The notes beneath the pieces are model-generated. The model searched no databases and was not told the DNA's origin. It saw only the letters and a program-made list of their open reading frames with translations. A program made the translations under genes and the position numbers. 64,000 bases of DNA from NCBI RefSeq assembly GCF_020463795.1, contig NZ_CP080025.1, positions 4,275,501 to 4,339,500 on the forward strand, read 5' to 3'. Positions 1 to 64,000 of the stretch are shown here, in pieces (the first letter of the stretch is position 1; each line of letters opens with the position of its first letter). Origin of the DNA: Echinicola marina (GTDB lineage Bacteria > Bacteroidota > Bacteroidia > Cytophagales > Cyclobacteriaceae).

Positions 1-1
1 G

Positions 2-127
2 CTTGATCTTGAAAACAAATTGGATGATTTTTTTATAGCTTATAAGATCGCTTTGTCAATATTGAAACAGATTAATATTCAGGAACTTTTAAATCATATC
101 AAGCAGGTGGGGGACCTTTTTAAATAA
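2..127 (+). pseudogene. 3' fragment of an MNT-type nucleotidyltransferase gene, cut by the window edge
   Basis: The reading frame starting at base 2 ends in TAA at 125-127 and encodes a C-terminal segment (LDLENKLDDF..., ELLNHIKQVGDLFK). It matches the C-terminus of the intact MNT nucleotidyltransferase at 33806-34117 (LDDMLLPYKIDLS, ELLDHINRVGKIF). The tail is shorter than in the intact copy. The start lies outside the window, so I cannot say whether the upstream part is intact. The sequence after it, up to about 806, continues to parallel the intact locus, so this is the second copy of a duplicated MNT-radC segment. No catalytic residues are present in the visible part. Confidence 0.75.
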
Positions 128-179
128 GAGTTAGTACATGGCTGTAATGGGGTAAAGCATAAACTATATTTATGAATTT

Positions 180-345
180 ATTATGTTACAAGATAGCTTT
201 TGTGCTTCTGAAGCGGCCAAAAGCTTACGGCATAAACATAGGGCTTCTCGCAGGGTCCTCATTTATTACGTTCCCACTTGGCCTTGATTGCCCTCAAGCT
301 GTGATGGGTACCATAATTAATTTCTAACCATTAAATCGAAATGTT
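180..345 (+). other. conserved leader shared with the intact radC locus (copy A)
   Basis: This noncoding stretch between the MNT fragment and the radC remnant is closely similar to 34157-34319, which sits in the same place in the intact locus. The similarity extends right up to the ATG. In the intact copy GGCCAAG pairs with a distant CTTGGCC; here the first arm reads GGCCAAA, so one pair is lost. The role is unknown. It may be a structured leader or simply a duplicated promoter region. Confidence 0.5.
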
Positions 346-806
346 ATGGATACCAAGAATAAAGCCATCGTTTCCAGCCAAGTTGCCTAAGGTATCGTCC
401 CAATTCAAAGATTTCTGTAAAGCCGTATATCGACTCTTCCTTGAAAGCCAATAGGATTTTAAGGGCAAATTGGGATGATTTGAAAACAGCTTTTTTTGAA
501 GAATTTAAGGTCATCCTCCTGGACAGGGCCAACCGTGTACTTGGAATAATCAATGGCTCATCTGGAGGAACAGCGGGAACCGTAGTTGACTTAAAAGTAA
601 TATTTGGAGCTGCCATGAAATCGTTAGCATCGCCATTATAATTGCCCATAACCAGCCCTCAGGAACCATGAAGTCCAGTGAACAGGATAAACTGCTGACT
701 AAAAAAAATGGTAAAGGCGGGTAAATTATTGGAACTTCCGATACTAGATAACATTATCCTAACTCCAGAGGGGTACTATTCCTTTGCTGATGAAGGAGGG
801 CTATAA
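346..806 (+). pseudogene. decayed radC-like JAB-domain gene
   Basis: The ATG at 346 opens MDTKNKAIVSSQVA and then meets a stop, whereas the intact paralogue at 34320 continues. A middle section (about 441-641) still reads as FKVILLDRANRVLGIINGSSGG, matching FKVMLLNRANKVLGIVNIST of the intact gene. After about 640 the HNHPSG region is frameshifted (HNQPSGT), and several more stops follow before the conserved end GYYSFADEGGL at 771-803. Multiple stops and shifts mean no functional protein. In the intact family the JAMM motif binds zinc. It is a decayed duplicate of 34320-34790. Confidence 0.85.
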
Positions 807-819
807 AGCCCTTTTTTTA
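797..819 (+). terminator. rho-independent terminator after the radC remnant
   Basis: AGGGCT (797-802) pairs with AGCCCT (807-812), followed by seven T residues. The remnant's stop codon lies in the loop. The intact copy has the same arrangement at 34781-34802. Confidence 0.75.
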
Positions 820-1870
820 TTTCTGATAATTTAAGTTGATAATAGGTCTAATTTGAAGGGAATTGTTAATTCATTAATGCGTTCATTTTATATGCCAGTA
901 GACTTAAACTGGTGAATATTTGTAAAGTATGTAAATTTAATTATGCTTCTATCTTAATTTCATCTCTTAAATTGTCCATTTTTTGCTGGCATCAAACAAT
1001 TATTGGACCTACTGTGAAGCCCATATATGGCAAGCGATACGTTCCTGACGATTTAAATCTCCAGGTATTCTGGTTGTCCTGTAATTCCACTCTCAGGCCC
1101 TTATAGAGACAGGAATGGCGTTTGTAGCATTTATCCTCTCCCCGATAGGTATGTGAGGACTTTAGAAAAGTGGCTTTCTATAATAAGGAATGCTGTAAAT
1201 ACTTTTTGGAAGGGGCAGTAGGGACTCCTTTTAGATATCCAACAACTTGCCCCTCCTGCTACCCCGATCAGGGCTGGACAGATAACCATTGTGTTCTTTC
1301 ACGTTAAAAAAAACGTCGAACAAAGGAAAATTATCATTTGGAAGAACAAGGAATTAGTTCCTGCCTCCAAACTTTTATCTTTAGATGATATAGGCAGGTG
1401 GGATCTAAGGCAAGGTCATAGTGAAACTCCTTGTCCGAGATGGTTTGGTTGAGACCAGGAGAATATTTGGAGGCTCGGTCCACTGCTGACATGGGCTTGT
1501 CCAAGACATTTATAAAAAGGACACAGTTCATCTAGCCAAAGGAATATACCAGGTACCTGATAAAATTCTCCCGTTCTTAGCTGATAATAGCCTGGACGTA
1601 AGTATATTGGATACTGGGAAAAATGCCCGGAAACACTTCCACCTCTATCAGTTCCCCTGCGAGAGTCAATGAAATTTAGTTAGTACCTGCAAAAGTTCAT
1701 AAACAATTTCTCCCTACCAATAGGATAGTTTTCCACTGACATTTTTCTTTTTCTGAAACAGCCGATAATGCCAAATAACCATCGAATGTTAACAATAGCC
1801 AAGAAACATTCTTTATAGACAACATACCCAAAGTTTTTTTTGGAAACTTTCTTGGGCAAATTGTGATATG
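820..1870. other. about 1 kb without a supportable gene
   Basis: All frames are broken by stops. Short open stretches (912-1106 on plus, 1334-1531 on minus) have no recognisable motif and start on weak codons. The base composition is that of former coding DNA, and the segment leads directly into an RND permease remnant, so it is probably more decayed sequence. I could not align it by eye to the intact RND operon. Confidence 0.5.
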
Positions 1871-1874
1871 GGAT

Positions 1875-2340
1875 GGTCCTATTGGAGTACTCCCTACTGT
1901 TGTGCTGATCGTAGCGATTTTCGTTATTTGCGGGTTGTTCTTAGAAAAACTAAAGCATCCATTCTACATCGTTGCCGTGATTCACATTTCCTTTATCTGG
2001 TTGTTTTTGAATTTTTGTCGGTAAGATTTTCACTTTGACCAGGGAGGTTATTCGGCCTTTGTAATGCTAAGGGGATTAGCAGTGAATGTAGCCATTTTTA
2101 TCGTCAATCCCTGAACCACCACCAAACCGGAAGCTATAACCACAAGGTACTGAAATCATCGGCAGGCAAGGCTGTTCTCATCCTTCTCACCATTCTTTTC
2201 ACTTGTTTTGGCCTAGTCCTATTTATCATGGATAGGCAGAATGAGATTTTTTGGTTTTCATTGGCCATTGGCAGATTAGTTTTTAGCATGGTTGGGCATT
2301 TTGCCAATGCCAGTGTTTTGGTGGATGGGAGATATTTAAT
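1875..2340 (+). pseudogene. C-terminal remnant of an RND efflux permease
   Basis: Nucleotides 1875-2340 follow the last 450 bases of the intact permease at 14606-17698. Matching stretches include the Phe-Asp-Gln-Gly-Gly-Tyr region before TM10, the LRGLAVNVAIFIVN segment, and the last helices (FWFSLAIG, VFSMVG). The frame is interrupted by stops, for example in 'atccctgaacc' near 2107, and by small indels. In intact relatives this part forms the last transmembrane helices of a proton-driven drug exporter. It is followed by a winged-helix gene, exactly as the intact permease is followed by a decayed copy of that gene. Confidence 0.85.
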
Positions 2341-2350
2341 CTCCCAAGCT

Positions 2351-2746
2351 TTATTCAAGGAAATATATATAATTTCTACCAGCCTTTTCAGCAATAATCT
2401 TATTGTTTTTAAGTAAAAAAGACAATCGTACAGAAACATTGTTGATAAGTTTTTTTTCGTCCTGATCAGGTTCCAAATTTAAGATTTCCTTTACTATTTC
2501 ATTTTTATCAGCACGATTCAATTTGCTTAAAACAAATGCGATTTTTAAATCAGTTTTGTCATTTTTATTATATTTTTTGGGAATCTCGATTTTTTTTAAA
2601 TTTGATTCCATTTCTTTTTTTGAATTGAAATTTCCTTTAAAAGCCTGAATGGCTAACTCAATCTTATTTAATTCTGATAATAGATATTTCTTTTTAGAAT
2701 TAAGATGAATTAGTATCTGTTGATCTGTAATGTTTTGTTCTTTCAT
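2351..2746 (-). CDS. small coiled-coil plus winged-helix-like protein
   Basis: The protein has 131 residues if it starts at the ATG at 2746 (MKEQNITDQQ); an upstream in-frame ATG at 2779 would add a hydrophobic stretch (NLIIIIHP) that looks untranslated. The N-terminal third (ILIHLNSKKKYLLSELNKIE) is predicted coiled coil. The C-terminal half (IAFVLSKLNRADKNEIVKEI, then VSVRLSFLLKNNKI and AGRNYIYFLE) has the helix-helix-helix-strand pattern of a winged-helix fold, as in HARE-HTH-like domains. No enzyme motif is visible. A decayed copy lies at 17715-18095 behind the intact RND permease; this copy follows a decayed permease. The fold is inference and the function is unknown. It may bind DNA or a partner protein. 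Confidence 0.7.
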   Translation of the reverse strand: MKEQNITDQQILIHLNSKKKYLLSELNKIELAIQAFKGNFNSKKEMESNLKKIEIPKKYNKNDKTDLKIAFVLSKLNRADKNEIVKEILNLEPDQDEKKLINNVSVRLSFLLKNNKIIAEKAGRNYIYFLE

Positions 2747-2779
2747 AATAGGGTGAATTATAATAATCAAGTTAAACAT

Positions 2780-3387
2780 ATATAAGAATTTAGAGGATTG
2801 GGTGATAACATCTTATATACAGAAAACATTAGATTGTAATTCAATATTAGTCGTTTTTATCAACAATTTAAAGCGATTGGTAAATTAAAATTCGCTTAAT
2901 TATGTTTTAAATTGTTCGGAAAAAAAATAATATATCCTTTTCCAAATCAATCCGAGATAACTAAATCCTTTTAGGGGGTAATTAACAATCGAAATGGACT
3001 ATGGTTAAAATCTTGACATAAAATAAGAAACAACCACAAATTTTATGTCAGATAGAATTTTTTCTATTTGATAGCTTTATTATATTAACCTATGGAAGTA
3101 AACAGAAAATAATCCTTAATCAATTCCCCCATTCGCCTACACAATTATTTCAATAGAAATATTTCAAAAATAAATTTCACAACAATACAAAAAAATATTT
3201 ATGTTTGGAGTAGGTGTAAATGATCCGTTGCCCACGGCCCGGATGAGGCCTTCCAAAGTGCTTTCCAACCTCTTGACCAGGGCGGGGGAGTATGGCCCGG
3301 AGCTATGCTTTTACTTTTTACATTTAACAAATTAGCAGTAATGAGTAATATGTATTCTGTAATTGTAATGCTTTATTAAAAACAGGC
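2780..3387. other. AT-rich gap with a GC-rich scrap at about 3200-3310
   Basis: Most of this 600-base gap is AT-rich with no open frame. Up to about 2865 it still resembles the sequence beside the second winged-helix copy at 18128-18220. Bases 3205-3307 are abruptly GC-rich and open on both strands, and look like a fragment of a foreign gene or an IS, but I recognise no family. Confidence 0.5.
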
Positions 3388-4953
3388 TTATTTCTTTTCT
3401 AGATAATCGTTAGTTTCATTGACCTCCCAGATTTTGCTTTTAGTTCCTAAATTATATTTAATATCATCTACTGAAGCGATTGCAGTTAACATAGAATGAT
3501 CTTGATTATTATATCTGTGCATTCCATTTCTACCAATGGGAAATAGGTTTTCAAAAGAATCTAGGAATTCTTGAATTTTGTGAATTTCATTATAGGTGCC
3601 TAAATAGGCTGGATATGCTTTTGGCATTCTAATTACAGTTCCGTCCAAGAAACTATCTTTATTAATTATTCCAATCTTTGATAACTCCTCTAACCCAAAT
3701 GAAATAATAGATTTATTGTTCATTTCCCATAATTGGTCCCCTTTATTACAAAAATACTCTAAACCGAGCCAAACTGTGTTTTTATCTTTAACCATGTATG
3801 GACTCCAGTTATTAAAAATTTGCAATCTGCCTATTTTAACTCCAGGTTCTTGAATATAAATCCAATTGTCTTTTATTTCGCTTCCATCTTTGTTTTTTAT
3901 TTTAAGATTACTAACTAAGATACCTATAGTTAAAAAGTCTCTATACTTTAATCCATCTGCTAAATTTCTAATTAATTTTGGTGTATGATTACCGAATAGG
4001 GAAATAAGTTTTTTAATAGGCATTGATGAAAAAACATAGTCTGCATTTATTACTTTCTTATTTCCAGTTTTAGAATAATATACTTCGGTTATATTTTTAT
4101 TTTGCAATGTAAGTCCATCGACATTAGCTTGAAAAATTATTTCTCCGCCCATATTTACAATTTCCTTTGCAACTTCTTCCCACATCTGACCGGGCCCGTA
4201 TTTAGGGTATAAAAATCGTTCTATTAGACTTTGTTCAGTTTTCTTTTGGTTAATTGAATTCTTATCAACTTTTAAAATTGCGTGTTTTATTATTTTTGTT
4301 ACTGAAAGACCCTTTATCCTTTGGGCTCCCCAATCAGCACTTAATTTGTGGCATGGAACGCCCCATACTTTTTCTGTATATGACTTAAAGAATGTAATGT
4401 ATAGTTCTTTTCCAAATCTATTAATAATGAAGTCTTCAAGAGAATTAATTTCCTTCAGCGGAAAAAATTTGATTTTCAAATATGAAAATATCACTTTGAA
4501 AACTTTTATAGTTCCTAAATTTTTTAAAGTCTCTATTGAAAGTTGAATGGGGTAACTGAAAAACTTTTTCTGATAATAAATACGTGAAAGTCTTTCTCGA
4601 AGTAACATTACTTTTTCTTCAAAATCAGGATTTGGTCCATTACTATTAACTGTTATTGATCTGTGTTTATTTTGGTATGATATGTTTACGATTTCATCAA
4701 ATTTTATTGATTTTTCGCCCTCAATTGGTAAAATTTCTGTCCACCATTTCATTATATCATCAGACTTTGAAAAAAACCTATGCCCACCGATATCAATTCG
4801 ATTCCCTTTATAATTTACTGTTTTAGATATCCCTCCAACATAGTTAGTTTTCTCTAATACGATTGGTTTGATTTTTGTTTTTCTTAGTAGTTCTAAAGCT
4901 GCAGTTAGTCCTGCTGGTCCCGCCCCTATAATTATGGCTTTTTGGTTACTCAT
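3388..4953 (-). CDS. FAD-dependent UDP-galactopyranose-mutase-like oxidoreductase
   Basis: The protein has 521 residues. The N-terminal Rossmann dinucleotide motif GAGPAG lies at residues 10-15, followed by the acidic residue ending strand 2 (VLEK) and a GGHRFFS segment at 56-62 typical of the UDP-galactopyranose mutase/protoporphyrinogen-oxidase-like group. A second FAD-contacting region near the C-terminus ([15 protein letters not shown]) carries the arginine and asparagine residues common in this group. The family rearranges or oxidises nucleotide sugars or polyprenyl-linked substrates in the cytoplasm. It is the last gene of a minus-strand block with a polytopic transferase and a GT2, 7 bases after the preceding ORF, so a role in surface glycan assembly is likely. 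The exact substrate is unknown. Confidence 0.8.
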
Positions 4954-4959
4954 TATAGA

Positions 4960-6416
4960 TTATTTTAGGATTTTATAAAGAATAAAAGTAGAGTTTTCAT
5001 AAATTTTATTAAACTTCGAATTTGTATTTAGCCTTTGATATCTGACGATTTGAAAATGATGGTTCCAGTTTTTAAAAATCATAACATAATCCCCAGTATT
5101 AATTAAATCTTCTATACTATCATTCCTAAAGACTGACATTCTTCCAGTATAAAAATTGAGTAATCTAGGAAGAGCAAATATTACTATTTCATTTCGTTTG
5201 ACGTTCTTTTGAATAAAAGAAAATGCTTCTCTATTCTCATTTGTATCAGGCCCATTAATAATTCTATTTGATGAATAATTTTCGATAGATTTGGTTAATA
5301 GAAAATAAAAATTAAAAGCGATTAACATTCCGAAAAAATAAAATGATAAATCTTTTTTAACCAAGTACTTACTCGTGATTTTTGAACCAACGAAGAGAAA
5401 ATAACAAAAAAATGGAATTAATGAATACATATATCTTGTCCAAAAGTAAGGCCATATTAATAATACAATTAACACTCCAATCCAATAGACTAAAAAAACA
5501 AGTCCTTTTTAAATCTATTTATTACCCCAATTACAAAGATGGATAAAATAATTATAAGACTTACTATGTTTATGTTTCTGTTAATAAAAATTCCCAATAA
5601 ATTTATAATCATTTCTAGATTTGAAATGGATTTAGAAATTTTGAAATTTGTTAAGAATCCAAAATGAGAAGTAAAACCTGTTGGAAGATATTCTTTTCCG
5701 ATTAGGTAAAAAGTGAAAAAAACAAAATATGGAATTAAGTAAAAATGTAGTTTTACTTTCGAATTAAGTTTCCTTTTGTTTTTAATGTCCAATAATTGTG
5801 AAATTAAAAGGACCAGTAATAGAACTCCACCTTCTGTTCTGATCGAAAATGTAAAAACAAGTAGTATTCCAATTACAATTTGAATAATTATCGATTGCTG
5901 TGCTCTCTTTATACCTTTATCAATAGCTAGTAACGATAATGTTGAAAATAGCATAAATGGGATTTCTGTAAGTATGTGATTGGTATAGAAAATAAAGGTG
6001 TGGTTCAGGCCTATTAATCCAATTACAATTAAACCTGATAAATTCCCGATCCTTGTTTTAATCAATAAAAAGAATGTGCCTAAGAAGGAAATAAAATATA
6101 ATGCCTGGACAATTTTATATTGATTTATATTCATATTAAAAAAATAATAGCAGGGACTTAATAGGATAGGATAACCCCAAGGATATGCTTGAGGAGAAAA
6201 TGTTTGAATTGAAGATCTAGTTGTTGCTAAAACAGTATCAGATACTACTCTTTCAACACTTCCGTTAAGAAGGGCTTTTGCCTGGTTTAAATATAGAGAA
6301 AAATCATCCCCCCAAGAATGGCCTATATAATGATTAAGAAGACAAAATATAAAAACTGTTATTAGCAGAAAGTATAGAGATAAATCGTATTTATTTAATA
6401 AATAATTCTTTTTCAT
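4960..6416 (-). pseudogene. polytopic GT39-like glycosyltransferase, split by a one-base frameshift
   Basis: Two open segments form one gene. The first, from the ATG at 6416, covers 308 residues with many transmembrane helices and an early DDF motif after the first helix (HSWGDDFSLYLNQAK), typical of ArnT/PMT-like GT-C enzymes. It stops at 5490. The second continues to 4960. At the run of seven A on the plus strand (5492-5498), adding one base joins ...KKDLFF to LVYWIGVLIVLLIWPYFWTR without a break, giving about 485 residues. The family transfers sugars from polyprenyl phosphate donors outside the inner membrane. It overlaps the upstream GT2 gene by 26 bases. The break could be a real mutation, phase variation or a base-calling error. 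Confidence 0.8.
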
Positions 6417-7356
6417 ATTTTATGTTTGTTTCTTCTATGATATAATTTGGTCTATCCTGGCTCAGTAGAAAGGTTTTCCCAATATACTCTCCAATTATTC
6501 CAAACATAGTCAATTGTACTCCAGATAGAAAAAGAACGCTTACAATGACGGAAGTCCAGCCTGGAACTGCGTTGTTAGAAAATAAATGAATTCCAATAGC
6601 ATAAATTCCATAGAGAAATGCAATAAGAGATACAAAAAGCCCCAAATTAAATGAGAGTCTTAAAGGAGTTATTCCAAAATAAGTGATACCACTTATTGCA
6701 AGGTTTATCATTTTTAAGACTGAATACGAGGATTTTCCCTTTGAACGAGGAGGGGCATTGAATTTGATATATTTTGTTTTATATCCTAGCCATGACACAG
6801 TGCCTCTTATAAACAAAGAGGTTTTGGCCATTTCCACAACATTTTTAACTACAGATTTATCTAATAACCTGAAATCAGATGTGCCTTTTTCTATCCTTTC
6901 ACCTGTTAAATAATTGAAAGCTTTATAAAAAAATGAAGAACTGATACGCTTAAATAATGATATTTTTTGAGTAGATTCTCGAATTGTATTTACAATTTTA
7001 TATCCTTCCATCCAGATTTTCACCATTTTAGGAATTAATTCAGGTGGATGCTGAAGGTCGCAATCTAAACTGATAATGCAATCACCCTTAGCCCAATTTA
7101 ATCCTGCTAAAAGTGCATTTTGGTGGCCAAAATTTCTGCTGAATGATAAATACCTAACATTTGTATCTATACAGGCTATATTTTTAAGTTCAAATAAAGT
7201 AGTATCTGTACTTCCGTCATCAATAAATATAATTTCATAGTTTTCATAAATACTAAGGGTTTTTTTAATCCTGTTATAAAAGTCTTTAACATTTAACGCT
7301 TCATTATAACAAGGAATTACGACCGAAATATTAAAAATAATCTCTTTTTTGTTCAT
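6391..7356 (-). CDS. GtrB/DPM1-like polyprenyl-phosphate glycosyltransferase (GT2)
   Basis: The product has 321 residues from the ATG at 7356; the longer open frame to 7425 is unsupported. The N-terminal GT-A domain shows SVVIPCYNEA at about 11-20, the nucleotide-binding IDDGSTD at 45-51, SRNFGHQNALLAG at 73-85 and the metal-binding DCDLQHP at 98-104. Two C-terminal transmembrane helices follow. Enzymes of this type charge polyprenyl phosphate with a single sugar on the cytoplasmic face. The product would feed the GT-C transferase encoded directly downstream. The gene is first in a minus-strand block with the GT-C gene and the flavoprotein. Its upstream region is interrupted by an IS1595-type element about 30 bases away, so its original promoter may be displaced. 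Confidence 0.9.
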   Translation of the reverse strand: MNKKEIIFNISVVIPCYNEALNVKDFYNRIKKTLSIYENYEIIFIDDGSTDTTLFELKNIACIDTNVRYLSFSRNFGHQNALLAGLNWAKGDCIISLDCDLQHPPELIPKMVKIWMEGYKIVNTIRESTQKISLFKRISSSFFYKAFNYLTGERIEKGTSDFRLLDKSVVKNVVEMAKTSLFIRGTVSWLGYKTKYIKFNAPPRSKGKSSYSVLKMINLAISGITYFGITPLRLSFNLGLFVSLIAFLYGIYAIGIHLFSNNAVPGWTSVIVSVLFLSGVQLTMFGIIGEYIGKTFLLSQDRPNYIIEETNIKYEKELFIK

Positions 7357-7384
7357 TAAAATATTAAATTTGAATAAAAATATT

Positions 7385-8419
7385 ATATGTGTATCCGTAA
7401 GAGTGCACGTAATAAAATATGACAATACGTGTCATTAAATTTCAAGGTATCAGGATAGTTGTTTTCTTGCATAAAAACAAGAAAAGCTATGAACCTTATA
7501 GAATTTACGGGCCATTTCCCAGATGAGGAAAGTTGTGAACAATACATCAAGAAATACCGTGAGAAAAGCGGTATACGGTGCAAAAACTGTGAGAAGATAA
7601 CCCGACACTATTGGTTTGCCAACGGCAGGTTTTTCGAATGCAGCAGTTGTCGGAGACGTTCTTCTCTTAAATCAGGGACGGTAATGGAAAACAGCAAGCT
7701 TCCGCTCCGTATCTGGCTATTGGCCATGCTGTTTATGTCGGCGACCAAGAAAGGGTTTTCCTGCCTTGAGCTCCAGCGGCAACTGGGGCTTAGCCGATAT
7801 GAGACCACTTTCCGTCTGATGCACAGGATACGGTCAGCCATGGGACAACGAGATGAGCTTTATATCCTCAGTGACATGATTGAATATGACGAGTGTTATA
7901 TGGAAACCGTACAGGAGAACCAGATCTTGGGTCAGCTTAAACGTGGAAAAGGCAGCCAGAAACAGACCGCAGTAGCGGTGGCGGCCGAATCGGTACCCTT
8001 GGAAGACCTGGATTCCGGGCAGAAAACAAAGCGCTGTGGCTATTTCAAAATGAGGGTCATGGACAAAGTGGACTGCGAGAGTGTCAATGCCTTTATCCGG
8101 GCCAATACCGTAGGGGATGTGGTACTGTTTACAGACAAGAACACGGCCTACTCGAAAATAGAGGAAGTGGTGGCCACCCATTTGGCCGTTCCATCGGGAA
8201 AGGGGTCCGTAAACGACACCTTAAAATGGGTACACAAAGCAATCAGTAATCTTAAAAGAACGCTGTTGGGGGTATATCACATGATAACTTATAAATATTT
8301 ACAGAACTATTTAAATGAGTTTGTTTACAGATTGAACCGAAGATATTTTGGCAAAGGACTCTTTGAAAGGCTCGTTATTGCGGGCACTTACCCATACGTG
8401 CAGTAAAACGGATACATAT
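7385..8419 (+). mobile_element. IS1595-family insertion sequence
   Basis: Imperfect terminal inverted repeats are visible: GTATCCGT...TGCACGTA at 7391-7411 and its reverse complement at 8395-8415, 17 of 21 bases matching. They extend outward into ATAT. An identical 8-bp AAAATATT at 7377-7384 and 8420-8427 fits a target duplication of the length usual for this family. One transposase gene fills the element. It sits between the divergent GT2 and TMTC-like genes. Confidence 0.75.
7489..8406 (+). CDS. IS1595-family transposase (ISXO2-like)
   Basis: The transposase has 305 residues from the ATG at 7489; the frame is open from 7459 only through a TTG. It begins with a zinc-ribbon (RCKNCEKITRHYW, then FECSSCRRRSS), as in ISXO2-like transposases. 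A helical segment follows (SATKKGFSCLELQRQLGLSR), and then the DDE nuclease core with D in YDECYMETV, D in VVLFTDKNTAYS, and a later acidic/asparagine region. The C-terminus is slightly unusual (LNRRYFGKGLFERL). No frameshift is present, so the element may be active. It cuts and rejoins its own ends. Confidence 0.9.
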   Translation: MNLIEFTGHFPDEESCEQYIKKYREKSGIRCKNCEKITRHYWFANGRFFECSSCRRRSSLKSGTVMENSKLPLRIWLLAMLFMSATKKGFSCLELQRQLGLSRYETTFRLMHRIRSAMGQRDELYILSDMIEYDECYMETVQENQILGQLKRGKGSQKQTAVAVAAESVPLEDLDSGQKTKRCGYFKMRVMDKVDCESVNAFIRANTVGDVVLFTDKNTAYSKIEEVVATHLAVPSGKGSVNDTLKWVHKAISNLKRTLLGVYHMITYKYLQNYLNEFVYRLNRRYFGKGLFERLVIAGTYPYVQ

Positions 8420-8604
8420 AAAATATTATTATTGGGGGATATAAACAACTTTGAGATAATATTTCATTTTAATATTTTAAATCATTTTTTTCACTTAATT
8501 TAATGGACTGTCTTATAAAGCATGTCCTGGTTGATAAATATAGATATTTACTCCTATTAAATTTGTGTTAATAGGAGGCTAGTACATTAATTGAAAGTTA
8601 AATT

Positions 8605-9834
8605 ATGAATCGCCTGTACCTAAAGAATAATTTTGAAATATTATTAATTATAGTTGGGACGGTCCTATACATTCCACTGTGGAACAATGGATTCTCAGTA
8701 TCAGCTGGAGATGACGACTGGATGCTCTATAATAATCCATATGTGTATTCATTGGATCTTGATACAATTTCCACCTATTTTACTAGATTTTATAGTGGGC
8801 AATATTCCCCCTTGAACACATTGTTATATGGAATTATTTACTACTATATAGGGATGGATGCCTTTGCTTACCATTTAATGAGTTTGGTATTACATATTTT
8901 AAATAGTGTTTTAGTTTTTAAAATAGTTGAAGAATTAACTTCTAGGGATGGAACAAGGTTATATTTGAGACGGGAATCTTTTGTTCCGTTTTTGACTGCA
9001 TTACTTTTTCTAATTCATCCTATTCAAGTTGAGTCTGTTGTGTGGATTTCAGCCTCTAAGATAGTTCTTTATAGTTTTTTTTTATTTTGTGGTCTTTTAT
9101 CATATATCCGATATGTTAGAAAATTGAAAACTTCTTTATTAATCTGGTCATTGCTTTTCTTTGTTTTAGGTTTTGGTGCTAAAGAGCAAATTGTAGTTTT
9201 TCCTTTTTTGTTAATTCTTTTAGATTATTTTTTTGACCGATCCTTTAGAACAAAGAAAATGGTTTTAGAAAAGCTTCCATTTCTAATATTAGCAGGTGTT
9301 TTTTGTTTAGTGTCTCTATTTGCACAGCAGGAGGGGTTTTCAAATAAGCTTGAAAATGAATATTATCCTTTTTTTGAAAGAACTATTCTAGCAACCTATG
9401 CATTTTCGGAATATTTGTTTAAAATTTTTTTACCAATAAAACTTTCATACTGGTATAGCTTTCCTATGGAACCGGGTAGTCCTTTACCCTTAAAATATTA
9501 TTTTTATCCCTTGTTTATTGTTTCCTTTTTTTACTTCATTTTCACCTTAGTAAAAAAAGACAAACAAATCAATTTATATATATTATTTGGGCTAATGTTT
9601 TTTATAATTAATATTTTTTTAACATTACATATTGTTCCTATGGCAAGAGGAGTATTTATGGCAGATAGATATGTTTATGTGGGCTCGATTGGGTTATTTT
9701 TTATCTTTTCTCAATTAATCGAAAAATATGTTTTGGACAATTTGAGTCGACAAAAATTTATAGCTTTAATTATATATTTGTTTGGATTGTTTATTTATAC
9801 TTTCTGGTATATAGATTATTGGAATTATATTTAA
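8605..9834 (+). CDS. TMTC-like polytopic O-glycosyltransferase, probably without TPR tail
   Basis: The protein has 409 residues with about ten hydrophobic helices. After helix 1 it carries SAGDDDWMLYNNP, an acidic GT-C motif. LIHPIQVESVVWIS at about 137-150 and the MADRYVYVGSIGLFF stretch near 350 are hallmarks of bacterial relatives of TMTC O-mannosyltransferases. Those proteins normally continue into tetratricopeptide repeats after the last helix; here the protein ends at YWNYI, just where the repeats would start. It would transfer a sugar from a polyprenyl carrier to an extracytoplasmic acceptor. It diverges from the GT2 gene across the IS1595 element. Truncation is inferred from family architecture. 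Confidence 0.7.
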   Translation: MNRLYLKNNFEILLIIVGTVLYIPLWNNGFSVSAGDDDWMLYNNPYVYSLDLDTISTYFTRFYSGQYSPLNTLLYGIIYYYIGMDAFAYHLMSLVLHILNSVLVFKIVEELTSRDGTRLYLRRESFVPFLTALLFLIHPIQVESVVWISASKIVLYSFFLFCGLLSYIRYVRKLKTSLLIWSLLFFVLGFGAKEQIVVFPFLLILLDYFFDRSFRTKKMVLEKLPFLILAGVFCLVSLFAQQEGFSNKLENEYYPFFERTILATYAFSEYLFKIFLPIKLSYWYSFPMEPGSPLPLKYYFYPLFIVSFFYFIFTLVKKDKQINLYILFGLMFFIINIFLTLHIVPMARGVFMADRYVYVGSIGLFFIFSQLIEKYVLDNLSRQKFIALIIYLFGLFIYTFWYIDYWNYI

Positions 9835-10176
9835 TTAGTTATAAGTTTAGTGTTAATAAAATCAAAAGATATTTTAAGTAAGTGGAGCGTCCTTGGTAAG
9901 TATTAAATGTTATAAAAATAGTATAAAGAATAATTGTCAATAATTTATAATTATATATGGAGAATAGAGATTTAGATCCATAGATACTTGATGTTAAAGG
10001 AATTAAGATAGAAATATAGTTACCTTAATGGCTTCTTAATTTATTCTGTGCTTAAGCTTTTACCTCCCATCCTGTCTGATCGCCAGGCAGGCTCAAATCT
10101 AATATCTCCCCCATATTTCTTTTCTTTTACTTAATAATTTAGTTAATTAAGGATCGGAAAATTTTATATTAAATAC
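9835..10176. other. intergenic gap with one short inverted repeat
   Basis: No gene is visible. An imperfect palindrome CCTGTCTG ATCG CCAGGCAGG lies at 10071-10091 and has the look of a dispersed REP-like hairpin in otherwise AT-rich sequence. The RND operon promoter must lie in the last hundred or so bases, but no clear -33/-7 pair stands out. Confidence 0.4.
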
Positions 10177-11256
10177 ATGAAGTTAAAACCATATTTTTTA
10201 ATGCCATTTTTAGCCCTTCCGCTCTGCTTTTCCTGCGACAGCAAAGGGGAGAAACCAGAGGAGATTTCCCTGGAATCCATACGCAATGAAGTGACTGCCA
10301 CCAAGGTCACCGTGGCCAAGGCGGAAAAGCGTTCCTTTGATTACCTGATCAATGCTTCTGGCAAGGTGGAGGCCGCCCAGCAGGTAAAAGTCTTTATCGA
10401 AAGAAGGGGCTATCTCAAAGCATTTAGTATAAAAGAAGGACAGTACATAAAGGCAGGGACCCTATTGGCCCAAATGGATAATACGGACAACCTCTTCCGC
10501 AAGGAAAAGGCCTTGGTGCAGTTGAAAAATGCCCAGGCCAACTATAACAGTGAAATGCTGGGCTTTTCCACCATCATGGAAGGAGATGATCAAGAAAAGA
10601 TTGCGGAACTGCAGGAGCAGCTCAAGGCCAGTAGTGGGCTATTATCAGCTGAAATCGAACTGAAGGAAGCAGAACTGGAACTGGAAAAATCCAGCATCAA
10701 AGCCCCCATATCAGGAAAGATCGCCGACCTTCAGCTTAAGCCCGGCAGCCTGGTCAATGCAGGGGACGAGCTTTGTGAGATCCTTAGTACAGAGGAACTG
10801 AACCTAAGGGTCAAGGTGCTGGAATCGGATATTCCCTTTATTTCCCTTGCTCAGGAGGCGGAGATATATCCTGTTGCTGCAGGAACGGGCAGCCTATCAG
10901 GTAAGGTCAGCAGCATCAATCCAAAGGTGGATGAAAACGGCCTGGTGGAAGTGAATATCAAGCTTAAAAATGGAGAGAAATTACTTCCTGGGATGAATGC
11001 CCGGGCAGTGATCCGCGCCCCGCAAAATGATAATGTGGTCGTGCCCAAGCAGGCATTGGTCTACCGCTCAGGACGCCCGGTGGTCTTTACCCTCAATGGC
11101 GAGGAATCCAAATGGAACTATGTGGAGGTAGGTAAGGACAATGGCCGGGAGATAGAGGTACTCGATGGGATCAAGGATGGGGAAACGGTCATCACCAGCA
11201 ATAACCTTCAGCTGGCCCACCAAGCACCCGTACAGATCGTCAAAGAAAACGAATAG
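10177..11256 (+). CDS. RND efflux periplasmic adaptor lipoprotein
   Basis: The protein has 359 residues. A lipoprotein signal ends in LCFSC, with Cys at residue 20. The barrel-sandwich/lipoyl half appears as ASGKVEAAQQVKVFIERRG and later SSIKAPISGKIADL, flanking a helical hairpin rich in Glu, Gln and Ala. The beta-barrel and membrane-proximal domains follow (LNLRVKVLESDIPFI, GMNARAVI). Adaptors of this family bridge the inner-membrane pump and the outer-membrane channel. Three bases separate it from the first permease, so the genes are co-transcribed. No outer-membrane TolC-type gene is present in the window. Confidence 0.92.
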   Translation: MKLKPYFLMPFLALPLCFSCDSKGEKPEEISLESIRNEVTATKVTVAKAEKRSFDYLINASGKVEAAQQVKVFIERRGYLKAFSIKEGQYIKAGTLLAQMDNTDNLFRKEKALVQLKNAQANYNSEMLGFSTIMEGDDQEKIAELQEQLKASSGLLSAEIELKEAELELEKSSIKAPISGKIADLQLKPGSLVNAGDELCEILSTEELNLRVKVLESDIPFISLAQEAEIYPVAAGTGSLSGKVSSINPKVDENGLVEVNIKLKNGEKLLPGMNARAVIRAPQNDNVVVPKQALVYRSGRPVVFTLNGEESKWNYVEVGKDNGREIEVLDGIKDGETVITSNNLQLAHQAPVQIVKENE

Positions 11257-11259
11257 CCC

Positions 11260-14200
11260 ATGGTCCGTTTTTTATTGTCTAGGCCCATAGCGGTCACCAT
11301 GGTTTTTCTGGCACTGATGGTCTTTAGCCTGATAGGCTTTACCAAGCTGCCCATATCCCTATTGCCCCCCATAGATGTGCCACAGATCGTGGTCAAGGTG
11401 AATTATCCCAATGCCTCCCCGGAAGCCATTGAGCAGAATGTGCTCAGCCGGATCCGTGAAGGCCTGATCACCCTGAATGGCCTGGAGGATATAGAAAGCA
11501 AGGCGGGCAGTGAAACAGGCACGCTCAGGCTGCAGTTTGCCTATGGCACTTCCATGGAGCTGGCCTATATCGAGGTCAATGAAAAAATAGATCGACTGAC
11601 CAATGGCCTCCCCGAGGAGCTTTCCCGTCCGCAGGTCATCCGCATCAATACCAATGACATTCCCATGGTGCGCATTCAGGTCATACCCAAGGAAGGGACG
11701 GATTACGCTGAAGTGACCAAACTGGCCGAAAATGTCCTGAAGAAGCGCATAGAGCAACTGCAGGGCATTTCCTTGGTGGACATCAATGGCAAGCAGGAAA
11801 GGGTGATTACGGTAGAACCCAAAAAGGCGGTTTTGGCCGGCCTGGGCATGACGGAACAAAATGTCATCAATGCGATCCGTTCTGGCAATAGCGAACCGGC
11901 AGGAATAAGCGTCAAGGATGGACAGTACCGCTACTTCCTGCGCTTGGCCACTAGGGTGGATACGCCGGAAGATATTGCCAAGCTTCCCGTCATGGGGCCA
12001 GAAGGAAATATAGTCGAACTGGCCAAAGTGGCCCATGTGCAATACCGCATGGGAGCGCCCATGGGTTATCACCTTTATGGGCAAAGGGAGGGGTTGGTTA
12101 TCACCGTGCATAAGCAGGCTGCAGCCAAGATGAACGAGCTGATGGAGAAGGTCAGTGAGTCCGTGGAACTGTTTAAGCAGGATTATCCTCAAGTGGATTT
12201 TGCCATCAGCCAAGACCAATCCAATCTGCTCAATGCGGGTATCAACAACCTGCAGACCAGTTTGCTCTTTGGTGGTATCTTTGCCTTTGGGGTACTCTTT
12301 ATCTTTATGGGCAATTACCGCATGCCCTTGATCATCGGTGTCAGCCTACCCACTTCCTTGGTGATCAGCTTCCTGGTATTTTATGCTTTTGGGATTTCCA
12401 TCAATGTGATCTCCCTAAGTGGCCTGGCACTCGGCCTGGGCATGCTGATCGACAATGCCATTATTGTTTTGGACAATATCACCCGCAAGAGACAAGAAGG
12501 ACTGCCGCTGTTTGAAGCTTGTGTCAGGGGGGGAAACGAGGTGATGTCGGCATTGATCAGCTCGGTATTGACCACCTTGGCAGTTTTTGTTCCCCTGGTG
12601 TTCTTGAGTGGAATATCGGGTGCCTTGTTCTTTGATCAGGCGGTGTCGGTAGCAGCTATTCTTTTTGTGTCCCTATTGGTAGCCTTTGTGTTATTGCCCC
12701 TGCTTTACAGGCTTTTCTTTGCCAATAAGGACTGGCACAGGGAACAGGAGGACAGCCGCTTTTTTAAAGGAGTGTTGGCTTTGTATAAGAGTGGCTATAA
12801 AAGGCTGATGGCCCAAAGGCGCCTGAGCCTGATCATATTATTGGCGCTTATTCCCCTCTTTTTGATGATCGGACTGGTATTGCCCAAAGAGGGCTTGCCG
12901 CCAATCGGGAAAAAGGATGTGCTGCTGGAACTGGACTGGAATGAGCCCATTGGGGTGGAACAAAACCGGGACCGGGTAAAGCATATAATGGCCACTTTGG
13001 GAAATAATTTTGAGCATGCTGAGGCAGACCTGGGCTTTAGGCAGTTTTTGCTCTTCGACGGGGAGAATGCTGTGCAGCAGGCGAGCATTTATATCGATTT
13101 TAAGGATCAGAGCAGTAAGGAGCGTTATACCAACCAGCTGGAAAAAACACTCCGCAGCCAGTACCCACAGGCCAGCATTCATCTGATGGATGCCCCCAAT
13201 GCCTTTGACCAGCTTTTTGCTTCCAATATGCCCTACTATGAAATGCGATGGAAGGAACTCAAGCACAAGCAGCCCGTGGAGGCAGCCACCATGGAGCCCT
13301 GGCTGCAGGAATTGCCGGTGAAAAAGTGGAAGAAAGGTCCCGGCTTGCAGGAAGAAGCTGCAGTGGTTTTTCGCTTGGACCTGGAAAAACTGGCCCTGTA
13401 CCAAATAGATATCACCGAACTTAGGGCCCAGATTGAAAAGCGCTTTGGCCCCTATACCATTGATGAGATCAAGCAGTTCAGCGAGGTGACCCCCATCAAC
13501 CTTTTGGAAAGCAATGAAGATTACAGCAAGATTTTATCCAATAATGATGTCCGTTCCAAAGATGGGCAGTCCTATGCCTTGGCAAATTTTATCCAAGTAA
13601 GCTATGAGGACCATTATAAATATGTGACAGCGGACAAGACCGGGATTTACCAATCGGTGGAAATTACCGAAGATCATCCGGAAACCATGGAAAGGGAGCT
13701 TAGGAACTGGGGACTTGAAAGGGACCTGAGTGTGTCCTTTTCCGGGCAATACTTCAAGGACAGGGAAAATCTGCAGCAGTTGATGGGTATTCTTTTGGTG
13801 GCCGTGCTGCTGCTCTATTTTATCCTTGCTGCCCAGTTTGAAAGTTTTGTGCAGCCCTTGATCGTGATCTTTACCTTGCCCTTGGGCATTGGAGGAGCCC
13901 TATTGGTCCTTTGGCTGACCGGTACTTCATTGAATGTAATGTCGGCCATTGGCTTGGTCGTGATGCTGGGAATTATGGTCAATGACGCCATTTTAAAGAT
14001 CGATACCATTAACCGCCTACGGGTGAAGTATGCGGAAAAGGAAGGCCATTTGTCCTCTGTGGAGATCCTGGAAAAGGCCCTATATGAGGCAGGAGCGATC
14101 CGGCTAAAGCCCATCCTGATGACCTCCATAACCACCATTTTGGCCTTGCTGCCAGTGGTCTTCAGTGCAGGGCTAGGGGCAGATTTGCAGCGGCCTTTGG

Positions 14201-14331
14201 TCTTTAGTGTAATTGGTGGCCTGACCATAGGTACCTTGACGGCCTTGTATTTTGTGCCTTTGTGTTATTGGGCTTTTTGTAGAAAAAAGAATAAAGAGGA
14301 AAGAAGAAAGGTTGGAGTAGCTATTAGTTAG
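11260..14331 (+). CDS. RND efflux permease, first subunit (AcrB/MdtB-like)
   Basis: The protein has 1023 residues with the usual RND layout: TM1 (FLLSRPIAVTMVFLALMVFS), a porter domain, TM2-6, a second porter/docking half, and TM8-12. In TM4 the motif reads GLGMLIDNAIIVLDN, with Asp at about residue 398 followed by Asn where AcrB has two aspartates; a DN pair is common in Bacteroidetes RND pumps. TM10 carries VMLGIMVNDAILKIDTINR. These pumps export drugs, bile acids or fatty compounds using the proton gradient. Directly behind the adaptor gene and followed by a second permease, it suggests an MdtABC-like heteromeric pump. Start chosen at the ATG at 11260. Confidence 0.93.
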   Translation: MVRFLLSRPIAVTMVFLALMVFSLIGFTKLPISLLPPIDVPQIVVKVNYPNASPEAIEQNVLSRIREGLITLNGLEDIESKAGSETGTLRLQFAYGTSMELAYIEVNEKIDRLTNGLPEELSRPQVIRINTNDIPMVRIQVIPKEGTDYAEVTKLAENVLKKRIEQLQGISLVDINGKQERVITVEPKKAVLAGLGMTEQNVINAIRSGNSEPAGISVKDGQYRYFLRLATRVDTPEDIAKLPVMGPEGNIVELAKVAHVQYRMGAPMGYHLYGQREGLVITVHKQAAAKMNELMEKVSESVELFKQDYPQVDFAISQDQSNLLNAGINNLQTSLLFGGIFAFGVLFIFMGNYRMPLIIGVSLPTSLVISFLVFYAFGISINVISLSGLALGLGMLIDNAIIVLDNITRKRQEGLPLFEACVRGGNEVMSALISSVLTTLAVFVPLVFLSGISGALFFDQAVSVAAILFVSLLVAFVLLPLLYRLFFANKDWHREQEDSRFFKGVLALYKSGYKRLMAQRRLSLIILLALIPLFLMIGLVLPKEGLPPIGKKDVLLELDWNEPIGVEQNRDRVKHIMATLGNNFEHAEADLGFRQFLLFDGENAVQQASIYIDFKDQSSKERYTNQLEKTLRSQYPQASIHLMDAPNAFDQLFASNMPYYEMRWKELKHKQPVEAATMEPWLQELPVKKWKKGPGLQEEAAVVFRLDLEKLALYQIDITELRAQIEKRFGPYTIDEIKQFSEVTPINLLESNEDYSKILSNNDVRSKDGQSYALANFIQVSYEDHYKYVTADKTGIYQSVEITEDHPETMERELRNWGLERDLSVSFSGQYFKDRENLQQLMGILLVAVLLLYFILAAQFESFVQPLIVIFTLPLGIGGALLVLWLTGTSLNVMSAIGLVVMLGIMVNDAILKIDTINRLRVKYAEKEGHLSSVEILEKALYEAGAIRLKPILMTSITTILALLPVVFSAGLGADLQRPLVFSVIGGLTIGTLTALYFVPLCYWAFCRKKNKEERRKVGVAIS

Positions 14332-14605
14332 TACGAAGTATCAGGTATCAAGTACGAAGTATGGAGTAGTTAGTATTTAGTACGAAGTCTTGGGAAAAAA
14401 AAGCTCGTTGTGCCTAGGGCTGTGCCCTGGCACGGTTAAATCAGAGCTTTCAGCTCGACAAATGGGCCACAGGTTCAGATTTAATTGGTCCATCAGCACA
14501 GCTGAATGGACAACATGACTTGAGGCTCAATACTCAATATTCATATCTCAAGACTAATCTAAAGTCTAAAATCTTATGTCTAACATCTAGTGTCTAAAAC
14601 AAAAT
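14332..14605. repeat. repeat-rich intergenic spacer inside the RND operon
   Basis: Three copies of GTACGAAGT occur at 14331-14339, 14352-14360 and 14380-14388. A bulged hairpin GTGCC-T-AGGGC TGT GCCCTGGCAC occupies 14410-14433. The end (about 14535-14600) is a run of near-repeats built on TCTAAxxTCTAAxATCT. There is no open frame. Spacers of such degenerate repeats inside an operon look like an inserted dispersed element. Confidence 0.6.
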
Positions 14606-17600
14606 TTGAGTCCATTTAGAATCGTCATATCATTTTTTGTCCTGGCCATAATAGGCTTTGCCTTGGTGCCCGGACTGACCGTGGAGCTGAATCCCAGGGA
14701 ACAGCAGCCGGTCCTGCGTGTTTCCTATTCCGTGCGGGATGCTTCACCGGAATTAGTGGAAAAATTGGGGACAGCACCTTTGGAGGGATTGTTCAGTCAG
14801 CTGTCAGAGCTCAAGAAAATAGAGTCGGTTTCTGCTTATAATAGCGGTTCGGTGACTTTGCGCTTCGATAAGCATACGGACATGGAGTTCAAGAAATTTG
14901 AGGTGACTTCCCTAATCAGGCAGGTATACCCCTCCTTGGATGCCAAAGTCAGCTTTCCACTGGTCTATCAGTCTGCCCAGCGCAATAATGAGCCGCCCAT
15001 ACTCCAATACAGCATCAATGCACCTTTTGCCCCTTTTGAAATCAAAAAGGTGACGGAGGATGTGCTGAAGGCAGTTATCAACCGCTTTGATGAAGTGGAG
15101 GAAGTCAAGGTATATGGGGCCAATGACCTGCAGCTCTTTGTGACTTATGATATACAGAAGCTTCAGGCTTATGGGGTCACCCGAAGCATGTTGAATGCAG
15201 TGCTAAGTAGTGCTTTTGGGACCGGTTATCCCGGTATGGCCCTCAACCATCAGGGAGAAGCACTTTTTATTCAGGTGGATCGCTCACTGACCGATTTGGA
15301 ACAACTGGAGATGCTGCGGATCACCAATAAGGGAGGCAAGGAGATTTATCTCAGGGACTTGGCTCAGCTCACCCTGGAGGAAGCCGAGCCCAGCCGTTAT
15401 TACCGCATCAATGGCAATAACTCCGTGACCATGAGTATTACGAGTAGGGAAGGGGTAAACAAGGTGGTTTTGGCGCAGCAACTAAAGCATGCAGTGGAGG
15501 AAGCTGGGGCGCTGCTTCCTCCAGGCTACGAGGTCCGTCTGGAGCAGGATGATACCGAATACCTGTCCAAGGAGCTGAACAAAATCTACAAAAGATCTGG
15601 CCTGTCCATCCTGATTTTGGTGGTCTTTATCTTTTTGATCAACCGGAACTGGCGTTACCTGACCGTGCTGTTTTTGGGCATTCTGGTCAATCTGAGTGTG
15701 ACTGGGATTATTCTCTATAGCTTGGGCACACACTTGCACCTGTACAGCATTGCTGGCTTGACCATTTCCTTTGGGCTTATCGTGGACAATGCCATCATTA
15801 TGATCGATCACCTTCACAAGCACAAAAACAGAAAGGTTTTTTTGGCATTGTTGGCGGCTTCCCTGACCACCATTGCGGCCTTGTTGATGGTTTTTTTATT
15901 ACCGGAAGAAGATCAGAAAAACCTGACAGACTTTGCGGTAGTGGTAGCCGTGATGTTGGCGGTTTCTCTTTTGGTTGCCCTTTTGTTTACCCCGGCCATG
16001 TACCACTTGCTCTTTAGGGAGAAGGTCGGTGCTGGCAGGTCACTGTCCCTGTCCAAGCTCAGAAGAAGGGCCAGGTGGTTGGGGAGGTATCAAAAGCTCA
16101 TCCGCTTTACATCCCATTATCGTAAGACTTTTGTAATATGCTTGGTTTTGCTTTTTGGCCTGCCCATATTTTACCTGCCAGCCAAATGGGAAGGGCAGGA
16201 TTGGTACAATAAAACCATTGGAAGCACCCTTTATCAGGAGGATATCCGGCCTTATGTGGACAAGGCCCTGGGCGGTTCTTTGCGGATGTTTGTTCGGGGC
16301 GTATTTGAAAAGTCCGGCTATAGGGAAGCTGCCCAGACGAGGTTGTATGTGAATGTGCGCCTGCCCTTTGGCAATACCCTGGACCAGATGGACTTTATCA
16401 TTCGTGAGTTTGAAGAATTCCTGAAGAGAGTGGAAGGTGTGGACAAGTTTGTCAGCAATGTCTCCTCAGGGCAATATGCTTCCATTACCATCACATTTAA
16501 AGAAGCCTATGAAAGTTCTGCCTTACCTTATCAGCTGAAAGGAAGACTGTCGGTCAAAGCCACGGACTGGAGCGGGGCAAATTGGAGTATTTATGGAGTA
16601 GGACAGGGCTTTAGTGCAGGGCCGGGGGGAGAAGGGATTCCATCCTTTACGGTGATGATGAAAGGCTATAATTATGATGAGTTGGCACGACAGTCTGAAA
16701 TACTGGCCGAAAAGCTCCTGCAGCACAAAAGGATCCAAGAGGTGAATACCAATGAAAGGCTGGCCTATAGAGACCGTAGTTCTGAAGAGTTTGTACTCCG
16801 ATTTGACCAGAAAAAATTGGCCCTGCAGGGCACCAATCAGTATGAGGTGATGTCTGCCCTGAGTGATAGGTCCAAACCTACCGGACCAAGTCTATATTTG
16901 AATTTGGAGGACAAGAATTATGGTGTGGTCGTCAGGGAAAAGCATACAGAGGACTTCTCCCGCTTTGACTTGGAGGAGACCAGCCTGATCAGTTCGGAAG
17001 ACAAAATGTTTAAAGTGTCCAGTTTAGGGACACTGATAAAGGAAACTACCACCAACTCCCTGCACAAAGAGGATAGGCAGTATATCCGTAGGGTGGCTTT
17101 TGAATATATGGGCTCAAGGAAATTCGGAAATGAATACCTGGAGGATGTCCTGGAAGAAATGAAAACCAGTATGCCTATTGGCTATTCGGCAGAGACCTCC
17201 TCCTATGGCTGGGGCTATGGAAAAAACAAGCGACAGTATACCCTGCTATTGGTCTTAATTGTGGCGATTTTCTTTATCTGCGGAGTATTATTTGAAAACC
17301 TCAAGCAGCCCTTTTATATCATTGCGGTGATCCCGATTGCCTTTATAGGTTTGTTCCTGATCTTTTCGGTTTTTGATTTTTATTTTGACCAAGGGGGCTA
17401 TGCGGCCTTTGTGATGCTGGGAGGCTTGGCCGTGAATGCAGCTATCTTTATTGTCAATGACCTGAATAACCGGGACCGTGGAAACTATAATCGCAATGTA
17501 TTAAAGTCGGTAGCAGGAAAGGCCATACCTATTTTGTTGACCGTTTTGTCCACCTGTTTTGGTCTGATCCCTTTTATCATGGAAGGACAGAATGAGGTTT

Positions 17601-17698
17601 TCTGGTTTTCTTTGGCCATGGGCACCATTGGCGGTTTGGTGTTCAGTATGGTAGGGGTATTTGTGGCTTTGCCGGTGTTTTTGTGGAGTAATTATTAA
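14606..17698 (+). CDS. RND efflux permease, second subunit
   Basis: The protein has 1030 residues. The only usable start is a TTG at 14606 (LSPFRIVISFF); a TAG in frame at 14588 excludes a longer product. TM4 has GLIVDNAIIMIDHL, with Asp at about residue 394 and Asn next to it. The TM10 region is LGGLAVNAAIFIVND, without the lysine-adjacent pattern of AcrB. The porter domains are divergent from the upstream permease, as expected for a heteromeric pair. The 274-base repeat-rich gap before it is long for an operon, so its expression may be separately tuned. A decayed C-terminal copy is at 1875-2340. The terminal helices are complete. Confidence 0.9.
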   Translation: MSPFRIVISFFVLAIIGFALVPGLTVELNPREQQPVLRVSYSVRDASPELVEKLGTAPLEGLFSQLSELKKIESVSAYNSGSVTLRFDKHTDMEFKKFEVTSLIRQVYPSLDAKVSFPLVYQSAQRNNEPPILQYSINAPFAPFEIKKVTEDVLKAVINRFDEVEEVKVYGANDLQLFVTYDIQKLQAYGVTRSMLNAVLSSAFGTGYPGMALNHQGEALFIQVDRSLTDLEQLEMLRITNKGGKEIYLRDLAQLTLEEAEPSRYYRINGNNSVTMSITSREGVNKVVLAQQLKHAVEEAGALLPPGYEVRLEQDDTEYLSKELNKIYKRSGLSILILVVFIFLINRNWRYLTVLFLGILVNLSVTGIILYSLGTHLHLYSIAGLTISFGLIVDNAIIMIDHLHKHKNRKVFLALLAASLTTIAALLMVFLLPEEDQKNLTDFAVVVAVMLAVSLLVALLFTPAMYHLLFREKVGAGRSLSLSKLRRRARWLGRYQKLIRFTSHYRKTFVICLVLLFGLPIFYLPAKWEGQDWYNKTIGSTLYQEDIRPYVDKALGGSLRMFVRGVFEKSGYREAAQTRLYVNVRLPFGNTLDQMDFIIREFEEFLKRVEGVDKFVSNVSSGQYASITITFKEAYESSALPYQLKGRLSVKATDWSGANWSIYGVGQGFSAGPGGEGIPSFTVMMKGYNYDELARQSEILAEKLLQHKRIQEVNTNERLAYRDRSSEEFVLRFDQKKLALQGTNQYEVMSALSDRSKPTGPSLYLNLEDKNYGVVVREKHTEDFSRFDLEETSLISSEDKMFKVSSLGTLIKETTTNSLHKEDRQYIRRVAFEYMGSRKFGNEYLEDVLEEMKTSMPIGYSAETSSYGWGYGKNKRQYTLLLVLIVAIFFICGVLFENLKQPFYIIAVIPIAFIGLFLIFSVFDFYFDQGGYAAFVMLGGLAVNAAIFIVNDLNNRDRGNYNRNVLKSVAGKAIPILLTVLSTCFGLIPFIMEGQNEVFWFSLAMGTIGGLVFSMVGVFVALPVFLWSNY

Positions 17699-17714
17699 CA
17701 ATACAAGATTTACT

Positions 17715-18095
17715 CTAAGGAATAAATGTAATTTCTACCAGCCTTTTCATCTATTATTTTTAAGTAAATAGGACAATTGAAAAGAAACATTGTTTAAAAG
17801 TTTCTTTTCGTCCTTATTAGGCTCTAAATTTGAAATCTCATTAACTATTTCATTTTTATCTGCTCGATTTAATTAGCTTAAAACAAAAGTGATTTTTAAA
17901 TCAGTTTTATCATTTTTGTTGTATTTTTTGGGGCTTCGATTTTACTGATATTTGAATTCGTTTCTTTTTTAGAATTTCAATTTACATTGAATACCTGAGT
18001 AGCTAACTCAATATTCTTTAATTCAATTAATAGATAATCTTTTTTGGAATTAAGATGGTTAAGGATTTATTGATCGGTAATATTATGAGCTTTCA
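17715..18095 (-). pseudogene. decayed copy of the coiled-coil/winged-helix gene
   Basis: Reverse-strand sequence from the ATG-equivalent at 18095 follows the intact gene at 2351-2746 along its length, but carries in-frame stops. One is clear: a Lys codon AAA in the LSKLNR segment has become TAA (about 17870-17875). There are also base losses in the middle. The sequence on both sides remains alignable with the intact locus, so the permease end and this gene were duplicated together. Confidence 0.85.
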
Positions 18096-18105
18096 TATGA
18101 GGGCG

Positions 18106-18454
18106 AATTTTAATTGTTAATTTAAGTGTTTATAAGAATGTAGAGGTTAGGGTAATAACATCTTATATGCAAAAATCAAAATCTTGTATTTTAAAATTAT
18201 TCGTTTTTGTTGATTATGTAAAGTACCTTTTTGTTTTTTTAATTTAATTTTAGCTAAGATTTTTTTGTAGATTTATGTACAAATTCTTTCATTTTTTTTG
18301 CAAAACCTTTTTAGAATGATATGATAAATATTTGAGCAGAAATTTTATTAAGTTAAACTTCCAATATATTGAAGTAAAAGATTGCATTATACTTTACAAC
18401 CTAATCCAAGAGGTACAAGGGTTTTAAATAAGTTCACTACTATAATAAAGAAGC
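18106..18454. other. AT-rich intergenic stretch
   Basis: To about 18220 this matches the flank of the other winged-helix copy at 2780-2865. The rest has no open frame and no hairpin I can support. Confidence 0.4.
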
Positions 18455-18865
18455 GCTGCATATTGAGATTGAAACAGGCTTTTCCGCCAAGAGGGGTGAT
18501 TTAGGTGCTGGAAGAAGTGATCATTCTGAAATGAACGACCGGAAAAATCAAAGTGGACAACGGTACTGAATTCATTACTTTGGCCTTAATAAAGGAAACA
18601 GGCATTGATCTGCAGTATATCCAAGTGGGGAAACCCATGTAGAATGCCTATATCGAGCGTTATACCAAAACCTATAGAAATGAATTCCTTGAAAGGTACC
18701 AGATCTTGGGCCTGGAGAAGGCAAGGGGATTGACCAGAAATTGGATAGGTGATTATAATAAAAATATGCTCCATGACGGTCTGGGTGATATGTCCCCAAG
18801 GAGGGGGGCGCAGAATAGAGATATTAGTAATGGGAAACTAAATTAATCTATCTTATTTTAAGTTG
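18455..18865 (+). pseudogene. IS3-family (IS150-type) remnant, 3' half of orfB
   Basis: The sequence follows the intact IS3 copy at 23085-23560, including the VDNGTEFIT catalytic segment, LQYIQVGKPM and the YIERYTKTYRNEF region with the last catalytic Glu. A TAG replaces the Gln codon after KPM (about 18640), and the tail is shortened. A degenerate right end (TTTTAAGTTGTTCAAAG) follows. It has no 5' half and no left end, so this is dead DNA. Confidence 0.85.
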
Positions 18866-19008
18866 TTCAAAGAAAGCAATGCTTTTATTTAAAATTATAT
18901 CTTGATTAATAATAACTATAATTACAGGTGATGTTAAATTAAAACTTGCAGTATATCAATTATTATTCTATATTTAACAGAAATTATTTGAACATAAACC
19001 AAACAATA

Positions 19009-19269
19009 ATGAAAAGAAAAAAAATCATTAAAAGCCTTGGGGCATCGTTATTTTTACTTGCTTTTATTTTTAATATTCAAACTAGTTTAAATGGAGGTTT
19101 TTCACTTGTGAGTACAGCTATGGCTCGCTCTAGCTCTGGGACAGGTTCTAGTGGAGAGGAAAAGGGGAGAGCAACAGCTATAAACACACAAACGAATACG
19201 TATTGTTGTAAGGAAACAAATAATTCTTTAGATAGATGTACAGCTTCAACAAATTGTGAAGACCTCTAG
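19009..19269 (+). CDS. NVEALA-like secreted Cys-containing peptide
   Basis: The peptide has 86 residues from the ATG at 19009 (MKRKKIIKSL); upstream in-frame codons are not convincing. A basic N-terminus and a hydrophobic segment (GASLFLLAFIFN) form a signal-like leader. VSTAMARSSS follows in the place where NVEALA-family peptides (Bacteroidetes natural-product-precursor-like proteins) carry their signature. The tail is Gly/Ser-rich with four cysteines (66, 67, 77, 83). The gene is followed after a hairpin by a six-bladed beta-propeller lipoprotein, the typical neighbour of NVEALA genes. Function in the family is unproven. Family assignment rests on layout and neighbourhood, not on a strong motif. 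Confidence 0.6.
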   Translation: MKRKKIIKSLGASLFLLAFIFNIQTSLNGGFSLVSTAMARSSSGTGSSGEEKGRATAINTQTNTYCCKETNNSLDRCTASTNCEDL

Positions 19270-19340
19270 CACATACTATTGTATAGAAAAAAAATCCTTA
19301 AGCATTTTTACACTCTCCGATGATTGTAAATAATTCTTAT

Positions 19341-19370
19341 ATAGGTGCTTTAAATAAAGCACCTATTTTA
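19341..19370 (+). terminator. hairpin between NVEALA-like and propeller genes
   Basis: ATAGGTGCTTT (19341-19351) pairs perfectly with AAAGCACCTAT (19356-19366), followed by TTTTAAATTT. It ends or attenuates transcription of the peptide gene, so the peptide transcript may be more abundant than the propeller transcript. Confidence 0.65.
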
Positions 19371-19387
19371 AATTTAAGTTTATTAAT

Positions 19388-20608
19388 ATGAAAATATTTT
19401 CCTTAATATCATTAGTTTTATTTATTAGTTCATGTAACAATAATCCTATCGGCAATAAAATAATAAATACCGAAAACATAATTGATATTACAGTAGACCC
19501 GTCGAACTCGAAAAACGTCAAGCCTTCGACTATTTTTAATTCAGTAGAATTTTTAACTTTCAAGAATGAAGAAAACATAATCAGTAATATAAACAAGGTG
19601 AATGTTGCTGGAGATAATCTGATTTTTGAATCTGATAATGTAGTATTTCGATCAAACTTAAATGAAAATAGGGCATTAATGATAGGAAGGCCTGGTAATG
19701 GTCCAGGTGAATATATTTCTGTAAATGATTTATATATTGATAAACAGGATTCTACCATCAACATACTTGATGGTAAATCTGGAAAAATTATCATTTATAA
19801 TTATGAAGGGGAATTTATTGAAGAATTTAGGAATCCTAATTTCACAACAGCTATTGGATTTACAAAGTTGGATAATAATAATTTTGCTATATATGGAGGA
19901 GCGGCCTTCTATGGTGGATTAGATTATAGATGCTTTTTATGGTCAGCGGACAATAAAAAAATAATAGGTAAATTTTTCCCCATTGGTGATGAGCATAAGT
20001 ACGATTTTTTTATTGATGCCAATAATTTTTGGGATGATGGCAATAATATTTTATTTTCTTATTCATTTAAGGATACAATTTATAATATGGAAAAAGATAA
20101 AATTGTACCTAAATATGCTATCAATTTTGGGGATTTCACCTTACCTCAAGAAATTCGTGAAAACAATTATGAAGACGTAGTTGAATTTGTTACCCGTTTG
20201 AGAGAATCCAACTATGCCTACCAGGCTACGAACTTTTACAATTTAGATAAATATTTATATTTTACCTTTCAATATAAATCGAATAGATTTAGAAGTTTCT
20301 ATAATAAGCATAATCAAAAAACGGTTATAGTATCTAAGATTGGAACTAAAGAGAATAACTTTATTGAAGATGAACTGTATTATTTTTCCAAGATTGTAAT
20401 TGGGTCAAATGATAACTTTCTTTTTTGTCAAGTAGATCCATATGAATTCGTTAGTATATATGACGGGATAAAAGAAAACTTAAATGAAGAGGAATGGACT
20501 ATGTATATGAAGGGAAATCCGGAATTAGAGAAATTATATAAATTGTTTAAAAGCGAAGATCCTGGAAATGTTATACTTAAACTGGAGATTAATACTGAAC
20601 TAATTTAA
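19388..20608 (+). CDS. six-bladed beta-propeller lipoprotein
   Basis: The protein has 406 residues. The lipoprotein signal ends in LFISSC, with Cys at residue 16. The rest matches the pattern of Bacteroidetes TolB-like 6-bladed propeller proteins found next to NVEALA peptides: a blade opening with IGRPGNGPGEYISVNDLYID, where GPGEY is characteristic, then repeating strands with ILDGKSGKIIIYNYEGEF. It would sit on a membrane facing the periplasm or outside. Binding or handling of the upstream peptide has been suggested from neighbourhood only. Codon use is AT-rich like the surrounding island. Confidence 0.8.
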   Translation: MKIFSLISLVLFISSCNNNPIGNKIINTENIIDITVDPSNSKNVKPSTIFNSVEFLTFKNEENIISNINKVNVAGDNLIFESDNVVFRSNLNENRALMIGRPGNGPGEYISVNDLYIDKQDSTINILDGKSGKIIIYNYEGEFIEEFRNPNFTTAIGFTKLDNNNFAIYGGAAFYGGLDYRCFLWSADNKKIIGKFFPIGDEHKYDFFIDANNFWDDGNNILFSYSFKDTIYNMEKDKIVPKYAINFGDFTLPQEIRENNYEDVVEFVTRLRESNYAYQATNFYNLDKYLYFTFQYKSNRFRSFYNKHNQKTVIVSKIGTKENNFIEDELYYFSKIVIGSNDNFLFCQVDPYEFVSIYDGIKENLNEEEWTMYMKGNPELEKLYKLFKSEDPGNVILKLEINTELI

Positions 20609-21003
20609 ATTATTTTTAACTCCTATTTAGCTTATTGGGTGTGAATTTTAAAATAGGAAAGAAAAATCAAGGGGCTACATTAGTGAAAAAAAACATTTCC
20701 TGAACTTTTATATTTACTTGAATTTGAGTCTCATTTAAAAGTAGGTAATTGAGAGGCTAGGTGATATATTCATCTAGCCTTCTATATATTACTCGAAATC
20801 GCCAGAAACACATTCACTGGCCTTTACTTTTAAAAATGGATTTCTTTATTTATGAGTTGCTATTCGAATATTTTTATGTGGTAACTAGTCTTCATTTTTT
20901 GTGTTCTTTTTCTTGTATTGGATCATATTATCATCACAACTGAAGGATATTATTCCTTTTCAGGTGGTGGAAGGTTGTAAGGTCCTTTTGTTCATTATAT
21001 GGG
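20609..21003. other. intergenic stretch with a terminator-like hairpin
   Basis: AGGCTAGGTGA (20754-20764) pairs with TCATCTAGCCT (20770-20780) with one wobble, loop TATAT, then TCTATATATT. It probably ends the propeller transcript. The 60-codon frame at 20761-20943 starts inside the hairpin and is not convincing. Confidence 0.5.
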
Positions 21004-21135
21004 ATGACAATTTTTCTTTTGGCTTTTCCCCTCTTGGCACAATGGAGTACCAGTCAGACAAGAACAGTTGAAGATGAAGAAATCGTGGTTTCCCCTAAGA
21101 TATGCTTGCTAAGTGAATATGTGATCATGTGGTAG
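21004..21135 (+). CDS. short secreted-protein fragment
   Basis: The 43-residue frame from the ATG at 21004 begins with MTIFLLAFPLLAQWSTSQ, which resembles a signal peptide with cleavage after AQ-type residues. It then runs VEDEEIVVSPK and stops at 21135. It is too short to assign and may be the start of a decayed longer gene whose later part is the open frame at 21213-21473. Confidence 0.3.
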   Translation: MTIFLLAFPLLAQWSTSQTRTVEDEEIVVSPKICLLSEYVIMW

Positions 21136-21212
21136 AAGGAGGAATGTTTGAATATTTTCATGGATAGGTGATCCTATAGATGTTGTAAAATGGAGGGCGG
21201 AGGGCTTAAACT

Positions 21213-21473
21213 AATACAAAAGTATTGGCAGCTCATGAAGTGGGAATTGACGTGAAAGCTGTCATGCACAACTATGATGATCATCTACCAGAAAATTTAA
21301 TTGAAAGATTTACTACAAAAAAAAGAACCCCTTCTACTTGGGGAGAGGCAATTGATTATAGAATTGGTAAGCAAAAAGTAAAATATGGAGAAAATAATCT
21401 TAATGGGTCTATGCAAACACCTTCTGGACCTTTAGATACTTCTCGTTTTGAAGGACAAAGGAAAAGAAGGTAA
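21213..21473 (+). pseudogene. C-terminal fragment of an unrecognised protein
   Basis: The frame is open from 21210 but has no ATG at its start; a TTG at 21225 is the first alternative. It encodes about 85 residues with normal composition (AAHEVGIDVKAVMHNYDDHL, later TWGEAIDYRIGKQKVKYGEN) and a basic end (FEGQRKRR). This looks like the tail of a longer protein. The upstream sequence reads DPIDVVKWRAEGLN and then a stop, which may be the same gene before a mutation. No family is recognised. Confidence 0.4.
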
Positions 21474-21612
21474 GAGTAATTAACAGCGTAAAAGAGGTAT
21501 TGAATAATTTCATACTATAAACAAACAGTGGATAAAAAAGAAATATTTGCTAAATTAAGAAAGATAAGAAATTAATAAAAGTTGTTTGAGCCCTTTTTGA
21601 TATATTAGGTAA

Positions 21613-21685
21613 AGCCCTTCGCCTGGAGGGTTTTTTTATAGGGTTTTGGTGAAAAATACCCCGCTTGGGGTATTTTATTTATTAA
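21613..21685 (+). terminator. two tandem terminator hairpins
   Basis: A weak CCCT...AGGG hairpin followed by seven T lies at 21615-21637. A strong one, AAATACCCC GCTT GGGGTATTT, lies at 21653-21676. Together they separate the upstream fragments from the small genes at 21778. Confidence 0.65.
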
Positions 21686-21777
21686 ATGGACTTTTTAGTT
21701 TTAGGTTTTGAAAAAAATAAAACCAGACACATAAACAAGTTAGCAGGCATTATAAACAGACACTTAAAACAAAAAAT

Positions 21778-22143
21778 ATGGACAATACAACTTACGAATT
21801 TTTCATTAGACGAGCTTGGGAGTGTGACAGGTTTGAAAAAGGTGCCAACACAGACACTTGGGAAAGTTTACTTTATAAGAAATATAACTTTGACAACTCA
21901 ATCGGGACAGCGTCAGAGACAAAAAATAAAGCTGAGTATGACAAGAAGTTTGCAGAAGTCAAACAATATATAGACAACGCATACAACAACTTACTTTATC
22001 GTGCAACCAAAATAAACAACAATGACGACTTGGTTGACGCATTGCTTGACTTAAAATCAAGGGCAATAAATTCTGACAATCCAGCCGACTTGTATCAATT
22101 TTTGAAAGACTCTTTTGAAACTCTAAATAACCACAATCTGTAA
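21778..22143 (+). CDS. small hypothetical protein, 121 residues
   Basis: The product starts at the ATG at 21778 (MDNTTYEFFIRRAWECDRF) and is mainly helical, with many charged residues (ETKNKAEYDKKFAEVKQYID, LVDALLDLKSRAIN). There is no signal peptide and no catalytic motif. Codon use differs from neighbours (many GAC, ACA, TTG), which suggests recent transfer from another Bacteroidetes. Its stop codon overlaps the start of the next gene (TAATG), so they were co-translated. The overlapping frame at 21686-21973 is less plausible. Function unknown. Confidence 0.6.
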   Translation: MDNTTYEFFIRRAWECDRFEKGANTDTWESLLYKKYNFDNSIGTASETKNKAEYDKKFAEVKQYIDNAYNNLLYRATKINNNDDLVDALLDLKSRAINSDNPADLYQFLKDSFETLNNHNL

Positions 22144-22318
22144 TGCATTACTACTATTACTATAAATCTCCGGTAAAAATTAAATTCACATTCAAAGAAG
22201 ATGGAGAATTTTTTATTGGAGATGAAGCTAAAGTTTCAATTGAGACACTTTCTTCTTTCTTATATGACCTGAACCTCTTGAATGACTGTTTAGCCTTAGC
22301 ATTAATTGATCAATATTC
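22143..22318 (+). pseudogene. small gene cut by the IS3 element
   Basis: The ATG at 22143 overlaps the previous stop. About 58 codons run in frame (MHYYYYYKSPVKIKFTF, then DGEFFIGDEAKVSIETLSSF) up to the IS3 left end at about 22319. Joining to the sequence after the IS at 23569 gives a few codons and a TAA at 23585-23587, right at a terminator stem, so the original protein was probably about 65 residues. The small size and pairing with the 121-residue gene suggest a two-gene module such as a toxin-antitoxin pair, but no family is recognised. Confidence 0.5.
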
Positions 22319-22361
22319 TGTAAGCTCCCCCAAAAACTGGACAGTTTAAAAGGCGACAAAA

Positions 22362-22646
22362 TTGCTAACTTTGAACTGTATGAAAAAAGGAAGATTTACA
22401 GAGAGCCAGATCATCAAAGCGCTCAAGGAACATGAATCCGGTCGTGACGTTAACGAACTATGCCGGGATTTGGGCATCCACCGGGCTACCTTTTACAATT
22501 GGAAGAAAAAATACGGGGGAATGGAAGTAAAGGAAGTGCAGCGCCTCAAAGAGCTTGAAGAAGAGAACCGCAGGCTCAAGCAAATGTATGCCGACCTGGC
22601 CCTTGACAATAAAATCCTTAAAGATATTCTGGGAAAAAAGTTCTGA
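22362..22646 (+). CDS. IS3 orfA (helix-turn-helix protein)
   Basis: The protein has 94 residues. The helix-turn-helix ESQIIKALKEHESGRDVNEL with CRDLGIHRATFYNWKKKYGG is typical of IS3 OrfA. A leucine-zipper-like end (LKELEEENRRLKQMYADLAL) mediates dimerisation. A6G at 22634-22640 near its end allows -1 frameshifting into orfB to make the OrfAB transposase. The gene itself is intact. Confidence 0.92.
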   Translation: MLTLNCMKKGRFTESQIIKALKEHESGRDVNELCRDLGIHRATFYNWKKKYGGMEVKEVQRLKELEEENRRLKQMYADLALDNKILKDILGKKF

Positions 22647-23497
22647 CCCCTGCTGAGAAGCGGAACGGGGTCGGTTATGTAACGGAGAACTACCCTGTAA
22701 GTATCAGCAGGGCCTGCCGTTTGGTGGGAACCTGCCGTTCAGGACACTATTATAAAAGCCGGAAAGATGACAGTACTTTCTTGGATGTATTGCGTGAAAA
22801 AGCCGAGGAACATTCCAGCTATGGGTTCTGGAAACTGTATAAAAGAATGCGTAAGGATGGGCTATGTTGGAACCACAAAAAGGTATACCGTGGCTATAAA
22901 CTATTGAATCTGGGCATGAGAAGAAAAGGCAAGAAGCGGGTTCCTGAAAGGGTAAAGGAGCCTTTGTTACAGCCATTGTATGCAAACAAAAGCTGGTCAA
23001 TGGATTTTATGAGCGATAGCTTGGTATCGGGAAGACGCTTTCGGACGCTCAATATTATTGATGATTATAACCGGGAATCGCTCCAAATAGAGATAGCAAC
23101 AGGGTTCCCTGCCAAAAGGGTGATCAGGGTGCTGGAAGAAGTTATCTCATGGAGGGGCTAGCCGGAAAGGATCAGGGTGGACAACGGTCCTGAATTCATT
23201 TCTTTGGCATTAAAGGAATGGTGCCGTTCCACAGGTATTGATCTACAGTATATCCAACCGGGAAAACCGATGCAGAACGCCTATATCGAACGTTTTAACA
23301 AAACTTACAGGAATGAGATCCTTGACAGATACCTGTTCTTTGACCTGGAGGAGGTAAGGGAACTCACCAAAAATTGGATGATGGATTACAATGAAAACAG
23401 GCCCCATGACAGCCTGGGTGACATGTCCCCTAAGGAGTTTGCCCAAAGAAATGGGGCGTTAACAGTGGATAACTTCCAAGAAGTTACCCACAATTAA
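22635..23497 (+). pseudogene. IS3 orfB transposase with premature TAG
   Basis: The -1 frame from the slippery site reads KVLTPAEKRNGVGYVTENYP and runs through SMDFMSD (first catalytic Asp), VDNGPEF (second) and [15 protein letters not shown] (Glu). A TAG at 23159-23161 lies between WRG and PERIRVDNG, where relatives have an ordinary residue. Without suppression only the N-terminal half is made, so this copy should not transpose unaided. The two open parts are 22721-23161 and 23177-23497. Confidence 0.88.
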
Positions 23498-23579
23498 CAC
23501 CCTTAATAATAGTATTAACTAAATTTATCTGTCTAATTTTAAACTGTCCAAAGAATGGGAAGCCTTCACTGGGAAAGGG

Positions 23580-23618
23580 ATACTTAAGGGGAAAGCTTTT
23601 TCCCCTTAAGTATTTTTG
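23580..23618 (+). terminator. strong rho-independent terminator upstream of the RES gene
   Basis: ATACTTAAGGGGAAA (23580-23594) pairs perfectly with TTTCCCCTTAAGTAT (23599-23613), followed by TTTTT. It insulates the RES/STAND locus from IS3 transcription. Confidence 0.85.
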
Positions 23619-23667
23619 GAGGTTGGAGCTTGAAAAATCCAGTTAACTCATATAGTAAAATATACTC

Positions 23668-24906
23668 ATGGAAAATAATAAATTAATATATAGGGAACTA
23701 AAGAAAACTCAAGGTCTGTACCCGTATTTCTCTAATATCAAAAGAGAAGAGGGGAACCTGATCTTGTGTTCCGATTGTTTTCATGACGAAGGTCTCCGTT
23801 TGGATGCATACAAAATTGGAATACACAAAGACATCAAGTGCCAAAATTGCTCGTCGAGCAATGGAAGAAAGCTGACAAGGCAAATTGTACGGGAATTATG
23901 TTACAGGTTTTTCGTCCGTGGAACGATTGAGCGCTTTGATTATGGTGGATTTCCTCTGGTACAAATGAATGAGGAGCGATATAATGATACTGATATAAAG
24001 GTGTCTAAATGGCTTTCTGAAGATGTGAAACTTATTGAGCAAGCTGGAGAAATTGGCTTATTCTATTACAGTCCAAGATTTTGGATGTTCGGAGAAATCG
24101 AACCACTTAAAAACCTTCAAAGTGAGGTAGAAGTTGAAAAGGTTTTAGGACGTATTTTAAAACTTTATCCAAAACATATTTTAAACCAAGATCATTCGTT
24201 TTATCGAATTAGAGTCAATCCAGATACTCCATATAACTTTCCTGAGTATGACACTCCACCGAAAGGATTTGGAAGTGGAAATAGATTGAATTTTGATGGA
24301 GAACCCATTATGTATGCATCTCCGGATCTTGAACTCTGTATTCATGAATGCCGCGCAACCGTGGAAGATGAACTTTATGTAGCGAAACTCGTTCCATCAC
24401 AACCTTTAAAAATGTTAAATCTTGCGGCACTAGTTTCAGAAGAAGGGGTAGATGAATTTACTAGTATAGATTTAGCTGTTCATTTTCTGTTCTTAGCTCC
24501 TAAACACGCTTATCCTATTTGTTCTCGAATTGCGCAATTTATCAAAGAACAAGGATTTGATGGTATTATATTCCCTTCTTATTTCAGCCATTCAAGAACT
24601 GGGGCAATTCCTTTTGAAACCATTTATGGGATGTCTATACGTCGCATCCCTCCTATGAAGAAATATGCTGAGTCACAAAGTGTTCCGAACATCGCTTTAT
24701 TTGGATGGCCTATTAAAGAGGGTAAAGTGAAAATTCATTCTATAAATAAAGTTATAATTAATAATATTAAATACGATCTGTCTTTTGGGCCAGCTTATCA
24801 TGATGGACCAATCGATAAATCACGAAAGGATAATTTTTTTGAACAACAAATGAATTTTGAATTAGAAAAATTCATGAAAGTATTTAGGTCGGACCAAGAT
24901 GAATAA
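23668..24906 (+). CDS. zinc-ribbon RES-domain protein (putative NAD+-consuming effector)
   Basis: The protein has 412 residues from the ATG at 23668. The N-terminus has a zinc-ribbon-like Cys pattern (CSDC at 34-37, CQNC at 58-61). A helical middle (70-170) recalls the HEPN/RES N-terminal domains. The RES domain follows: FYRIR with Arg 180, GNRLN at 204-208, EPIMYAS at 212-218, CIHECRA with Glu 227, and GFDGIIFPSYFS with Ser 304. These fit the Arg-Glu-Ser set that names the family. Characterised RES proteins (RES-Xre toxins) break down NAD+ by phosphorolysis or hydrolysis. No Xre antitoxin gene is adjacent; instead a STAND nuclease follows 199 bases downstream. It may be an effector in a two-gene defence system, or a separate toxin. 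Confidence 0.8.
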   Translation: MENNKLIYRELKKTQGLYPYFSNIKREEGNLILCSDCFHDEGLRLDAYKIGIHKDIKCQNCSSSNGRKLTRQIVRELCYRFFVRGTIERFDYGGFPLVQMNEERYNDTDIKVSKWLSEDVKLIEQAGEIGLFYYSPRFWMFGEIEPLKNLQSEVEVEKVLGRILKLYPKHILNQDHSFYRIRVNPDTPYNFPEYDTPPKGFGSGNRLNFDGEPIMYASPDLELCIHECRATVEDELYVAKLVPSQPLKMLNLAALVSEEGVDEFTSIDLAVHFLFLAPKHAYPICSRIAQFIKEQGFDGIIFPSYFSHSRTGAIPFETIYGMSIRRIPPMKKYAESQSVPNIALFGWPIKEGKVKIHSINKVIINNIKYDLSFGPAYHDGPIDKSRKDNFFEQQMNFELEKFMKVFRSDQDE

Positions 24907-25105
24907 TTATGTTTAGTTGAGTTGAACACGAAATTCGGAAATATGGGGATGGCTGTTAATTATAAACTCCATATATTACACAGTATGATGGTTTTATTGA
25001 TAGTCAAGAACCGCTGAACATAAAGTCAGTCTTTCACTTATTAACAGAAAAGTGTTTAGTCTCTAGAAGTTCTAATTAAAATTTATCACATATTTTTAAA
25101 TCAAC
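24907..25105. other. gap between the RES and STAND genes
   Basis: The gap is 199 bases and AT-rich. No terminator hairpin is visible, so read-through from the RES gene is possible. A separate promoter cannot be excluded. Confidence 0.4.
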
Positions 25106-28100
25106 ATGATTGATGAATGGCTATATCTTGTAAAAAAATTTAGTATCGCAGGAGCGAGACACAAATTTGAAGAGATTTGTGCTAGTCTGTTCAAAAGAAA
25201 ATTCCCTAGTCAAAATGTAAAGTCAGTGCGGGTTAGTGTTGGTGATGGAGGGATTGATATTTTTATAGGTAAATTAGGAATAGAGCCAATCAAAATTGTT
25301 CAATGTAAATTTTTCGTAGATGGGATCAAGGATTCCCAAAGGTCCCAGATTAGAGAGTCATTTAAGAAAATTATTACATCTGATGATTTTATGCCAAGTC
25401 AATGGATATTGTGTATTCCTGAAAAACTAAGTATTAGCGAGCATAAATGGTGGTCGGATTGGAAGAATAGGCAAATCGCCAATTACAATTTATCCCAAGA
25501 ATTCATAGAATTATATGATGGGGAAGATCTTATTGAAGATTTAAGAAAATATGATTTTTATAACGAGGTTTTTGACCACGACTATCGAACTGCTATTAAT
25601 GAAATTCATGAAGTTGTAGTTTCAGGGAAATTGGATTTAGAACATGAACTTAGGTCTGCATCCTTCTTTGTTAGAGATTTAAAGAATTATTTTTCCAAAA
25701 ACACTAATACTCATGTTTCTAGAAAAGAAACTATTGAAATTTTTACTTGGATAAATAGTGATTTACCAGGCAAAAACAAGTACGAGAAATTACTCATAAT
25801 TAAAGGTCTTAAAGGAGTAGGTAAATCCACCATTATTAGAGATTCATATTTCAAATTATCGAATCAAAATGATCTTTTAATATTAGCTATAAAGTGTGAT
25901 CAATTTTATGGTATAAGCTTGAAGGACCTCTCAAAAAAACTCTTTAATAATGTAAATTCATTTCAAGAACTATTTTATACGATTTCTAAGCAAGAAAAAA
26001 AGCTTATTGTGTTTCTTGACCAGTTAGATGCTCTTTCACAAACTCTTTCTTCAAATAGAGAGTATTTACGTACCTATGTAAAGTTGATCTATGAATTAAT
26101 AAACTTAAAAAATGTAAGGATAATAATCTCTTCCCGAAATTTTGACTTAGAGTATGATGCTGATCTTCGAAAAATAAATTCGGAGTCAGGGATAAAAAGA
26201 ATTGAGGTTGGATCCCTTTCTCCAGATGAGGTAAATAAAGTGTTAAAATCTCTTGGAATTAGCGTTAAAAATCAAATGCTGATTAACCTTCTTACTACAC
26301 CATATAATTTAGAGCTATTTACTTTAATCCCAGATCTTGAGAAAATATTACAATACGAAGAAAGGATTCCATTATCTAAGCTTTACTTAGAGTTGTGGGG
26401 GCAAATATTGGTTAATAGAGAGCTTAATGTAATTGATTGTCTTGATGTCGTGGTAGAGCGTATGTATAACGCACATCCCAATTTAATAGATCAATCTTAT
26501 CTCAAAGAGCATCAACCAGAAATAGATTACTTAATATCAAATGGGATAATTTTAAAAAATGAAAACAAGCTTTCCTTTTTTCATCAATCATTTTATGAAC
26601 ATTATTTAGCTCGTTGGTTTGTAGAGTCAAAAAAGGATTTGATCGAGTATATTTTTGATGAAGATCAAAACCTATATATCAGATCTTTGATTAAACAGGT
26701 TATTGAATACTTACGTGAAGTAAATCATAACGAATACATAGACCTATATCGTAAAGCGATTAATAGTGATCATATCAGGTTTCACATAAAATTCCTATTC
26801 ATTTTACAATTTGGGCTAGTTGATATGCCTACCCATAAAGAGAAAAGAATTCTCATAGACATTCTCCAAAATAAATATGGTAAGGTGTTCTTAGATGTGG
26901 TTAATTCAAGGGGATGGATTTATTTTTTAATTACAAATTCTCTTATTCCTGAAAATGAGAATGAAACTTTTCAAATTCTTTTTAGAAACATTAACTATCA
27001 CCCTTATTTAATACTAAGCTATTTAGAAAATTCCTCATTTGAGTCAAAAGAAAAGATGATAGCCGAACTTATTCCCAATATCAAAATTTGGGACCAAGAC
27101 CTATTGCCTTTTTTTAATGAATATTACTCATTTAACGATAATACTGAGATATGGTATTTCGAAACATTAAAGAAGATAGCTCCTCTAGATTTGAATTTTG
27201 TTTTGGAAAAAATCCGACCAGTGGTCATCTCTGAAATGAACCGGCATCACAAACCTTTTAAATTTGATTATAAGTTCGCTAAAATAATTGATCAATTATA
27301 CCAAAATAATCCTAAGAAACTTTCTGAATTTTTATTGTCAATCTTTTTGCAATATCTAGAGGATACAAAATCACTTTATTTCAATGATTATCATGGTATT
27401 GAATCTGAACTTCTTGGATCAAATCATTATGATAATAGGTTGTACTACAAGGATAGTGAAGATGAAAAATCAATAGAGTTCTACCTTCTTAAGTATTACC
27501 GTAACTGTGGGGAAGAGGAAGTAGAAAAAATGATGGATAGTCATATTGAATCAAATTATATCCAACTACTTATAATAATTGCAAAGCTTCTTCAAGAAAG
27601 AGTGAAGGAGTTTACCCATGAAGCTTATCGATTTATTTTAATTATTGATAAAAAAAATGGATTTAAAGGGCCAGATGATTTTTTTCAATTAAATATGCGT
27701 AAGTTAATAAGTGGATCTTTAATTAATTTCAATATCCAGCAATTTTTAGCAATTAAAGAGATACTACTTACTATATCTAACCCCTATGAGATAGTTAAAT
27801 ATACAAATGAAGGAAAAAGGAAATTATCGCTTAAACTAGGTTTAAAACAATACCTTTTTATTAAAGCTTTGCCAGATGGTATCCGACAAAAAGATATAGA
27901 ACTAAAAAGGAAATATCAAATGTTTAGTCGACGGTTTGGGGAAGTTGATTATAATAAAGCATTTGATAGACCTAAAAGTAGTTTTGGTCCGGCTAGGTCT
28001 CCACTTTCTAATCCAAATTTTGATAAATTCGGTCATCAGGCATGGATTAATAGCATGAGAAAAATAGATGAGAACTTTAAATCCGATGACTTTTTCAAAG

Positions 28101-29389
28101 GAGGGTTGTTAGAACTTTCAAGGTCATTTAGTGCCACTGTTAAGAAAAAACCCGATTATTTATTTGGACTTATTGTTAGGCTTTTTAATGAAAGAGGTAT
28201 TTCTCCTTCATATATTTCTCAGGGTATTTCCGGACTAATTGATGCCGAATTTGATGGGAGTAAAATATCGGAGCTAATAGAAAAAGAAATTAAGCTGGAC
28301 CTAGATAAAAGCCATACGCTCTATGCCGTATGGCACACACAGTATTTAATTGATTTATCCCTAGTATCTGAAAAAATCATCAATTTTTGGGTCTCGACTG
28401 CTAAATCATCACTATACTTGGATGATGTATTAAACCCTAATGACCCACTAATGGATTTTATTAATACTCCAAGAGGAGCAGCGATTTATAGTTTGATCCA
28501 TTCATATATGTACCCACAATATAAAGAGTCCATTTTTTCAACCATTGAATTTGTTATTAGTCCAAAGAATAATCCTTCATCAACAATTTTAGCTGGGATT
28601 ATGACAAATTTAGGGCTACTTAACCATCTTGATATCGAGAGATCTTTTTTGATTTTCCAGAAACTCATTGCACTTAAAAGTCCCATAATACTTAAACACT
28701 CAATAATGTCCGCTCAATATTTCAACAATGTGTTTCATGATAGGATGGGTTTTTATTTCGAAGAAATGCTTTTACATGAGGAATTATATGACAAATGCTA
28801 CTTTTTTATTAGTAGCTGGATATTTGACCATATCAGTGATTACGAAATGTACGATAACTTCATAAATCTTGGAGAAAAGTCCATTAAGTGCGGAATCGAA
28901 GTAGCCGAGGAACTCTTAATTAATAATGGAAAAATAAATACCAAAGCAATAGAAGTATTAGAAAGATGTATGAAGTATCCTGATATTGATATATCAAACG
29001 ACCTTTCGGGATTGATTTTAAGAAAATTTAAAATTGAAAATTTTCGGGAGCTCTACAGCTTTATTGAGAAATATATAAGTACTCCTCATTTCAGGGATGA
29101 TCCTCAATATTTGTTTGATTTTTTGCTAGAATGCTCTGCTTTATATCCTACAGAATGTTTGGCGTTATTAGTTGATATGGATGTTCCAGAAAATGTTGAT
29201 ATAAGAAAAAGAGCTTTCAATGGCGATGAGTCTTTGGTTCTTATCCTATCCATTTACTCTAAATTAAGACTAAAGCCATTTAAATATTTGGACGAGCAAA
29301 ATACTGCTTTGGATGTATTTGATAAACTATTGCAGGTACCTTCAATTCGAAACAGAGCTAATGATGCTTTGGATAAAGCTTTAAATTAA
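25106..29389 (+). CDS. PD-(D/E)XK nuclease-STAND NTPase, Avs-like defence protein
   Basis: The protein has 1427 residues. Residues 1-160 form a Mrr/Cap4-like restriction fold: Glu 22/23 in HKFEEICASLF, Asp 51 in GDGGIDIFIG, and QCK at 66-68. A STAND-type P-loop ATPase follows, with Walker A GLKGVGKST (234-242), Walker B LIVFLDQLDAL (Asp 305, Asp 308) and an arginine-bearing strand IIISSRNFD (about 340-347). A winged-helix-like segment ends around residue 510 (SFFHQSFYEHYLARWF). The remaining 900 residues are alpha-helical repeat material that would sense a ligand. In Avs proteins the sensor binds phage terminase or portal and the nuclease then cuts DNA. It is cytosolic, with no transmembrane segment seen. 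It follows a RES gene and has no toxin-antitoxin partner. Avs subtype is uncertain. Confidence 0.8.
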   Translation: MIDEWLYLVKKFSIAGARHKFEEICASLFKRKFPSQNVKSVRVSVGDGGIDIFIGKLGIEPIKIVQCKFFVDGIKDSQRSQIRESFKKIITSDDFMPSQWILCIPEKLSISEHKWWSDWKNRQIANYNLSQEFIELYDGEDLIEDLRKYDFYNEVFDHDYRTAINEIHEVVVSGKLDLEHELRSASFFVRDLKNYFSKNTNTHVSRKETIEIFTWINSDLPGKNKYEKLLIIKGLKGVGKSTIIRDSYFKLSNQNDLLILAIKCDQFYGISLKDLSKKLFNNVNSFQELFYTISKQEKKLIVFLDQLDALSQTLSSNREYLRTYVKLIYELINLKNVRIIISSRNFDLEYDADLRKINSESGIKRIEVGSLSPDEVNKVLKSLGISVKNQMLINLLTTPYNLELFTLIPDLEKILQYEERIPLSKLYLELWGQILVNRELNVIDCLDVVVERMYNAHPNLIDQSYLKEHQPEIDYLISNGIILKNENKLSFFHQSFYEHYLARWFVESKKDLIEYIFDEDQNLYIRSLIKQVIEYLREVNHNEYIDLYRKAINSDHIRFHIKFLFILQFGLVDMPTHKEKRILIDILQNKYGKVFLDVVNSRGWIYFLITNSLIPENENETFQILFRNINYHPYLILSYLENSSFESKEKMIAELIPNIKIWDQDLLPFFNEYYSFNDNTEIWYFETLKKIAPLDLNFVLEKIRPVVISEMNRHHKPFKFDYKFAKIIDQLYQNNPKKLSEFLLSIFLQYLEDTKSLYFNDYHGIESELLGSNHYDNRLYYKDSEDEKSIEFYLLKYYRNCGEEEVEKMMDSHIESNYIQLLIIIAKLLQERVKEFTHEAYRFILIIDKKNGFKGPDDFFQLNMRKLISGSLINFNIQQFLAIKEILLTISNPYEIVKYTNEGKRKLSLKLGLKQYLFIKALPDGIRQKDIELKRKYQMFSRRFGEVDYNKAFDRPKSSFGPARSPLSNPNFDKFGHQAWINSMRKIDENFKSDDFFKGGLLELSRSFSATVKKKPDYLFGLIVRLFNERGISPSYISQGISGLIDAEFDGSKISELIEKEIKLDLDKSHTLYAVWHTQYLIDLSLVSEKIINFWVSTAKSSLYLDDVLNPNDPLMDFINTPRGAAIYSLIHSYMYPQYKESIFSTIEFVISPKNNPSSTILAGIMTNLGLLNHLDIERSFLIFQKLIALKSPIILKHSIMSAQYFNNVFHDRMGFYFEEMLLHEELYDKCYFFISSWIFDHISDYEMYDNFINLGEKSIKCGIEVAEELLINNGKINTKAIEVLERCMKYPDIDISNDLSGLILRKFKIENFRELYSFIEKYISTPHFRDDPQYLFDFLLECSALYPTECLALLVDMDVPENVDIRKRAFNGDESLVLILSIYSKLRLKPFKYLDEQNTALDVFDKLLQVPSIRNRANDALDKALN

Positions 29390-29915
29390 TTTAAGTGGAT
29401 ATCTTTCCCAACGTTTAATTGTATGGCAAAATAAGAAGCGGCATAATTTTTTTGTTTTTTGGGCTAATAGTTTTAAGTGTTATTATTATGGTCAGCTTGA
29501 TTTACTTTTTTAATAATCAATGAGGTTGGGTTGGCGGTGTTGCCTTTGGTATGTTATTACGATACGTGGCGATTTTATGGGGTGAACGAATTAATGCTAA
29601 TACCATTAAAAGAGTATTATCTGAAGCTTATATTTCTCTAGGTAAATGGTCAGATGCAACCCTTTTGTATATTCCGATTCATGTTGACCACCTGTTCCAG
29701 TGATGCTGACCACTTTTTTCCGATGATGTTGACCACCCCCCTTCTGGGTATCAACTTTTGTCGAAGGGTAAAATTCCGGTGATATTGACCACTGTCAATC
29801 CGGCCATGTTGACCACCACTTTAAGTGGTCAGAATGGCCAGAATGACATTATTGACCACCTTTAATTTTTCAGTTATCGTTTCCTTTACGGTTGATTTAA
29901 AACCAACCGTAAAGC

Positions 29916-31463
29916 ATGGCAGGAAAAACGATAACCATGAGTAATCTCAAACAGATAATTCGCCACCGTGACAACGGAATGGCACTGCAGACCATCTCCA
30001 AAACCTTGGGAATTGCCCGGAACACGGTCAAGAAGTACCTTCAGCTGATTGATTCCAAAGGTTTTTCTTACGGAGAGCTTTTGTCCATGAATGACGAAGA
30101 GCTTGATGCCCTACTTTCTGATCCGGACCATGTTTCAGGGGAGCGGTACCAGGAGCTTATATCTTTTTTTCCCTATATGGAACCGGAGCTTAAACGGACC
30201 GGTGTGAACCGTTGGGTCCTGTGGGGAGAATACAGACAAAAACATCCTGACGGATACAGTTACTCACAGTTCTGTGAAAGCTTCAGGCAGTGGCGTACCG
30301 GTCTATCTGCCAGTATGAGAATTGAACATGTTCCGGGAGATAAATTCTATATAGACTTTACGGGTGATAGGCTGTCCATAGTAGATCCTGTAACAGGTGA
30401 ACTCACTGATCTGGAAGTGTATGTTGCCACACTCGGAGCCAGTCAATACAGCTATGTAGAAGCCATTCCCTCCCAAAGAAAAGAAGACTTCATAGCAGCC
30501 ACTGAAAATGCTTTACATTACCTGGGCGGTGTTCCCAGGGCCCTGGTGCCCGACAACCTCAAAAGCGCGGTCACCAAAGCCGACAAGTATGAACCGGCCA
30601 TCAACCCCGATTTCCTGGACTTTGCCAACCATTACGGCTGTGTGGTCTTTCCGGCAAGGAGCAGGAAGCCGCAGGACAAGGCCTTGGTGGAAAAGACCGT
30701 CAGCATTGTCTACAGCAGGATATACGCCCCGCTCAGAAACAAAGTTTACCATGACATCAATACACTGAATGCGGATATACGGCACTACCTCAATATCCAT
30801 AACAATACCCCTTTCCAGAAAAGACCGGAAACAAGGAAGGAGCTTTTCGACAGGGAAGAAAAGGGAACCCTGGCCCCCCTGCCTGCCGAAAGATATGAAC
30901 TCAAACAGTTCAAGTATGCCACCGTCACTAAAACCTCCCACATATCCCTGAACCCTGAAAACCATTATTATTCTATTCCCTACAGGTATATCGGCAAAAA
31001 AGTCAAGGTTGTGTACTCAGCCAGTTACGTTTCTGTTTTCTACGATGGGGAAAGGATCGCTTTTCATAAAAGAAGCCTTAAGGAGCGCGGATACACTACG
31101 GTCCAGGACCATATGCCTTCAGCCCACAGGTTTGTAAGTGACTGGAACCCTGAATTCTTCCTGAACTGGGCAAAAGGGATACATCCTGAAGTCCGGCATT
31201 ATTTACAGGTTATCCTCGACAGTTACCCGTATCCGGAACAGGCCTATAAAAGCTGTCTGGGGATTTTGGGATATGATAAAAAGGCAGGCAGGGAAAGGCT
31301 CATAAACGCAGTAATACGTGCCAAACACTACAACACTTATAATTATTCGGTCATCACCAGAATACTCAACAGCGGGATGGATTCAATCCCTTTAGATACT
31401 GAAAACAAGTCCGATAAATCAGTTGACCACGAAAACATAAGGGGAGCGGAAAGCTTCAGGTAA
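29916..31463 (+). CDS. istA: IS21 transposase IstA
   Basis: The protein has 515 residues; the ATG at 29916 is used. It has an N-terminal helix-turn-helix (HRDNGMALQTISKTLGIARN). The DDE core begins YIDFTGDRLSIVD (first Asp) and runs through VEAIPSQRKEDFIAATENAL, LVPDNLKSAV (second Asp) and the KALVEKTVSIVYSRI region with the catalytic Glu. A C-terminal Mu-type beta-barrel follows. There are no frameshifts. IstA makes the strand transfer while IstB, encoded 29 bases further on, acts as its ATPase helper. GC content is higher than in the surrounding DNA. Confidence 0.93.
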   Translation: MAGKTITMSNLKQIIRHRDNGMALQTISKTLGIARNTVKKYLQLIDSKGFSYGELLSMNDEELDALLSDPDHVSGERYQELISFFPYMEPELKRTGVNRWVLWGEYRQKHPDGYSYSQFCESFRQWRTGLSASMRIEHVPGDKFYIDFTGDRLSIVDPVTGELTDLEVYVATLGASQYSYVEAIPSQRKEDFIAATENALHYLGGVPRALVPDNLKSAVTKADKYEPAINPDFLDFANHYGCVVFPARSRKPQDKALVEKTVSIVYSRIYAPLRNKVYHDINTLNADIRHYLNIHNNTPFQKRPETRKELFDREEKGTLAPLPAERYELKQFKYATVTKTSHISLNPENHYYSIPYRYIGKKVKVVYSASYVSVFYDGERIAFHKRSLKERGYTTVQDHMPSAHRFVSDWNPEFFLNWAKGIHPEVRHYLQVILDSYPYPEQAYKSCLGILGYDKKAGRERLINAVIRAKHYNTYNYSVITRILNSGMDSIPLDTENKSDKSVDHENIRGAESFR

Positions 31464-31492
31464 TTATCAAACATATAACCGATCACACAATT

Positions 31493-32218
31493 ATGACACA
31501 GAGCATCGCATTGAACCAGATGTCCAAAATGAAGTTTCACGGAATGATGGAAGCATACAAAACCATTCTGGACAGCAACAAACATCATGATCTCAATCCC
31601 GAAGAGCTTATAAACCATCTCTTGCAGGCAGAATGGGAAGAAAGAGAGAACAGGAAAATCAACAGACTGTACAAAACGGCAAAGTTCAGGTACAGTGCCA
31701 CTGTTGAAGAGCTTGAGTTCTCTCCAAACCGGGGGCTGGATAAAATGCAGGTCCTCAGACTTGCTGATATGTCCTTTATTAAACGAAAAGAAAACATACT
31801 GATCACAGGAGCAACAGGGGCCGGCAAAAGCTACATTGCTTCGGCCCTGGGAAACCAAGCCTGTATGCAAGGGGTCAGAACCCAATATTATAATACCACC
31901 AAGCTGTTCCCGAAACTCAAAATGCTGAAAGCTGACGGCTCATATATCAAAGAGATAGCGAGAATAGAAAAACAGGATTTATTGATCCTGGATGACTTCG
32001 GCATTCAGCAACTGGATGAAATGGCAAGAATGGCCCTGCTTGAAATCATAGAAGACCGCCATGGAAGGGCTTCAACAATAGTGGTATCACAACTTCCGGT
32101 TACAAAATGGTTCGAAACCATAGGTGACAGTACCATAGCCGACGCTGTTCTCGACAGACTGGTGCACACCGCACACAGAATCGAGCTAAAAGGAGAATCA
32201 ATGAGAAAAAAACAATAA
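31493..32218 (+). CDS. istB: IS21 helper ATPase IstB
   Basis: The protein has 241 residues. The AAA+ core has Walker A ITGATGAGKSY (about 103-112), Walker B LLILDDFGIQ, a sensor-1 serine in STIVVSQLPV and an arginine (LDRLVHTAHRI). It is DnaC-like and binds target DNA non-specifically to direct IstA. The gene starts at the ATG at 31493, 29 bases after istA, and is intact, so this element is potentially active. Confidence 0.95.
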   Translation: MTQSIALNQMSKMKFHGMMEAYKTILDSNKHHDLNPEELINHLLQAEWEERENRKINRLYKTAKFRYSATVEELEFSPNRGLDKMQVLRLADMSFIKRKENILITGATGAGKSYIASALGNQACMQGVRTQYYNTTKLFPKLKMLKADGSYIKEIARIEKQDLLILDDFGIQQLDEMARMALLEIIEDRHGRASTIVVSQLPVTKWFETIGDSTIADAVLDRLVHTAHRIELKGESMRKKQ

Positions 32219-32683
32219 CATTAACAGCCTCCAAACGGTAACTGAAAACCCTAATTGAAAGGGTGGTCAGGATGACCGGATTGGTGGTCAAGATCATCGG
32301 AATATACACTTTCCAGGATATTCATAAATAAACTATCAGCATATTTGGATAAACATTATAAAAAAGAAGCAGTTGATTTACTTATGGAGGGAGTTAAAAA
32401 TAAAGGGAAAAATGAGATCTCAGAAATAATTATTTCCTCCACTATTATAGGAGCCTTCTTTTTATCATGGTTGGGTATATATTTAGGCACGATCGAAAAA
32501 GAGTATTTCGAAATGATCTCCTTACTTTTGTTTATTATAATTGTACCAAGTGTTTTTTATTTGGTTCCTGGAATTTTACGAAGTAGAGACCATCTAATCT
32601 CAGAAAAGGGAAATTGGGATGAGCTTTATGATATTTTGGTTCAAGTTAAATTGGAAAGAATGAAAAGGGATAACAAGGAGTAA

Positions 32684-33332
32684 TGATTCTACTTTTTATT
32701 CATTTATTTGACAATGCTTCGTAACTTGTTTGGCTGAAAAGTTTTTATAAGTTAACATGGCTAAATAATCCTTTTTTCTACTGACTGGGTGAGAATGTTA
32801 GTTCACCGTAATATTCTAGGAATTTGAATTCACGTATCCTGATTTTATAATTGTCGCTAGGTTGTTGAAATATATAATATTTCCAAGAAATAATTGACCT
32901 GAAGGCAACGTATCCCCAAGACATCCCCTAGGTATATGTTAGAAAGATACTAGGGAGAGGGGAAAAAATAGAAGGGTATTAGCCAGGAGTAATGGGGCTT
33001 GAGATGGCTGAAATTAGCTGAGTCGGAGACGCTGGTTTATGAAGTCCTGCACCTGTGCGCCGTGGCGTAGCTCAGCTGCTAGGACAACGGGGAACATGGA
33101 GGAGACGTAGTGGGAACGTTCAAATTTTATCTCTGTTTATCTCATTTGTTGTAGATAGCTGATTAAATCAGCACATCCCAAAATTGAAGGATGATCTTTT
33201 CAAGCTAATTTAGATTTTTATCCGAACAGCATGATTTTTTTTGAGAGGAGGAACGCATTAATTCCGATTCTTTTTTGATTAAAAAAAAGGTTCTACTTTT
33301 GAATTGATGGACCAATAGATAATTATTTGAAT
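32684..33332. other. 650-base noncoding gap with a GC/purine-rich core
   Basis: No gene is visible. Bases about 32895-33120 are richer in G and purines than their surroundings, have stops in all frames and contain a bulged stem CCCTAGGTAT...ATACTAGGG (about 32924-32954). It could be a structured RNA or relic DNA. A fragment GGCGTAGCTCAGCTGC (33064-33079) looks tRNA-like but no cloverleaf follows. Confidence 0.4.
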
Positions 33333-33809
33333 ATGTCAAAAGATATTAGATGGGAGCAAAGGTTTTCTAACTATAATAAGGCCCTCCTTAAGCTTGAAGA
33401 AGCAGTGAAGTATATTAGGGAGAATTATTATACCAATGGTGAATATGATGAGCTACTTTTCGAAAAGGGAGAGGATATTGTTAAAGAAGGTTTGATCCAA
33501 CGATTTGAATATACCCATGAATTGGCTTGGAATGTAATGAAGGACTTCCTAAAAGAAAAAGGGAACAATGAGATATATGGATCCAAGGATGCTACAAGAG
33601 AAGCTTTTAGTACTGGTTTGATTACTGAAGGAAAAGTATGGATGGAAATGATCCAAAGTAGGAATAAAACTTCCCATACTTATAATGAAGATACTGCTCA
33701 GGAAATTTTTTCAAAAATATTAGAGGAGTATTATCCTGAGTTTTTAACTTTTAAAGTAATAATGGAAAATAAACGTAGTGGGGAGCAAAAAGACATTTTT
33801 GAAAGATGA
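33333..33809 (+). CDS. HEPN-type nucleotidyltransferase partner (HI0074-like)
   Basis: The protein has 158 residues from the ATG at 33333; a TTG two codons earlier is less likely. It is all-helical with EGLIQRFEYTHELAWNVMKD (about 57-76) and REAFSTGLI...WMEMIQSRNKTSHTY (about 90-117), which carries the RxxxxH-like RNKTSH motif of HEPN proteins. HI0074-type proteins form a complex with the MNT protein encoded next. In related pairs the HEPN protein is an RNase toxin, silenced by nucleotidylation by MNT; this class has also been called a substrate-binding subunit. The stop overlaps the next start (ATGA). Confidence 0.9.
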   Translation: MSKDIRWEQRFSNYNKALLKLEEAVKYIRENYYTNGEYDELLFEKGEDIVKEGLIQRFEYTHELAWNVMKDFLKEKGNNEIYGSKDATREAFSTGLITEGKVWMEMIQSRNKTSHTYNEDTAQEIFSKILEEYYPEFLTFKVIMENKRSGEQKDIFER

Positions 33810-34117
33810 AATTTGGTCTTTTAAAAGAGGAAATAGCATCTATTAACAAGATATTTTCCGAGTACCCAGCAATATCTAAAGTTATTCTATACGGTTCCCG
33901 TGCCAAGGGAAATTTTCGTCCAGCGTCGGATATCGATTTGACAATTGAAGCCGAAGGTTTTGATCTTAGTGACCTGTTTGACCTAGAAAACAGATTGGAT
34001 GATATGCTTTTACCTTATAAGATTGATTTGTCCATAAAGAAACATATTAATAATCAGGAACTATTAGATCATATCAATAGGGTAGGGAAAATTTTTTACA
34101 TAAGAAATAATGCTTAG
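33806..34117 (+). CDS. MNT-type minimal nucleotidyltransferase (HI0073-like)
   Basis: The protein has 103 residues. The nucleotidyltransferase signature is complete: ILYGSRAKGNFRPASDIDLTI (about 28-48), with Gly-Ser and the Asp-x-Asp metal pair, and a later LPYKIDLSIKKH with the third acidic residue. It is co-translated with the HEPN gene by a 4-base overlap. It probably AMPylates the HEPN partner. A 3' fragment of a second copy lies at 2-127. The radC gene follows after a conserved leader. Confidence 0.93.
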   Translation: MKFGLLKEEIASINKIFSEYPAISKVILYGSRAKGNFRPASDIDLTIEAEGFDLSDLFDLENRLDDMLLPYKIDLSIKKHINNQELLDHINRVGKIFYIRNNA

Positions 34118-34156
34118 AAGAAAAGGGATAAAGCGTTGAATATTATTTCATTAATC

Positions 34157-34319
34157 ATGATACAATTTAGCTTTTGCGCTGCTGAAGCGGCCAAGAGCTT
34201 ACGGCATAAACACGAGGCTTCCCGCAAGTCCCTCATTTATTCCGTTGCCACTTGGCCTTGATTGCCCTCAAGCTGCGATGGGTACCATAATTAATTTCTA
34301 ACCATTAAATCGAAATGTT
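34157..34319 (+). other. conserved leader before radC (copy B), possible structured element
   Basis: This stretch is similar to 180-345 over its length although neither appears to encode protein. GGCCAAG (34189-34195) can pair with CTTGGCC (34252-34258), with ACGG...CCGT nested inside. It ends exactly at the ATG of radC. It might be a leader, a regulatory RNA or a repeated cassette. Confidence 0.5.
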
Positions 34320-34790
34320 ATGGATACCAAGAACAAAGACATCGTTTCCAGTCAAGTAGCAGAAATCGTTCTGAGCTATCAGCCGAAAATCAAATTGTCC
34401 GATTTGCCAAAAATCACTTCATCCAAAGAAGCTTATGAACTTTTAATTGATAATTGGGATCAATCCAAATTGCAATTTATCGAGCAGTTTAAAGTGATGT
34501 TGTTAAATCGGGCTAATAAAGTCCTAGGAATCGTAAATATATCTACTGGAGGTATATCTGGAACTGTGGCTGATCCCAAGTTGATTTTTGCGAGTGCTTT
34601 AAAGACCAATAGTTCAGCTATCATTCTAAGCCATAATCACCCTTCTGGAAATAGAATCCCTAGTCATGCAGATAGTAAGCTTACCGAAAGGGTAGTGGAA
34701 TTGGGTAAGCTGATGGAACTGCCCATAATAGATCACATCATTGTAACATCAGAAGGGTATTATTCCTTCGCAGATGAAGGAGGGCTGTAA
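34320..34790 (+). CDS. RadC-family JAB/MPN protein
   Basis: The protein has 156 residues. The JAMM metal-binding motif HNHPSGNRIPSHAD (about 103-116) is intact, with the upstream glutamate in the FIEQFKVMLLNRANK region. It lacks the N-terminal helix-hairpin-helix found in full-length RadC, as is usual for short RadC paralogues on mobile elements. Its enzymatic role is not established despite the DNA-repair name. It lies behind a HEPN-MNT pair, and the combination occurs twice in the window (decayed copy at 346-806). Confidence 0.9.
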   Translation: MDTKNKDIVSSQVAEIVLSYQPKIKLSDLPKITSSKEAYELLIDNWDQSKLQFIEQFKVMLLNRANKVLGIVNISTGGISGTVADPKLIFASALKTNSSAIILSHNHPSGNRIPSHADSKLTERVVELGKLMELPIIDHIIVTSEGYYSFADEGGL

Positions 34791-34803
34791 GGCCCTTTTT
34801 TTA
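34781..34803 (+). terminator. terminator after radC
   Basis: AGGGC (34781-34785) pairs with GCCCT (34792-34796), followed by a T run. The TAA stop is inside the loop. Confidence 0.75.
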
Positions 34804-34978
34804 TTATATCATAAAAATTGTGAATCGATTTGAAAGCTGTATTCGATGGTTCGAAAATTTCTGTATATTTGTGGTATTATGGAAAAATCTAGGCCTTAAA
34901 ATAAAATTGAGAGCAATTAGGTGATAGAATAATCTTAATATGTTGTAATTAACTGGTTTTCAGGTTTTTATATTTATT

Positions 34979-35004
34979 GGTTCGAATCCCGCCACCCCGA
35001 CGAG
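34979..35004 (+). other. tRNA 3' end without the 5' part (probable attachment site)
   Basis: GGTTCGAATCCCGCC then ACCCCGAC reads as the T-loop, the 3' T-stem, an acceptor 3' strand CACCCCG and discriminator A. The matching 5' acceptor would be CGGGGTG, which is tRNA-Pro-like (C1-G72). The preceding 100 bases do not form a D-arm, anticodon arm or acceptor 5' strand, and the T-stem 5' side is wrong. A terminator follows. This fits an attR-like scar left when an element integrated into a tRNA 3' end. Confidence 0.75.
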
Positions 35005-35014
35005 ATTCTTTATT

Positions 35015-35054
35015 AAACCCTCCTGATGATAAATTTCAGGAGGGTTTATTTTTA
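35015..35054 (+). terminator. terminator downstream of the tRNA fragment
   Basis: AAACCCTCCTGA (35015-35026) pairs perfectly with TCAGGAGGGTTT (35036-35047), followed by ATTTTTAT. It is in the usual place for a tRNA gene terminator. Confidence 0.85.
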
Positions 35055-35119
35055 TACACCTATTTTTCCTTCATTAGCTTCTGCGATTAGTAGGATCAAT
35101 CAATATTTTGGGGGCAAAT

Positions 35120-35161
35120 ATTATAGTATAGGTTTTAAATATTTAAAACCTATACTATAAT
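35120..35161. repeat. perfect 42-bp palindrome
   Basis: ATTATAGTATAGGTTTTAAA-T (35120-35140) is followed directly by its exact reverse complement (35141-35161), with no loop. It lies 116 bases right of the tRNA fragment in otherwise gene-free sequence. There is no T tail on either side, so it is not an ordinary terminator. It could be an operator, a recombination site or a cruciform. Confidence 0.85.
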
Positions 35162-35451
35162 CGTTCAATGCTGACCTAGTTGAAAAGCAACAAAAACATA
35201 TGGGCTACTGTATGTTTATCTGTGGACAAATAATATCGACCACAGATAAAAAGGATGAACACTGATATTTGGTTATATGCTTGGGTTTGTAAGGTTTTGA
35301 TCTGCCTACATCTATAGTGTTAAATAAGTGCTGTCTTACGACAGAAGGTGGGGAAATAAAAATTTCGTCGTATTGATGTAGCTGTCAACTTTAGGAGCGG
35401 AATTATGTATATTCTAAAGCAAATTGAAACCGTAGACCCTATCTACAAAAA

Positions 35452-35480
35452 AAAATCCCCACCTGCTAGATGGGGATTCA
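35452..35480 (-). terminator. terminator of the DUF4136 gene
   Basis: AATCCCCA pairs with TGGGGATT (about 35454-35477); read on the minus strand it is followed by a run of T. It lies about 20 bases after the stop of the minus-strand gene. Confidence 0.75.
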
Positions 35481-35499
35481 AAAAGTTATGGATCAATAG

Positions 35500-36132
35500 C
35501 TAAAAGGTGTAATTATTTGTAACCAAGCGGAATTGGTTCATTACTTTATAGGTGGCTCTTGTAAGATCAAGATTGATGCTTGGTGAATTAACATCAAAAT
35601 TTGCTGCTGTGTATCCCTGCCATATGGTTTTGTTTTTCTTGTAGTCGATTACATAAATGATCAACATCCCCTCATTCTCATAGTATTTGATATTATCATA
35701 ATCTTCGCCCACTTCTCTTTCTTCTTCATCTTCTTCAAGGACCTCTATCCCCCTTTTTTTCATTAATTCCTCTTTTCGTTCTTCTTCCTTAAGGATTTCC
35801 AGCCCTCTTGCCGACAACCAGTTGTCGAACTCAGGTTGTACATAGCCTCTGTATCGGACTTGGCTAATGAACAGTTTGTAATAAATTAAAATATCCGGTT
35901 GTGAAATCTGATGCTTAAATCCTTGGGAATTTAACCTGGAAATGATGGTTTTATCGATAATAGGAATATGCTTTATCGAATCTGTTCCAGTATCCTCCAT
36001 AAAGGCAAATGTTTTGTACTTCTTAAAATTGCCCCTGTAATCGTAATCGTATTCTGCTACAAAATCTTTAGAGGAAAAGCATGATGTAAATAACAGGCCA
36101 GCTAGGATAATGAACCATTGAGCTTTTTTCAT
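35500..36132 (-). CDS. DUF4136 lipoprotein
   Basis: The protein has 210 residues. The lipoprotein signal ends in LLFTSC, with Cys at residue 18. DUF4136 features are present: YRGNFKKYKTFAFMED near the start, a predicted beta/alpha core (QPDILIYYKLFISQ) and the closing WQGYTAANFDV with a final NYTF. An acidic, Glu/Arg-rich insertion (about residues 113-143) is unusual for the family. Function unknown; members sit in the periplasm or outer-membrane inner leaflet. It is a single gene with its own terminator and the first chromosomal-looking gene right of the tRNA scar. Confidence 0.85.
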   Translation of the reverse strand: MKKAQWFIILAGLLFTSCFSSKDFVAEYDYDYRGNFKKYKTFAFMEDTGTDSIKHIPIIDKTIISRLNSQGFKHQISQPDILIYYKLFISQVRYRGYVQPEFDNWLSARGLEILKEEERKEELMKKRGIEVLEEDEEEREVGEDYDNIKYYENEGMLIIYVIDYKKNKTIWQGYTAANFDVNSPSINLDLTRATYKVMNQFRLVTNNYTF

Positions 36133-36422
36133 TTTTCAGGAATTTAAAAGATCTAAACAAACATGATAAAGCAATTTGTGGTAGTAAGGATGGAGTTTCA
36201 TTGCTTTCCATAAAAGGAAAGTTTATATATAACCGGGAAGAAAATCAATTGTTATAAATTTTCTTACTCGACTTACTGAATATTAGTCAATTAACTCCAA
36301 TTATCCAAAATATACGATATAAGAATTACCTTGGATTATGCCTAAAAAAAGTATTTTATGCCAGTGGCTTATTTGGATATAAGCCATTCCTGTTTAGATG
36401 CGAATTCCCCCTAAAAATATCC

Positions 36423-38156
36423 TTAAACGGGTTCATGTGGCCTAAATCTCATATAGTCAGGATAGGGAAAGGCATGGATAAACTCTCCGTTTTCGATGCG
36501 TTTTTGGATGTTTCTCCAGTGTGCTGGATCGAATAGATCTTTGTGGAAATCGAGAAAATAGGGTTTTACATCTGCTCGACCAATCATGAACCGTCTAAAG
36601 TCTTCCGGAAAGACATCATTTTTGGCAATTTCGTACCAAGGGCTGGCGGCATAGATTTCTTCAAAGGTCCTAGGCTTGGGCTTTTCCCTGAAATTCATTT
36701 GGGTCAAAAATTCAATTTCATCATAATCATAAAAAATGACCCTTTTCTGTCGGGTTACGCCAAAATTCTTTGTCATCATGTCCCCAGGGAAGATATTGGC
36801 TTTGGCCAATTGTAATATAGCGTTTCCATATTCTTCCACGACGATCTTAGCATCTTCCAAACTGCAATCCTCCAAGTACATATTTAAGGGAGTTAGTCTC
36901 CGCTCTGTATAGAGATGTTTGAGGATCAGCGTATCATCTTTGATTTCAATCAATGAATTGACCGTGTTTCTCAGTTCTCTTAGTAAGTCGGGATGAACGC
37001 GGTCAAGCGGTAACTTGAAGTATTCAAATTCATGGGTATCAGCCATCCTACCGACCCGATCATGGAGAGATACCAGTCGGTACTTGTCCTTGACTTCCTG
37101 TCGCGTCATGTTTTTTGGAGGATCAAAACTGTCTTTGATCATTTTAAAAACTATATTGTAAGAGGGCAAGGTAAAAACAGTCATCACCATGCCTTTGATC
37201 CCCGGTGCCAGGGTGTATTGGTCATCACTTGTATTTTGATGGTTAAGAAAATCACGATAAAACTCTGTTTTACCATGTTTATTGAAGCCAATGGCGTTAT
37301 AAAGTTCATAGACCTTTTTATGGGTAATGACTGAATTCAAAAATGCGACTATCTGGGAAGGAATTTCAGTTTCCACCATAAAATAAGATCGTGTATAGCT
37401 AAATGCCGCACTCATCAGATTGGGATCAAATATCAAGGTGTCTACAAAAACACCATTGGGCCCATGCATAAAGGGAATGATAAAAGGCATCCATTTTCCT
37501 CCCAAAAAGGTTCTTCCGATCAAATAAGCTGCTTTGTTTCTGTAAAAAACCTGCTTCAAGACTTGGGTAGTGGTACTTTTGTCTACTTCATAGCGGGTAA
37601 GGATGACTTCCCTAATACTTCTGACCAAGAATTGTACGTCCTTTTCCTTCTGAAAGTAGGGGGCTTTAAAATCAAAATCTTCCAATATTTTCCGGATGAT
37701 TTTTTGAACTCCCCATGTGGACGGATAGTTATGAAAGAGATTTTCCTGAGGATGAATTTCGCAGGAGTCATAGCCCTCCAAGACAAACATTAATTCTTCA
37801 TCAATGGACAGCTTGGCAACTGACTTTCTGATTACAGAATTATAAAATGATTCTGCCAACTCCTTATCATTTCTTTCATTGATCGTTTCTGAAAAAGAAT
37901 GTTTGACAGCTAGCCAATAATGACGGTCATTTAAGTACTCACCATAATTGACCTTACAAATTTTCACCACTTCATTCACACAGTCTTTGTAAAGTCTTAA
38001 CCTTTGTCTTTGATTAAGTTGAACACCATCCCAATCTCTTTCCCTGAAATAAATCGGCGCCCGTTTGGTATACTCATTAAATGAATTGATGTATTTGATG
38101 TATCCGTTTATGATTTCGTCGACGACTAGTGGTTTTTTGGTACTTGCTCTAAACAT
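36423..38156 (-). CDS. aceK: isocitrate dehydrogenase kinase/phosphatase AceK
   Basis: The protein has 577 residues, close to the family length. The N-terminal regulatory helices contain FRERDWDGVQLNQRQRLRLY. The kinase-like domain has MHGPNGVFVDTLIF, the RVGRMADTHEFEYFKLPL segment and the active-site DMMTKNFGVTRQKRVIFYDYDEIEFL, which includes the DFG-like DYD. AceK phosphorylates and inactivates isocitrate dehydrogenase to push carbon into the glyoxylate shunt, and reverses this when substrate is ample. The isocitrate lyase, malate synthase and icd genes are not in the window, so the gene stands alone here. Start at the ATG at 38156. Confidence 0.95.
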   Translation of the reverse strand: MFRASTKKPLVVDEIINGYIKYINSFNEYTKRAPIYFRERDWDGVQLNQRQRLRLYKDCVNEVVKICKVNYGEYLNDRHYWLAVKHSFSETINERNDKELAESFYNSVIRKSVAKLSIDEELMFVLEGYDSCEIHPQENLFHNYPSTWGVQKIIRKILEDFDFKAPYFQKEKDVQFLVRSIREVILTRYEVDKSTTTQVLKQVFYRNKAAYLIGRTFLGGKWMPFIIPFMHGPNGVFVDTLIFDPNLMSAAFSYTRSYFMVETEIPSQIVAFLNSVITHKKVYELYNAIGFNKHGKTEFYRDFLNHQNTSDDQYTLAPGIKGMVMTVFTLPSYNIVFKMIKDSFDPPKNMTRQEVKDKYRLVSLHDRVGRMADTHEFEYFKLPLDRVHPDLLRELRNTVNSLIEIKDDTLILKHLYTERRLTPLNMYLEDCSLEDAKIVVEEYGNAILQLAKANIFPGDMMTKNFGVTRQKRVIFYDYDEIEFLTQMNFREKPKPRTFEEIYAASPWYEIAKNDVFPEDFRRFMIGRADVKPYFLDFHKDLFDPAHWRNIQKRIENGEFIHAFPYPDYMRFRPHEPV

Positions 38157-38615
38157 ATTGTTGATTTATCTCCTAAAGCCTAACCGAAGTTAATTAATTC
38201 ATCAGAAATTAGCTGAACTACAATAAGCTATATCATTAATTTTTGAAAATAACCCCATTCTTGAAAAGCTTTTAATTTCTTATTAAACTCTTTGTTCTTA
38301 AAACAAAATATAATTTTATTATTATTTGGTAAAATCATATTTGGAGAAATATTAATAGGGAGTGCTGATCGGGTTTTGGATAAATTATTTCTTCCGCAAT
38401 CGATTGTTTGTAGAATGCAAATATTTTTATACCTTTCCAACAAGTTATCCAATATATTGGATAACTGAACAATAGGTTTAATAGGTTTGATAGTATAAAA
38501 AGGTCCGATTAATAATCGGACCTTTTTTGTGGAGCCGTTCTTGATGCAGTCACCTATTTTTGAATTATCCCTGAATATTGTTTGTTTAAACCAACAAATA
38601 GCAGCATTTATTTCC
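38157..38615. other. divergent gap with a palindrome and a hairpin
   Basis: A 24-bp perfect palindrome AGTTATCCAATATATTGGATAACT is at 38443-38466. A strong hairpin AAAAGGTCCGATT...AATCGGACCTTTT is at about 38496-38527. The minus frame at 38228-38617 crosses these and has no recognisable motif. The aceK and NUDIX genes point away from each other here. Confidence 0.55.
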
Positions 38616-39245
38616 ATGGAATTATTGAAAATAGTTAAACATTTAGAAGCAAAGCTTCATGGACCATTGCCTGGAAAAAAAGGACAAATCCTAATGGCTC
38701 CACAGCCTTTGGATGAAGCAAGATTTGCCAACCATGACGTAAAAAATGCGCGGAGAGGAGCCGTAATGATCTTGCTTTATATGAGCAAGGGAGGCTGTAT
38801 GGTTCCCTTTATCAAAAGACCTGAATATGAAGGCAACCATAGTGGGCAGGTTTCTTTTCCTGGTGGTAAATGGGAAGAAGAAGACATTGACTTAAAGGAA
38901 ACAGCATTAAGGGAAACCGAGGAAGAAATAGGCGTGGACAAAAAACAGATAACCGTCATCGGGAAAATGTCCAATTTGTATATTCCTCCAAGTAATTTTC
39001 TGGTCACACCTTATATTGGTTTCTCGGAAAAGACGCCGATGTTCCGCCCAGACCCAAGAGAGGTCAGTAGGATTATCCACAGTGACTTCTCTGCTTTGAT
39101 GGACAAAAAGAATATAAAAGAAACTTCTTTTGAACTAGCTTCAGGTTTCCAACTAAGAGCGCCATATTTTGATATAGAAAAAGAAGTAGTTTGGGGTGCT
39201 ACTGCCATGATTTTGGGAGAACTAATGGCCATTTGGCAATCATAA
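38616..39245 (+). CDS. CoA-pyrophosphatase-like NUDIX hydrolase
   Basis: The protein has 209 residues from the ATG at 38616 (MELLKIVKHLEAKL); the open frame extends upstream only from a GTG within the hairpin region. The NUDIX box is GGKWEEEDIDLKETALRETE followed by EEIG, with a longer-than-usual acidic first part. GQVSFPGG just before it is typical of the NudL/YeaB CoA pyrophosphatase branch. These enzymes hydrolyse CoA or acyl-CoA to 3',5'-ADP and 4'-phosphopantetheine. No signal peptide. It diverges from aceK. Confidence 0.85.
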   Translation: MELLKIVKHLEAKLHGPLPGKKGQILMAPQPLDEARFANHDVKNARRGAVMILLYMSKGGCMVPFIKRPEYEGNHSGQVSFPGGKWEEEDIDLKETALRETEEEIGVDKKQITVIGKMSNLYIPPSNFLVTPYIGFSEKTPMFRPDPREVSRIIHSDFSALMDKKNIKETSFELASGFQLRAPYFDIEKEVVWGATAMILGELMAIWQS

Positions 39246-39322
39246 TGGCCGGGTATTATATTTTTTTTTAAGCTAGCTTTTGCTTGTTTTGTAGTACTTT
39301 AAATTCATTTAATTTATTATAC

Positions 39323-40573
39323 ATGCAGGAATCTACTCCTTTGATCAGCAATGATGCTGTTGTGCTAGGTCTTCTTTTTGGTATTTTAGCATTGGTTTTT
39401 GGGACAGCTAGCAGTAAAAGACCATTCTGGAAAAAGTTTTATAGGGTAGTACCTTCTGTACTTCTTTGTTATTTTCTTCCTTCGATTTTCAATACCTTAG
39501 GAATTATTTCAGGAAGTGAATCCAAACTTTACTTGGTCGCGTCCAGGTATTTATTGCCTACTTCATTGGTTCTCTTGACCTTGAGTATAGATTTCAAGGG
39601 TATCATAAAACTAGGTCCCAAAGCCTTGATCATGTTTCTTTCCGGAACTTTGGGGATTATTCTGGGTGGCCCTATTGCCGTTTTATTAGTTTCTATTTTT
39701 GATCCCTCCGTTATAGGAGGGGTTGGTCCTGATGAGGTTTGGAGAGGTCTGGCTACAGTAGCAGGCAGCTGGATAGGCGGTGGTGCTAACCAAACGGCCA
39801 TGCTCAAGACCTTCGGTGCTAGCCCTGAACTGTTCAGTTCTGTCATTGCCGTGGACGTAGTGATCGCCAATCTATGGTTGGCATTTTTACTTTTCTGGGC
39901 GGCAAATCCCCAAAAAATAGATAAGATATTCAAAGCTGACAGTTCAGCTATCGAAGAGCTACAGAAAAATATACAAGCATATCGGGGCAGTATTATGAAA
40001 ATCCCCAATATGGGTGATACCTTCAAAGTATTGGGGGTGGGTTTTGTGATTACAGGAATTTCCCATTGGATAGCAGATTATGTGGCGCCTTGGATAGGAA
40101 ACAATTATCCACAGCTGCAAAAATATGCCCTGGATTCTACTTTCTTTTGGATAGTGGTGATCGCTACTTCAGGGGGACTAATCTTGTCCTTCACCAAGGC
40201 ACGGAATTTGGAAGGAGTGGGGGCCTCACGTTTGGGCAGTGTTTTATTGTATGTACTGATCGCCACAGTAGGCATGCAAATGGATCTGTTTGCCATTTTG
40301 GATAACCCATCTTTGTTTATTGTTGGGGCAGTTTGGATGCTTGTTCATATCAGTATAATGCTAATAATTGCGTATCTTATAAAAGCACCTTTCTTCTTTG
40401 TAGCGGTTGGTTCCCAGGCCAACGTAGGGGGAGCAGCTTCAGCACCGATTGTAGCTTCAGCCTTTCATCCATCTTTAGCCCCAGTTGGGGTATTGTTGGC
40501 TGTATTTGGCTATGCCGTTGGGACTTATGGTGCGTATATTTGTGGCTTATTATTACAATTCGTATCAAATTAA
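39323..40573 (+). CDS. DUF819 membrane protein
   Basis: The protein has 416 residues from the ATG at 39323; an earlier in-frame start at 39284 would add a stretch without support. About ten transmembrane helices. Conserved DUF819 elements are present: GSWIGGGANQTAMLKTFG at about 144-161 and a matching C-terminal repeat VGSQANVGGAASAPIVA, which suggest an inverted repeat transporter fold. The family is annotated as a permease of unknown substrate. It overlaps nothing, and the ferredoxin gene starts 2 bases after its stop, so the two are co-transcribed. Confidence 0.88.
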   Translation: MQESTPLISNDAVVLGLLFGILALVFGTASSKRPFWKKFYRVVPSVLLCYFLPSIFNTLGIISGSESKLYLVASRYLLPTSLVLLTLSIDFKGIIKLGPKALIMFLSGTLGIILGGPIAVLLVSIFDPSVIGGVGPDEVWRGLATVAGSWIGGGANQTAMLKTFGASPELFSSVIAVDVVIANLWLAFLLFWAANPQKIDKIFKADSSAIEELQKNIQAYRGSIMKIPNMGDTFKVLGVGFVITGISHWIADYVAPWIGNNYPQLQKYALDSTFFWIVVIATSGGLILSFTKARNLEGVGASRLGSVLLYVLIATVGMQMDLFAILDNPSLFIVGAVWMLVHISIMLIIAYLIKAPFFFVAVGSQANVGGAASAPIVASAFHPSLAPVGVLLAVFGYAVGTYGAYICGLLLQFVSN

Positions 40574-40575
40574 CT

Positions 40576-40824
40576 ATGGCCCTTTTCCGAAAATTCATAT
40601 TTGTATGTACAGGAACCGACTGTAAAAAAAACGGTTGTAAGAGCCTATTGAAAGATATAAAGGACTTGACCAAACTGGATGATCATAAGGGTAAGTATAA
40701 GATTGTCAAAACAAAATGCATGGATTTTTGTAAATCCGGACCAATAAGTGTTGTAAGCAACGAGGTGATAAAAAAATCCACCAAGGAAAAATTGAAGGCA
40801 GTATTGGAAAATAAAAATCATTGA
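40576..40824 (+). CDS. thioredoxin-like [2Fe-2S] ferredoxin
   Basis: The protein has 82 residues from the ATG at 40576. The four cluster cysteines are in FVCTGTDCKKNGCKS and TKCMDFCKSGP; the pattern is that of small (2Fe-2S) ferredoxin-like proteins with a thioredoxin fold. It would carry electrons in the cytosol. The longer open frame from 40333 is the shadow of the DUF819 gene. Partner enzyme not evident. Confidence 0.85.
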   Translation: MALFRKFIFVCTGTDCKKNGCKSLLKDIKDLTKLDDHKGKYKIVKTKCMDFCKSGPISVVSNEVIKKSTKEKLKAVLENKNH

Positions 40825-40840
40825 TACCAATCATCTAAAA

Positions 40841-40886
40841 AGTGCTGCTGTACATGTTTGTATATAAGATATGTACAGCAGCACTA
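40841..40886. terminator. bidirectional terminator
   Basis: AGTGCTGCTGTACAT pairs perfectly with ATGTACAGCAGCACT across a short loop between two convergent genes. Confidence 0.8.
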
Positions 40887-40890
40887 TGAT

Positions 40891-41211
40891 TTATTTGGGC
40901 TCAGTAATCACGGCTGTTCCGCTGGCCGTAACCATTAACATGCCATCTCTAATTGTTTCATAATCCAGATCCACACCAACGACGGCATTTGCTCCATAAG
41001 CCATAGCTTGCATTTCCATTTCCCTTAATGAGGTAGTTTTTGCTTCTTTCAGTACCTTTTCATAAGCTCCGGACCTTCCTCCGACAATATCAGTAATACC
41101 CGCAAAAAAGTCCCTAAAAATATTTGCCCCAATAATGGTCTCTCCTGAAACTATTCCACAATATTTTTTGATTTCATGTCCTTCAATATGTGGTGTTGTA
41201 GTAGTAATCAT
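40891..41211 (-). CDS. YbjQ-family protein
   Basis: The protein has 106 residues and matches UPF0145/YbjQ over its length: [20 protein letters not shown] at the start, [20 protein letters not shown] in the middle, [19 protein letters not shown] and the final MVTASGTAV. The fold is a small alpha/beta pentamer. Function unknown; some relatives were annotated as heavy-metal-binding. Single gene, converging on the ferredoxin gene. Confidence 0.92.
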
Positions 41212-41460
41212 TGTTTTTCTTTTAATTGATTCAAAATTATTACTTTCTCTAGGCTAAATATAAATTGAAATAATGAGAATTGATCCATCATTTTACATTT
41301 CCTCAAGGCACTTTTTTTGCTTATTTGCTCAGAAATATACTTGGCGATCATTATAGGATATTTAGGGACCTGATAGTAATTCACGTTTCACGGGGATTTT
41401 GGAGGTCAAAATGGCCATATCCTTAATTAAAGTTTTAATTTTGAGTTGAAATATCTATAC

Positions 41461-42774
41461 ATGAAAAGATCTTTAGTTTCGATAATACTTTTATTGCTGT
41501 GGGGAAACAGCCTTTTAGCCCAACAGCGCAATTTGTACCAAAGGACCAGTGCCAATTTTTTCTATGGTATATCAGGAGCACCTCTTTTGGATTTTAATAA
41601 GTTATTGGAAGATAGGGGAGACTCGAAAATCTCAAGTAGTTACCGAAGTTTTGGTCTCGGCTATCAGACGAGGTTTAACGATTTTATTATTGGCACAGAG
41701 ATCTATCAAAATAATGGATTAAATACGCAATATGGAGATTATATAATTGATTATCGGACCAGTAGGGTATTTCTAAATGTAGGATATGCCTTTACTGAAG
41801 AGGGAAAAGTACAACTCATTCATTTCATGTCCATAGGCATGGGGTATATGAACTTCCAAATGCTCAAGGACCAAGCCCCAGAATCAATGGATGCTTTTTT
41901 ATCAGCCCCTGCCCAAGGTTTTATATTGCGAAGAAACGATGTTAACAAAGGGGCTGAGAATTTCGGGAGTTTTCTGACTGAAATTGGTTTTGAACTTGGT
42001 TATGACCTTGATTTGTTGTCGGCTGAAGAAGTAATAAGTCTTTCGGCCAAGTTTGGATATTCTTTCAATCCATTTGAAGAATCATGGAAAATTAAAGGGA
42101 TGAACTTTGACAATATACAAAGTGGTCCCTTCCTTAGAATAGGGGCTGGCATTACTTTGCCCGAATCCAACTATTTCTACCGGGATGCTACTTTGGCCCT
42201 AAACCTATTTTATGGATTTCATTTTACCAAGCCCAAATCTCTCAATAACTACCTGGTCAATAATGGGTATCAAAAGTTGGATGGTTGGCCTACCAATATC
42301 GGTGTGAAAATTGTCGGAGAAAACAGGGGCTTTATGTATGGTGTGGACCTTTATAATGCCAATCAAAGCGGTGATGCCAATGCATCCTACCATCAAAGTT
42401 TGAGTAGTACAAGGGTGTATGGCAACTTAGGACACAAACTTTTGGATTTGAACAACTGGGAACTCGGGATGATGGGGGGATTGGGCTACGCTTCTTTGAG
42501 GTATTCATTATTGCATAAATACAAATTGGATTTCCCTAGCTTGATAGACCTTCCTGAATATGATGGGGAATTGAAAAAAGGAGGGTTAATGGCAAAACCT
42601 GAAGTCTTTTTGTCCTATGCTTCCAGCCTTTCCAAAAAATCACAATTGGCACTTAAGTACTCAATCACAGCTGGCTACGAAATCCCCTTGGCAAATTATA
42701 AGTTGGCAGATGTGAACATGTCCAGTTATATGGCCGGGCCTTTTCTACAATTCGGCTTGGGAATAAGACCCTAA
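41461..42774 (+). CDS. predicted outer-membrane beta-barrel protein
   Basis: The protein has 437 residues from the ATG at 41461 (MKRSLVSIILLLL); an upstream in-frame start at 41446 would only add MKYLY. A signal peptide ends at LLAQQ. The rest is rich in alternating aromatic/polar strands (FIIGTEIYQNNGLNTQYGDY, FLNVGYAFTEEGKV), typical of a barrel of the OM channel or porin type, and the protein ends in GLGIRP. No ligand motif is seen. It precedes the riboswitch and metH but is separated by about 100 bases, so it is probably unrelated. Confidence 0.7.
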   Translation: MKRSLVSIILLLLWGNSLLAQQRNLYQRTSANFFYGISGAPLLDFNKLLEDRGDSKISSSYRSFGLGYQTRFNDFIIGTEIYQNNGLNTQYGDYIIDYRTSRVFLNVGYAFTEEGKVQLIHFMSIGMGYMNFQMLKDQAPESMDAFLSAPAQGFILRRNDVNKGAENFGSFLTEIGFELGYDLDLLSAEEVISLSAKFGYSFNPFEESWKIKGMNFDNIQSGPFLRIGAGITLPESNYFYRDATLALNLFYGFHFTKPKSLNNYLVNNGYQKLDGWPTNIGVKIVGENRGFMYGVDLYNANQSGDANASYHQSLSSTRVYGNLGHKLLDLNNWELGMMGGLGYASLRYSLLHKYKLDFPSLIDLPEYDGELKKGGLMAKPEVFLSYASSLSKKSQLALKYSITAGYEIPLANYKLADVNMSSYMAGPFLQFGLGIRP

Positions 42775-42870
42775 GTCCAATAAACCGATTTTTTCTGTTG
42801 TCAAATAGAAATCTAAATAAAATATCTTCTTTGCAATTTTTTTCCATCTTTTCCTGTTAACTTTGGGATT

Positions 42871-42972
42871 GCTTATCGAGAAAGACCGAGGGAAGGGCCC
42901 AGTGACGTCTTAGCAACCTGAACAATACCAAGGTGCTAACTCCCATCCTGAGTAAGACAGGAAAAGATGAGC
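42871..42972 (+). promoter_or_regulatory. SAM-I riboswitch (S box)
   Basis: GCTTATC (42871-42877) pairs with GATGAGC (42966-42972) as P1. The core GAGAAAGACCGAGGGAAGGG, CCCAGTGACGTCTTAGCAACCTG (split here by description) and CAAGGTGCTAACTCCCATCC carry the conserved S-box kink-turn and SAM pocket. It lies 60 bases before the metH start and would switch expression off when SAM is plentiful. A later CTCGATATAAGC (43008-43019) could pair with GCTTATCGAG (42871-42880) as a competing stem. Confidence 0.93.
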
Positions 42973-43031
42973 GGCAGATAAATGCTTCATTTTTCTTCCG
43001 GTTCTTGCTCGATATAAGCTTTAGAATAACA

Positions 43032-44069
43032 ATGAGCATGAATACTAGAACGGATATATTACTTCAGCAGCTTAAAAAGAAAATTTTGATCCTTGATGGT
43101 GCCATGGGGACCATGATACAGCGGTATCAATTGGAAGAGGATGATTTTAGAACTGCAGCACTAAAAAGTCACCCAAAATCATTAAAAGGCAATAATGATC
43201 TACTTTCCCTCAGTCGACCTGATGTGATCAAGCAGATCCATGAAGCCTATTTGGATGCCGGTGCTGATATATTAGAGACCAATACTTTCAGCAGTACTTC
43301 TATTGCACAGGAAGATTATGACCTTTCTCATTTAGCTTACGAATTAAATGTAGCTTCAGCAAAAATAGCAAAAGAGGTCGCATTGGCCTATTCAGAAAAA
43401 ACTCTCGATCAACCAAGATTCGTCGCTGGTGCCATTGGACCTACCAATAGAACAGCTTCAATTTCCCCAGATGTAAATGATCCCGGTTTCAGGGCGGTAA
43501 ACTTTGATCAGTTGGCAGAAGCATATGCAGAGCAGATCAGGGGGCTCATTGATGGAGGTGTGGATATACTTTTGGTGGAAACCATATTTGATACCTTGAA
43601 TGCCAAAGCAGCCGTATATGCTATTCAGGAAGTCTATGAAGAAAAAGGCATTCCATTAGATCCTGATGAAGGGGGCATACCGATCATGATCTCAGGTACC
43701 ATTACAGATGCCTCAGGAAGGACCTTGTCTGGGCAAACTACAGAGGCTTTTTTAATTTCATTGTCACATGTACCTTTGATCAGTATTGGGCTGAACTGTG
43801 CCCTAGGAGCAAAAGAACTAAGACCATATCTTAAGGTTTTGGCTGATAAGGCACCTTTTTATGTCAGTGCCTATCCTAATGCAGGATTACCCAATGAATT
43901 TGGACAATACGACCAAACAGCACACGAGATGGCGGACCAAGTGGAAGAATTCCTAAAAGACGACCTGATCAATATTTTGGGTGGTTGTTGCGGTACTACG
44001 CCCGAACATATTAGGGTGATTGCCGAAGTCAGTAAAAAATATGAACCCAGAAAACTAGCGTTTGCATAA
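43032..44069 (+). CDS. metH: methionine synthase, homocysteine-binding subunit (split MetH)
   Basis: The protein has 345 residues from the ATG at 43032. It is the N-terminal barrel of Met[19 protein letters not shown] at about 21-38, [50 protein letters not shown] with the first zinc Cys and [10 protein letters not shown] with the other two. It methylates homocysteine with the B12 cofactor carried by the next gene, 14 bases further on. Splitting MetH in two is common in Bacteroidetes. Regulated by the riboswitch upstream. Confidence 0.95.
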
Positions 44070-44083
44070 GAAGAAGAGTGGGA

Positions 44084-46789
44084 ATGGACAATAATAAAAA
44101 ACATGATCTTTTGAAGCTTTCAGGGCTAGAGCCTTTGGTTTTTACCCCTGAATTGAATTTCGTCAATATTGGTGAAAGGACGAATGTTACAGGATCTAAA
44201 AAGTTTGCCAGATTAATTCTTAATGGACAGTTTGACGAGGCTTTGGAAGTGGCCTTGGATCAGGTACGTGGCGGTGCTCAGGTACTTGATGTCTGTATGG
44301 ACGAGGGGATGCTTGATGGTGAAGCGGCCATGGTAAAATACCTTAATCTTTTGGCTTCTGAGCCTGAAATCAGCAGGATTCCAATAGTTATTGACAGTTC
44401 AAAATGGAATATTATCCTTGCAGGGCTTAAGTGTATCCAAGGTAAGGGTATCGTCAATTCCATTAGTTTGAAAAATGGTGAGGAAGAATTTGTCAGCCAG
44501 GCCAAGGTCATCAAGAAATTTGGAGCGGCTGTAGTGGTAATGGCTTTTGATGAGGATGGCCAAGCTGATACCTACCAAAGAAGAATCGATATCTGTAAGC
44601 GGAGTTATGATATCCTTGTAAAAAAGGTCAAGTTTAACCCTCAGGATATCATCTTTGATCCAAATATATTCCCTGTAGCCACAGGGATGGAAGAACATAA
44701 AACCAATGCCATAGACTTTTTCAAAGCCACCCAGTGGATCAAGGAAAATCTGCCTGGGGCTAAAGTAAGTGGTGGTGTAAGTAATGTGAGCTTTTCATTC
44801 AGGGGAAATAATCCTGTAAGAGAAGCTATGCATGCCGTATTTCTTTACCATGCTATCCAACATGGAATGGATATGGGAATTGTCAATCCAAGCATGCTGG
44901 AAATATATGATGATATTCCAAAGGATCTTCTGGAACATGTGGAAGATGTCATTTGGAACAAGCGGGATGATGCCACGGAAAGATTGTTGGATTTTGCGGA
45001 AACGGTCAAGTCATCAGGGAAAAAAGAAGTCAAAAGTGAAGCATGGAGGGAAGATCCTGTAGCCAAGCGTATGGAACATTCCTTGGTGAAAGGTATCATT
45101 GATTTTATAGAACAAGATGCTGAAGAGGCCAGACAGGAGCTTAATAGTCCACTAAAAGTCATTGAAGGGCCTTTGATGGATGGTATGAATGTCGTGGGGG
45201 ATCTCTTTGGTTCAGGTAAAATGTTTTTGCCACAGGTGGTGAAGTCTGCCCGTGTAATGAAAAAGGCAGTAGCTTATTTGGAACCCTTTATGCCTAAGGC
45301 AGGTGATGCAGATTTCGACGAGGGAAGCAGTTCTATCAAAAAGGTCTTACTAGCTACCGTAAAGGGTGATGTCCATGATATAGGAAAAAACATAGTGGGC
45401 GTAGTGCTCGCCTGTAATAGCTACCAAATCATAGATTTGGGAGTAATGGTAGATGCCCAAAAAATCATCGATGAAGCTATTAAAAACAAGGTGGATATCA
45501 TTGGCTTAAGCGGATTAATTACCCCTTCATTGGATGAAATGGTCAATGTGGCTTCTGAAATGGAACGCCAAGGATTGAAGATTCCATTGCTGATCGGTGG
45601 AGCAACCACCAGTAGAATCCATACAGCTGTAAAAATCGATCCGGTATATAGTGGCACTGTGGTGCATGTGATGGATGCTTCTAAATCTGTTCCAGTAGCC
45701 GGTGAAGTAATCAGTGAAGAAACTAAAGCAGCTTTTCACCAAAAAATGAAAGCTACTTATCAGGAATTGAGGGAATCTCACCAAGCCAAACAAGAAGCCA
45801 AACAATTGGCTACCTATGAAGAGGCAAAAGCCAACCATACAGTTATTGATTGGCAAGGTTTCAATCCCGTAGCACCTGCTAAGCTAGGAAGAACGGTGAT
45901 TGACCTTGACCTTAAGACCTTAAGAAAGTATATAGACTGGACACCATTTTTCAGTACTTGGATGTTGGCCGGGAAATTCCCGAAAATCCTTAAAGATAAG
46001 GTAGTAGGGGAGCAGGCGTTGAAATTATATAATGAAGCCAATGATATGCTGGACAGGATCATTAATGAATCTTGGTTGGATGCCAAGGCGGTTATAGGTT
46101 TATATCCAGTCAGAAGATCAGGTGATGATATTACCATTCTGGATGAGCACCATCAGGATACAGCCACCACCTTTCATTTTCTTAGACAACAAGGCAAAAA
46201 AGGTAAGGGGGTTCCGAATCGGTCTTTAGCAGATTACCTTCACCCGGATCAAGTGGATTATTTTGGTGGATTTGCCGTTACCGCCGGATTAAGGATGGAT
46301 GAAAAGGTAGAGGAATTCAAGGCCAAAACGGATGATTATAACGAAATTATGTTAAAAGCCCTTGCCGACAGGCTTGCTGAGGCTGCTGCGGAATACATGC
46401 ATGAAGAGGTGCGAAAAAATTACTGGGGATATGCCAAGTCGGAACAATTTGACAATGAGTCATTGATCAAAGAAGCATATGCCGGAATCAGACCTGCTCC
46501 AGGATATCCTGCATGCCCTGAACATTCAGAAAAAATCACCCTATTTGAGCTTTTGGAGGCAGGGGAAATTGGAGTTGCATTAACGGATAGCTTTGCCATG
46601 TTGCCTACCTCATCCGTAAGTGGATTTTATTTTGGCCATCCAGAGAGTAAATATTTTGGATTGGGAAAAATCGCCGAGGACCAAGTCGTAAGCTATGCCC
46701 ATAGAAAAGGAATATCTAAGGAAAAGGCAGAAAAACTACTTGCGCCTAATTTGGCCTACAATCCAAAACTGAATCCAGTAATGCAATAA
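44084..46789 (+). CDS. metH: methionine synthase, folate/B12/reactivation subunit (split MetH)
   Basis: The protein has 901 residues from the ATG at 44084; a GTG two codons upstream is possible. Domain order: pterin-binding barrel ([19 protein letters not shown]), the helical cap ([15 protein letters not shown]), the B12-binding fold with DVHDIGKN (base-off His) and the [11 protein letters not shown] loop, and the activation domain with [12 protein letters not shown] near 805-815. It transfers methyl from methyl-THF to the corrinoid. It lacks the homocysteine domain, supplied by the preceding gene. Both genes plus metF form one unit under SAM control. Confidence 0.95.
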
Positions 46790-46872
46790 AGATTAGCTTT
46801 GACCAGTGGACCTGTTGGATATTTTAACTGATGATAAATATCCAATAGGTCTTATGACAACCATATAGAATA

Positions 46873-47826
46873 ATGAAAGTAACCGAACACATTAAGCAAG
46901 CGAAGAAAACCCTTTTTTCATTTGAAATATTACCTCCTCTAAAAGGACAAAGCCTCAACGAAATGCTCGATGGGATTTCGCCTCTAATGGACTTTAACCC
47001 ACCTTTTATAGATGTAACGTACCACAGGGAAGAATTCATTTATAAAAAGCATCCTAACGGACTTTTGGAAAAGGTAAGTACCCGAAAGAGACCCGGGACT
47101 GTAGGAATATGTGCAGCCCTGATGAATAGGTTCAAAGTAGATGCAGTACCCCATATCCTTTGCGGTGGATTTTCCAAAGAAGATACTGAAAATGCCCTTA
47201 TTGATCTGAATTTTATTGGAGTAGAAAACATCCTTGCTTTGAGAGGGGATGCCCCGAAGTCCGAAGGTAGATTTGTTCCGGATGAAAATGGACATAATTA
47301 TACCAATGAGCTGGTAAGCCAGATAGTCGGTATGAATAATGGAAAATACTTACATGAAGAGACTGAGACCGGTTTTCAAACGGATTTTTGTGTGGGAGTA
47401 GCAGGTTATCCAGAAAAACATTTTGAAGCACCAAGCTTTAAATTTGATCTTAAATACCTTAAAGCAAAAGTGGATGCAGGAGCTGAATATATTGTCACGC
47501 AAATGTTTTTCGATAACGAAAAGTATTTTGACTTTGTGAAGGAAGTGAGGGCTGCTGGTATTGATGTGCCTATCATTCCTGGATTGAAACCGATTACTAC
47601 ATTAAGGCAAATTACCATGCTGCCAAGTATTTTCTTCCTAGATCTTCCAGACCCATTAATGAATGAACTGGAAAAATGTAAAACCAATGCAGATGTTAAG
47701 CAAGTTGGTATTGAATGGGCCATTCAGCAAAGCAAAGAGCTGATTGAATTTGGTGTTCCTTGTTTACATTATTATACCATGAGTAAAGCTAGTACAGTGT
47801 ATAAGGTAGCGAGTGAGGTGTTTTAA
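46873..47826 (+). CDS. metF: methylenetetrahydrofolate reductase MetF
   Basis: The protein has 317 residues. The FAD barrel starts FSFEILPPLKG and continues FIDVTYHREEF, GVENILALRGDAPK and DAGAEYIVTQMFFDN, with FVGLNP-type variation replaced by PIIPGLKPITT. It makes methyl-THF from methylene-THF using NADH, feeding the MetH subunits upstream. The gap to metH is 83 bases with no terminator, so co-transcription is likely. The terminator at 47846-47885 ends the unit. Confidence 0.95.
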   Translation: MKVTEHIKQAKKTLFSFEILPPLKGQSLNEMLDGISPLMDFNPPFIDVTYHREEFIYKKHPNGLLEKVSTRKRPGTVGICAALMNRFKVDAVPHILCGGFSKEDTENALIDLNFIGVENILALRGDAPKSEGRFVPDENGHNYTNELVSQIVGMNNGKYLHEETETGFQTDFCVGVAGYPEKHFEAPSFKFDLKYLKAKVDAGAEYIVTQMFFDNEKYFDFVKEVRAAGIDVPIIPGLKPITTLRQITMLPSIFFLDLPDPLMNELEKCKTNADVKQVGIEWAIQQSKELIEFGVPCLHYYTMSKASTVYKVASEVF

Positions 47827-47845
47827 GCAGTATTGATCATGATAA

Positions 47846-47886
47846 AAAAGGCCACTTTACCCAATGGGTGAAGTGGCCTTTTCTTT
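47846..47886 (+). terminator. terminator after metF
   Basis: AAAAGGCCACTTTACCC pairs with GGGTGAAGTGGCCTTTT with one mismatch, followed by CTTTTTC. Confidence 0.85.
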
Positions 47887-48067
47887 TTCGAACCATGAAA
47901 AGATAATATTAGTTTTGGATAATAATCAATTGTAATTATCCATGCATAGAGTGTAGTTTTATTTTTTAGAATCGATGCTTTATGCCCAAGGGAATAATCT
48001 TTCAAATCTCTGGGGTAAGATAAAGTTGAGATTTTATTTATTGCATATTTATGAATCCAATTGTCCA

Positions 48068-50692
48068 ATGAAACTATTTACCAAGTTCTTTTTTTTTCAG
48101 GGCCTCTTTTGCCTGATCAACCTCTATGGCTTTGCCCAAGATAAATCACAAATTCAAATAAATGATCAAGATTTAACCGTTTGGTATAATCAACCTGCAA
48201 AAGAATGGACGGAGGCCATCCCTATTGGAAATGGCTATATGGGGGCTATGGTCTTTGGTGGTGTAGAGCAGGAACGTATTCAATTGAATGAAGGAACTTT
48301 GTATTCTGGAGATCCTGATTTTACCTTTAAGAGCATCAATGTGCGTAAGCGCTACCCTGAAGTTATGGCTTTATTGGAGTCTGGGGAATATGGAGAGGCG
48401 CAGGATATTATCAAAAAAGATTGGTTGGGAAGGGCACAGCAGTGCTTTCAGCCTATGGGAGATGTTTGGATAGATTTTGATCATAAAAGAGAAATAAAGA
48501 ACTACAAGAGAAGCTTGGATTTGGCCCAGTCTATTGTCAAAGTAAGCTACCTAGAGGGAGGTGTAAACTATACAAGGGAGTATTTTGCCAGCTATCCAGA
48601 TCATTTGATTGCCGTAAAGCTATCTGCGGATAAACAAGCAGCCATTACATGTGAACTAAAACTCTCTACTCCACATAAGCCCACAGAAAAAGTATTCAAT
48701 GATGAAAATCAATTGGTCCTGCAGGGCAAGGCTCCTGGTATTGCCCTGAGAAGGTCCCTTCAAACGGTGCAGCATATTGGAGACCAACACAAATATCCGG
48801 AGATTTTTGACATGAATGGCAATGTCAAGCCCGGAGCTAGTCAAGTCATGTATGATGAAGATGTATTTGGCTTAGGAATGGCCTTTGATACACGCATAGA
48901 GACAAAGATAAATGGAGGAAAGATCCTTTCAGAAAATGGCAGTATAAAAGTAATAGGAGCTGATGAAGTGGTTTTCTTAATATCCGCTGCTACCAGCTAT
49001 AATGGCTTTGATAAATCTCCCGTGCGGGAAGGGATAGATGAGGAAGCTAAATCCAAAGGCTTTTTAAAGGCTGTAGAGAACAAAAGTTATGCCTCACTTT
49101 TGGAAACGCATACCAATGATTATCAGCAGTTATTTGATCGGGTAAAAATCAAACTGGATAAGCAAACTAAGCAATCCATGCTTCCTACAGATCAGCGATT
49201 ACTCCAGTTTTCCAATGGCAAAGACCAATCTTTGGTAGGTTTGTATTTCCAATTTGGCCGATATTTGATGATTTCAGGTTCCAGACCTGGAGGTCAACCC
49301 CTCAACCTGCAAGGTATATGGAACGATAAGGTCATCCCACCCTGGGCCAGTGCCTACACCATGAATATCAATTTGGAGATGAACTATTGGCCTGCCGAGA
49401 TGACCAATTTATCTGAATGCCAAGAACCACTCTTTACAGCAATTGACGAATTGGCGATCAATGGTCAGGAAACGGCCAAACAGATGTTCGGTAACCAAGG
49501 ATGGTTGGGAAATCACAATATGACGGTGTGGAGACATGCTGAGCCTGTTGATATGTGTGAATGTTCATTTTGGCCTATGGTAGCTGGATGGTTAATGAGC
49601 CACAAATGGGAGCATTACCTTTATAGTGCTGATAGAACATTTTTGAAAACTGAAATCTTTCCATTATTGGAAGGGGCCGTATTGTTCTACAAAGATTGGT
49701 TAGTCCCTAATAAAGAAGGCTATCTGGTCACACCAGTGGGACATAGCCCCGAAAACAAATTTATCTTCAGGGGTAAGGAAATCTCTACCCAAAGCCCTGG
49801 ACCTACGATGGATATGGCGATTATTCGGGAGTCATTTAGCCGGTATTTGGAAGCTTGTAGCTTACTAGATTTGGAATCAGAACTAAGTGAAGAAATCAAT
49901 GCCAAATTGGAAAAGCTGCTACCTTACCAAATTGGTCAATATGGACAACTACAGGAATGGCAATTTGATTTTGAGGAACAAGACCCAAAGCATAGACATA
50001 TTTCCCATCTATATGGTTTTCATCCGGGAAATCAAATTAACTGGACAGACACGCCGGAATTAGCTGCAGCCGTAAAAAAATCCATGGAAAGGAGGGGTGA
50101 TCAGGCGACGGGCTGGTCCATGGGATGGAAGGTCAATATTTGGGCCAGACTATATGAGGGAGATAAATCTCTTCAGTTATTGACTAACCTATTGAGTTTA
50201 GTTAAAGATGGAGAAAAAGGTGCTAGCAGGAGTGGAACTTATACCAACCTATTTGATGCACATCCACCTTTCCAAATTGACGGTAATTTTGGTGCCACAG
50301 CTGGTATTGCAGAAATGCTTTTACAAAGCCATGATGGAGCCATTCATTTATTACCTGCCTTGCCTAAACCGTGGAAATCCGGTAAAATAACTGGACTGAA
50401 GGCCAGGGGGGGCTTTGAGGTAGACCTGGAATGGTCTGGGAATCAGTTAAAAAATGGCTGTATTACAGCCCATTCAGGAGGAGTATTACCTATCAGAAGC
50501 AAAACTCCTTTACATTTTAATGAAACGCTTAAGTTCATTGAAAGACAAAGTAATCCATTGCTGGAGCCTATACACCCTGGCGATCCGCTTAATCATTTCA
50601 ATGGTGATCTGGCAAATCAGAATAAAAATGATTTTTATGAATATTATATACAGACAGTTTCAGGTCAGAAGATAAGATTCAATGGAAAATAA
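48068..50692 (+). CDS. GH95-family alpha-L-fucosidase
   Basis: The protein has 874 residues from the ATG at 48068; the frame is open further left, but a signal peptide starts here ([19 protein letters not shown]). GH95 markers are present: the N-terminal [19 protein letters not shown] with [13 protein letters not shown], the (alpha/alpha)6 core with [28 protein letters not shown], and the final [19 protein letters not shown]. The enzyme inverts alpha-1,2-linked fucose in GH95 members; some members act on galactose. Exported, possibly outer-membrane or periplasmic. Alone here, without a SusCD pair in the window. Confidence 0.92.
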
Positions 50693-50726
50693 TAGAAAAA
50701 ACTAGAATGTTATTTTTAATGCGAGG

Positions 50727-50780
50727 TTTCCTGTCCGTGGTTAGAACGTTTTAATAATATGGACGGGAAACCTTCAAAAC
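50727..50780 (+). terminator. hairpin after the GH95 gene
   Basis: GGTTTCCTGTCC pairs with GGACGGGAAACC (one wobble) around a 24-base loop, followed by a short T stretch. The T run is weak, so termination may be partial. Confidence 0.5.
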
Positions 50781-50891
50781 ACTCCCAAATATCCTCACAC
50801 TCAATTTCCTTTATTATTTATATGAATGGGTAACTGATATTATAAATAGTTATTATATTGTGAGCCAAATATTATTAAAAGTACAAGCTAT

Positions 50892-51881
50892 ATGTTGATT
50901 AATAAATTCATTTTGGCAGCAATATTGGCCGGTAGCGTTTTACCAAGTCAGGATAAAGCCAAGATTAATTCTGTTGATTTTAAGGCCTATCAACAAGAAA
51001 TACCCAATACCCAATTAGCCTTTGGTCTCACACCGATACCTGCAGGAACATATGTCATGGGGAGTCCGAGCTCGGAGAAGGGCAGGGAAGCCGATGAAGG
51101 TCCTCAAAGAAATGTTAAAATTGATGCTTTTTGGATGGGCACGCATGAAGTCACTTGGGATGTTTTTGAATTGTTTCTAAACAAAAATTATGAGGCTTCA
51201 GTAAGTGAAAAAGCACTTAGTCCTGAAGTAGATGGTTTGACCCGACCCTCAACACCTTATTTGGACATGACTTTTGGCATGGGGAAGGAAGAAATGCCCG
51301 CCATTGGAATGACACAGTATGGAGCCATTCAGTTCTGCAAATGGTTATATACTAAAACAGGAGTTTTTTATAGACTACCTACAGAAGCAGAATGGGAATA
51401 TGCTGCCAAGGCTGGCACTGAAACGGCTTTTTTCTTTGGAGATGACAGCAGTAAATTAGGAGATTACGCTTGGTATGCCGAAAATTCGGAAGAAAGCACT
51501 CATAAAATCGGCCAGAAAAAAGCTAATCCATGGGGATTGTATGATATTTATGGCAATGTAATGGAGTGGACTGGGGATGCTTATGTACCTAATTATCCTG
51601 AATCAAAAGGAGCTGTGGCCAATCCTCAAGAAACAACCGAAGAATTATACCCGAGGGCAATACGAGGAGGTAGCTATATCAGTGAAGCAGTAGAACTGAG
51701 AAGCAGTAACCGCTTTGCCTCTACTCCAGAATGGAAACAAATTGATCCTCAAATTCCCAAAAGTCAATGGTGGTTTCCTGAAGCGCCATTTTTGGGTATC
51801 AGGGTGGTTAGGCCATTGGAAACTCCTTCAAAAGAAGAAATCATGGCATATTATAACCAAGCACCAATTGATGACTATTAA
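50892..51881 (+). CDS. FGE-fold (SUMF1-like) protein without the catalytic cysteines
   Basis: The protein has 329 residues with a short signal-like N-terminus (LINKFILAAILAGSVLPS). The FGE fold is recognisable: TPIPAGTYVMGSPSSEKGRE, the WMGTHEVTWDVFELFLNKNY segment, YRLPTEAEWEYAAKAGTETA, NPWGLYDIYGNVMEWTGD and RGGSYISEAVELRSSNRF. Active formylglycine-generating enzymes have two cysteines, one before the Arg of CRSAxR; here that position is Leu (ELRSSNR). Only one Cys is visible in the core (QFCKW). It is therefore probably not a sulfatase activator, but a related C-type-lectin-like binder or another enzyme. Followed 20 bases later by a Gfo/Idh/MocA gene. Confidence 0.8.
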   Translation: MLINKFILAAILAGSVLPSQDKAKINSVDFKAYQQEIPNTQLAFGLTPIPAGTYVMGSPSSEKGREADEGPQRNVKIDAFWMGTHEVTWDVFELFLNKNYEASVSEKALSPEVDGLTRPSTPYLDMTFGMGKEEMPAIGMTQYGAIQFCKWLYTKTGVFYRLPTEAEWEYAAKAGTETAFFFGDDSSKLGDYAWYAENSEESTHKIGQKKANPWGLYDIYGNVMEWTGDAYVPNYPESKGAVANPQETTEELYPRAIRGGSYISEAVELRSSNRFASTPEWKQIDPQIPKSQWWFPEAPFLGIRVVRPLETPSKEEIMAYYNQAPIDDY

Positions 51882-51901
51882 TAATTAAACCTAAAAATAC
51901 G

Positions 51902-53221
51902 ATGAACCTTAAAGAGAAAAACGACAGACGGGATTTTTTGAAAACCACAGCATTAATTACCGGTGGTGCAATGATCAGTCCTTTTAGCCTTCCAGGAGCT
52001 TATGCTGCTGGAACAGATGAAATAAAAATAGCCTTAATTGGCTGCGGAGGACGAGGAACGGGGGCAGCCTTCCAGGCTTTTGGCACAGACCAAAATATTA
52101 AATTGGTGGCTATGGCCGATGCTTTTAGAGATCGACTGGACGATAGCTATAATGCCTTGTCAAAAAAAATAGGACCAGAGAAAGTACAGGTACCTGAAGA
52201 TAAAAAGTTTGTGGGCTTTGATGCCTATAAAAAGGCCATTAAGGAGGCGGATGTAGTATTACTGGCCACACCTCCTGGTTTTAGGCCAATACACTTTGAA
52301 GAAGCTATCAAGCAAGGCAAACATGTATTTATGGAGAAACCAGTGGCAGTTGATGCCAATGGTATTCGCAGAGTAATAGCCGCAGCAGAAAAGGCCAAAG
52401 CGCAAAAACTGAATGTGGTAGTAGGTCTTCAGAGAAGATACCAGGACAATTATATAGAAACAATCAAAAGAATTCAAGACGGTGCTATTGGAGATGTGGT
52501 AGGTGGCCATGTATATTGGAATGGTGGCGGTGTATGGACCCGTGCCAGACAAGCAGGCCAAACTGAAATGGAGTACCAAATGAGAAACTGGTATTATTTC
52601 AACTGGTTATGCGGCGACCATATCACAGAACAGCATGTTCATAATTTGGATATTGCTAACTGGGTAAAAGGAGGCTATCCTGTAAAAGCAGAAGGAACTG
52701 GTGGAAGAATGGTGCGTACGGGATTGGATACCGGTGAGATTTTTGATCACCATACCATTCGATTGACCTATGCTGATGGTACAATTATCAACAGTGAATG
52801 CCGTCATTTCCCTGGGGCAGATAATAAGGTAGATGAATCCTTTATTGGGACCAAGGGCCGTGCCTATATGAATGCGGGTAATGTAGGTAAAATTTGGGGA
52901 TTAGATGGTAGCGAACTTTATGACCATGATGGCAAAGGAAATATCAACCCCTACCAACAGGAACATAATAAGCTATTTGCTGCTATTGTAAATGGTGAAT
53001 ACAAATACGAAGATGCTACTAGGTCCGCTATGAGTACCATGACAGCTATCTTAGGTAGAAATGCGACTTATTCAGGTAAGGAAATTACTTGGGATGAGGC
53101 CTTTAATTCAGAAATTGACCTTATGCCTGATACTTATGCTTGGGATGCCATGCCAAAAGTACTTCCAAATGCAGATGGCTTATATCCACATGCAGTACCT
53201 GGTAAAACCAAGGTGGTTTAA
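51902..53221 (+). CDS. Tat-exported Gfo/Idh/MocA oxidoreductase
   Basis: The protein has 439 residues. The twin-arginine signal is RRDFLKTTALITGGAMISPF. The Rossmann fold starts KIALIGCGGRGTGAAFQAFG, followed by VVLLATPPGFRP, and EKPVAVDANGIRRV carries the catalytic Lys of the EKP motif. The C-terminal sheet begins with the HIxEQHVHNLD-type region (GDHITEQHVHNLDIANWVKG). The NAD(P)-dependent or bound-cofactor enzyme would act in the periplasm on sugars, probably oxidising position 3. Twenty bases after the FGE-like gene, so one operon. Confidence 0.9.
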   Translation: MNLKEKNDRRDFLKTTALITGGAMISPFSLPGAYAAGTDEIKIALIGCGGRGTGAAFQAFGTDQNIKLVAMADAFRDRLDDSYNALSKKIGPEKVQVPEDKKFVGFDAYKKAIKEADVVLLATPPGFRPIHFEEAIKQGKHVFMEKPVAVDANGIRRVIAAAEKAKAQKLNVVVGLQRRYQDNYIETIKRIQDGAIGDVVGGHVYWNGGGVWTRARQAGQTEMEYQMRNWYYFNWLCGDHITEQHVHNLDIANWVKGGYPVKAEGTGGRMVRTGLDTGEIFDHHTIRLTYADGTIINSECRHFPGADNKVDESFIGTKGRAYMNAGNVGKIWGLDGSELYDHDGKGNINPYQQEHNKLFAAIVNGEYKYEDATRSAMSTMTAILGRNATYSGKEITWDEAFNSEIDLMPDTYAWDAMPKVLPNADGLYPHAVPGKTKVV

Positions 53222-53237
53222 TTAACCTTAATGATGT

Positions 53238-53275
53238 AAAAGGCCATAAAACTTAAAGTTCTATGGCCTTTTTTA
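53238..53275. terminator. bidirectional terminator
   Basis: AAAAGGCCATA (53238-53248) pairs perfectly with TATGGCCTTTT (53262-53272) between convergent oxidoreductase genes; runs of A and T on the two sides let it serve both. Confidence 0.85.
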
Positions 53276-53343
53276 TTCACTTCATTTGTAGACAAAAAAA
53301 GCAGAGAACGTTAATTCCCTACTTTTACTATATGGTTGCTTTA

Positions 53344-54693
53344 TTAAATGGTTGGTTCGTAACCTTTTTCATATTCCCTGGACCAAAGCTTTTTAGCCTC
53401 TTTGCTATTGGTAATATGGCCGTTTTTAGGATCACATTCCAAAACCTCTCCAGTTCTGGATGCTATATTGGCCAAATGGCAAAGTAAAGTACTTTTAGCT
53501 CCTTCATCAATAGGGGAGTTCTGTTTCTCTTTACCTCTAATCGCCTCAAAGAAATTATATACGTGGGTAGTGGATACATCACCGCCGCCACCTAGAGCAG
53601 TAGCTGATTCTGATCCTTTACCGTAATTTTCCCTTACCAATTTACCACCGCGATCATATTGTTTGTAGCCACTTCTGTCAATAAATGCAGAGCCTTCAGT
53701 ACCATATATAATGGTGCCTCTACCACCTCCATAAGTTTGCATTCCATTTCGGCTTTTTCCGTCCCATTGGATGGTCTTGTTGTCTTCAAACTTAAATACT
53801 GCATCCATCGTGTCATACATGGTCCAACCATCATCTTCCCAATGGTACTTTCCTGAGTCTACCATGACCCTGTTGGGGAAATCCACTCCCAATGCCCATC
53901 TGGCGATATCCAATTCATGGGTTGCATTGTTACCGGTCTCTGCAGTACCAAAGTCCCAACCATACCAATGCCAATTATAATCCCATGTGTCATGCATATA
54001 TTCCTTTCTTGGTGACGGTCCTTGGAATAAATCCCAATCCAAACCTTCAGGAACAGCTGCTTTACTTGGATTGGGTACACGTCCCCTCGAATTGGAGTAG
54101 AATGCAGTAGCCTTAAATACTTTTCCTAAAGCCCCCTCATGAATAGCCTTGATAATTTCATTGCTGGGTAAAGAAGAGCGTTGTTGGTTCCCCATTTGGA
54201 TCACTTTATTGTATTTCTTTTGGTATTCAACCAAAAGCTCTCCTTCTCTTGGGTTATGGCTACAAGGCTTCTCTACATAAACATGCTTCCCTGCTTCTAC
54301 TGCCATCCAAGTACCTGGAGCATGCCAATGATCAGGGGTAGCGTTGATGATAGCATCCACCTCAGAATCCTCTATTACCTTGAAAATACTGTTTTCCAAT
54401 TTTGGGCTATAGCCCAGTAGATCGGTAAATTTTTTGCCGGCCTTCTCTCTTTGTGATTTCATTACATCACATAGATAAACAAGGTTTACATTGGATTGAG
54501 GCAATTTTATCGGATCATAATAAGCACCAAGTCTTCTTCCCAATCCACATACAGCTATATTGAGGCGTTCATTGGCTCCGATGATATTTGCATAGCTTTT
54601 GGCAGAAAAACCTAAGGCTCCTAAACTGGATATTCCTGCAGTTGCCAAAGCGGATTTTTTAATGAACTCTCGTCTGTTATTTTTATTCTTCAT
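53344..54693 (-). CDS. second Tat-exported Gfo/Idh/MocA oxidoreductase
   Basis: The protein has 449 residues. The Tat signal is RREFIKKSALATAGISSLGA. The Rossmann half has NIAVCGLGRRLGAYYDPI, DAIINATPDHWHAPG and EKPCSHNPREGE with the EKP lysine. The C-terminal part has NNATHELDIARWALG with the His-Asp that often ligates metal or sugar in this subgroup. It is distinct from the gene at 51902 and close to the types found with DUF1080. The DUF1080 gene lies 142 bases upstream on the same strand, so they are probably one operon. Confidence 0.9.
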   Translation of the reverse strand: MKNKNNRREFIKKSALATAGISSLGALGFSAKSYANIIGANERLNIAVCGLGRRLGAYYDPIKLPQSNVNLVYLCDVMKSQREKAGKKFTDLLGYSPKLENSIFKVIEDSEVDAIINATPDHWHAPGTWMAVEAGKHVYVEKPCSHNPREGELLVEYQKKYNKVIQMGNQQRSSLPSNEIIKAIHEGALGKVFKATAFYSNSRGRVPNPSKAAVPEGLDWDLFQGPSPRKEYMHDTWDYNWHWYGWDFGTAETGNNATHELDIARWALGVDFPNRVMVDSGKYHWEDDGWTMYDTMDAVFKFEDNKTIQWDGKSRNGMQTYGGGRGTIIYGTEGSAFIDRSGYKQYDRGGKLVRENYGKGSESATALGGGGDVSTTHVYNFFEAIRGKEKQNSPIDEGAKSTLLCHLANIASRTGEVLECDPKNGHITNSKEAKKLWSREYEKGYEPTI

Positions 54694-54835
54694 AATTAAA
54701 CGGAATATAAATTCTTCTATTTGGGGTTTACTATTAATTGACCTTTAAAGTACAAATGACCCCAAATGCCAATTATTTTGGACTCGGAGTCATTTATGTT
54801 TTGGCGCTATAAGGACATTTATTTTCTAAATACGA

Positions 54836-56224
54836 TTATTTGAGCTCTTTGATCTTGATGGATTTAAAACTAACCCTGTTTCCATGGTCCTGCAACAGGA
54901 TATGTCCTTCAGGAGCTTCACCAAAGTTTTCCCAATTCTTGTATTTACTACCTGCTACCAGGTTTCGGTATTCTTCAGATCCTCTTACATATTCCACTAC
55001 TTTAACACCATTTAGATAGTGCTCTACTTTATTATCCGGATAAACGACCACTCTACCTTGGTTCCACTCACCAATTGGCTTGATAAATCTGCTTTGCTTA
55101 TCCGCTTTGATCAAATCATAAAGGGAAGCTAGGGTACGGTTACCGTCTTTTCCTTTCTTGGCGTCAGGATGCTTTTCATCATCCAATATTTGGTATTCCA
55201 AACCAATGGCTGAACCGGTATTCCCTTCACTAAGGGTAACAAAATATTTAACACCGCTATTGGCACCTTCACTTAGCTTAAACTGGAAGGAAAGGTCAAA
55301 AGCACTGAATTCTTCTTCAGTAACGATATCACCATATGTTTCAGATTCACTACCATCTGATTCTTTAATGGTCAAAACACCATTTTCTACTATCCAGCCA
55401 TTTGATGGGAATTCTTCTTTATAAGCCGCTTTCCAGCCATCTGCATTCTGGCCGTTGAACAAAAGTTTCCAACCATCCTCTTTTTCATAGTCTGTCAATG
55501 TATTATCAACAGTACTTACTACATAATGTCCAGCAGGAAAAGGCTTAGGATCCAAACTTTCAGTTTTTACCTTAATATTCTTAAAGTAGGTTTTTCTACC
55601 TGCATGGTCAGGGTTATTGCCAATACTGTGTACCTGCAGACCAATGAAACCTTTGCTATCCATGTCATCTACTACATAGGCCACTGGAACTCCATTCACC
55701 CAAGTTTTGATTTCATTTCCTATGGCCTCAATTCTATAATGGTTATATTCTCCCAATTTAAATGCCTTTCTGGCTGGTTCATTTAAGGTCAATGGATACA
55801 ACCATCCTCTTCTTGCTTCATCATAAAGTCCACCAGACCAAGCTCTTTCTTTTGGGTCGGCCTCGATTTGGTAACCATAGACGCGGTTTTTTTCGGCATC
55901 ATACTGCCCCCTGGTCATTACACCAGAATTACTTGTCTCATCTTCAATCTTCAAATCCAATTCAAGGATATAATCTGAATATAATTCTTCAGTGCTAAGG
56001 AAAGTGTTGGGTGTATTTACTTTGGAAATCCCCACGATTTCTCCATCTACTATCTGAAAGTCAGCCTCACCACCGAGGGCTTTCCAGCCATCCAGTGATT
56101 CGCCATCAAATAATATGGTCCAGCCATCTTCTTGGACACTTGATTCGGTCTTTTGGGAGCAGGAAAAGGAAATTAATCCACCGAGGATTAACGCTGCAGT
56201 AAAAGAAAATTTCTTAAACATCAT
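54836..56224 (-). CDS. two-domain DUF1080 lipoprotein (3-keto-disaccharide hydrolase-like)
   Basis: The protein has 462 residues. The lipoprotein signal ends in LISFSC. Two DUF1080 domains follow, each starting with WxxLFDG/NG: WTILFDGESLDGWKALGGE (about 33-51) and WKLLFNGQNADGWKAAYKEE (second). Both have concanavalin-like beta-jelly-roll features (NSGVMTRG; NSGVKYFV) and end in VSFKSIKIKELK. Some DUF1080 proteins split 3-keto-disaccharides, made by Gfo/Idh/MocA enzymes such as the neighbouring ones. It may cleave 3-keto-glycosides at the membrane. Start MMFKKF, either Met possible. Confidence 0.88.
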   Translation of the reverse strand: MMFKKFSFTAALILGGLISFSCSQKTESSVQEDGWTILFDGESLDGWKALGGEADFQIVDGEIVGISKVNTPNTFLSTEELYSDYILELDLKIEDETSNSGVMTRGQYDAEKNRVYGYQIEADPKERAWSGGLYDEARRGWLYPLTLNEPARKAFKLGEYNHYRIEAIGNEIKTWVNGVPVAYVVDDMDSKGFIGLQVHSIGNNPDHAGRKTYFKNIKVKTESLDPKPFPAGHYVVSTVDNTLTDYEKEDGWKLLFNGQNADGWKAAYKEEFPSNGWIVENGVLTIKESDGSESETYGDIVTEEEFSAFDLSFQFKLSEGANSGVKYFVTLSEGNTGSAIGLEYQILDDEKHPDAKKGKDGNRTLASLYDLIKADKQSRFIKPIGEWNQGRVVVYPDNKVEHYLNGVKVVEYVRGSEEYRNLVAGSKYKNWENFGEAPEGHILLQDHGNRVSFKSIKIKELK

Positions 56225-56304
56225 TTTTATATTTGATTAAATTATTCAAGTCTAAAAATGACAATTAAATCATAGCTTGTCAAATAAAGGATTCAGTTTA
56301 ATTA

Positions 56305-56318
56305 CGAAATCGATTCCG
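56305..56318. promoter_or_regulatory. candidate LacI-type operator before the DUF1080 gene
   Basis: CGAAATC GATTCCG is a near-palindrome with the central AATCGATT shared with the operator at 58066-58087. It lies about 80 bases upstream of the DUF1080 start. Presence is visible; the binding protein is inferred. Confidence 0.4.
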
Positions 56319-56344
56319 AGAATATCAGGAAATAACCAAAAGAA

Positions 56345-56364
56345 AAGGCGCTGAAAAGCGCCTT
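56345..56364 (-). terminator. terminator after the altronate dehydratase gene
   Basis: AAGGCGCT pairs with AGCGCCTT around GAAA; on the minus strand it is followed by TTCTTTT. It ends the minus-strand gene at 56401. Confidence 0.75.
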
Positions 56365-56400
56365 CTTAATCTATTTTCTCCGTTAAAACTGTTTGACAAC

Positions 56401-58047
56401 TCAAAGAGATACCCCTCTTTTCCACGGAATAAAATCATCTTGGTTAAGTTCCATCGCCTTGGCCTTTTTATTTCCAGAGGCAACCTCAATAATCTGCTCC
56501 AAAATTTCTTCTCCCATTTCCTCAATGGTTTTGTCACCCGAAATCACTTCACCGGTATTGATATCTATGATATCAGACATCTTTTCCGCCAGGTTGTGGT
56601 TTGAGGAAACTTTTAGTACAGGAGTAACAGGGTTTCCCGTTGGAGTGCCAAGTCCTGTTGTGAACAAAATAATATTTGCTCCAGAACCGGCCATAGCCGT
56701 AGTGCTTTCCACATCATTGCCTGGGGTACATAGCAAATTCAATCCTGGTTTGACCACATATTCCGCATAATCCAAAACATCTACAATAGGCGAGGTCCCA
56801 CCTTTTTTAGCCGCACCAGCCGATTTCATAGCGTCCGTAATCAATCCATCTTTAATGTTTCCAGGACTTGGGTTCATATCAAAACCAGATCCCACTGCTT
56901 CAGCAGATGCCGCATAGGCTCTCATCAAATGAACAAATTTTTCTGCCGACTCATCAGTAGTACATCGATTGATAAGTTCTTGTTCCACTCCACACAGTTC
57001 AGGAAACTCTGACAATATGGTTTTGCCTCCTAGTGCGACAATCAAATCAGAAGCATGTCCCACTGATGGATTAGCTGAAATACCAGAAAAACCATCAGAA
57101 CCACCGCATTCCAAACCTATAGTCAATTTACTGAGAGGAGCTGGTGTTCTGGAAATTTGATCTGCCTCTGTCAGGGCCAAGAAAGTTTGCTGAATAGCAT
57201 TGGTCAACAAGGTGCTTTCTGTTCCTTCTTTCTGTTGCTCAAATAGTAAGACTGGTTTTTTGAGCTCAGGATTGATTTTATTTAATTTATCTTTCAAGAT
57301 ACTTGGCTGGGCATTTTGACAGCCAAGGCTCAGTATAGTAGCGCCGGCCACATTTGGGTTGTTGATATACCCAGCAATCAGGGCACAAAGCATATCAGAA
57401 TCCTGTCGGATGCCCCCACATCCTCCCTGATGGGTCAGGAATTTAATGCCATCAATATTTTTAAATAGCTTATTGTCTTGATCGCGTTCTACCGTTTCTA
57501 CATTAAGTTGGGAAATCTTTTCTTTATCGCCTTGAGCATAGAGTTCGCGCATCTGTTTAACAAAAGCCTTGTATTTATTAGGTTTGGCAAAACCCAGTTC
57601 CTCAACAAATGCGTCTTTCATGATTTCTATGTTCCTGTTTTCGCAGAAAACCAATGGAATCACTAACCAATAATTGGCTGTGCCCACCTGACCGTCTCCA
57701 CGCTGATACCCCATGAAATTGAGCTTATTCCATTTGCTTATATCAGGAGCAATCCAAGCTTTACTTTGTCTCTTACCTGTAAATTCCTCAGTTTTATGGG
57801 CTACATTTTGAGTTGTAAGTACTTCACCTTTCATGATAGGATGCATGGCCTTACCACAAATGATCCCATACATGAAGATATTATCATCAATGCTTAGTGA
57901 TTCTTCGGCAAATTTATGCTTGGCCTTGACATCATGACTTAGTGTGATAGGTTTTCCTTCAAAGTGAACTTGGTCGCCTTTTTTAAGGTCTGTAAGGGCG
58001 ACCAAGACATTGTCCTTAGGATGGATCTTTAATATTTTATGTTTCAT
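56401..58047 (-). CDS. uxaA: altronate dehydratase (UxaA family)
   Basis: The protein has 548 residues from the ATG at 58047 (MKHKILKIHPKDNVL); the frame upstream to 58086 lies in the operator. The N-terminal SAF domain includes LSHDVKAKHKFA. The catalytic half has GYQRGDGQVGTANYWLVIP, FLTHQGGCGGIRQDSDMLC and GLECGGSDGFSGISANPSVG, plus GAAKKGGTSPIVDVLDYAEY; the cysteines fit an Fe-S or metal site. It converts altronate to 2-keto-3-deoxygluconate, the substrate of the divergent kinase gene. Its start is 19 bases from a perfect operator. UxaB and UxaC are not in the window. Confidence 0.92.
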   Translation of the reverse strand: MKHKILKIHPKDNVLVALTDLKKGDQVHFEGKPITLSHDVKAKHKFAEESLSIDDNIFMYGIICGKAMHPIMKGEVLTTQNVAHKTEEFTGKRQSKAWIAPDISKWNKLNFMGYQRGDGQVGTANYWLVIPLVFCENRNIEIMKDAFVEELGFAKPNKYKAFVKQMRELYAQGDKEKISQLNVETVERDQDNKLFKNIDGIKFLTHQGGCGGIRQDSDMLCALIAGYINNPNVAGATILSLGCQNAQPSILKDKLNKINPELKKPVLLFEQQKEGTESTLLTNAIQQTFLALTEADQISRTPAPLSKLTIGLECGGSDGFSGISANPSVGHASDLIVALGGKTILSEFPELCGVEQELINRCTTDESAEKFVHLMRAYAASAEAVGSGFDMNPSPGNIKDGLITDAMKSAGAAKKGGTSPIVDVLDYAEYVVKPGLNLLCTPGNDVESTTAMAGSGANIILFTTGLGTPTGNPVTPVLKVSSNHNLAEKMSDIIDINTGEVISGDKTIEEMGEEILEQIIEVASGNKKAKAMELNQDDFIPWKRGVSL

Positions 58048-58065
58048 ATATGATATTTTTACTAT

Positions 58066-58087
58066 ATTGCGCAATCGATTGCGCAAT
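58066..58087. promoter_or_regulatory. perfect LacI-family operator between uxaA and kdgK
   Basis: ATTGCGCAATC GATTGCGCAAT is a perfect 22-bp palindrome with the central CG typical of LacI-family sites. It sits 19 bases before uxaA and about 97 bases before kdgK, so one repressor could control both directions, probably responding to a uronate-pathway intermediate. The repressor gene is not in the window. Confidence 0.8.
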
Positions 58088-58183
58088 TTATGGAATAAAA
58101 AAATTAATCAGAATAAATTCAGCGGTTTTTTTCAAAACAAATTTATTTTGACTTTAATTCGGGAAATAAAATAGAAGTTATCA

Positions 58184-59179
58184 ATGGAAAAACGGGTGAT
58201 CACCCTGGGGGAAATCATGATGAGACTATCCACTCCGGGTCACGAAAGATTTGTTAATTCAAACACATTCAATACAGTATATGGTGGGGCAGAGGCCAAC
58301 GTGGCGGTATCCTTAGCCTACTGGGGACTATCAGCAGCGCATGTGACAGCCTTTCCAAATCACGATCTTGGCAAAGCCGCCACACAGTATTTGAGATTTG
58401 CAGGGGTGGATACTTCATATGTGTATTTTGATGAAGGAAGGATGGGGTTGTACTTTGTAGAGAATGGAGCCATGCAGCGCTCTTCAAAAATCATTTATGA
58501 CCGTTTTGACTCAGTTTTTGCGAATTTTGATCCAAAAAAAATCAATTGGGAAGAAATATTCCAAGGAGCTGATTGGTTTCATTGGACTGGCATAACTCCA
58601 GCTATTTCAGCATCTGCAGCTCAGATATGCCTAGAAGGAGTAATAGCAGCCCGTCAACAGGGCGTGAAAATAAGTGGAGACATCAACTATAGAAGAAATC
58701 TATGGCAGTATGGAAAAGGCCCATTGGACATTATGCCCGCATTGATAGATAAAACAGACCTGATCATTGCCGGACTGACTGACTTTGAAAATTGTATGGA
58801 TATTCATGAAAAGGATTTTGTGACCGCTTGTCAAAAAGCTCAGGCAAAATCACCTTCCATCAAGTATGTTTCTACTACTTACAGGGATTCAATCAGTGCT
58901 TCTCATAATAAACTTTCCGGTGTACTATGGAATGGAAAAGAACTCCTTACATCAACAGAATATGACATGACACATATAGTGGATAGAGTAGGGGGAGGAG
59001 ATGCTTATATGGCCGGACTGATCTATGGTTTACTAGCGTCTTCTGACCTGGAAGCCCTGGAATTTGCCACGGCAGCATCTGTCCTCAAACATTCCATTCC
59101 TGGTGATGCAAATTTTGTTTCAGTTGATGAGGTCAAGCAGTTGGTTAAAGGAGAAAATGTTGGAAAATTGTTAAGATAA
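58184..59179 (+). CDS. kdgK: 2-keto-3-deoxygluconate kinase (PfkB family)
   Basis: The protein has 331 residues. PfkB features are present: TLGEIMMRLSTPGHERFVNS at the start, YGGAEANVAVSLAYWG, the sugar-binding SGDINYRRNLWQ and the C-terminal signature DRVGGGDAYMAGLIYGLL with the catalytic Asp. It phosphorylates KDG to KDPG, linking UxaA to the aldolase encoded 9 bases later. First of a plus-strand operon with eda and TRAP genes. Assignment to KDG is from family and context. Confidence 0.93.
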   Translation: MEKRVITLGEIMMRLSTPGHERFVNSNTFNTVYGGAEANVAVSLAYWGLSAAHVTAFPNHDLGKAATQYLRFAGVDTSYVYFDEGRMGLYFVENGAMQRSSKIIYDRFDSVFANFDPKKINWEEIFQGADWFHWTGITPAISASAAQICLEGVIAARQQGVKISGDINYRRNLWQYGKGPLDIMPALIDKTDLIIAGLTDFENCMDIHEKDFVTACQKAQAKSPSIKYVSTTYRDSISASHNKLSGVLWNGKELLTSTEYDMTHIVDRVGGGDAYMAGLIYGLLASSDLEALEFATAASVLKHSIPGDANFVSVDEVKQLVKGENVGKLLR

Positions 59180-59188
59180 ATATCAAAT

Positions 59189-59845
59189 ATGAAGTTTAGT
59201 AAAAGTGATATTATTTCGGCTATGGAAGGAACAGGTATGATCCCTGTTTTCAATCATAGCGATATTGAGGTAGCCAAAGGAGTCATGGAAGCATCCTATC
59301 GAGCGGGTGTCAGGGTGTTTGAATTTACCAATAGAGGAGCCAATTCCCTTGAGGTCTTCAAGGCCTTAAAAGAACATGCAGACCAATTCGAAGGATTAGT
59401 TTTAGGCATTGGAACCATATTTAGTCCCACTGAAGTAGAAGAATTTTTAGATGCGGGGGCGGATTTTATTGTATCTCCCGCCTTGATTCCTTCTGTGGCA
59501 GTGGTCTGCAATAAACAAGATGTGCTATGGATCCCGGGTTGCGGAACAGTTACAGAAATTTTCAACGCTAAAGAAATGGGCGCCCAAGTATTCAAAGCCT
59601 TCCCGGGCAATGTCCTAGGTCCTGCTTTTGTTTCAGCGGTAAAAGCGGTTTTACCTGAAATAAAGATTATGCCCACAGGCGGTGTAGAGCCTACAGAAGA
59701 TAATTTGGGAAAATGGTTTAAAGCGGGCGTGAGCTGTGTAGGAATGGGCTCACAATTATTCAAAAAAGAGTGGATTCAGGAAAAGAAATATGCTGCCTTG
59801 GAAGAACAGATTGGCCATGCACTTTCAATCATAAAATCCCTTTAA
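59189..59845 (+). CDS. eda: KDPG/KHG aldolase
   Basis: The protein has 218 residues. It is a class I aldolase barrel: GTGMIPVFNHSDIEVAKGVM at the start, RVFEFTNRGANSLEVF, LGIGTIFSPTEVEEFLDAGA, ADFIVSPALI, PGCGTVTEIFNAKEMGAQVF and QVFKAFPGN with the Schiff-base Lys, then MPTGGVEPTEDN. It splits KDPG into pyruvate and glyceraldehyde 3-phosphate. Positioned between kdgK and TRAP genes. Confidence 0.95.
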   Translation: MKFSKSDIISAMEGTGMIPVFNHSDIEVAKGVMEASYRAGVRVFEFTNRGANSLEVFKALKEHADQFEGLVLGIGTIFSPTEVEEFLDAGADFIVSPALIPSVAVVCNKQDVLWIPGCGTVTEIFNAKEMGAQVFKAFPGNVLGPAFVSAVKAVLPEIKIMPTGGVEPTEDNLGKWFKAGVSCVGMGSQLFKKEWIQEKKYAALEEQIGHALSIIKSL

Positions 59846-59861
59846 TCCTAAAAAAGAAATA

Positions 59862-60866
59862 ATGAGATTTTTAAGACCCAAGAAAACAATAACCTACATT
59901 AACCTACTGGTTTTTATTGTTCTATCTATAGCAAGTTCATGTAAAGGTCCAGGGGGTAAAACAGTTATAAAACTAGGCCATGGTTTGGACACCAACCACC
60001 CTGTGCATGATGCGATGATCTTTATGGCCAAGAGAGTAGAGGAAAAGTCAAATGGGCAAATGAAAGTCCATGTCTATCCAAATGCCCAACTTGGAAGTGA
60101 ACGTGAACTAGTTGAACTCCTGCAGATAGGGAGTTTGGGCATGACCAAAGTTTCCTCTGCCGTTATGGAAAGTTTTGCTCCTAAAATTCAGGTATTAAGC
60201 CAACCTTATTTGTTTCGGGACAATGACCATAAAGAAAGGGTGCTGAATGGAGAAATTGGAAAAATGTTACTCAATGAAGGTACCCAGTTTTGGCTAAAGG
60301 GGCTTTGCTTTTATGATGCAGGCTCAAGGAGTTTCTACACCAAGGACAAGCCTGTGGAAAGCCCTGAAGATCTGGTGGGCAAGAAGATCAGGGTTATGGA
60401 AAGTAATACTGCCATTAATATGGTCAATAGTTTGGGAGGTTCTCCCACACCTGTTTCATGGGGTGAACTTTATACGGCTCTGCAACAAGGAATTGTGGAT
60501 GGAGCTGAGAATAACCCGCCAAGTGTGGTAAGTTCCAGACATTATGAAATATGCAAATTTTATTCTATCAATGAACATACTGCTGTACCTGATATGTTGA
60601 TCGTCAGCACTAAGGTATGGGAACGACTGACAGAGCAAGAACAGCAATGGTTACAGGAAGCGGCAGATGAATCCGCCACCTATCAGTACAAAATCTGGGC
60701 TGAATCTGTAGAGGAATCCATGAAATTATTAGAAAAAGAAGGGGTGAAAATCAGCTATCCTGATAAAGAACCATTCAGAAAAGCGGTGGAGCCCTTGTAT
60801 CAAACCATCAAAAAGGAGCAGCCTGAAATGTATGAAATCATTGAAAAAATCAGAAACCATGAATAA
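59862..60866 (+). CDS. TRAP transporter substrate-binding lipoprotein (DctP family)
   Basis: The protein has 334 residues. The lipoprotein signal ends in SIASSC. The DctP fold is clear: KLGHGLDTNHPVHDAMIFMA, VEEKSNGQMKVHVYPNAQLG, GKKIRVMESNTAINMVNSLG with the conserved Arg that binds carboxylates, PTPVSWGELYTALQQGIVDG and AENNPPSVVSSRHYE. A lipid anchor is unusual for TRAP binders of Proteobacteria but expected in this phylum. It probably delivers a uronate or its derivative, because it lies between KDG-pathway genes and the permease genes. Confidence 0.92.
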   Translation: MRFLRPKKTITYINLLVFIVLSIASSCKGPGGKTVIKLGHGLDTNHPVHDAMIFMAKRVEEKSNGQMKVHVYPNAQLGSERELVELLQIGSLGMTKVSSAVMESFAPKIQVLSQPYLFRDNDHKERVLNGEIGKMLLNEGTQFWLKGLCFYDAGSRSFYTKDKPVESPEDLVGKKIRVMESNTAINMVNSLGGSPTPVSWGELYTALQQGIVDGAENNPPSVVSSRHYEICKFYSINEHTAVPDMLIVSTKVWERLTEQEQQWLQEAADESATYQYKIWAESVEESMKLLEKEGVKISYPDKEPFRKAVEPLYQTIKKEQPEMYEIIEKIRNHE

Positions 60867-61353
60867 ACACAGCAGTTCTATTAAGAATGAAATTAACCAT
60901 AGGGTAGGCTATGTGCTGATGATCATTATGAGCTTAATGGTAATCAATGTGACCTGGCAGGTACTATCCAGATATATTCTGATGTCTCCAAGCTCATTTA
61001 CCGATGAACTGTCCAGATTTTTATTGATTTGGTTAGGGATGTTGGGATCAGCTTACGTGGCTGGACATAATGAACATTTGGCCATAGATATTTTGCCTAC
61101 TAAACTAACAGGTAAAGCGAAAAACAAGTTGTTAATATTTATCCATATCATCATTTTGGCTTTTGCTATACCAGTGATGATCTTTGGTGGAAGTAATTTG
61201 GTTTATATCACCTATATGCTTGGACAGAAATCCAGTACACTACAGATTCCTTTAGCCTATGTGTATACCATTATCCCTCTAAGTGGCCTATTGATCAGCA
61301 TTTACCAAATAGCAGACATTAAACTTTTGACCCAACATAAACCAGCGTCATAA
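60859..61353 (+). CDS. TRAP transporter small permease (DctQ family)
   Basis: The protein has 164 residues from the ATG at 60859, overlapping the DctP stop by 8 bases. It has four transmembrane helices with WQVLSRYILMSPSSFTDELS and RFLLIWLGMLGSAYVAGHNEH, the conserved DctQ stretch. It pairs with the large permease encoded 2 bases later to import substrate with sodium. Confidence 0.92.
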   Translation: MNKHSSSIKNEINHRVGYVLMIIMSLMVINVTWQVLSRYILMSPSSFTDELSRFLLIWLGMLGSAYVAGHNEHLAIDILPTKLTGKAKNKLLIFIHIIILAFAIPVMIFGGSNLVYITYMLGQKSSTLQIPLAYVYTIIPLSGLLISIYQIADIKLLTQHKPAS

Positions 61354-61355
61354 CC

Positions 61356-62651
61356 ATGGAATACATAACCATAATCGTTTTAGTTTTAAGTTTTATTACC
61401 CTAATGGGGCTTGGAGTTCCTGTCGCCTGGAGTTTGGGTTTCAGTAGTTTGTTGACCTTGATGATCACTGTCGCAGCAGTGCCTTCAATGACCACCATTG
61501 CACAGAGAATGGGTGCTGGTTTAAATAGTTTTTCCTTACTGGCCATTCCCTTTTTCATACTGGCCGGAGAAATTATGAATAAGGGAGGGATAGCCAACCG
61601 ATTGATAAACCTTGCCAAGGCCATCACGGGAAGACTTCCTGGTGGTTTATTATATGTCAATGTCATTGCTGCCATGCTTTTTGGTGCTATTGCTGGTTCA
61701 GCGGTGGCTGCAGCCTCTGCGCTAGGAGGCATATTAGGAAAAAGAATGGATGAAGAAGGTTATCCTAAGGAATTGGGAGTTGCTGTGAATGTGACTTCTT
61801 CCACAACTGGCTTGATCATTCCTCCTTCTAATATCCTTATCGTTTATTCATTGGCTAGTGGTGGTGTTTCCATTGGTGCATTGTTTGTTGCAGGTTATAT
61901 CCCGGGCTTATTTGTGGGACTTTTATTGATGCTAACAGCGGCCTTCTTTATTAGAAAACATAATTTGCCACAGGGGGAAACAACTAGTATTAGTGAATTC
62001 GGAAAGGTTTTCCTTAAAGCAGCCCCTAGTTTGACCTTACTGGTCATAGTAATAGGAGGTATAGTTATAGGTATCTTTACCGCTACTGAGGCTTCAGCTA
62101 TTGCAGTATTATATACTTTGGGACTTTCCTTTATTTATGGCGAATTAAAGTTAAAAGATTTACCCGCCATCTTACTTAAATCCTCATCTACGACTGCTGT
62201 AGTAGCTTTGCTAATCGCTACTTCTATGAGCATGTCCTGGGTGATGTCCAGTGAGGATATCCCTCAATCGCTCAGTCAAATCCTACTTTCATTAAGCGAT
62301 AATAAATATATCATTTTAATTATCATCAATTTGACTTTACTATTTGTTGGTGTATTTATGGACATGACACCTGCTGTATTGATCTTTACGCCTATTTTTC
62401 TGCCTGTGGTAAGTGAATTGGGTATAGACCCTGTTCATTTTGGAATCATTATGGTCCTTAACCTCTGTATCGGACTTTGTACGCCACCAGTGGGCTCTGT
62501 CCTCTTCATTGGAGTAGGCGTAGCCAAAACCTCCATAGCGAAGGTCGTCCGCCCATTGCTTCCATTCTTCGTGGCAATGATCATAGGATTGATTATTATT
62601 ACATTATTCCCGCAAATGACTTTATGGTTACCAAGTCTATTTGGACTATAG
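61356..62651 (+). CDS. TRAP transporter large permease (DctM family)
   Basis: The protein has 431 residues and about twelve helices. DctM landmarks are present: GLGVPVAWSLGFSSL, AIPFFILAGEIMNKGGIANR, AMLFGAIAGSAVAAASALGG and the second repeat with DMTPAVLIFTPIFLPV. It ends the catabolic operon; a terminator at 62675-62707 follows. Transport is sodium-driven in the family. Confidence 0.95.
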   Translation: MEYITIIVLVLSFITLMGLGVPVAWSLGFSSLLTLMITVAAVPSMTTIAQRMGAGLNSFSLLAIPFFILAGEIMNKGGIANRLINLAKAITGRLPGGLLYVNVIAAMLFGAIAGSAVAAASALGGILGKRMDEEGYPKELGVAVNVTSSTTGLIIPPSNILIVYSLASGGVSIGALFVAGYIPGLFVGLLLMLTAAFFIRKHNLPQGETTSISEFGKVFLKAAPSLTLLVIVIGGIVIGIFTATEASAIAVLYTLGLSFIYGELKLKDLPAILLKSSSTTAVVALLIATSMSMSWVMSSEDIPQSLSQILLSLSDNKYIILIIINLTLLFVGVFMDMTPAVLIFTPIFLPVVSELGIDPVHFGIIMVLNLCIGLCTPPVGSVLFIGVGVAKTSIAKVVRPLLPFFVAMIIGLIIITLFPQMTLWLPSLFGL

Positions 62652-62674
62652 CGTAGATCAAGGCCTCATTATCC

Positions 62675-62708
62675 AAAGCAGCCCTGCAAAGGGCTGCTTT
62701 TTTGTTTT
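62675..62708 (+). terminator. terminator after the TRAP operon
   Basis: AAAGCAGCCC pairs perfectly with GGGCTGCTTT around TGCAAA, followed by TTTTGTTTTTTT. Confidence 0.9.
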
Positions 62709-62851
62709 TTTCTTATTACAAACTGCTAGGTAATATATTGGATTTTATAAGTTTGAATGCTAATGCTTTACAGATAATATTAGATAGGGTAAAACTTCTT
62801 TGGATATAATGCAGTTAAAACCTTTTAAGCCATAAATATTTTCCTTATTCG

Positions 62852-63991
62852 ATGAAAAAACAACTTTTACTGCTCCCACTGATTTTGTTCTGTTGCATTG
62901 TACAATCCAATGCCCAGGATCAAGGCTTTATCAAAAGATATATTAATAAAATCATTAATGACACCAGCGATGCGGCAGAACCCCAATTCCTATTATATCC
63001 TACATTGGCTTATTCTCCAGAAACGAGTTGGGAGATTGGTTTTAGTTCCTTATATGTTTATTATGCCAATAAAGACACGAGCAATAGGCTAAGTGAAATC
63101 AATGGCTTCACATTTGTCACTTTGGAAGGTCAATATGGTTTATGGTTTGACCATGCCAATTATTCGGATAAGGAAGACTGGTTCTTTTTGGGTAGACTTC
63201 GCTATCAGCAATTTCCTTTGTACTACTATGGTTTGGGGCCAAGTACCAGTAATGATTATCTGGCATTAGTAGATTCAAAACAGGTTTTGATTAAAGAAAG
63301 GGTATTGAGAAAATTAAAGAAGGATTTTTATTTGGGAATGGAACTAGATTTCAATCATTTTGGATCAGTAAGCTTTGAACCCAACCACCCCGAAGCTAAT
63401 TTTGATTTGCCCTTGGGAAGTGAAGGTTCTACTAATATAGGCTTGGGATTGGGCCTAGTTTATGACAACAGGCATAATGTGCTTAATGTAAGAAAAGGAC
63501 TTTTTTCTGAATTGGCCTATATCCAATATGCCCCTTTTTGGAAGGGGCAATATGAATTTGCTACCATTATTTCTGATAATAGAATTTACCGTCCAGTGGG
63601 TAAAAATAATGTATTGGCAGCCCAACTATTTGGCCAATTCAATACTGGTGAGGTGCCATTTAATATGACCAGTGCCCTCGGAGGAGAGAGTCAAATGAGG
63701 GGCTATTACTATGGCCGCTATAGAGACAATAATTATATCTCAAATCAGGTTGAATTCAGATTATTACCTATTCCGCTAGGTTTCAGTAAGAGGTTTGGAG
63801 CGGCAGCCTTCGCCGGTGCAGGTACTGTATTTCCTGATTTCAATAATTTATACTTGCATAAGATTGTCTGGTCGGCAGGGGCAGGTTTACGCTTTTTGTT
63901 GTTCCCAAAAAAGGATATCTACACTCGCTTGGATTACGCTTTTGGCAAGGATACCAGTGGATTTTATATTTATATTGGCGAAGCTTTCTAA
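62852..63991 (+). CDS. Omp85/surface-antigen-type outer-membrane barrel
   Basis: The protein has 379 residues. The signal peptide ends at SNAQ. There is no POTRA repeat; the mature part starts with strands of a barrel (FLLYPTLAYSPETSWEIGFS, GLGLGLVYDNRHNVLNVRKG) typical of the D15/BamA superfamily. ALGGESQMRGYYYGRYRDNN contains the conserved (V/M)RGY segment that plugs the pore in Omp85 proteins. It ends IYIGEAF, with an aromatic last residue as needed for insertion. Function in Bacteroidetes is unknown. It is separated from the TRAP operon by a terminator. Confidence 0.85.
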   Translation: MKKQLLLLPLILFCCIVQSNAQDQGFIKRYINKIINDTSDAAEPQFLLYPTLAYSPETSWEIGFSSLYVYYANKDTSNRLSEINGFTFVTLEGQYGLWFDHANYSDKEDWFFLGRLRYQQFPLYYYGLGPSTSNDYLALVDSKQVLIKERVLRKLKKDFYLGMELDFNHFGSVSFEPNHPEANFDLPLGSEGSTNIGLGLGLVYDNRHNVLNVRKGLFSELAYIQYAPFWKGQYEFATIISDNRIYRPVGKNNVLAAQLFGQFNTGEVPFNMTSALGGESQMRGYYYGRYRDNNYISNQVEFRLLPIPLGFSKRFGAAAFAGAGTVFPDFNNLYLHKIVWSAGAGLRFLLFPKKDIYTRLDYAFGKDTSGFYIYIGEAF

Positions 63992-64000
63992 GTAAAATAC

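Follow-up and report, generated by a model that had tools for sequence, protein, structure and literature searches.

The gene under study was found to encode a large protein that is likely to act as a one-protein, NLR-like antiphage system, in which a C-terminal solenoid would sense a phage protein and an N-terminal nuclease would cut DNA. It possesses the broad Avs-like architecture of an N-terminal effector, a central STAND NTPase and a C-terminal repeat sensor within one protein. It is most likely an Avs-like, NLR-type nuclease which, judged by the sequence of its sensor, is neither Avs2 nor Avs4.

Gene and domain layout

The gene lies in a 64,000-nucleotide stretch of Echinicola marina DNA (hereafter the window). 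A sequence-only reading had described it as a gene of 1427 residues at 25106-29389, and the ORF listing confirmed one intact gene with an ATG start on the plus strand. The motifs which that reading named are all at the positions it gave, namely Asp 51, QCK at 66-68, the Walker A motif at 234-242 (GLKGVGKST) and the Walker B motif at 305-308 (DQLD), and a further motif, FFHQSF, is located at 491-496. In an alignment with four full-length relatives, D51, Q66, C67, K68 and D305-D308 are invariant, as are G234, K236, G237, V238, G239, K240 and T242 of Walker A, with positions 235 and 241 being variable. The proposed order of nuclease, STAND NTPase and long helical C-terminus, as in Avs proteins, is supported by profiles and models (Table 1). 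The start of the helical region had been put at 520, close to the end of the winged-helix part near residue 510 in the model.

Table 1. Features of the gene and its product in window coordinates
Feature	Position	Strand	Basis
Nuclease-STAND-solenoid protein, single gene	25106..29389	+	ORF; five other distinct full-length homologues
Residues 1-160, predicted PD-(D/E)XK nuclease, LmuA/Mrr type (D51, Q66, K68)	25106..25585	+	PADLOC, Pfam, predicted fold
Residues 161-199, linker	25586..25702	+	AlphaFold2 model, pLDDT <50 at 165-174
Residues 200-510, NACHT-type STAND NTPase and winged helix	25703..26635	+	VIA, Pfam, hhalign
Residues 511-970, helical sensor, first part	26636..28015	+	Model and 16-protein alignment of 500-1427
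Residues 971-1427, HEAT/ARM-like C-terminal sensor	28016..29386	+	VIA matches; conservation

An NCBIfam scan of the whole gene returned noise only, and a phmmer search of the PDB with the window protein alone gave only weak Vps4 matches (E 0.39 and worse). The N-terminal region was assigned on the basis of (i) the PADLOC LmuA (Lamassu) model, which matches residues 15-171 (4.3e-25), (ii) Pfam Mrr_cat, which passes its cut-off of 21 bits in a scan restricted to residues 1-180 (23.1 bits) but not in that of the whole protein (19.1 bits), and (iii) an AlphaFold2 model of residues 1-640 (pLDDT 86.7, pTM 0.66). The predicted order of elements is H3-32, E38-42, E49-54, E62-68, H76-90 and E97-103, with D51 on the second strand and Q66 and K68 on the third. 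Such an order, with catalytic residues on the second and third strands, is typical of the PD-(D/E)XK fold. The motifs GDGG[IV]D and QCKFF are present in all ten alignment rows having this nuclease type. The assignment of residues 1-160 as a predicted PD-(D/E)XK nuclease is thus supported by the model, and the absence of a nuclease fold at the N-terminus, an outcome that would have counted against the sequence-only reading, was not what AlphaFold2 predicted.

Residues ~175-632 resemble NLRP3, NLRP9, NLRC4 and NOD2 in VIA comparisons (Z 20-21.6). No Pfam STAND or NACHT family reached its cut-off in the whole-protein scan, where nSTAND3, NACHT and AAA_14 stayed below and only the general AAA model passed; apart from the latter, no non-defence family was found above cut-off, so that the second outcome named as refuting the sequence-only reading did not occur either. 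Profile alignment by hhalign placed residues 15-507 with eight Avs2-type proteins (E 1.7e-18). Five of these were scanned and all matched PADLOC Avs2 models, two more are 64-66% identical to one of them, and the eighth (L084) was included without a PADLOC scan. Against Avs4 (the E. coli plasmid protein L108) only the NTPase aligned (1.9e-7). The kinship with Avs proteins that had been read from the letters is therefore borne out by profile homology, to Avs2 over residues 15-507 and to Avs4 in the NTPase.

Residues 500-1427 are nearly all helical and are modeled as an alpha-solenoid (pLDDT 84.4, pTM 0.55). The model resembles importin-alpha, PP2A and other ARM/HEAT chains in VIA (Z 13.3-16.4), mostly over model residues 464-928. 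No Avs chain is among the 50 structure matches listed for it, which is uninformative on absence. Homologues are about as similar to each other in the sensor as in the other domains, so it is not hypervariable, and conservation in the protein peaks at residues 1201-1427 (46% invariant across six homologues). A narrower sensor profile built from 16 proteins (A2) gave a single PDB match, at 0.6, and missed chain 9n00 at E up to 1. A profile widened with far relatives (A7) matches 9n00 at 1.8e-15 (chain residues 576-1519). The next PDB match of A7, at 4e-4, is an engineered repeat protein, which marks the level where generic helical repeats set in. An OloA match on the sensor of the relative L047 (2.6e-4) and a HEAT_2 match below cut-off on that of L040 were taken as repeat background. 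The sensor had been described as unlike anything that could be named. At the level of sequence, its novelty holds with respect to the Avs2 and Avs4 sensors, to which no homology was detected; it does not hold more widely, as the sensor belongs to a wide family represented among named records from Bacteroidota, Chloroflexota and Pseudomonadota, and the distant homologue 9n00 has been solved.

Comparison with known systems

The best Foldseek match of residues 1-640 is Avs4 bound to phage portal (8dgf, 1.6e-17). VIA aligned model residues 2-640 with residues 4-660 of this chain (Z 15.6, rmsd 25.2) and residues 10-421 with Avs3 (8dgc, Z 12.0). Structures of Avs3 and Avs5 occur in the fold lists for the same region. 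Like Avs2 (AVAST type 2), the window protein is a single long protein with a homologous nuclease and STAND NTPase; however, its C-terminal sensor has no detectable sequence similarity to that of Avs2, and it scores only 0.029 with one PADLOC Avs2 model. With Avs4 it shares the domain order and NTPase homology, but again not a sensor of detectable sequence similarity, judged on one E. coli Avs4 sequence. No PADLOC model of Avs1, Avs3, Avs4 or Avs5 matched it at E up to 1.

LmuA of Lamassu has the same N-terminal nuclease domain. In the window protein this domain continues into a STAND NTPase and a sensor, and no LmuB was found among the eight neighbours scanned. The chain 9n00 (deposited as an AAA family ATPase of 1523 aa; also 9n01 and 9yix) is homologous in its NTPase (3.1e-33) and sensor, whereas none of the searches matched it before residue 262. 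No paper naming 9N00, 9N01 or 9YIX was found. Models of the uncharacterised PADLOC candidate PDC-M54A match the STAND part in 12 of the 12 distant relatives scanned, but not the window protein at E up to 1.

Relatives, neighbourhood and selection

Five further distinct full-length homologues were identified at 49-57% identity (L001-L004, and L049 from G464); G412 was taken to duplicate the L001 record. L048/G036, being broken pieces, were not used, and L006 was left out of the fold alignment. A Pedobacter copy is 86.5-87.0% identical to two named Algoriphagus copies, these genera belonging to different orders. Homology across the NTPase and sensor unites the window protein, its relatives and 9n00, although the sensor match of L075 is partial (1.7e-6 over half the sensor) and L110 matches 9n00 in the NTPase only (phmmer). 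A phmmer search with L080 returned no PDB chain at E up to 0.01.

In relatives, the same STAND-sensor part sits behind other N-termini. That of L039 is of Avs4 type (PADLOC Avs4, 8.9e-59, residues 49-515, model positions 1-442 of 1570), and its residues 49-314 match 8dgf (3.4e-21). In the tree, L039 groups (100/100) with L040, L041 and L047, whose N-terminus differs. A minimum of 5 N-terminus changes was obtained for 21 labelled rows with 6 states; as this is the floor for 6 states, it indicates different N-termini on one receptor and not repeated swapping. L075, L109 and L110 carried no effector label, and the pairing of L046 with L006 was flagged by the tree program as a joining of long branches. 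No Pfam family reached cut-off in the N-termini of L046, L076, L080, L109, L110, L075, L044, L040 or L039 (Cap4_nuclease on L046 was at 0.032, below cut-off), and the labels 'B', 'G', 'none' and Cap4 are for this reason partly our own reading. L043 begins only 23 bases away from the edge of its contig and may therefore lack part of its N-terminus. A scan of 118 genomes with the PADLOC Avs4 model gave short weak matches in 20 (controls 0/14), which were set aside; the best was at 6.8e-6, and they were ~50-110 positions long.

The genes flanking the window copy are transposases and a RES gene, and 4 kb further on lies a HepT/MntA-like pair. PADLOC found no known system among eight window neighbours, except for nucleotidyltransferase-type matches of the HepT/MntA-like pair; IS21 istA/istB make up the remaining two of the nearest genes. 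A cyclase, HORMA, TRIP13, NucC and a type IIG restriction enzyme are located near L001, an Avs1b-like protein near L002 and GajB near L003, and no clear defence island was seen around L049. The neighbours of nine distant relatives, read by eye, included no clear defence island besides three-gene ATPase sets (L041, L074). BLAST of the 76 ORFs surrounding the five homologues revealed no constant neighbour, only a three-gene set common to L001 and L004 and background genes mainly of L003 and L049. The RES gene or another gene as a constant partner was rejected, as ten window neighbours match none of these 76 ORFs.

Within the genus of the window, the gene was found in one of 11 genomes; presence was scored by protein search, the DNA comparison being dominated by IS copies. 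Low GC is a weak mark of transfer here because other stretches of the window are equally low. No relative was found in a phage collection, nor in viral contigs, where the search used six peptide patterns from this protein and could detect only its close relatives. Four pairs drawn from L001, L002, L003 and L049 gave dN/dS values of 0.07-0.27 across the eight regions compared, the window copy lying outside these pairs. At the level of sequence comparison, purifying selection among these four homologues holds.

Proposed mode of action and significance

In the resting state, the NACHT-type NTPase would keep the protein inactive. During infection the C-terminal alpha-solenoid may bind a conserved phage protein, upon which the NTPase, by analogy with NLRs and Avs proteins, would switch and oligomerise. 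The oligomer would bring the Mrr/LmuA-type PD-(D/E)XK domains together, and these could then cut double-stranded phage and host DNA, cell death ending the infection. Putative abortive infection is thus probably the mode of action.

Instead of a phage protein, the same machine could monitor a host factor or a state of damage, such as a chaperone, replication or DNA integrity, or an incoming plasmid. Conservation of the sensor would fit a ligand from the host, and DnaJ is reported to mediate phage sensing by bNACHT25 (PMC12169576). A conserved phage fold would also explain this conservation, as reported for the terminase and portal sensed by Avs1-4 (PMC12931631), and we regard a host trigger as unlikely. 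A divergent Avs2 or Avs4 sensing terminase or portal would account for the nuclease and NTPase homology to Avs2 and for the top Foldseek match, but we consider it very improbable given the sensor. With hhalign, no homology was detected between the sensor profile and Avs2 (probability 0.8%, single-pair E 0.075) or one E. coli Avs4 (0.15%, single-pair E 0.4), while as a control it recovers far relatives outside the profile at 3.8e-92 to 5.9e-23 (also 4.5e-33); one Avs1b-like protein scored 0.3%. This difference is one of sequence, with which convergent recognition would be compatible.

An effector of Lamassu or CBASS acting with partner genes is the most improbable of these readings. The nuclease is of LmuA type, and PMC10586767 places the Cap4 nuclease domain both in CBASS and in many Lamassu systems. 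However, there is no LmuB or cyclase among the eight window neighbours scanned with PADLOC, no neighbour is common to the five homologues, and the CBASS near L001 has its own NucC.

Under the preferred reading of a one-protein system that senses phage, it is possible that the putative sensor recognises a new phage target. We suggest, as a tentative extension, that residues 200-1427 may represent a widespread undescribed receptor class with a HEAT-type sensor for a phage protein not sensed by Avs1-5, exchanging N-terminal nucleases and perhaps in-trans effectors. As the sensor is conserved, occurs with different N-termini and has a distant homologue of solved structure, a direct search for its trigger could start from a single gene and a library of phage genes, and a single receptor would serve to study effector exchange. 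If true, the bacterial NLR-like repertoire would gain a receptor class with a sensor of its own.

Gene integrity and domain architecture

The gene was found to be intact, and the motif positions which the sequence-only reading had given for its product were exact. When the protein is aligned with four relatives, no catalytic or Walker residue changes, and the Walker A stretch varies solely at positions 235 and 241. The active site of PD-(D/E)XK nucleases takes the form D...(E/Q)xK. In the predicted structure of residues 1–640 (19 sequences, pLDDT 86.7, pTM 0.66) the elements follow the order of the PD-(D/E)XK fold, and D51 lies on a strand adjacent to that of Q66/K68. Residues 15–171 match the LmuA model of PADLOC (4.3e-25), one of its Avs2 models giving 0.029 against the protein. 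The Pfam model Mrr_cat passed its cut-off of 21 with 23.1 bits when residues 1–180 were scanned alone, and scored 19.1 bits, slightly under the cut-off, in the whole protein. GDGG[IV]D and QCKFF are retained in all ten rows of alignment A3 having this nuclease type; the Avs2 rows (L054 and L055) instead carry GDGG[IV]E and QAKWF.

No STAND or NACHT family of Pfam reached its cut-off in the protein (nSTAND3, 24.5 of 27.2; NACHT, 22.3 of 26.7), unlike the model for AAA in general, which did so (23.1 of 21.2). Residues ~175–632 of the model align with NLRP3, NLRP9, NLRC4 and NOD2 (VIA-align, Z 20–21.6, identity 10–14%), and the NTPase assignment is clearer from this predicted structure than from Pfam. 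The top Foldseek match of residues 1–640 was Avs4 bound to phage portal (1.6e-17). This structure aligned over residues 2–640 in VIA with an rmsd of 25.2 despite a Z of 15.6, so the domains are placed differently in the model and in Avs4.

The sensor and its relation to Avs proteins

The structure predicted for residues 500–1427 (15 sequences, pLDDT 84.4, pTM 0.55) is a solenoid made up almost wholly of helices, the nearest folds being generic HEAT/ARM solenoids. Foldseek returned karyopherins and CAND1 (1e-5 and weaker, TM < 0.3) and VIA returned importin-alpha and PP2A, mostly inside model residues 464–928, at Z 13.3–16.4, where a Z of ~13 among helical repeats can, as the tool warns, reflect a common arrangement.

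The comparison of sensors covered eight Avs2-type proteins (five were scanned with PADLOC, all matching Avs2 models), one Escherichia coli Avs4 and one Avs1b-like protein. Profile A1, of the protein and four homologues, aligns with the Avs2-type proteins over residues 15–507 only (profile-profile probability 99.1, E 1.7e-18), and the NTPase aligns with Avs4 over ~202–488 (1.9e-7). The sensor profile A4 gave no alignment to the Avs2-type (0.8%), Avs4 (0.15%) or Avs1b-like (0.3%) proteins. As positive controls, proteins outside A4 aligned over most of its length, namely L074 (3.8e-92), a Herpetosiphon plasmid protein (1.6e-39), L076 (4.5e-33), L080 (5.8e-30) and a Rhizobium plasmid protein (5.9e-23); L075 aligned with half of A4 (1.7e-6). 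PDB chain 9n00 matches the NTPase (3.1e-33). Its match to the sensor, over 576–1519 (1.8e-15), came with the widened profile A7; the narrower sensor profile A2 did not detect it. The depositors name this chain just AAA family ATPase, and a literature search for it found no paper. The nuclease-STAND-sensor architecture and Avs likeness first proposed are borne out by the predicted folds and by profile homology to Avs2 and Avs4. The novelty claimed for the sensor holds in that no homology to Avs2 or Avs4 sensors was detectable, but it belongs to a broad family, a distant member of which (9n00) has been solved.

The sensor appears to be conserved, unlike an arms-race surface, because dN/dS was 0.07–0.27 in every one of eight regions (four homologue pairs) and because positions invariant among six homologues make up 36, 28, 34 and 34% of the sensor regions and 46% of residues 1201–1427, against 34% of the nuclease, 26% of the linker and 42% of the NTPase. 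Among four homologues dS differs between parts of the gene, a pattern that recombination of segments would produce (L003–L049, 0.13 in the nuclease and 0.34–0.65 elsewhere; L001–L003, 0.21 in the NTPase and 0.64 in the nuclease; L002 is the fourth).

Homologues and distribution

A tree of the STAND-sensor part was built from 24 proteins, six of the window type and 18 others (13 of 21 inner branches starred). Twelve of the 18 had BLAST matches to the window protein that extend past the midpoint of the sensor; L109, L110 and L076 were admitted by profile alignment, L075 gave a partial alignment, and closeness to L080 was the ground for including L077 and L078. A single clade (100/100) unites the window protein with its five homologues. 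The relative L039 has an Avs4-type N-terminus (PADLOC Avs4, 8.9e-59 over 49–515; 8dgf, 3.4e-21) and joins, at 100/100, L040, L041 and L047, whose N-terminus is different and nuclease-like. No nuclease was seen at the N-terminus of L044, L006 or L043 (sequences inspected, with a Pfam scan for L044), L043 starting near a contig end. PDC-M54A models of PADLOC match the STAND part in all 12 distant relatives scanned and gave no match to the window protein. L006 (6296–11822, Segatella copri) is a STAND-sensor protein with a short N-terminus only, its gene lying ~90 bases after one annotated DUF2971, before which are genes annotated AAA family ATPase and UvrD-helicase protein; its effector is possibly supplied in trans.

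At E up to 0.001, and counting the window's own genome as well as hits to the nuclease alone, matches occurred in 5 of 148 genomes from the family, 19 of 390 from the order, 3 of 395 from the class and 15 of 395 from the phylum (overlapping samples). Within the genus, one genome of 11, the window's own, has the gene. One genome of the family (G036) yields separate pieces of a relative only (L008, L012–L014, L048), some with internal stops. No relative was found in the phage collection, with the window protein and L109 as queries, and no close relative in viral contigs. A Pedobacter copy is 86.5–87.0% identical to two named Algoriphagus copies, and the genera belong to different orders; this sequence identity is compatible with horizontal transfer. 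The G+C content of the gene is ~0.30–0.32 (24001–28000) versus 0.35–0.42 in 32001–64000, with equally low stretches elsewhere in the window.

Gene neighbourhoods and proposed mechanism

Features at and around the gene
Feature	Position	Relation to gene	Evidence
Nuclease-STAND-sensor gene	25106-29389 (+)		ATG start, 1427 codons
RES-domain protein	23668-24906	same strand, directly upstream	Pfam RES 2.8e-11
IS21-type element (istA/istB)	~29660-32312	directly downstream
IS3-type transposase, two ORFs	~22318-23568	upstream
HI0074/HepT-like + MntA-like nucleotidyltransferase pair	33327-34117

The 76 ORFs around the five homologues included no gene common to these neighbourhoods and no match to the RES protein. 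The only relative on a plasmid, from Polaromonas, carries the annotation RES family NAD+ phosphorylase. The IS21-type element has six more copies in the genome at 100% identity, and the IS3-type stretch is 93% identical to one in another genome of the genus. Among ten hand-picked neighbour proteins, defence matches near L001 were the cyclase, HORMA, TRIP13 and NucC of a CBASS, together with PDC-M29A and a restriction enzyme of type IIG; the others were an Avs1b-like protein near L002, GajB near L003, and a helicase that matches PbeA in part (1.1e-13) near L004; around L049 no defence gene was seen by eye. A three-gene set recurs at L001 278–2100 and L004 14481–16258 (48–53% identity gene by gene); in L001 it lies 8 kb upstream of the homologue, whereas in L004 its place is immediately downstream.

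In PMC12931631, terminase, portal or Ksap1 are reported as triggers of Avs1–4, whose nuclease effectors are reported to cut phage and host DNA, killing the cell. The window protein is a real, intact, Avs-like putative receptor. By analogy with Avs1–4 at every step, its solenoid would bind a ligand, its NTPase would then drive oligomerisation, and its nuclease would thereby be activated.
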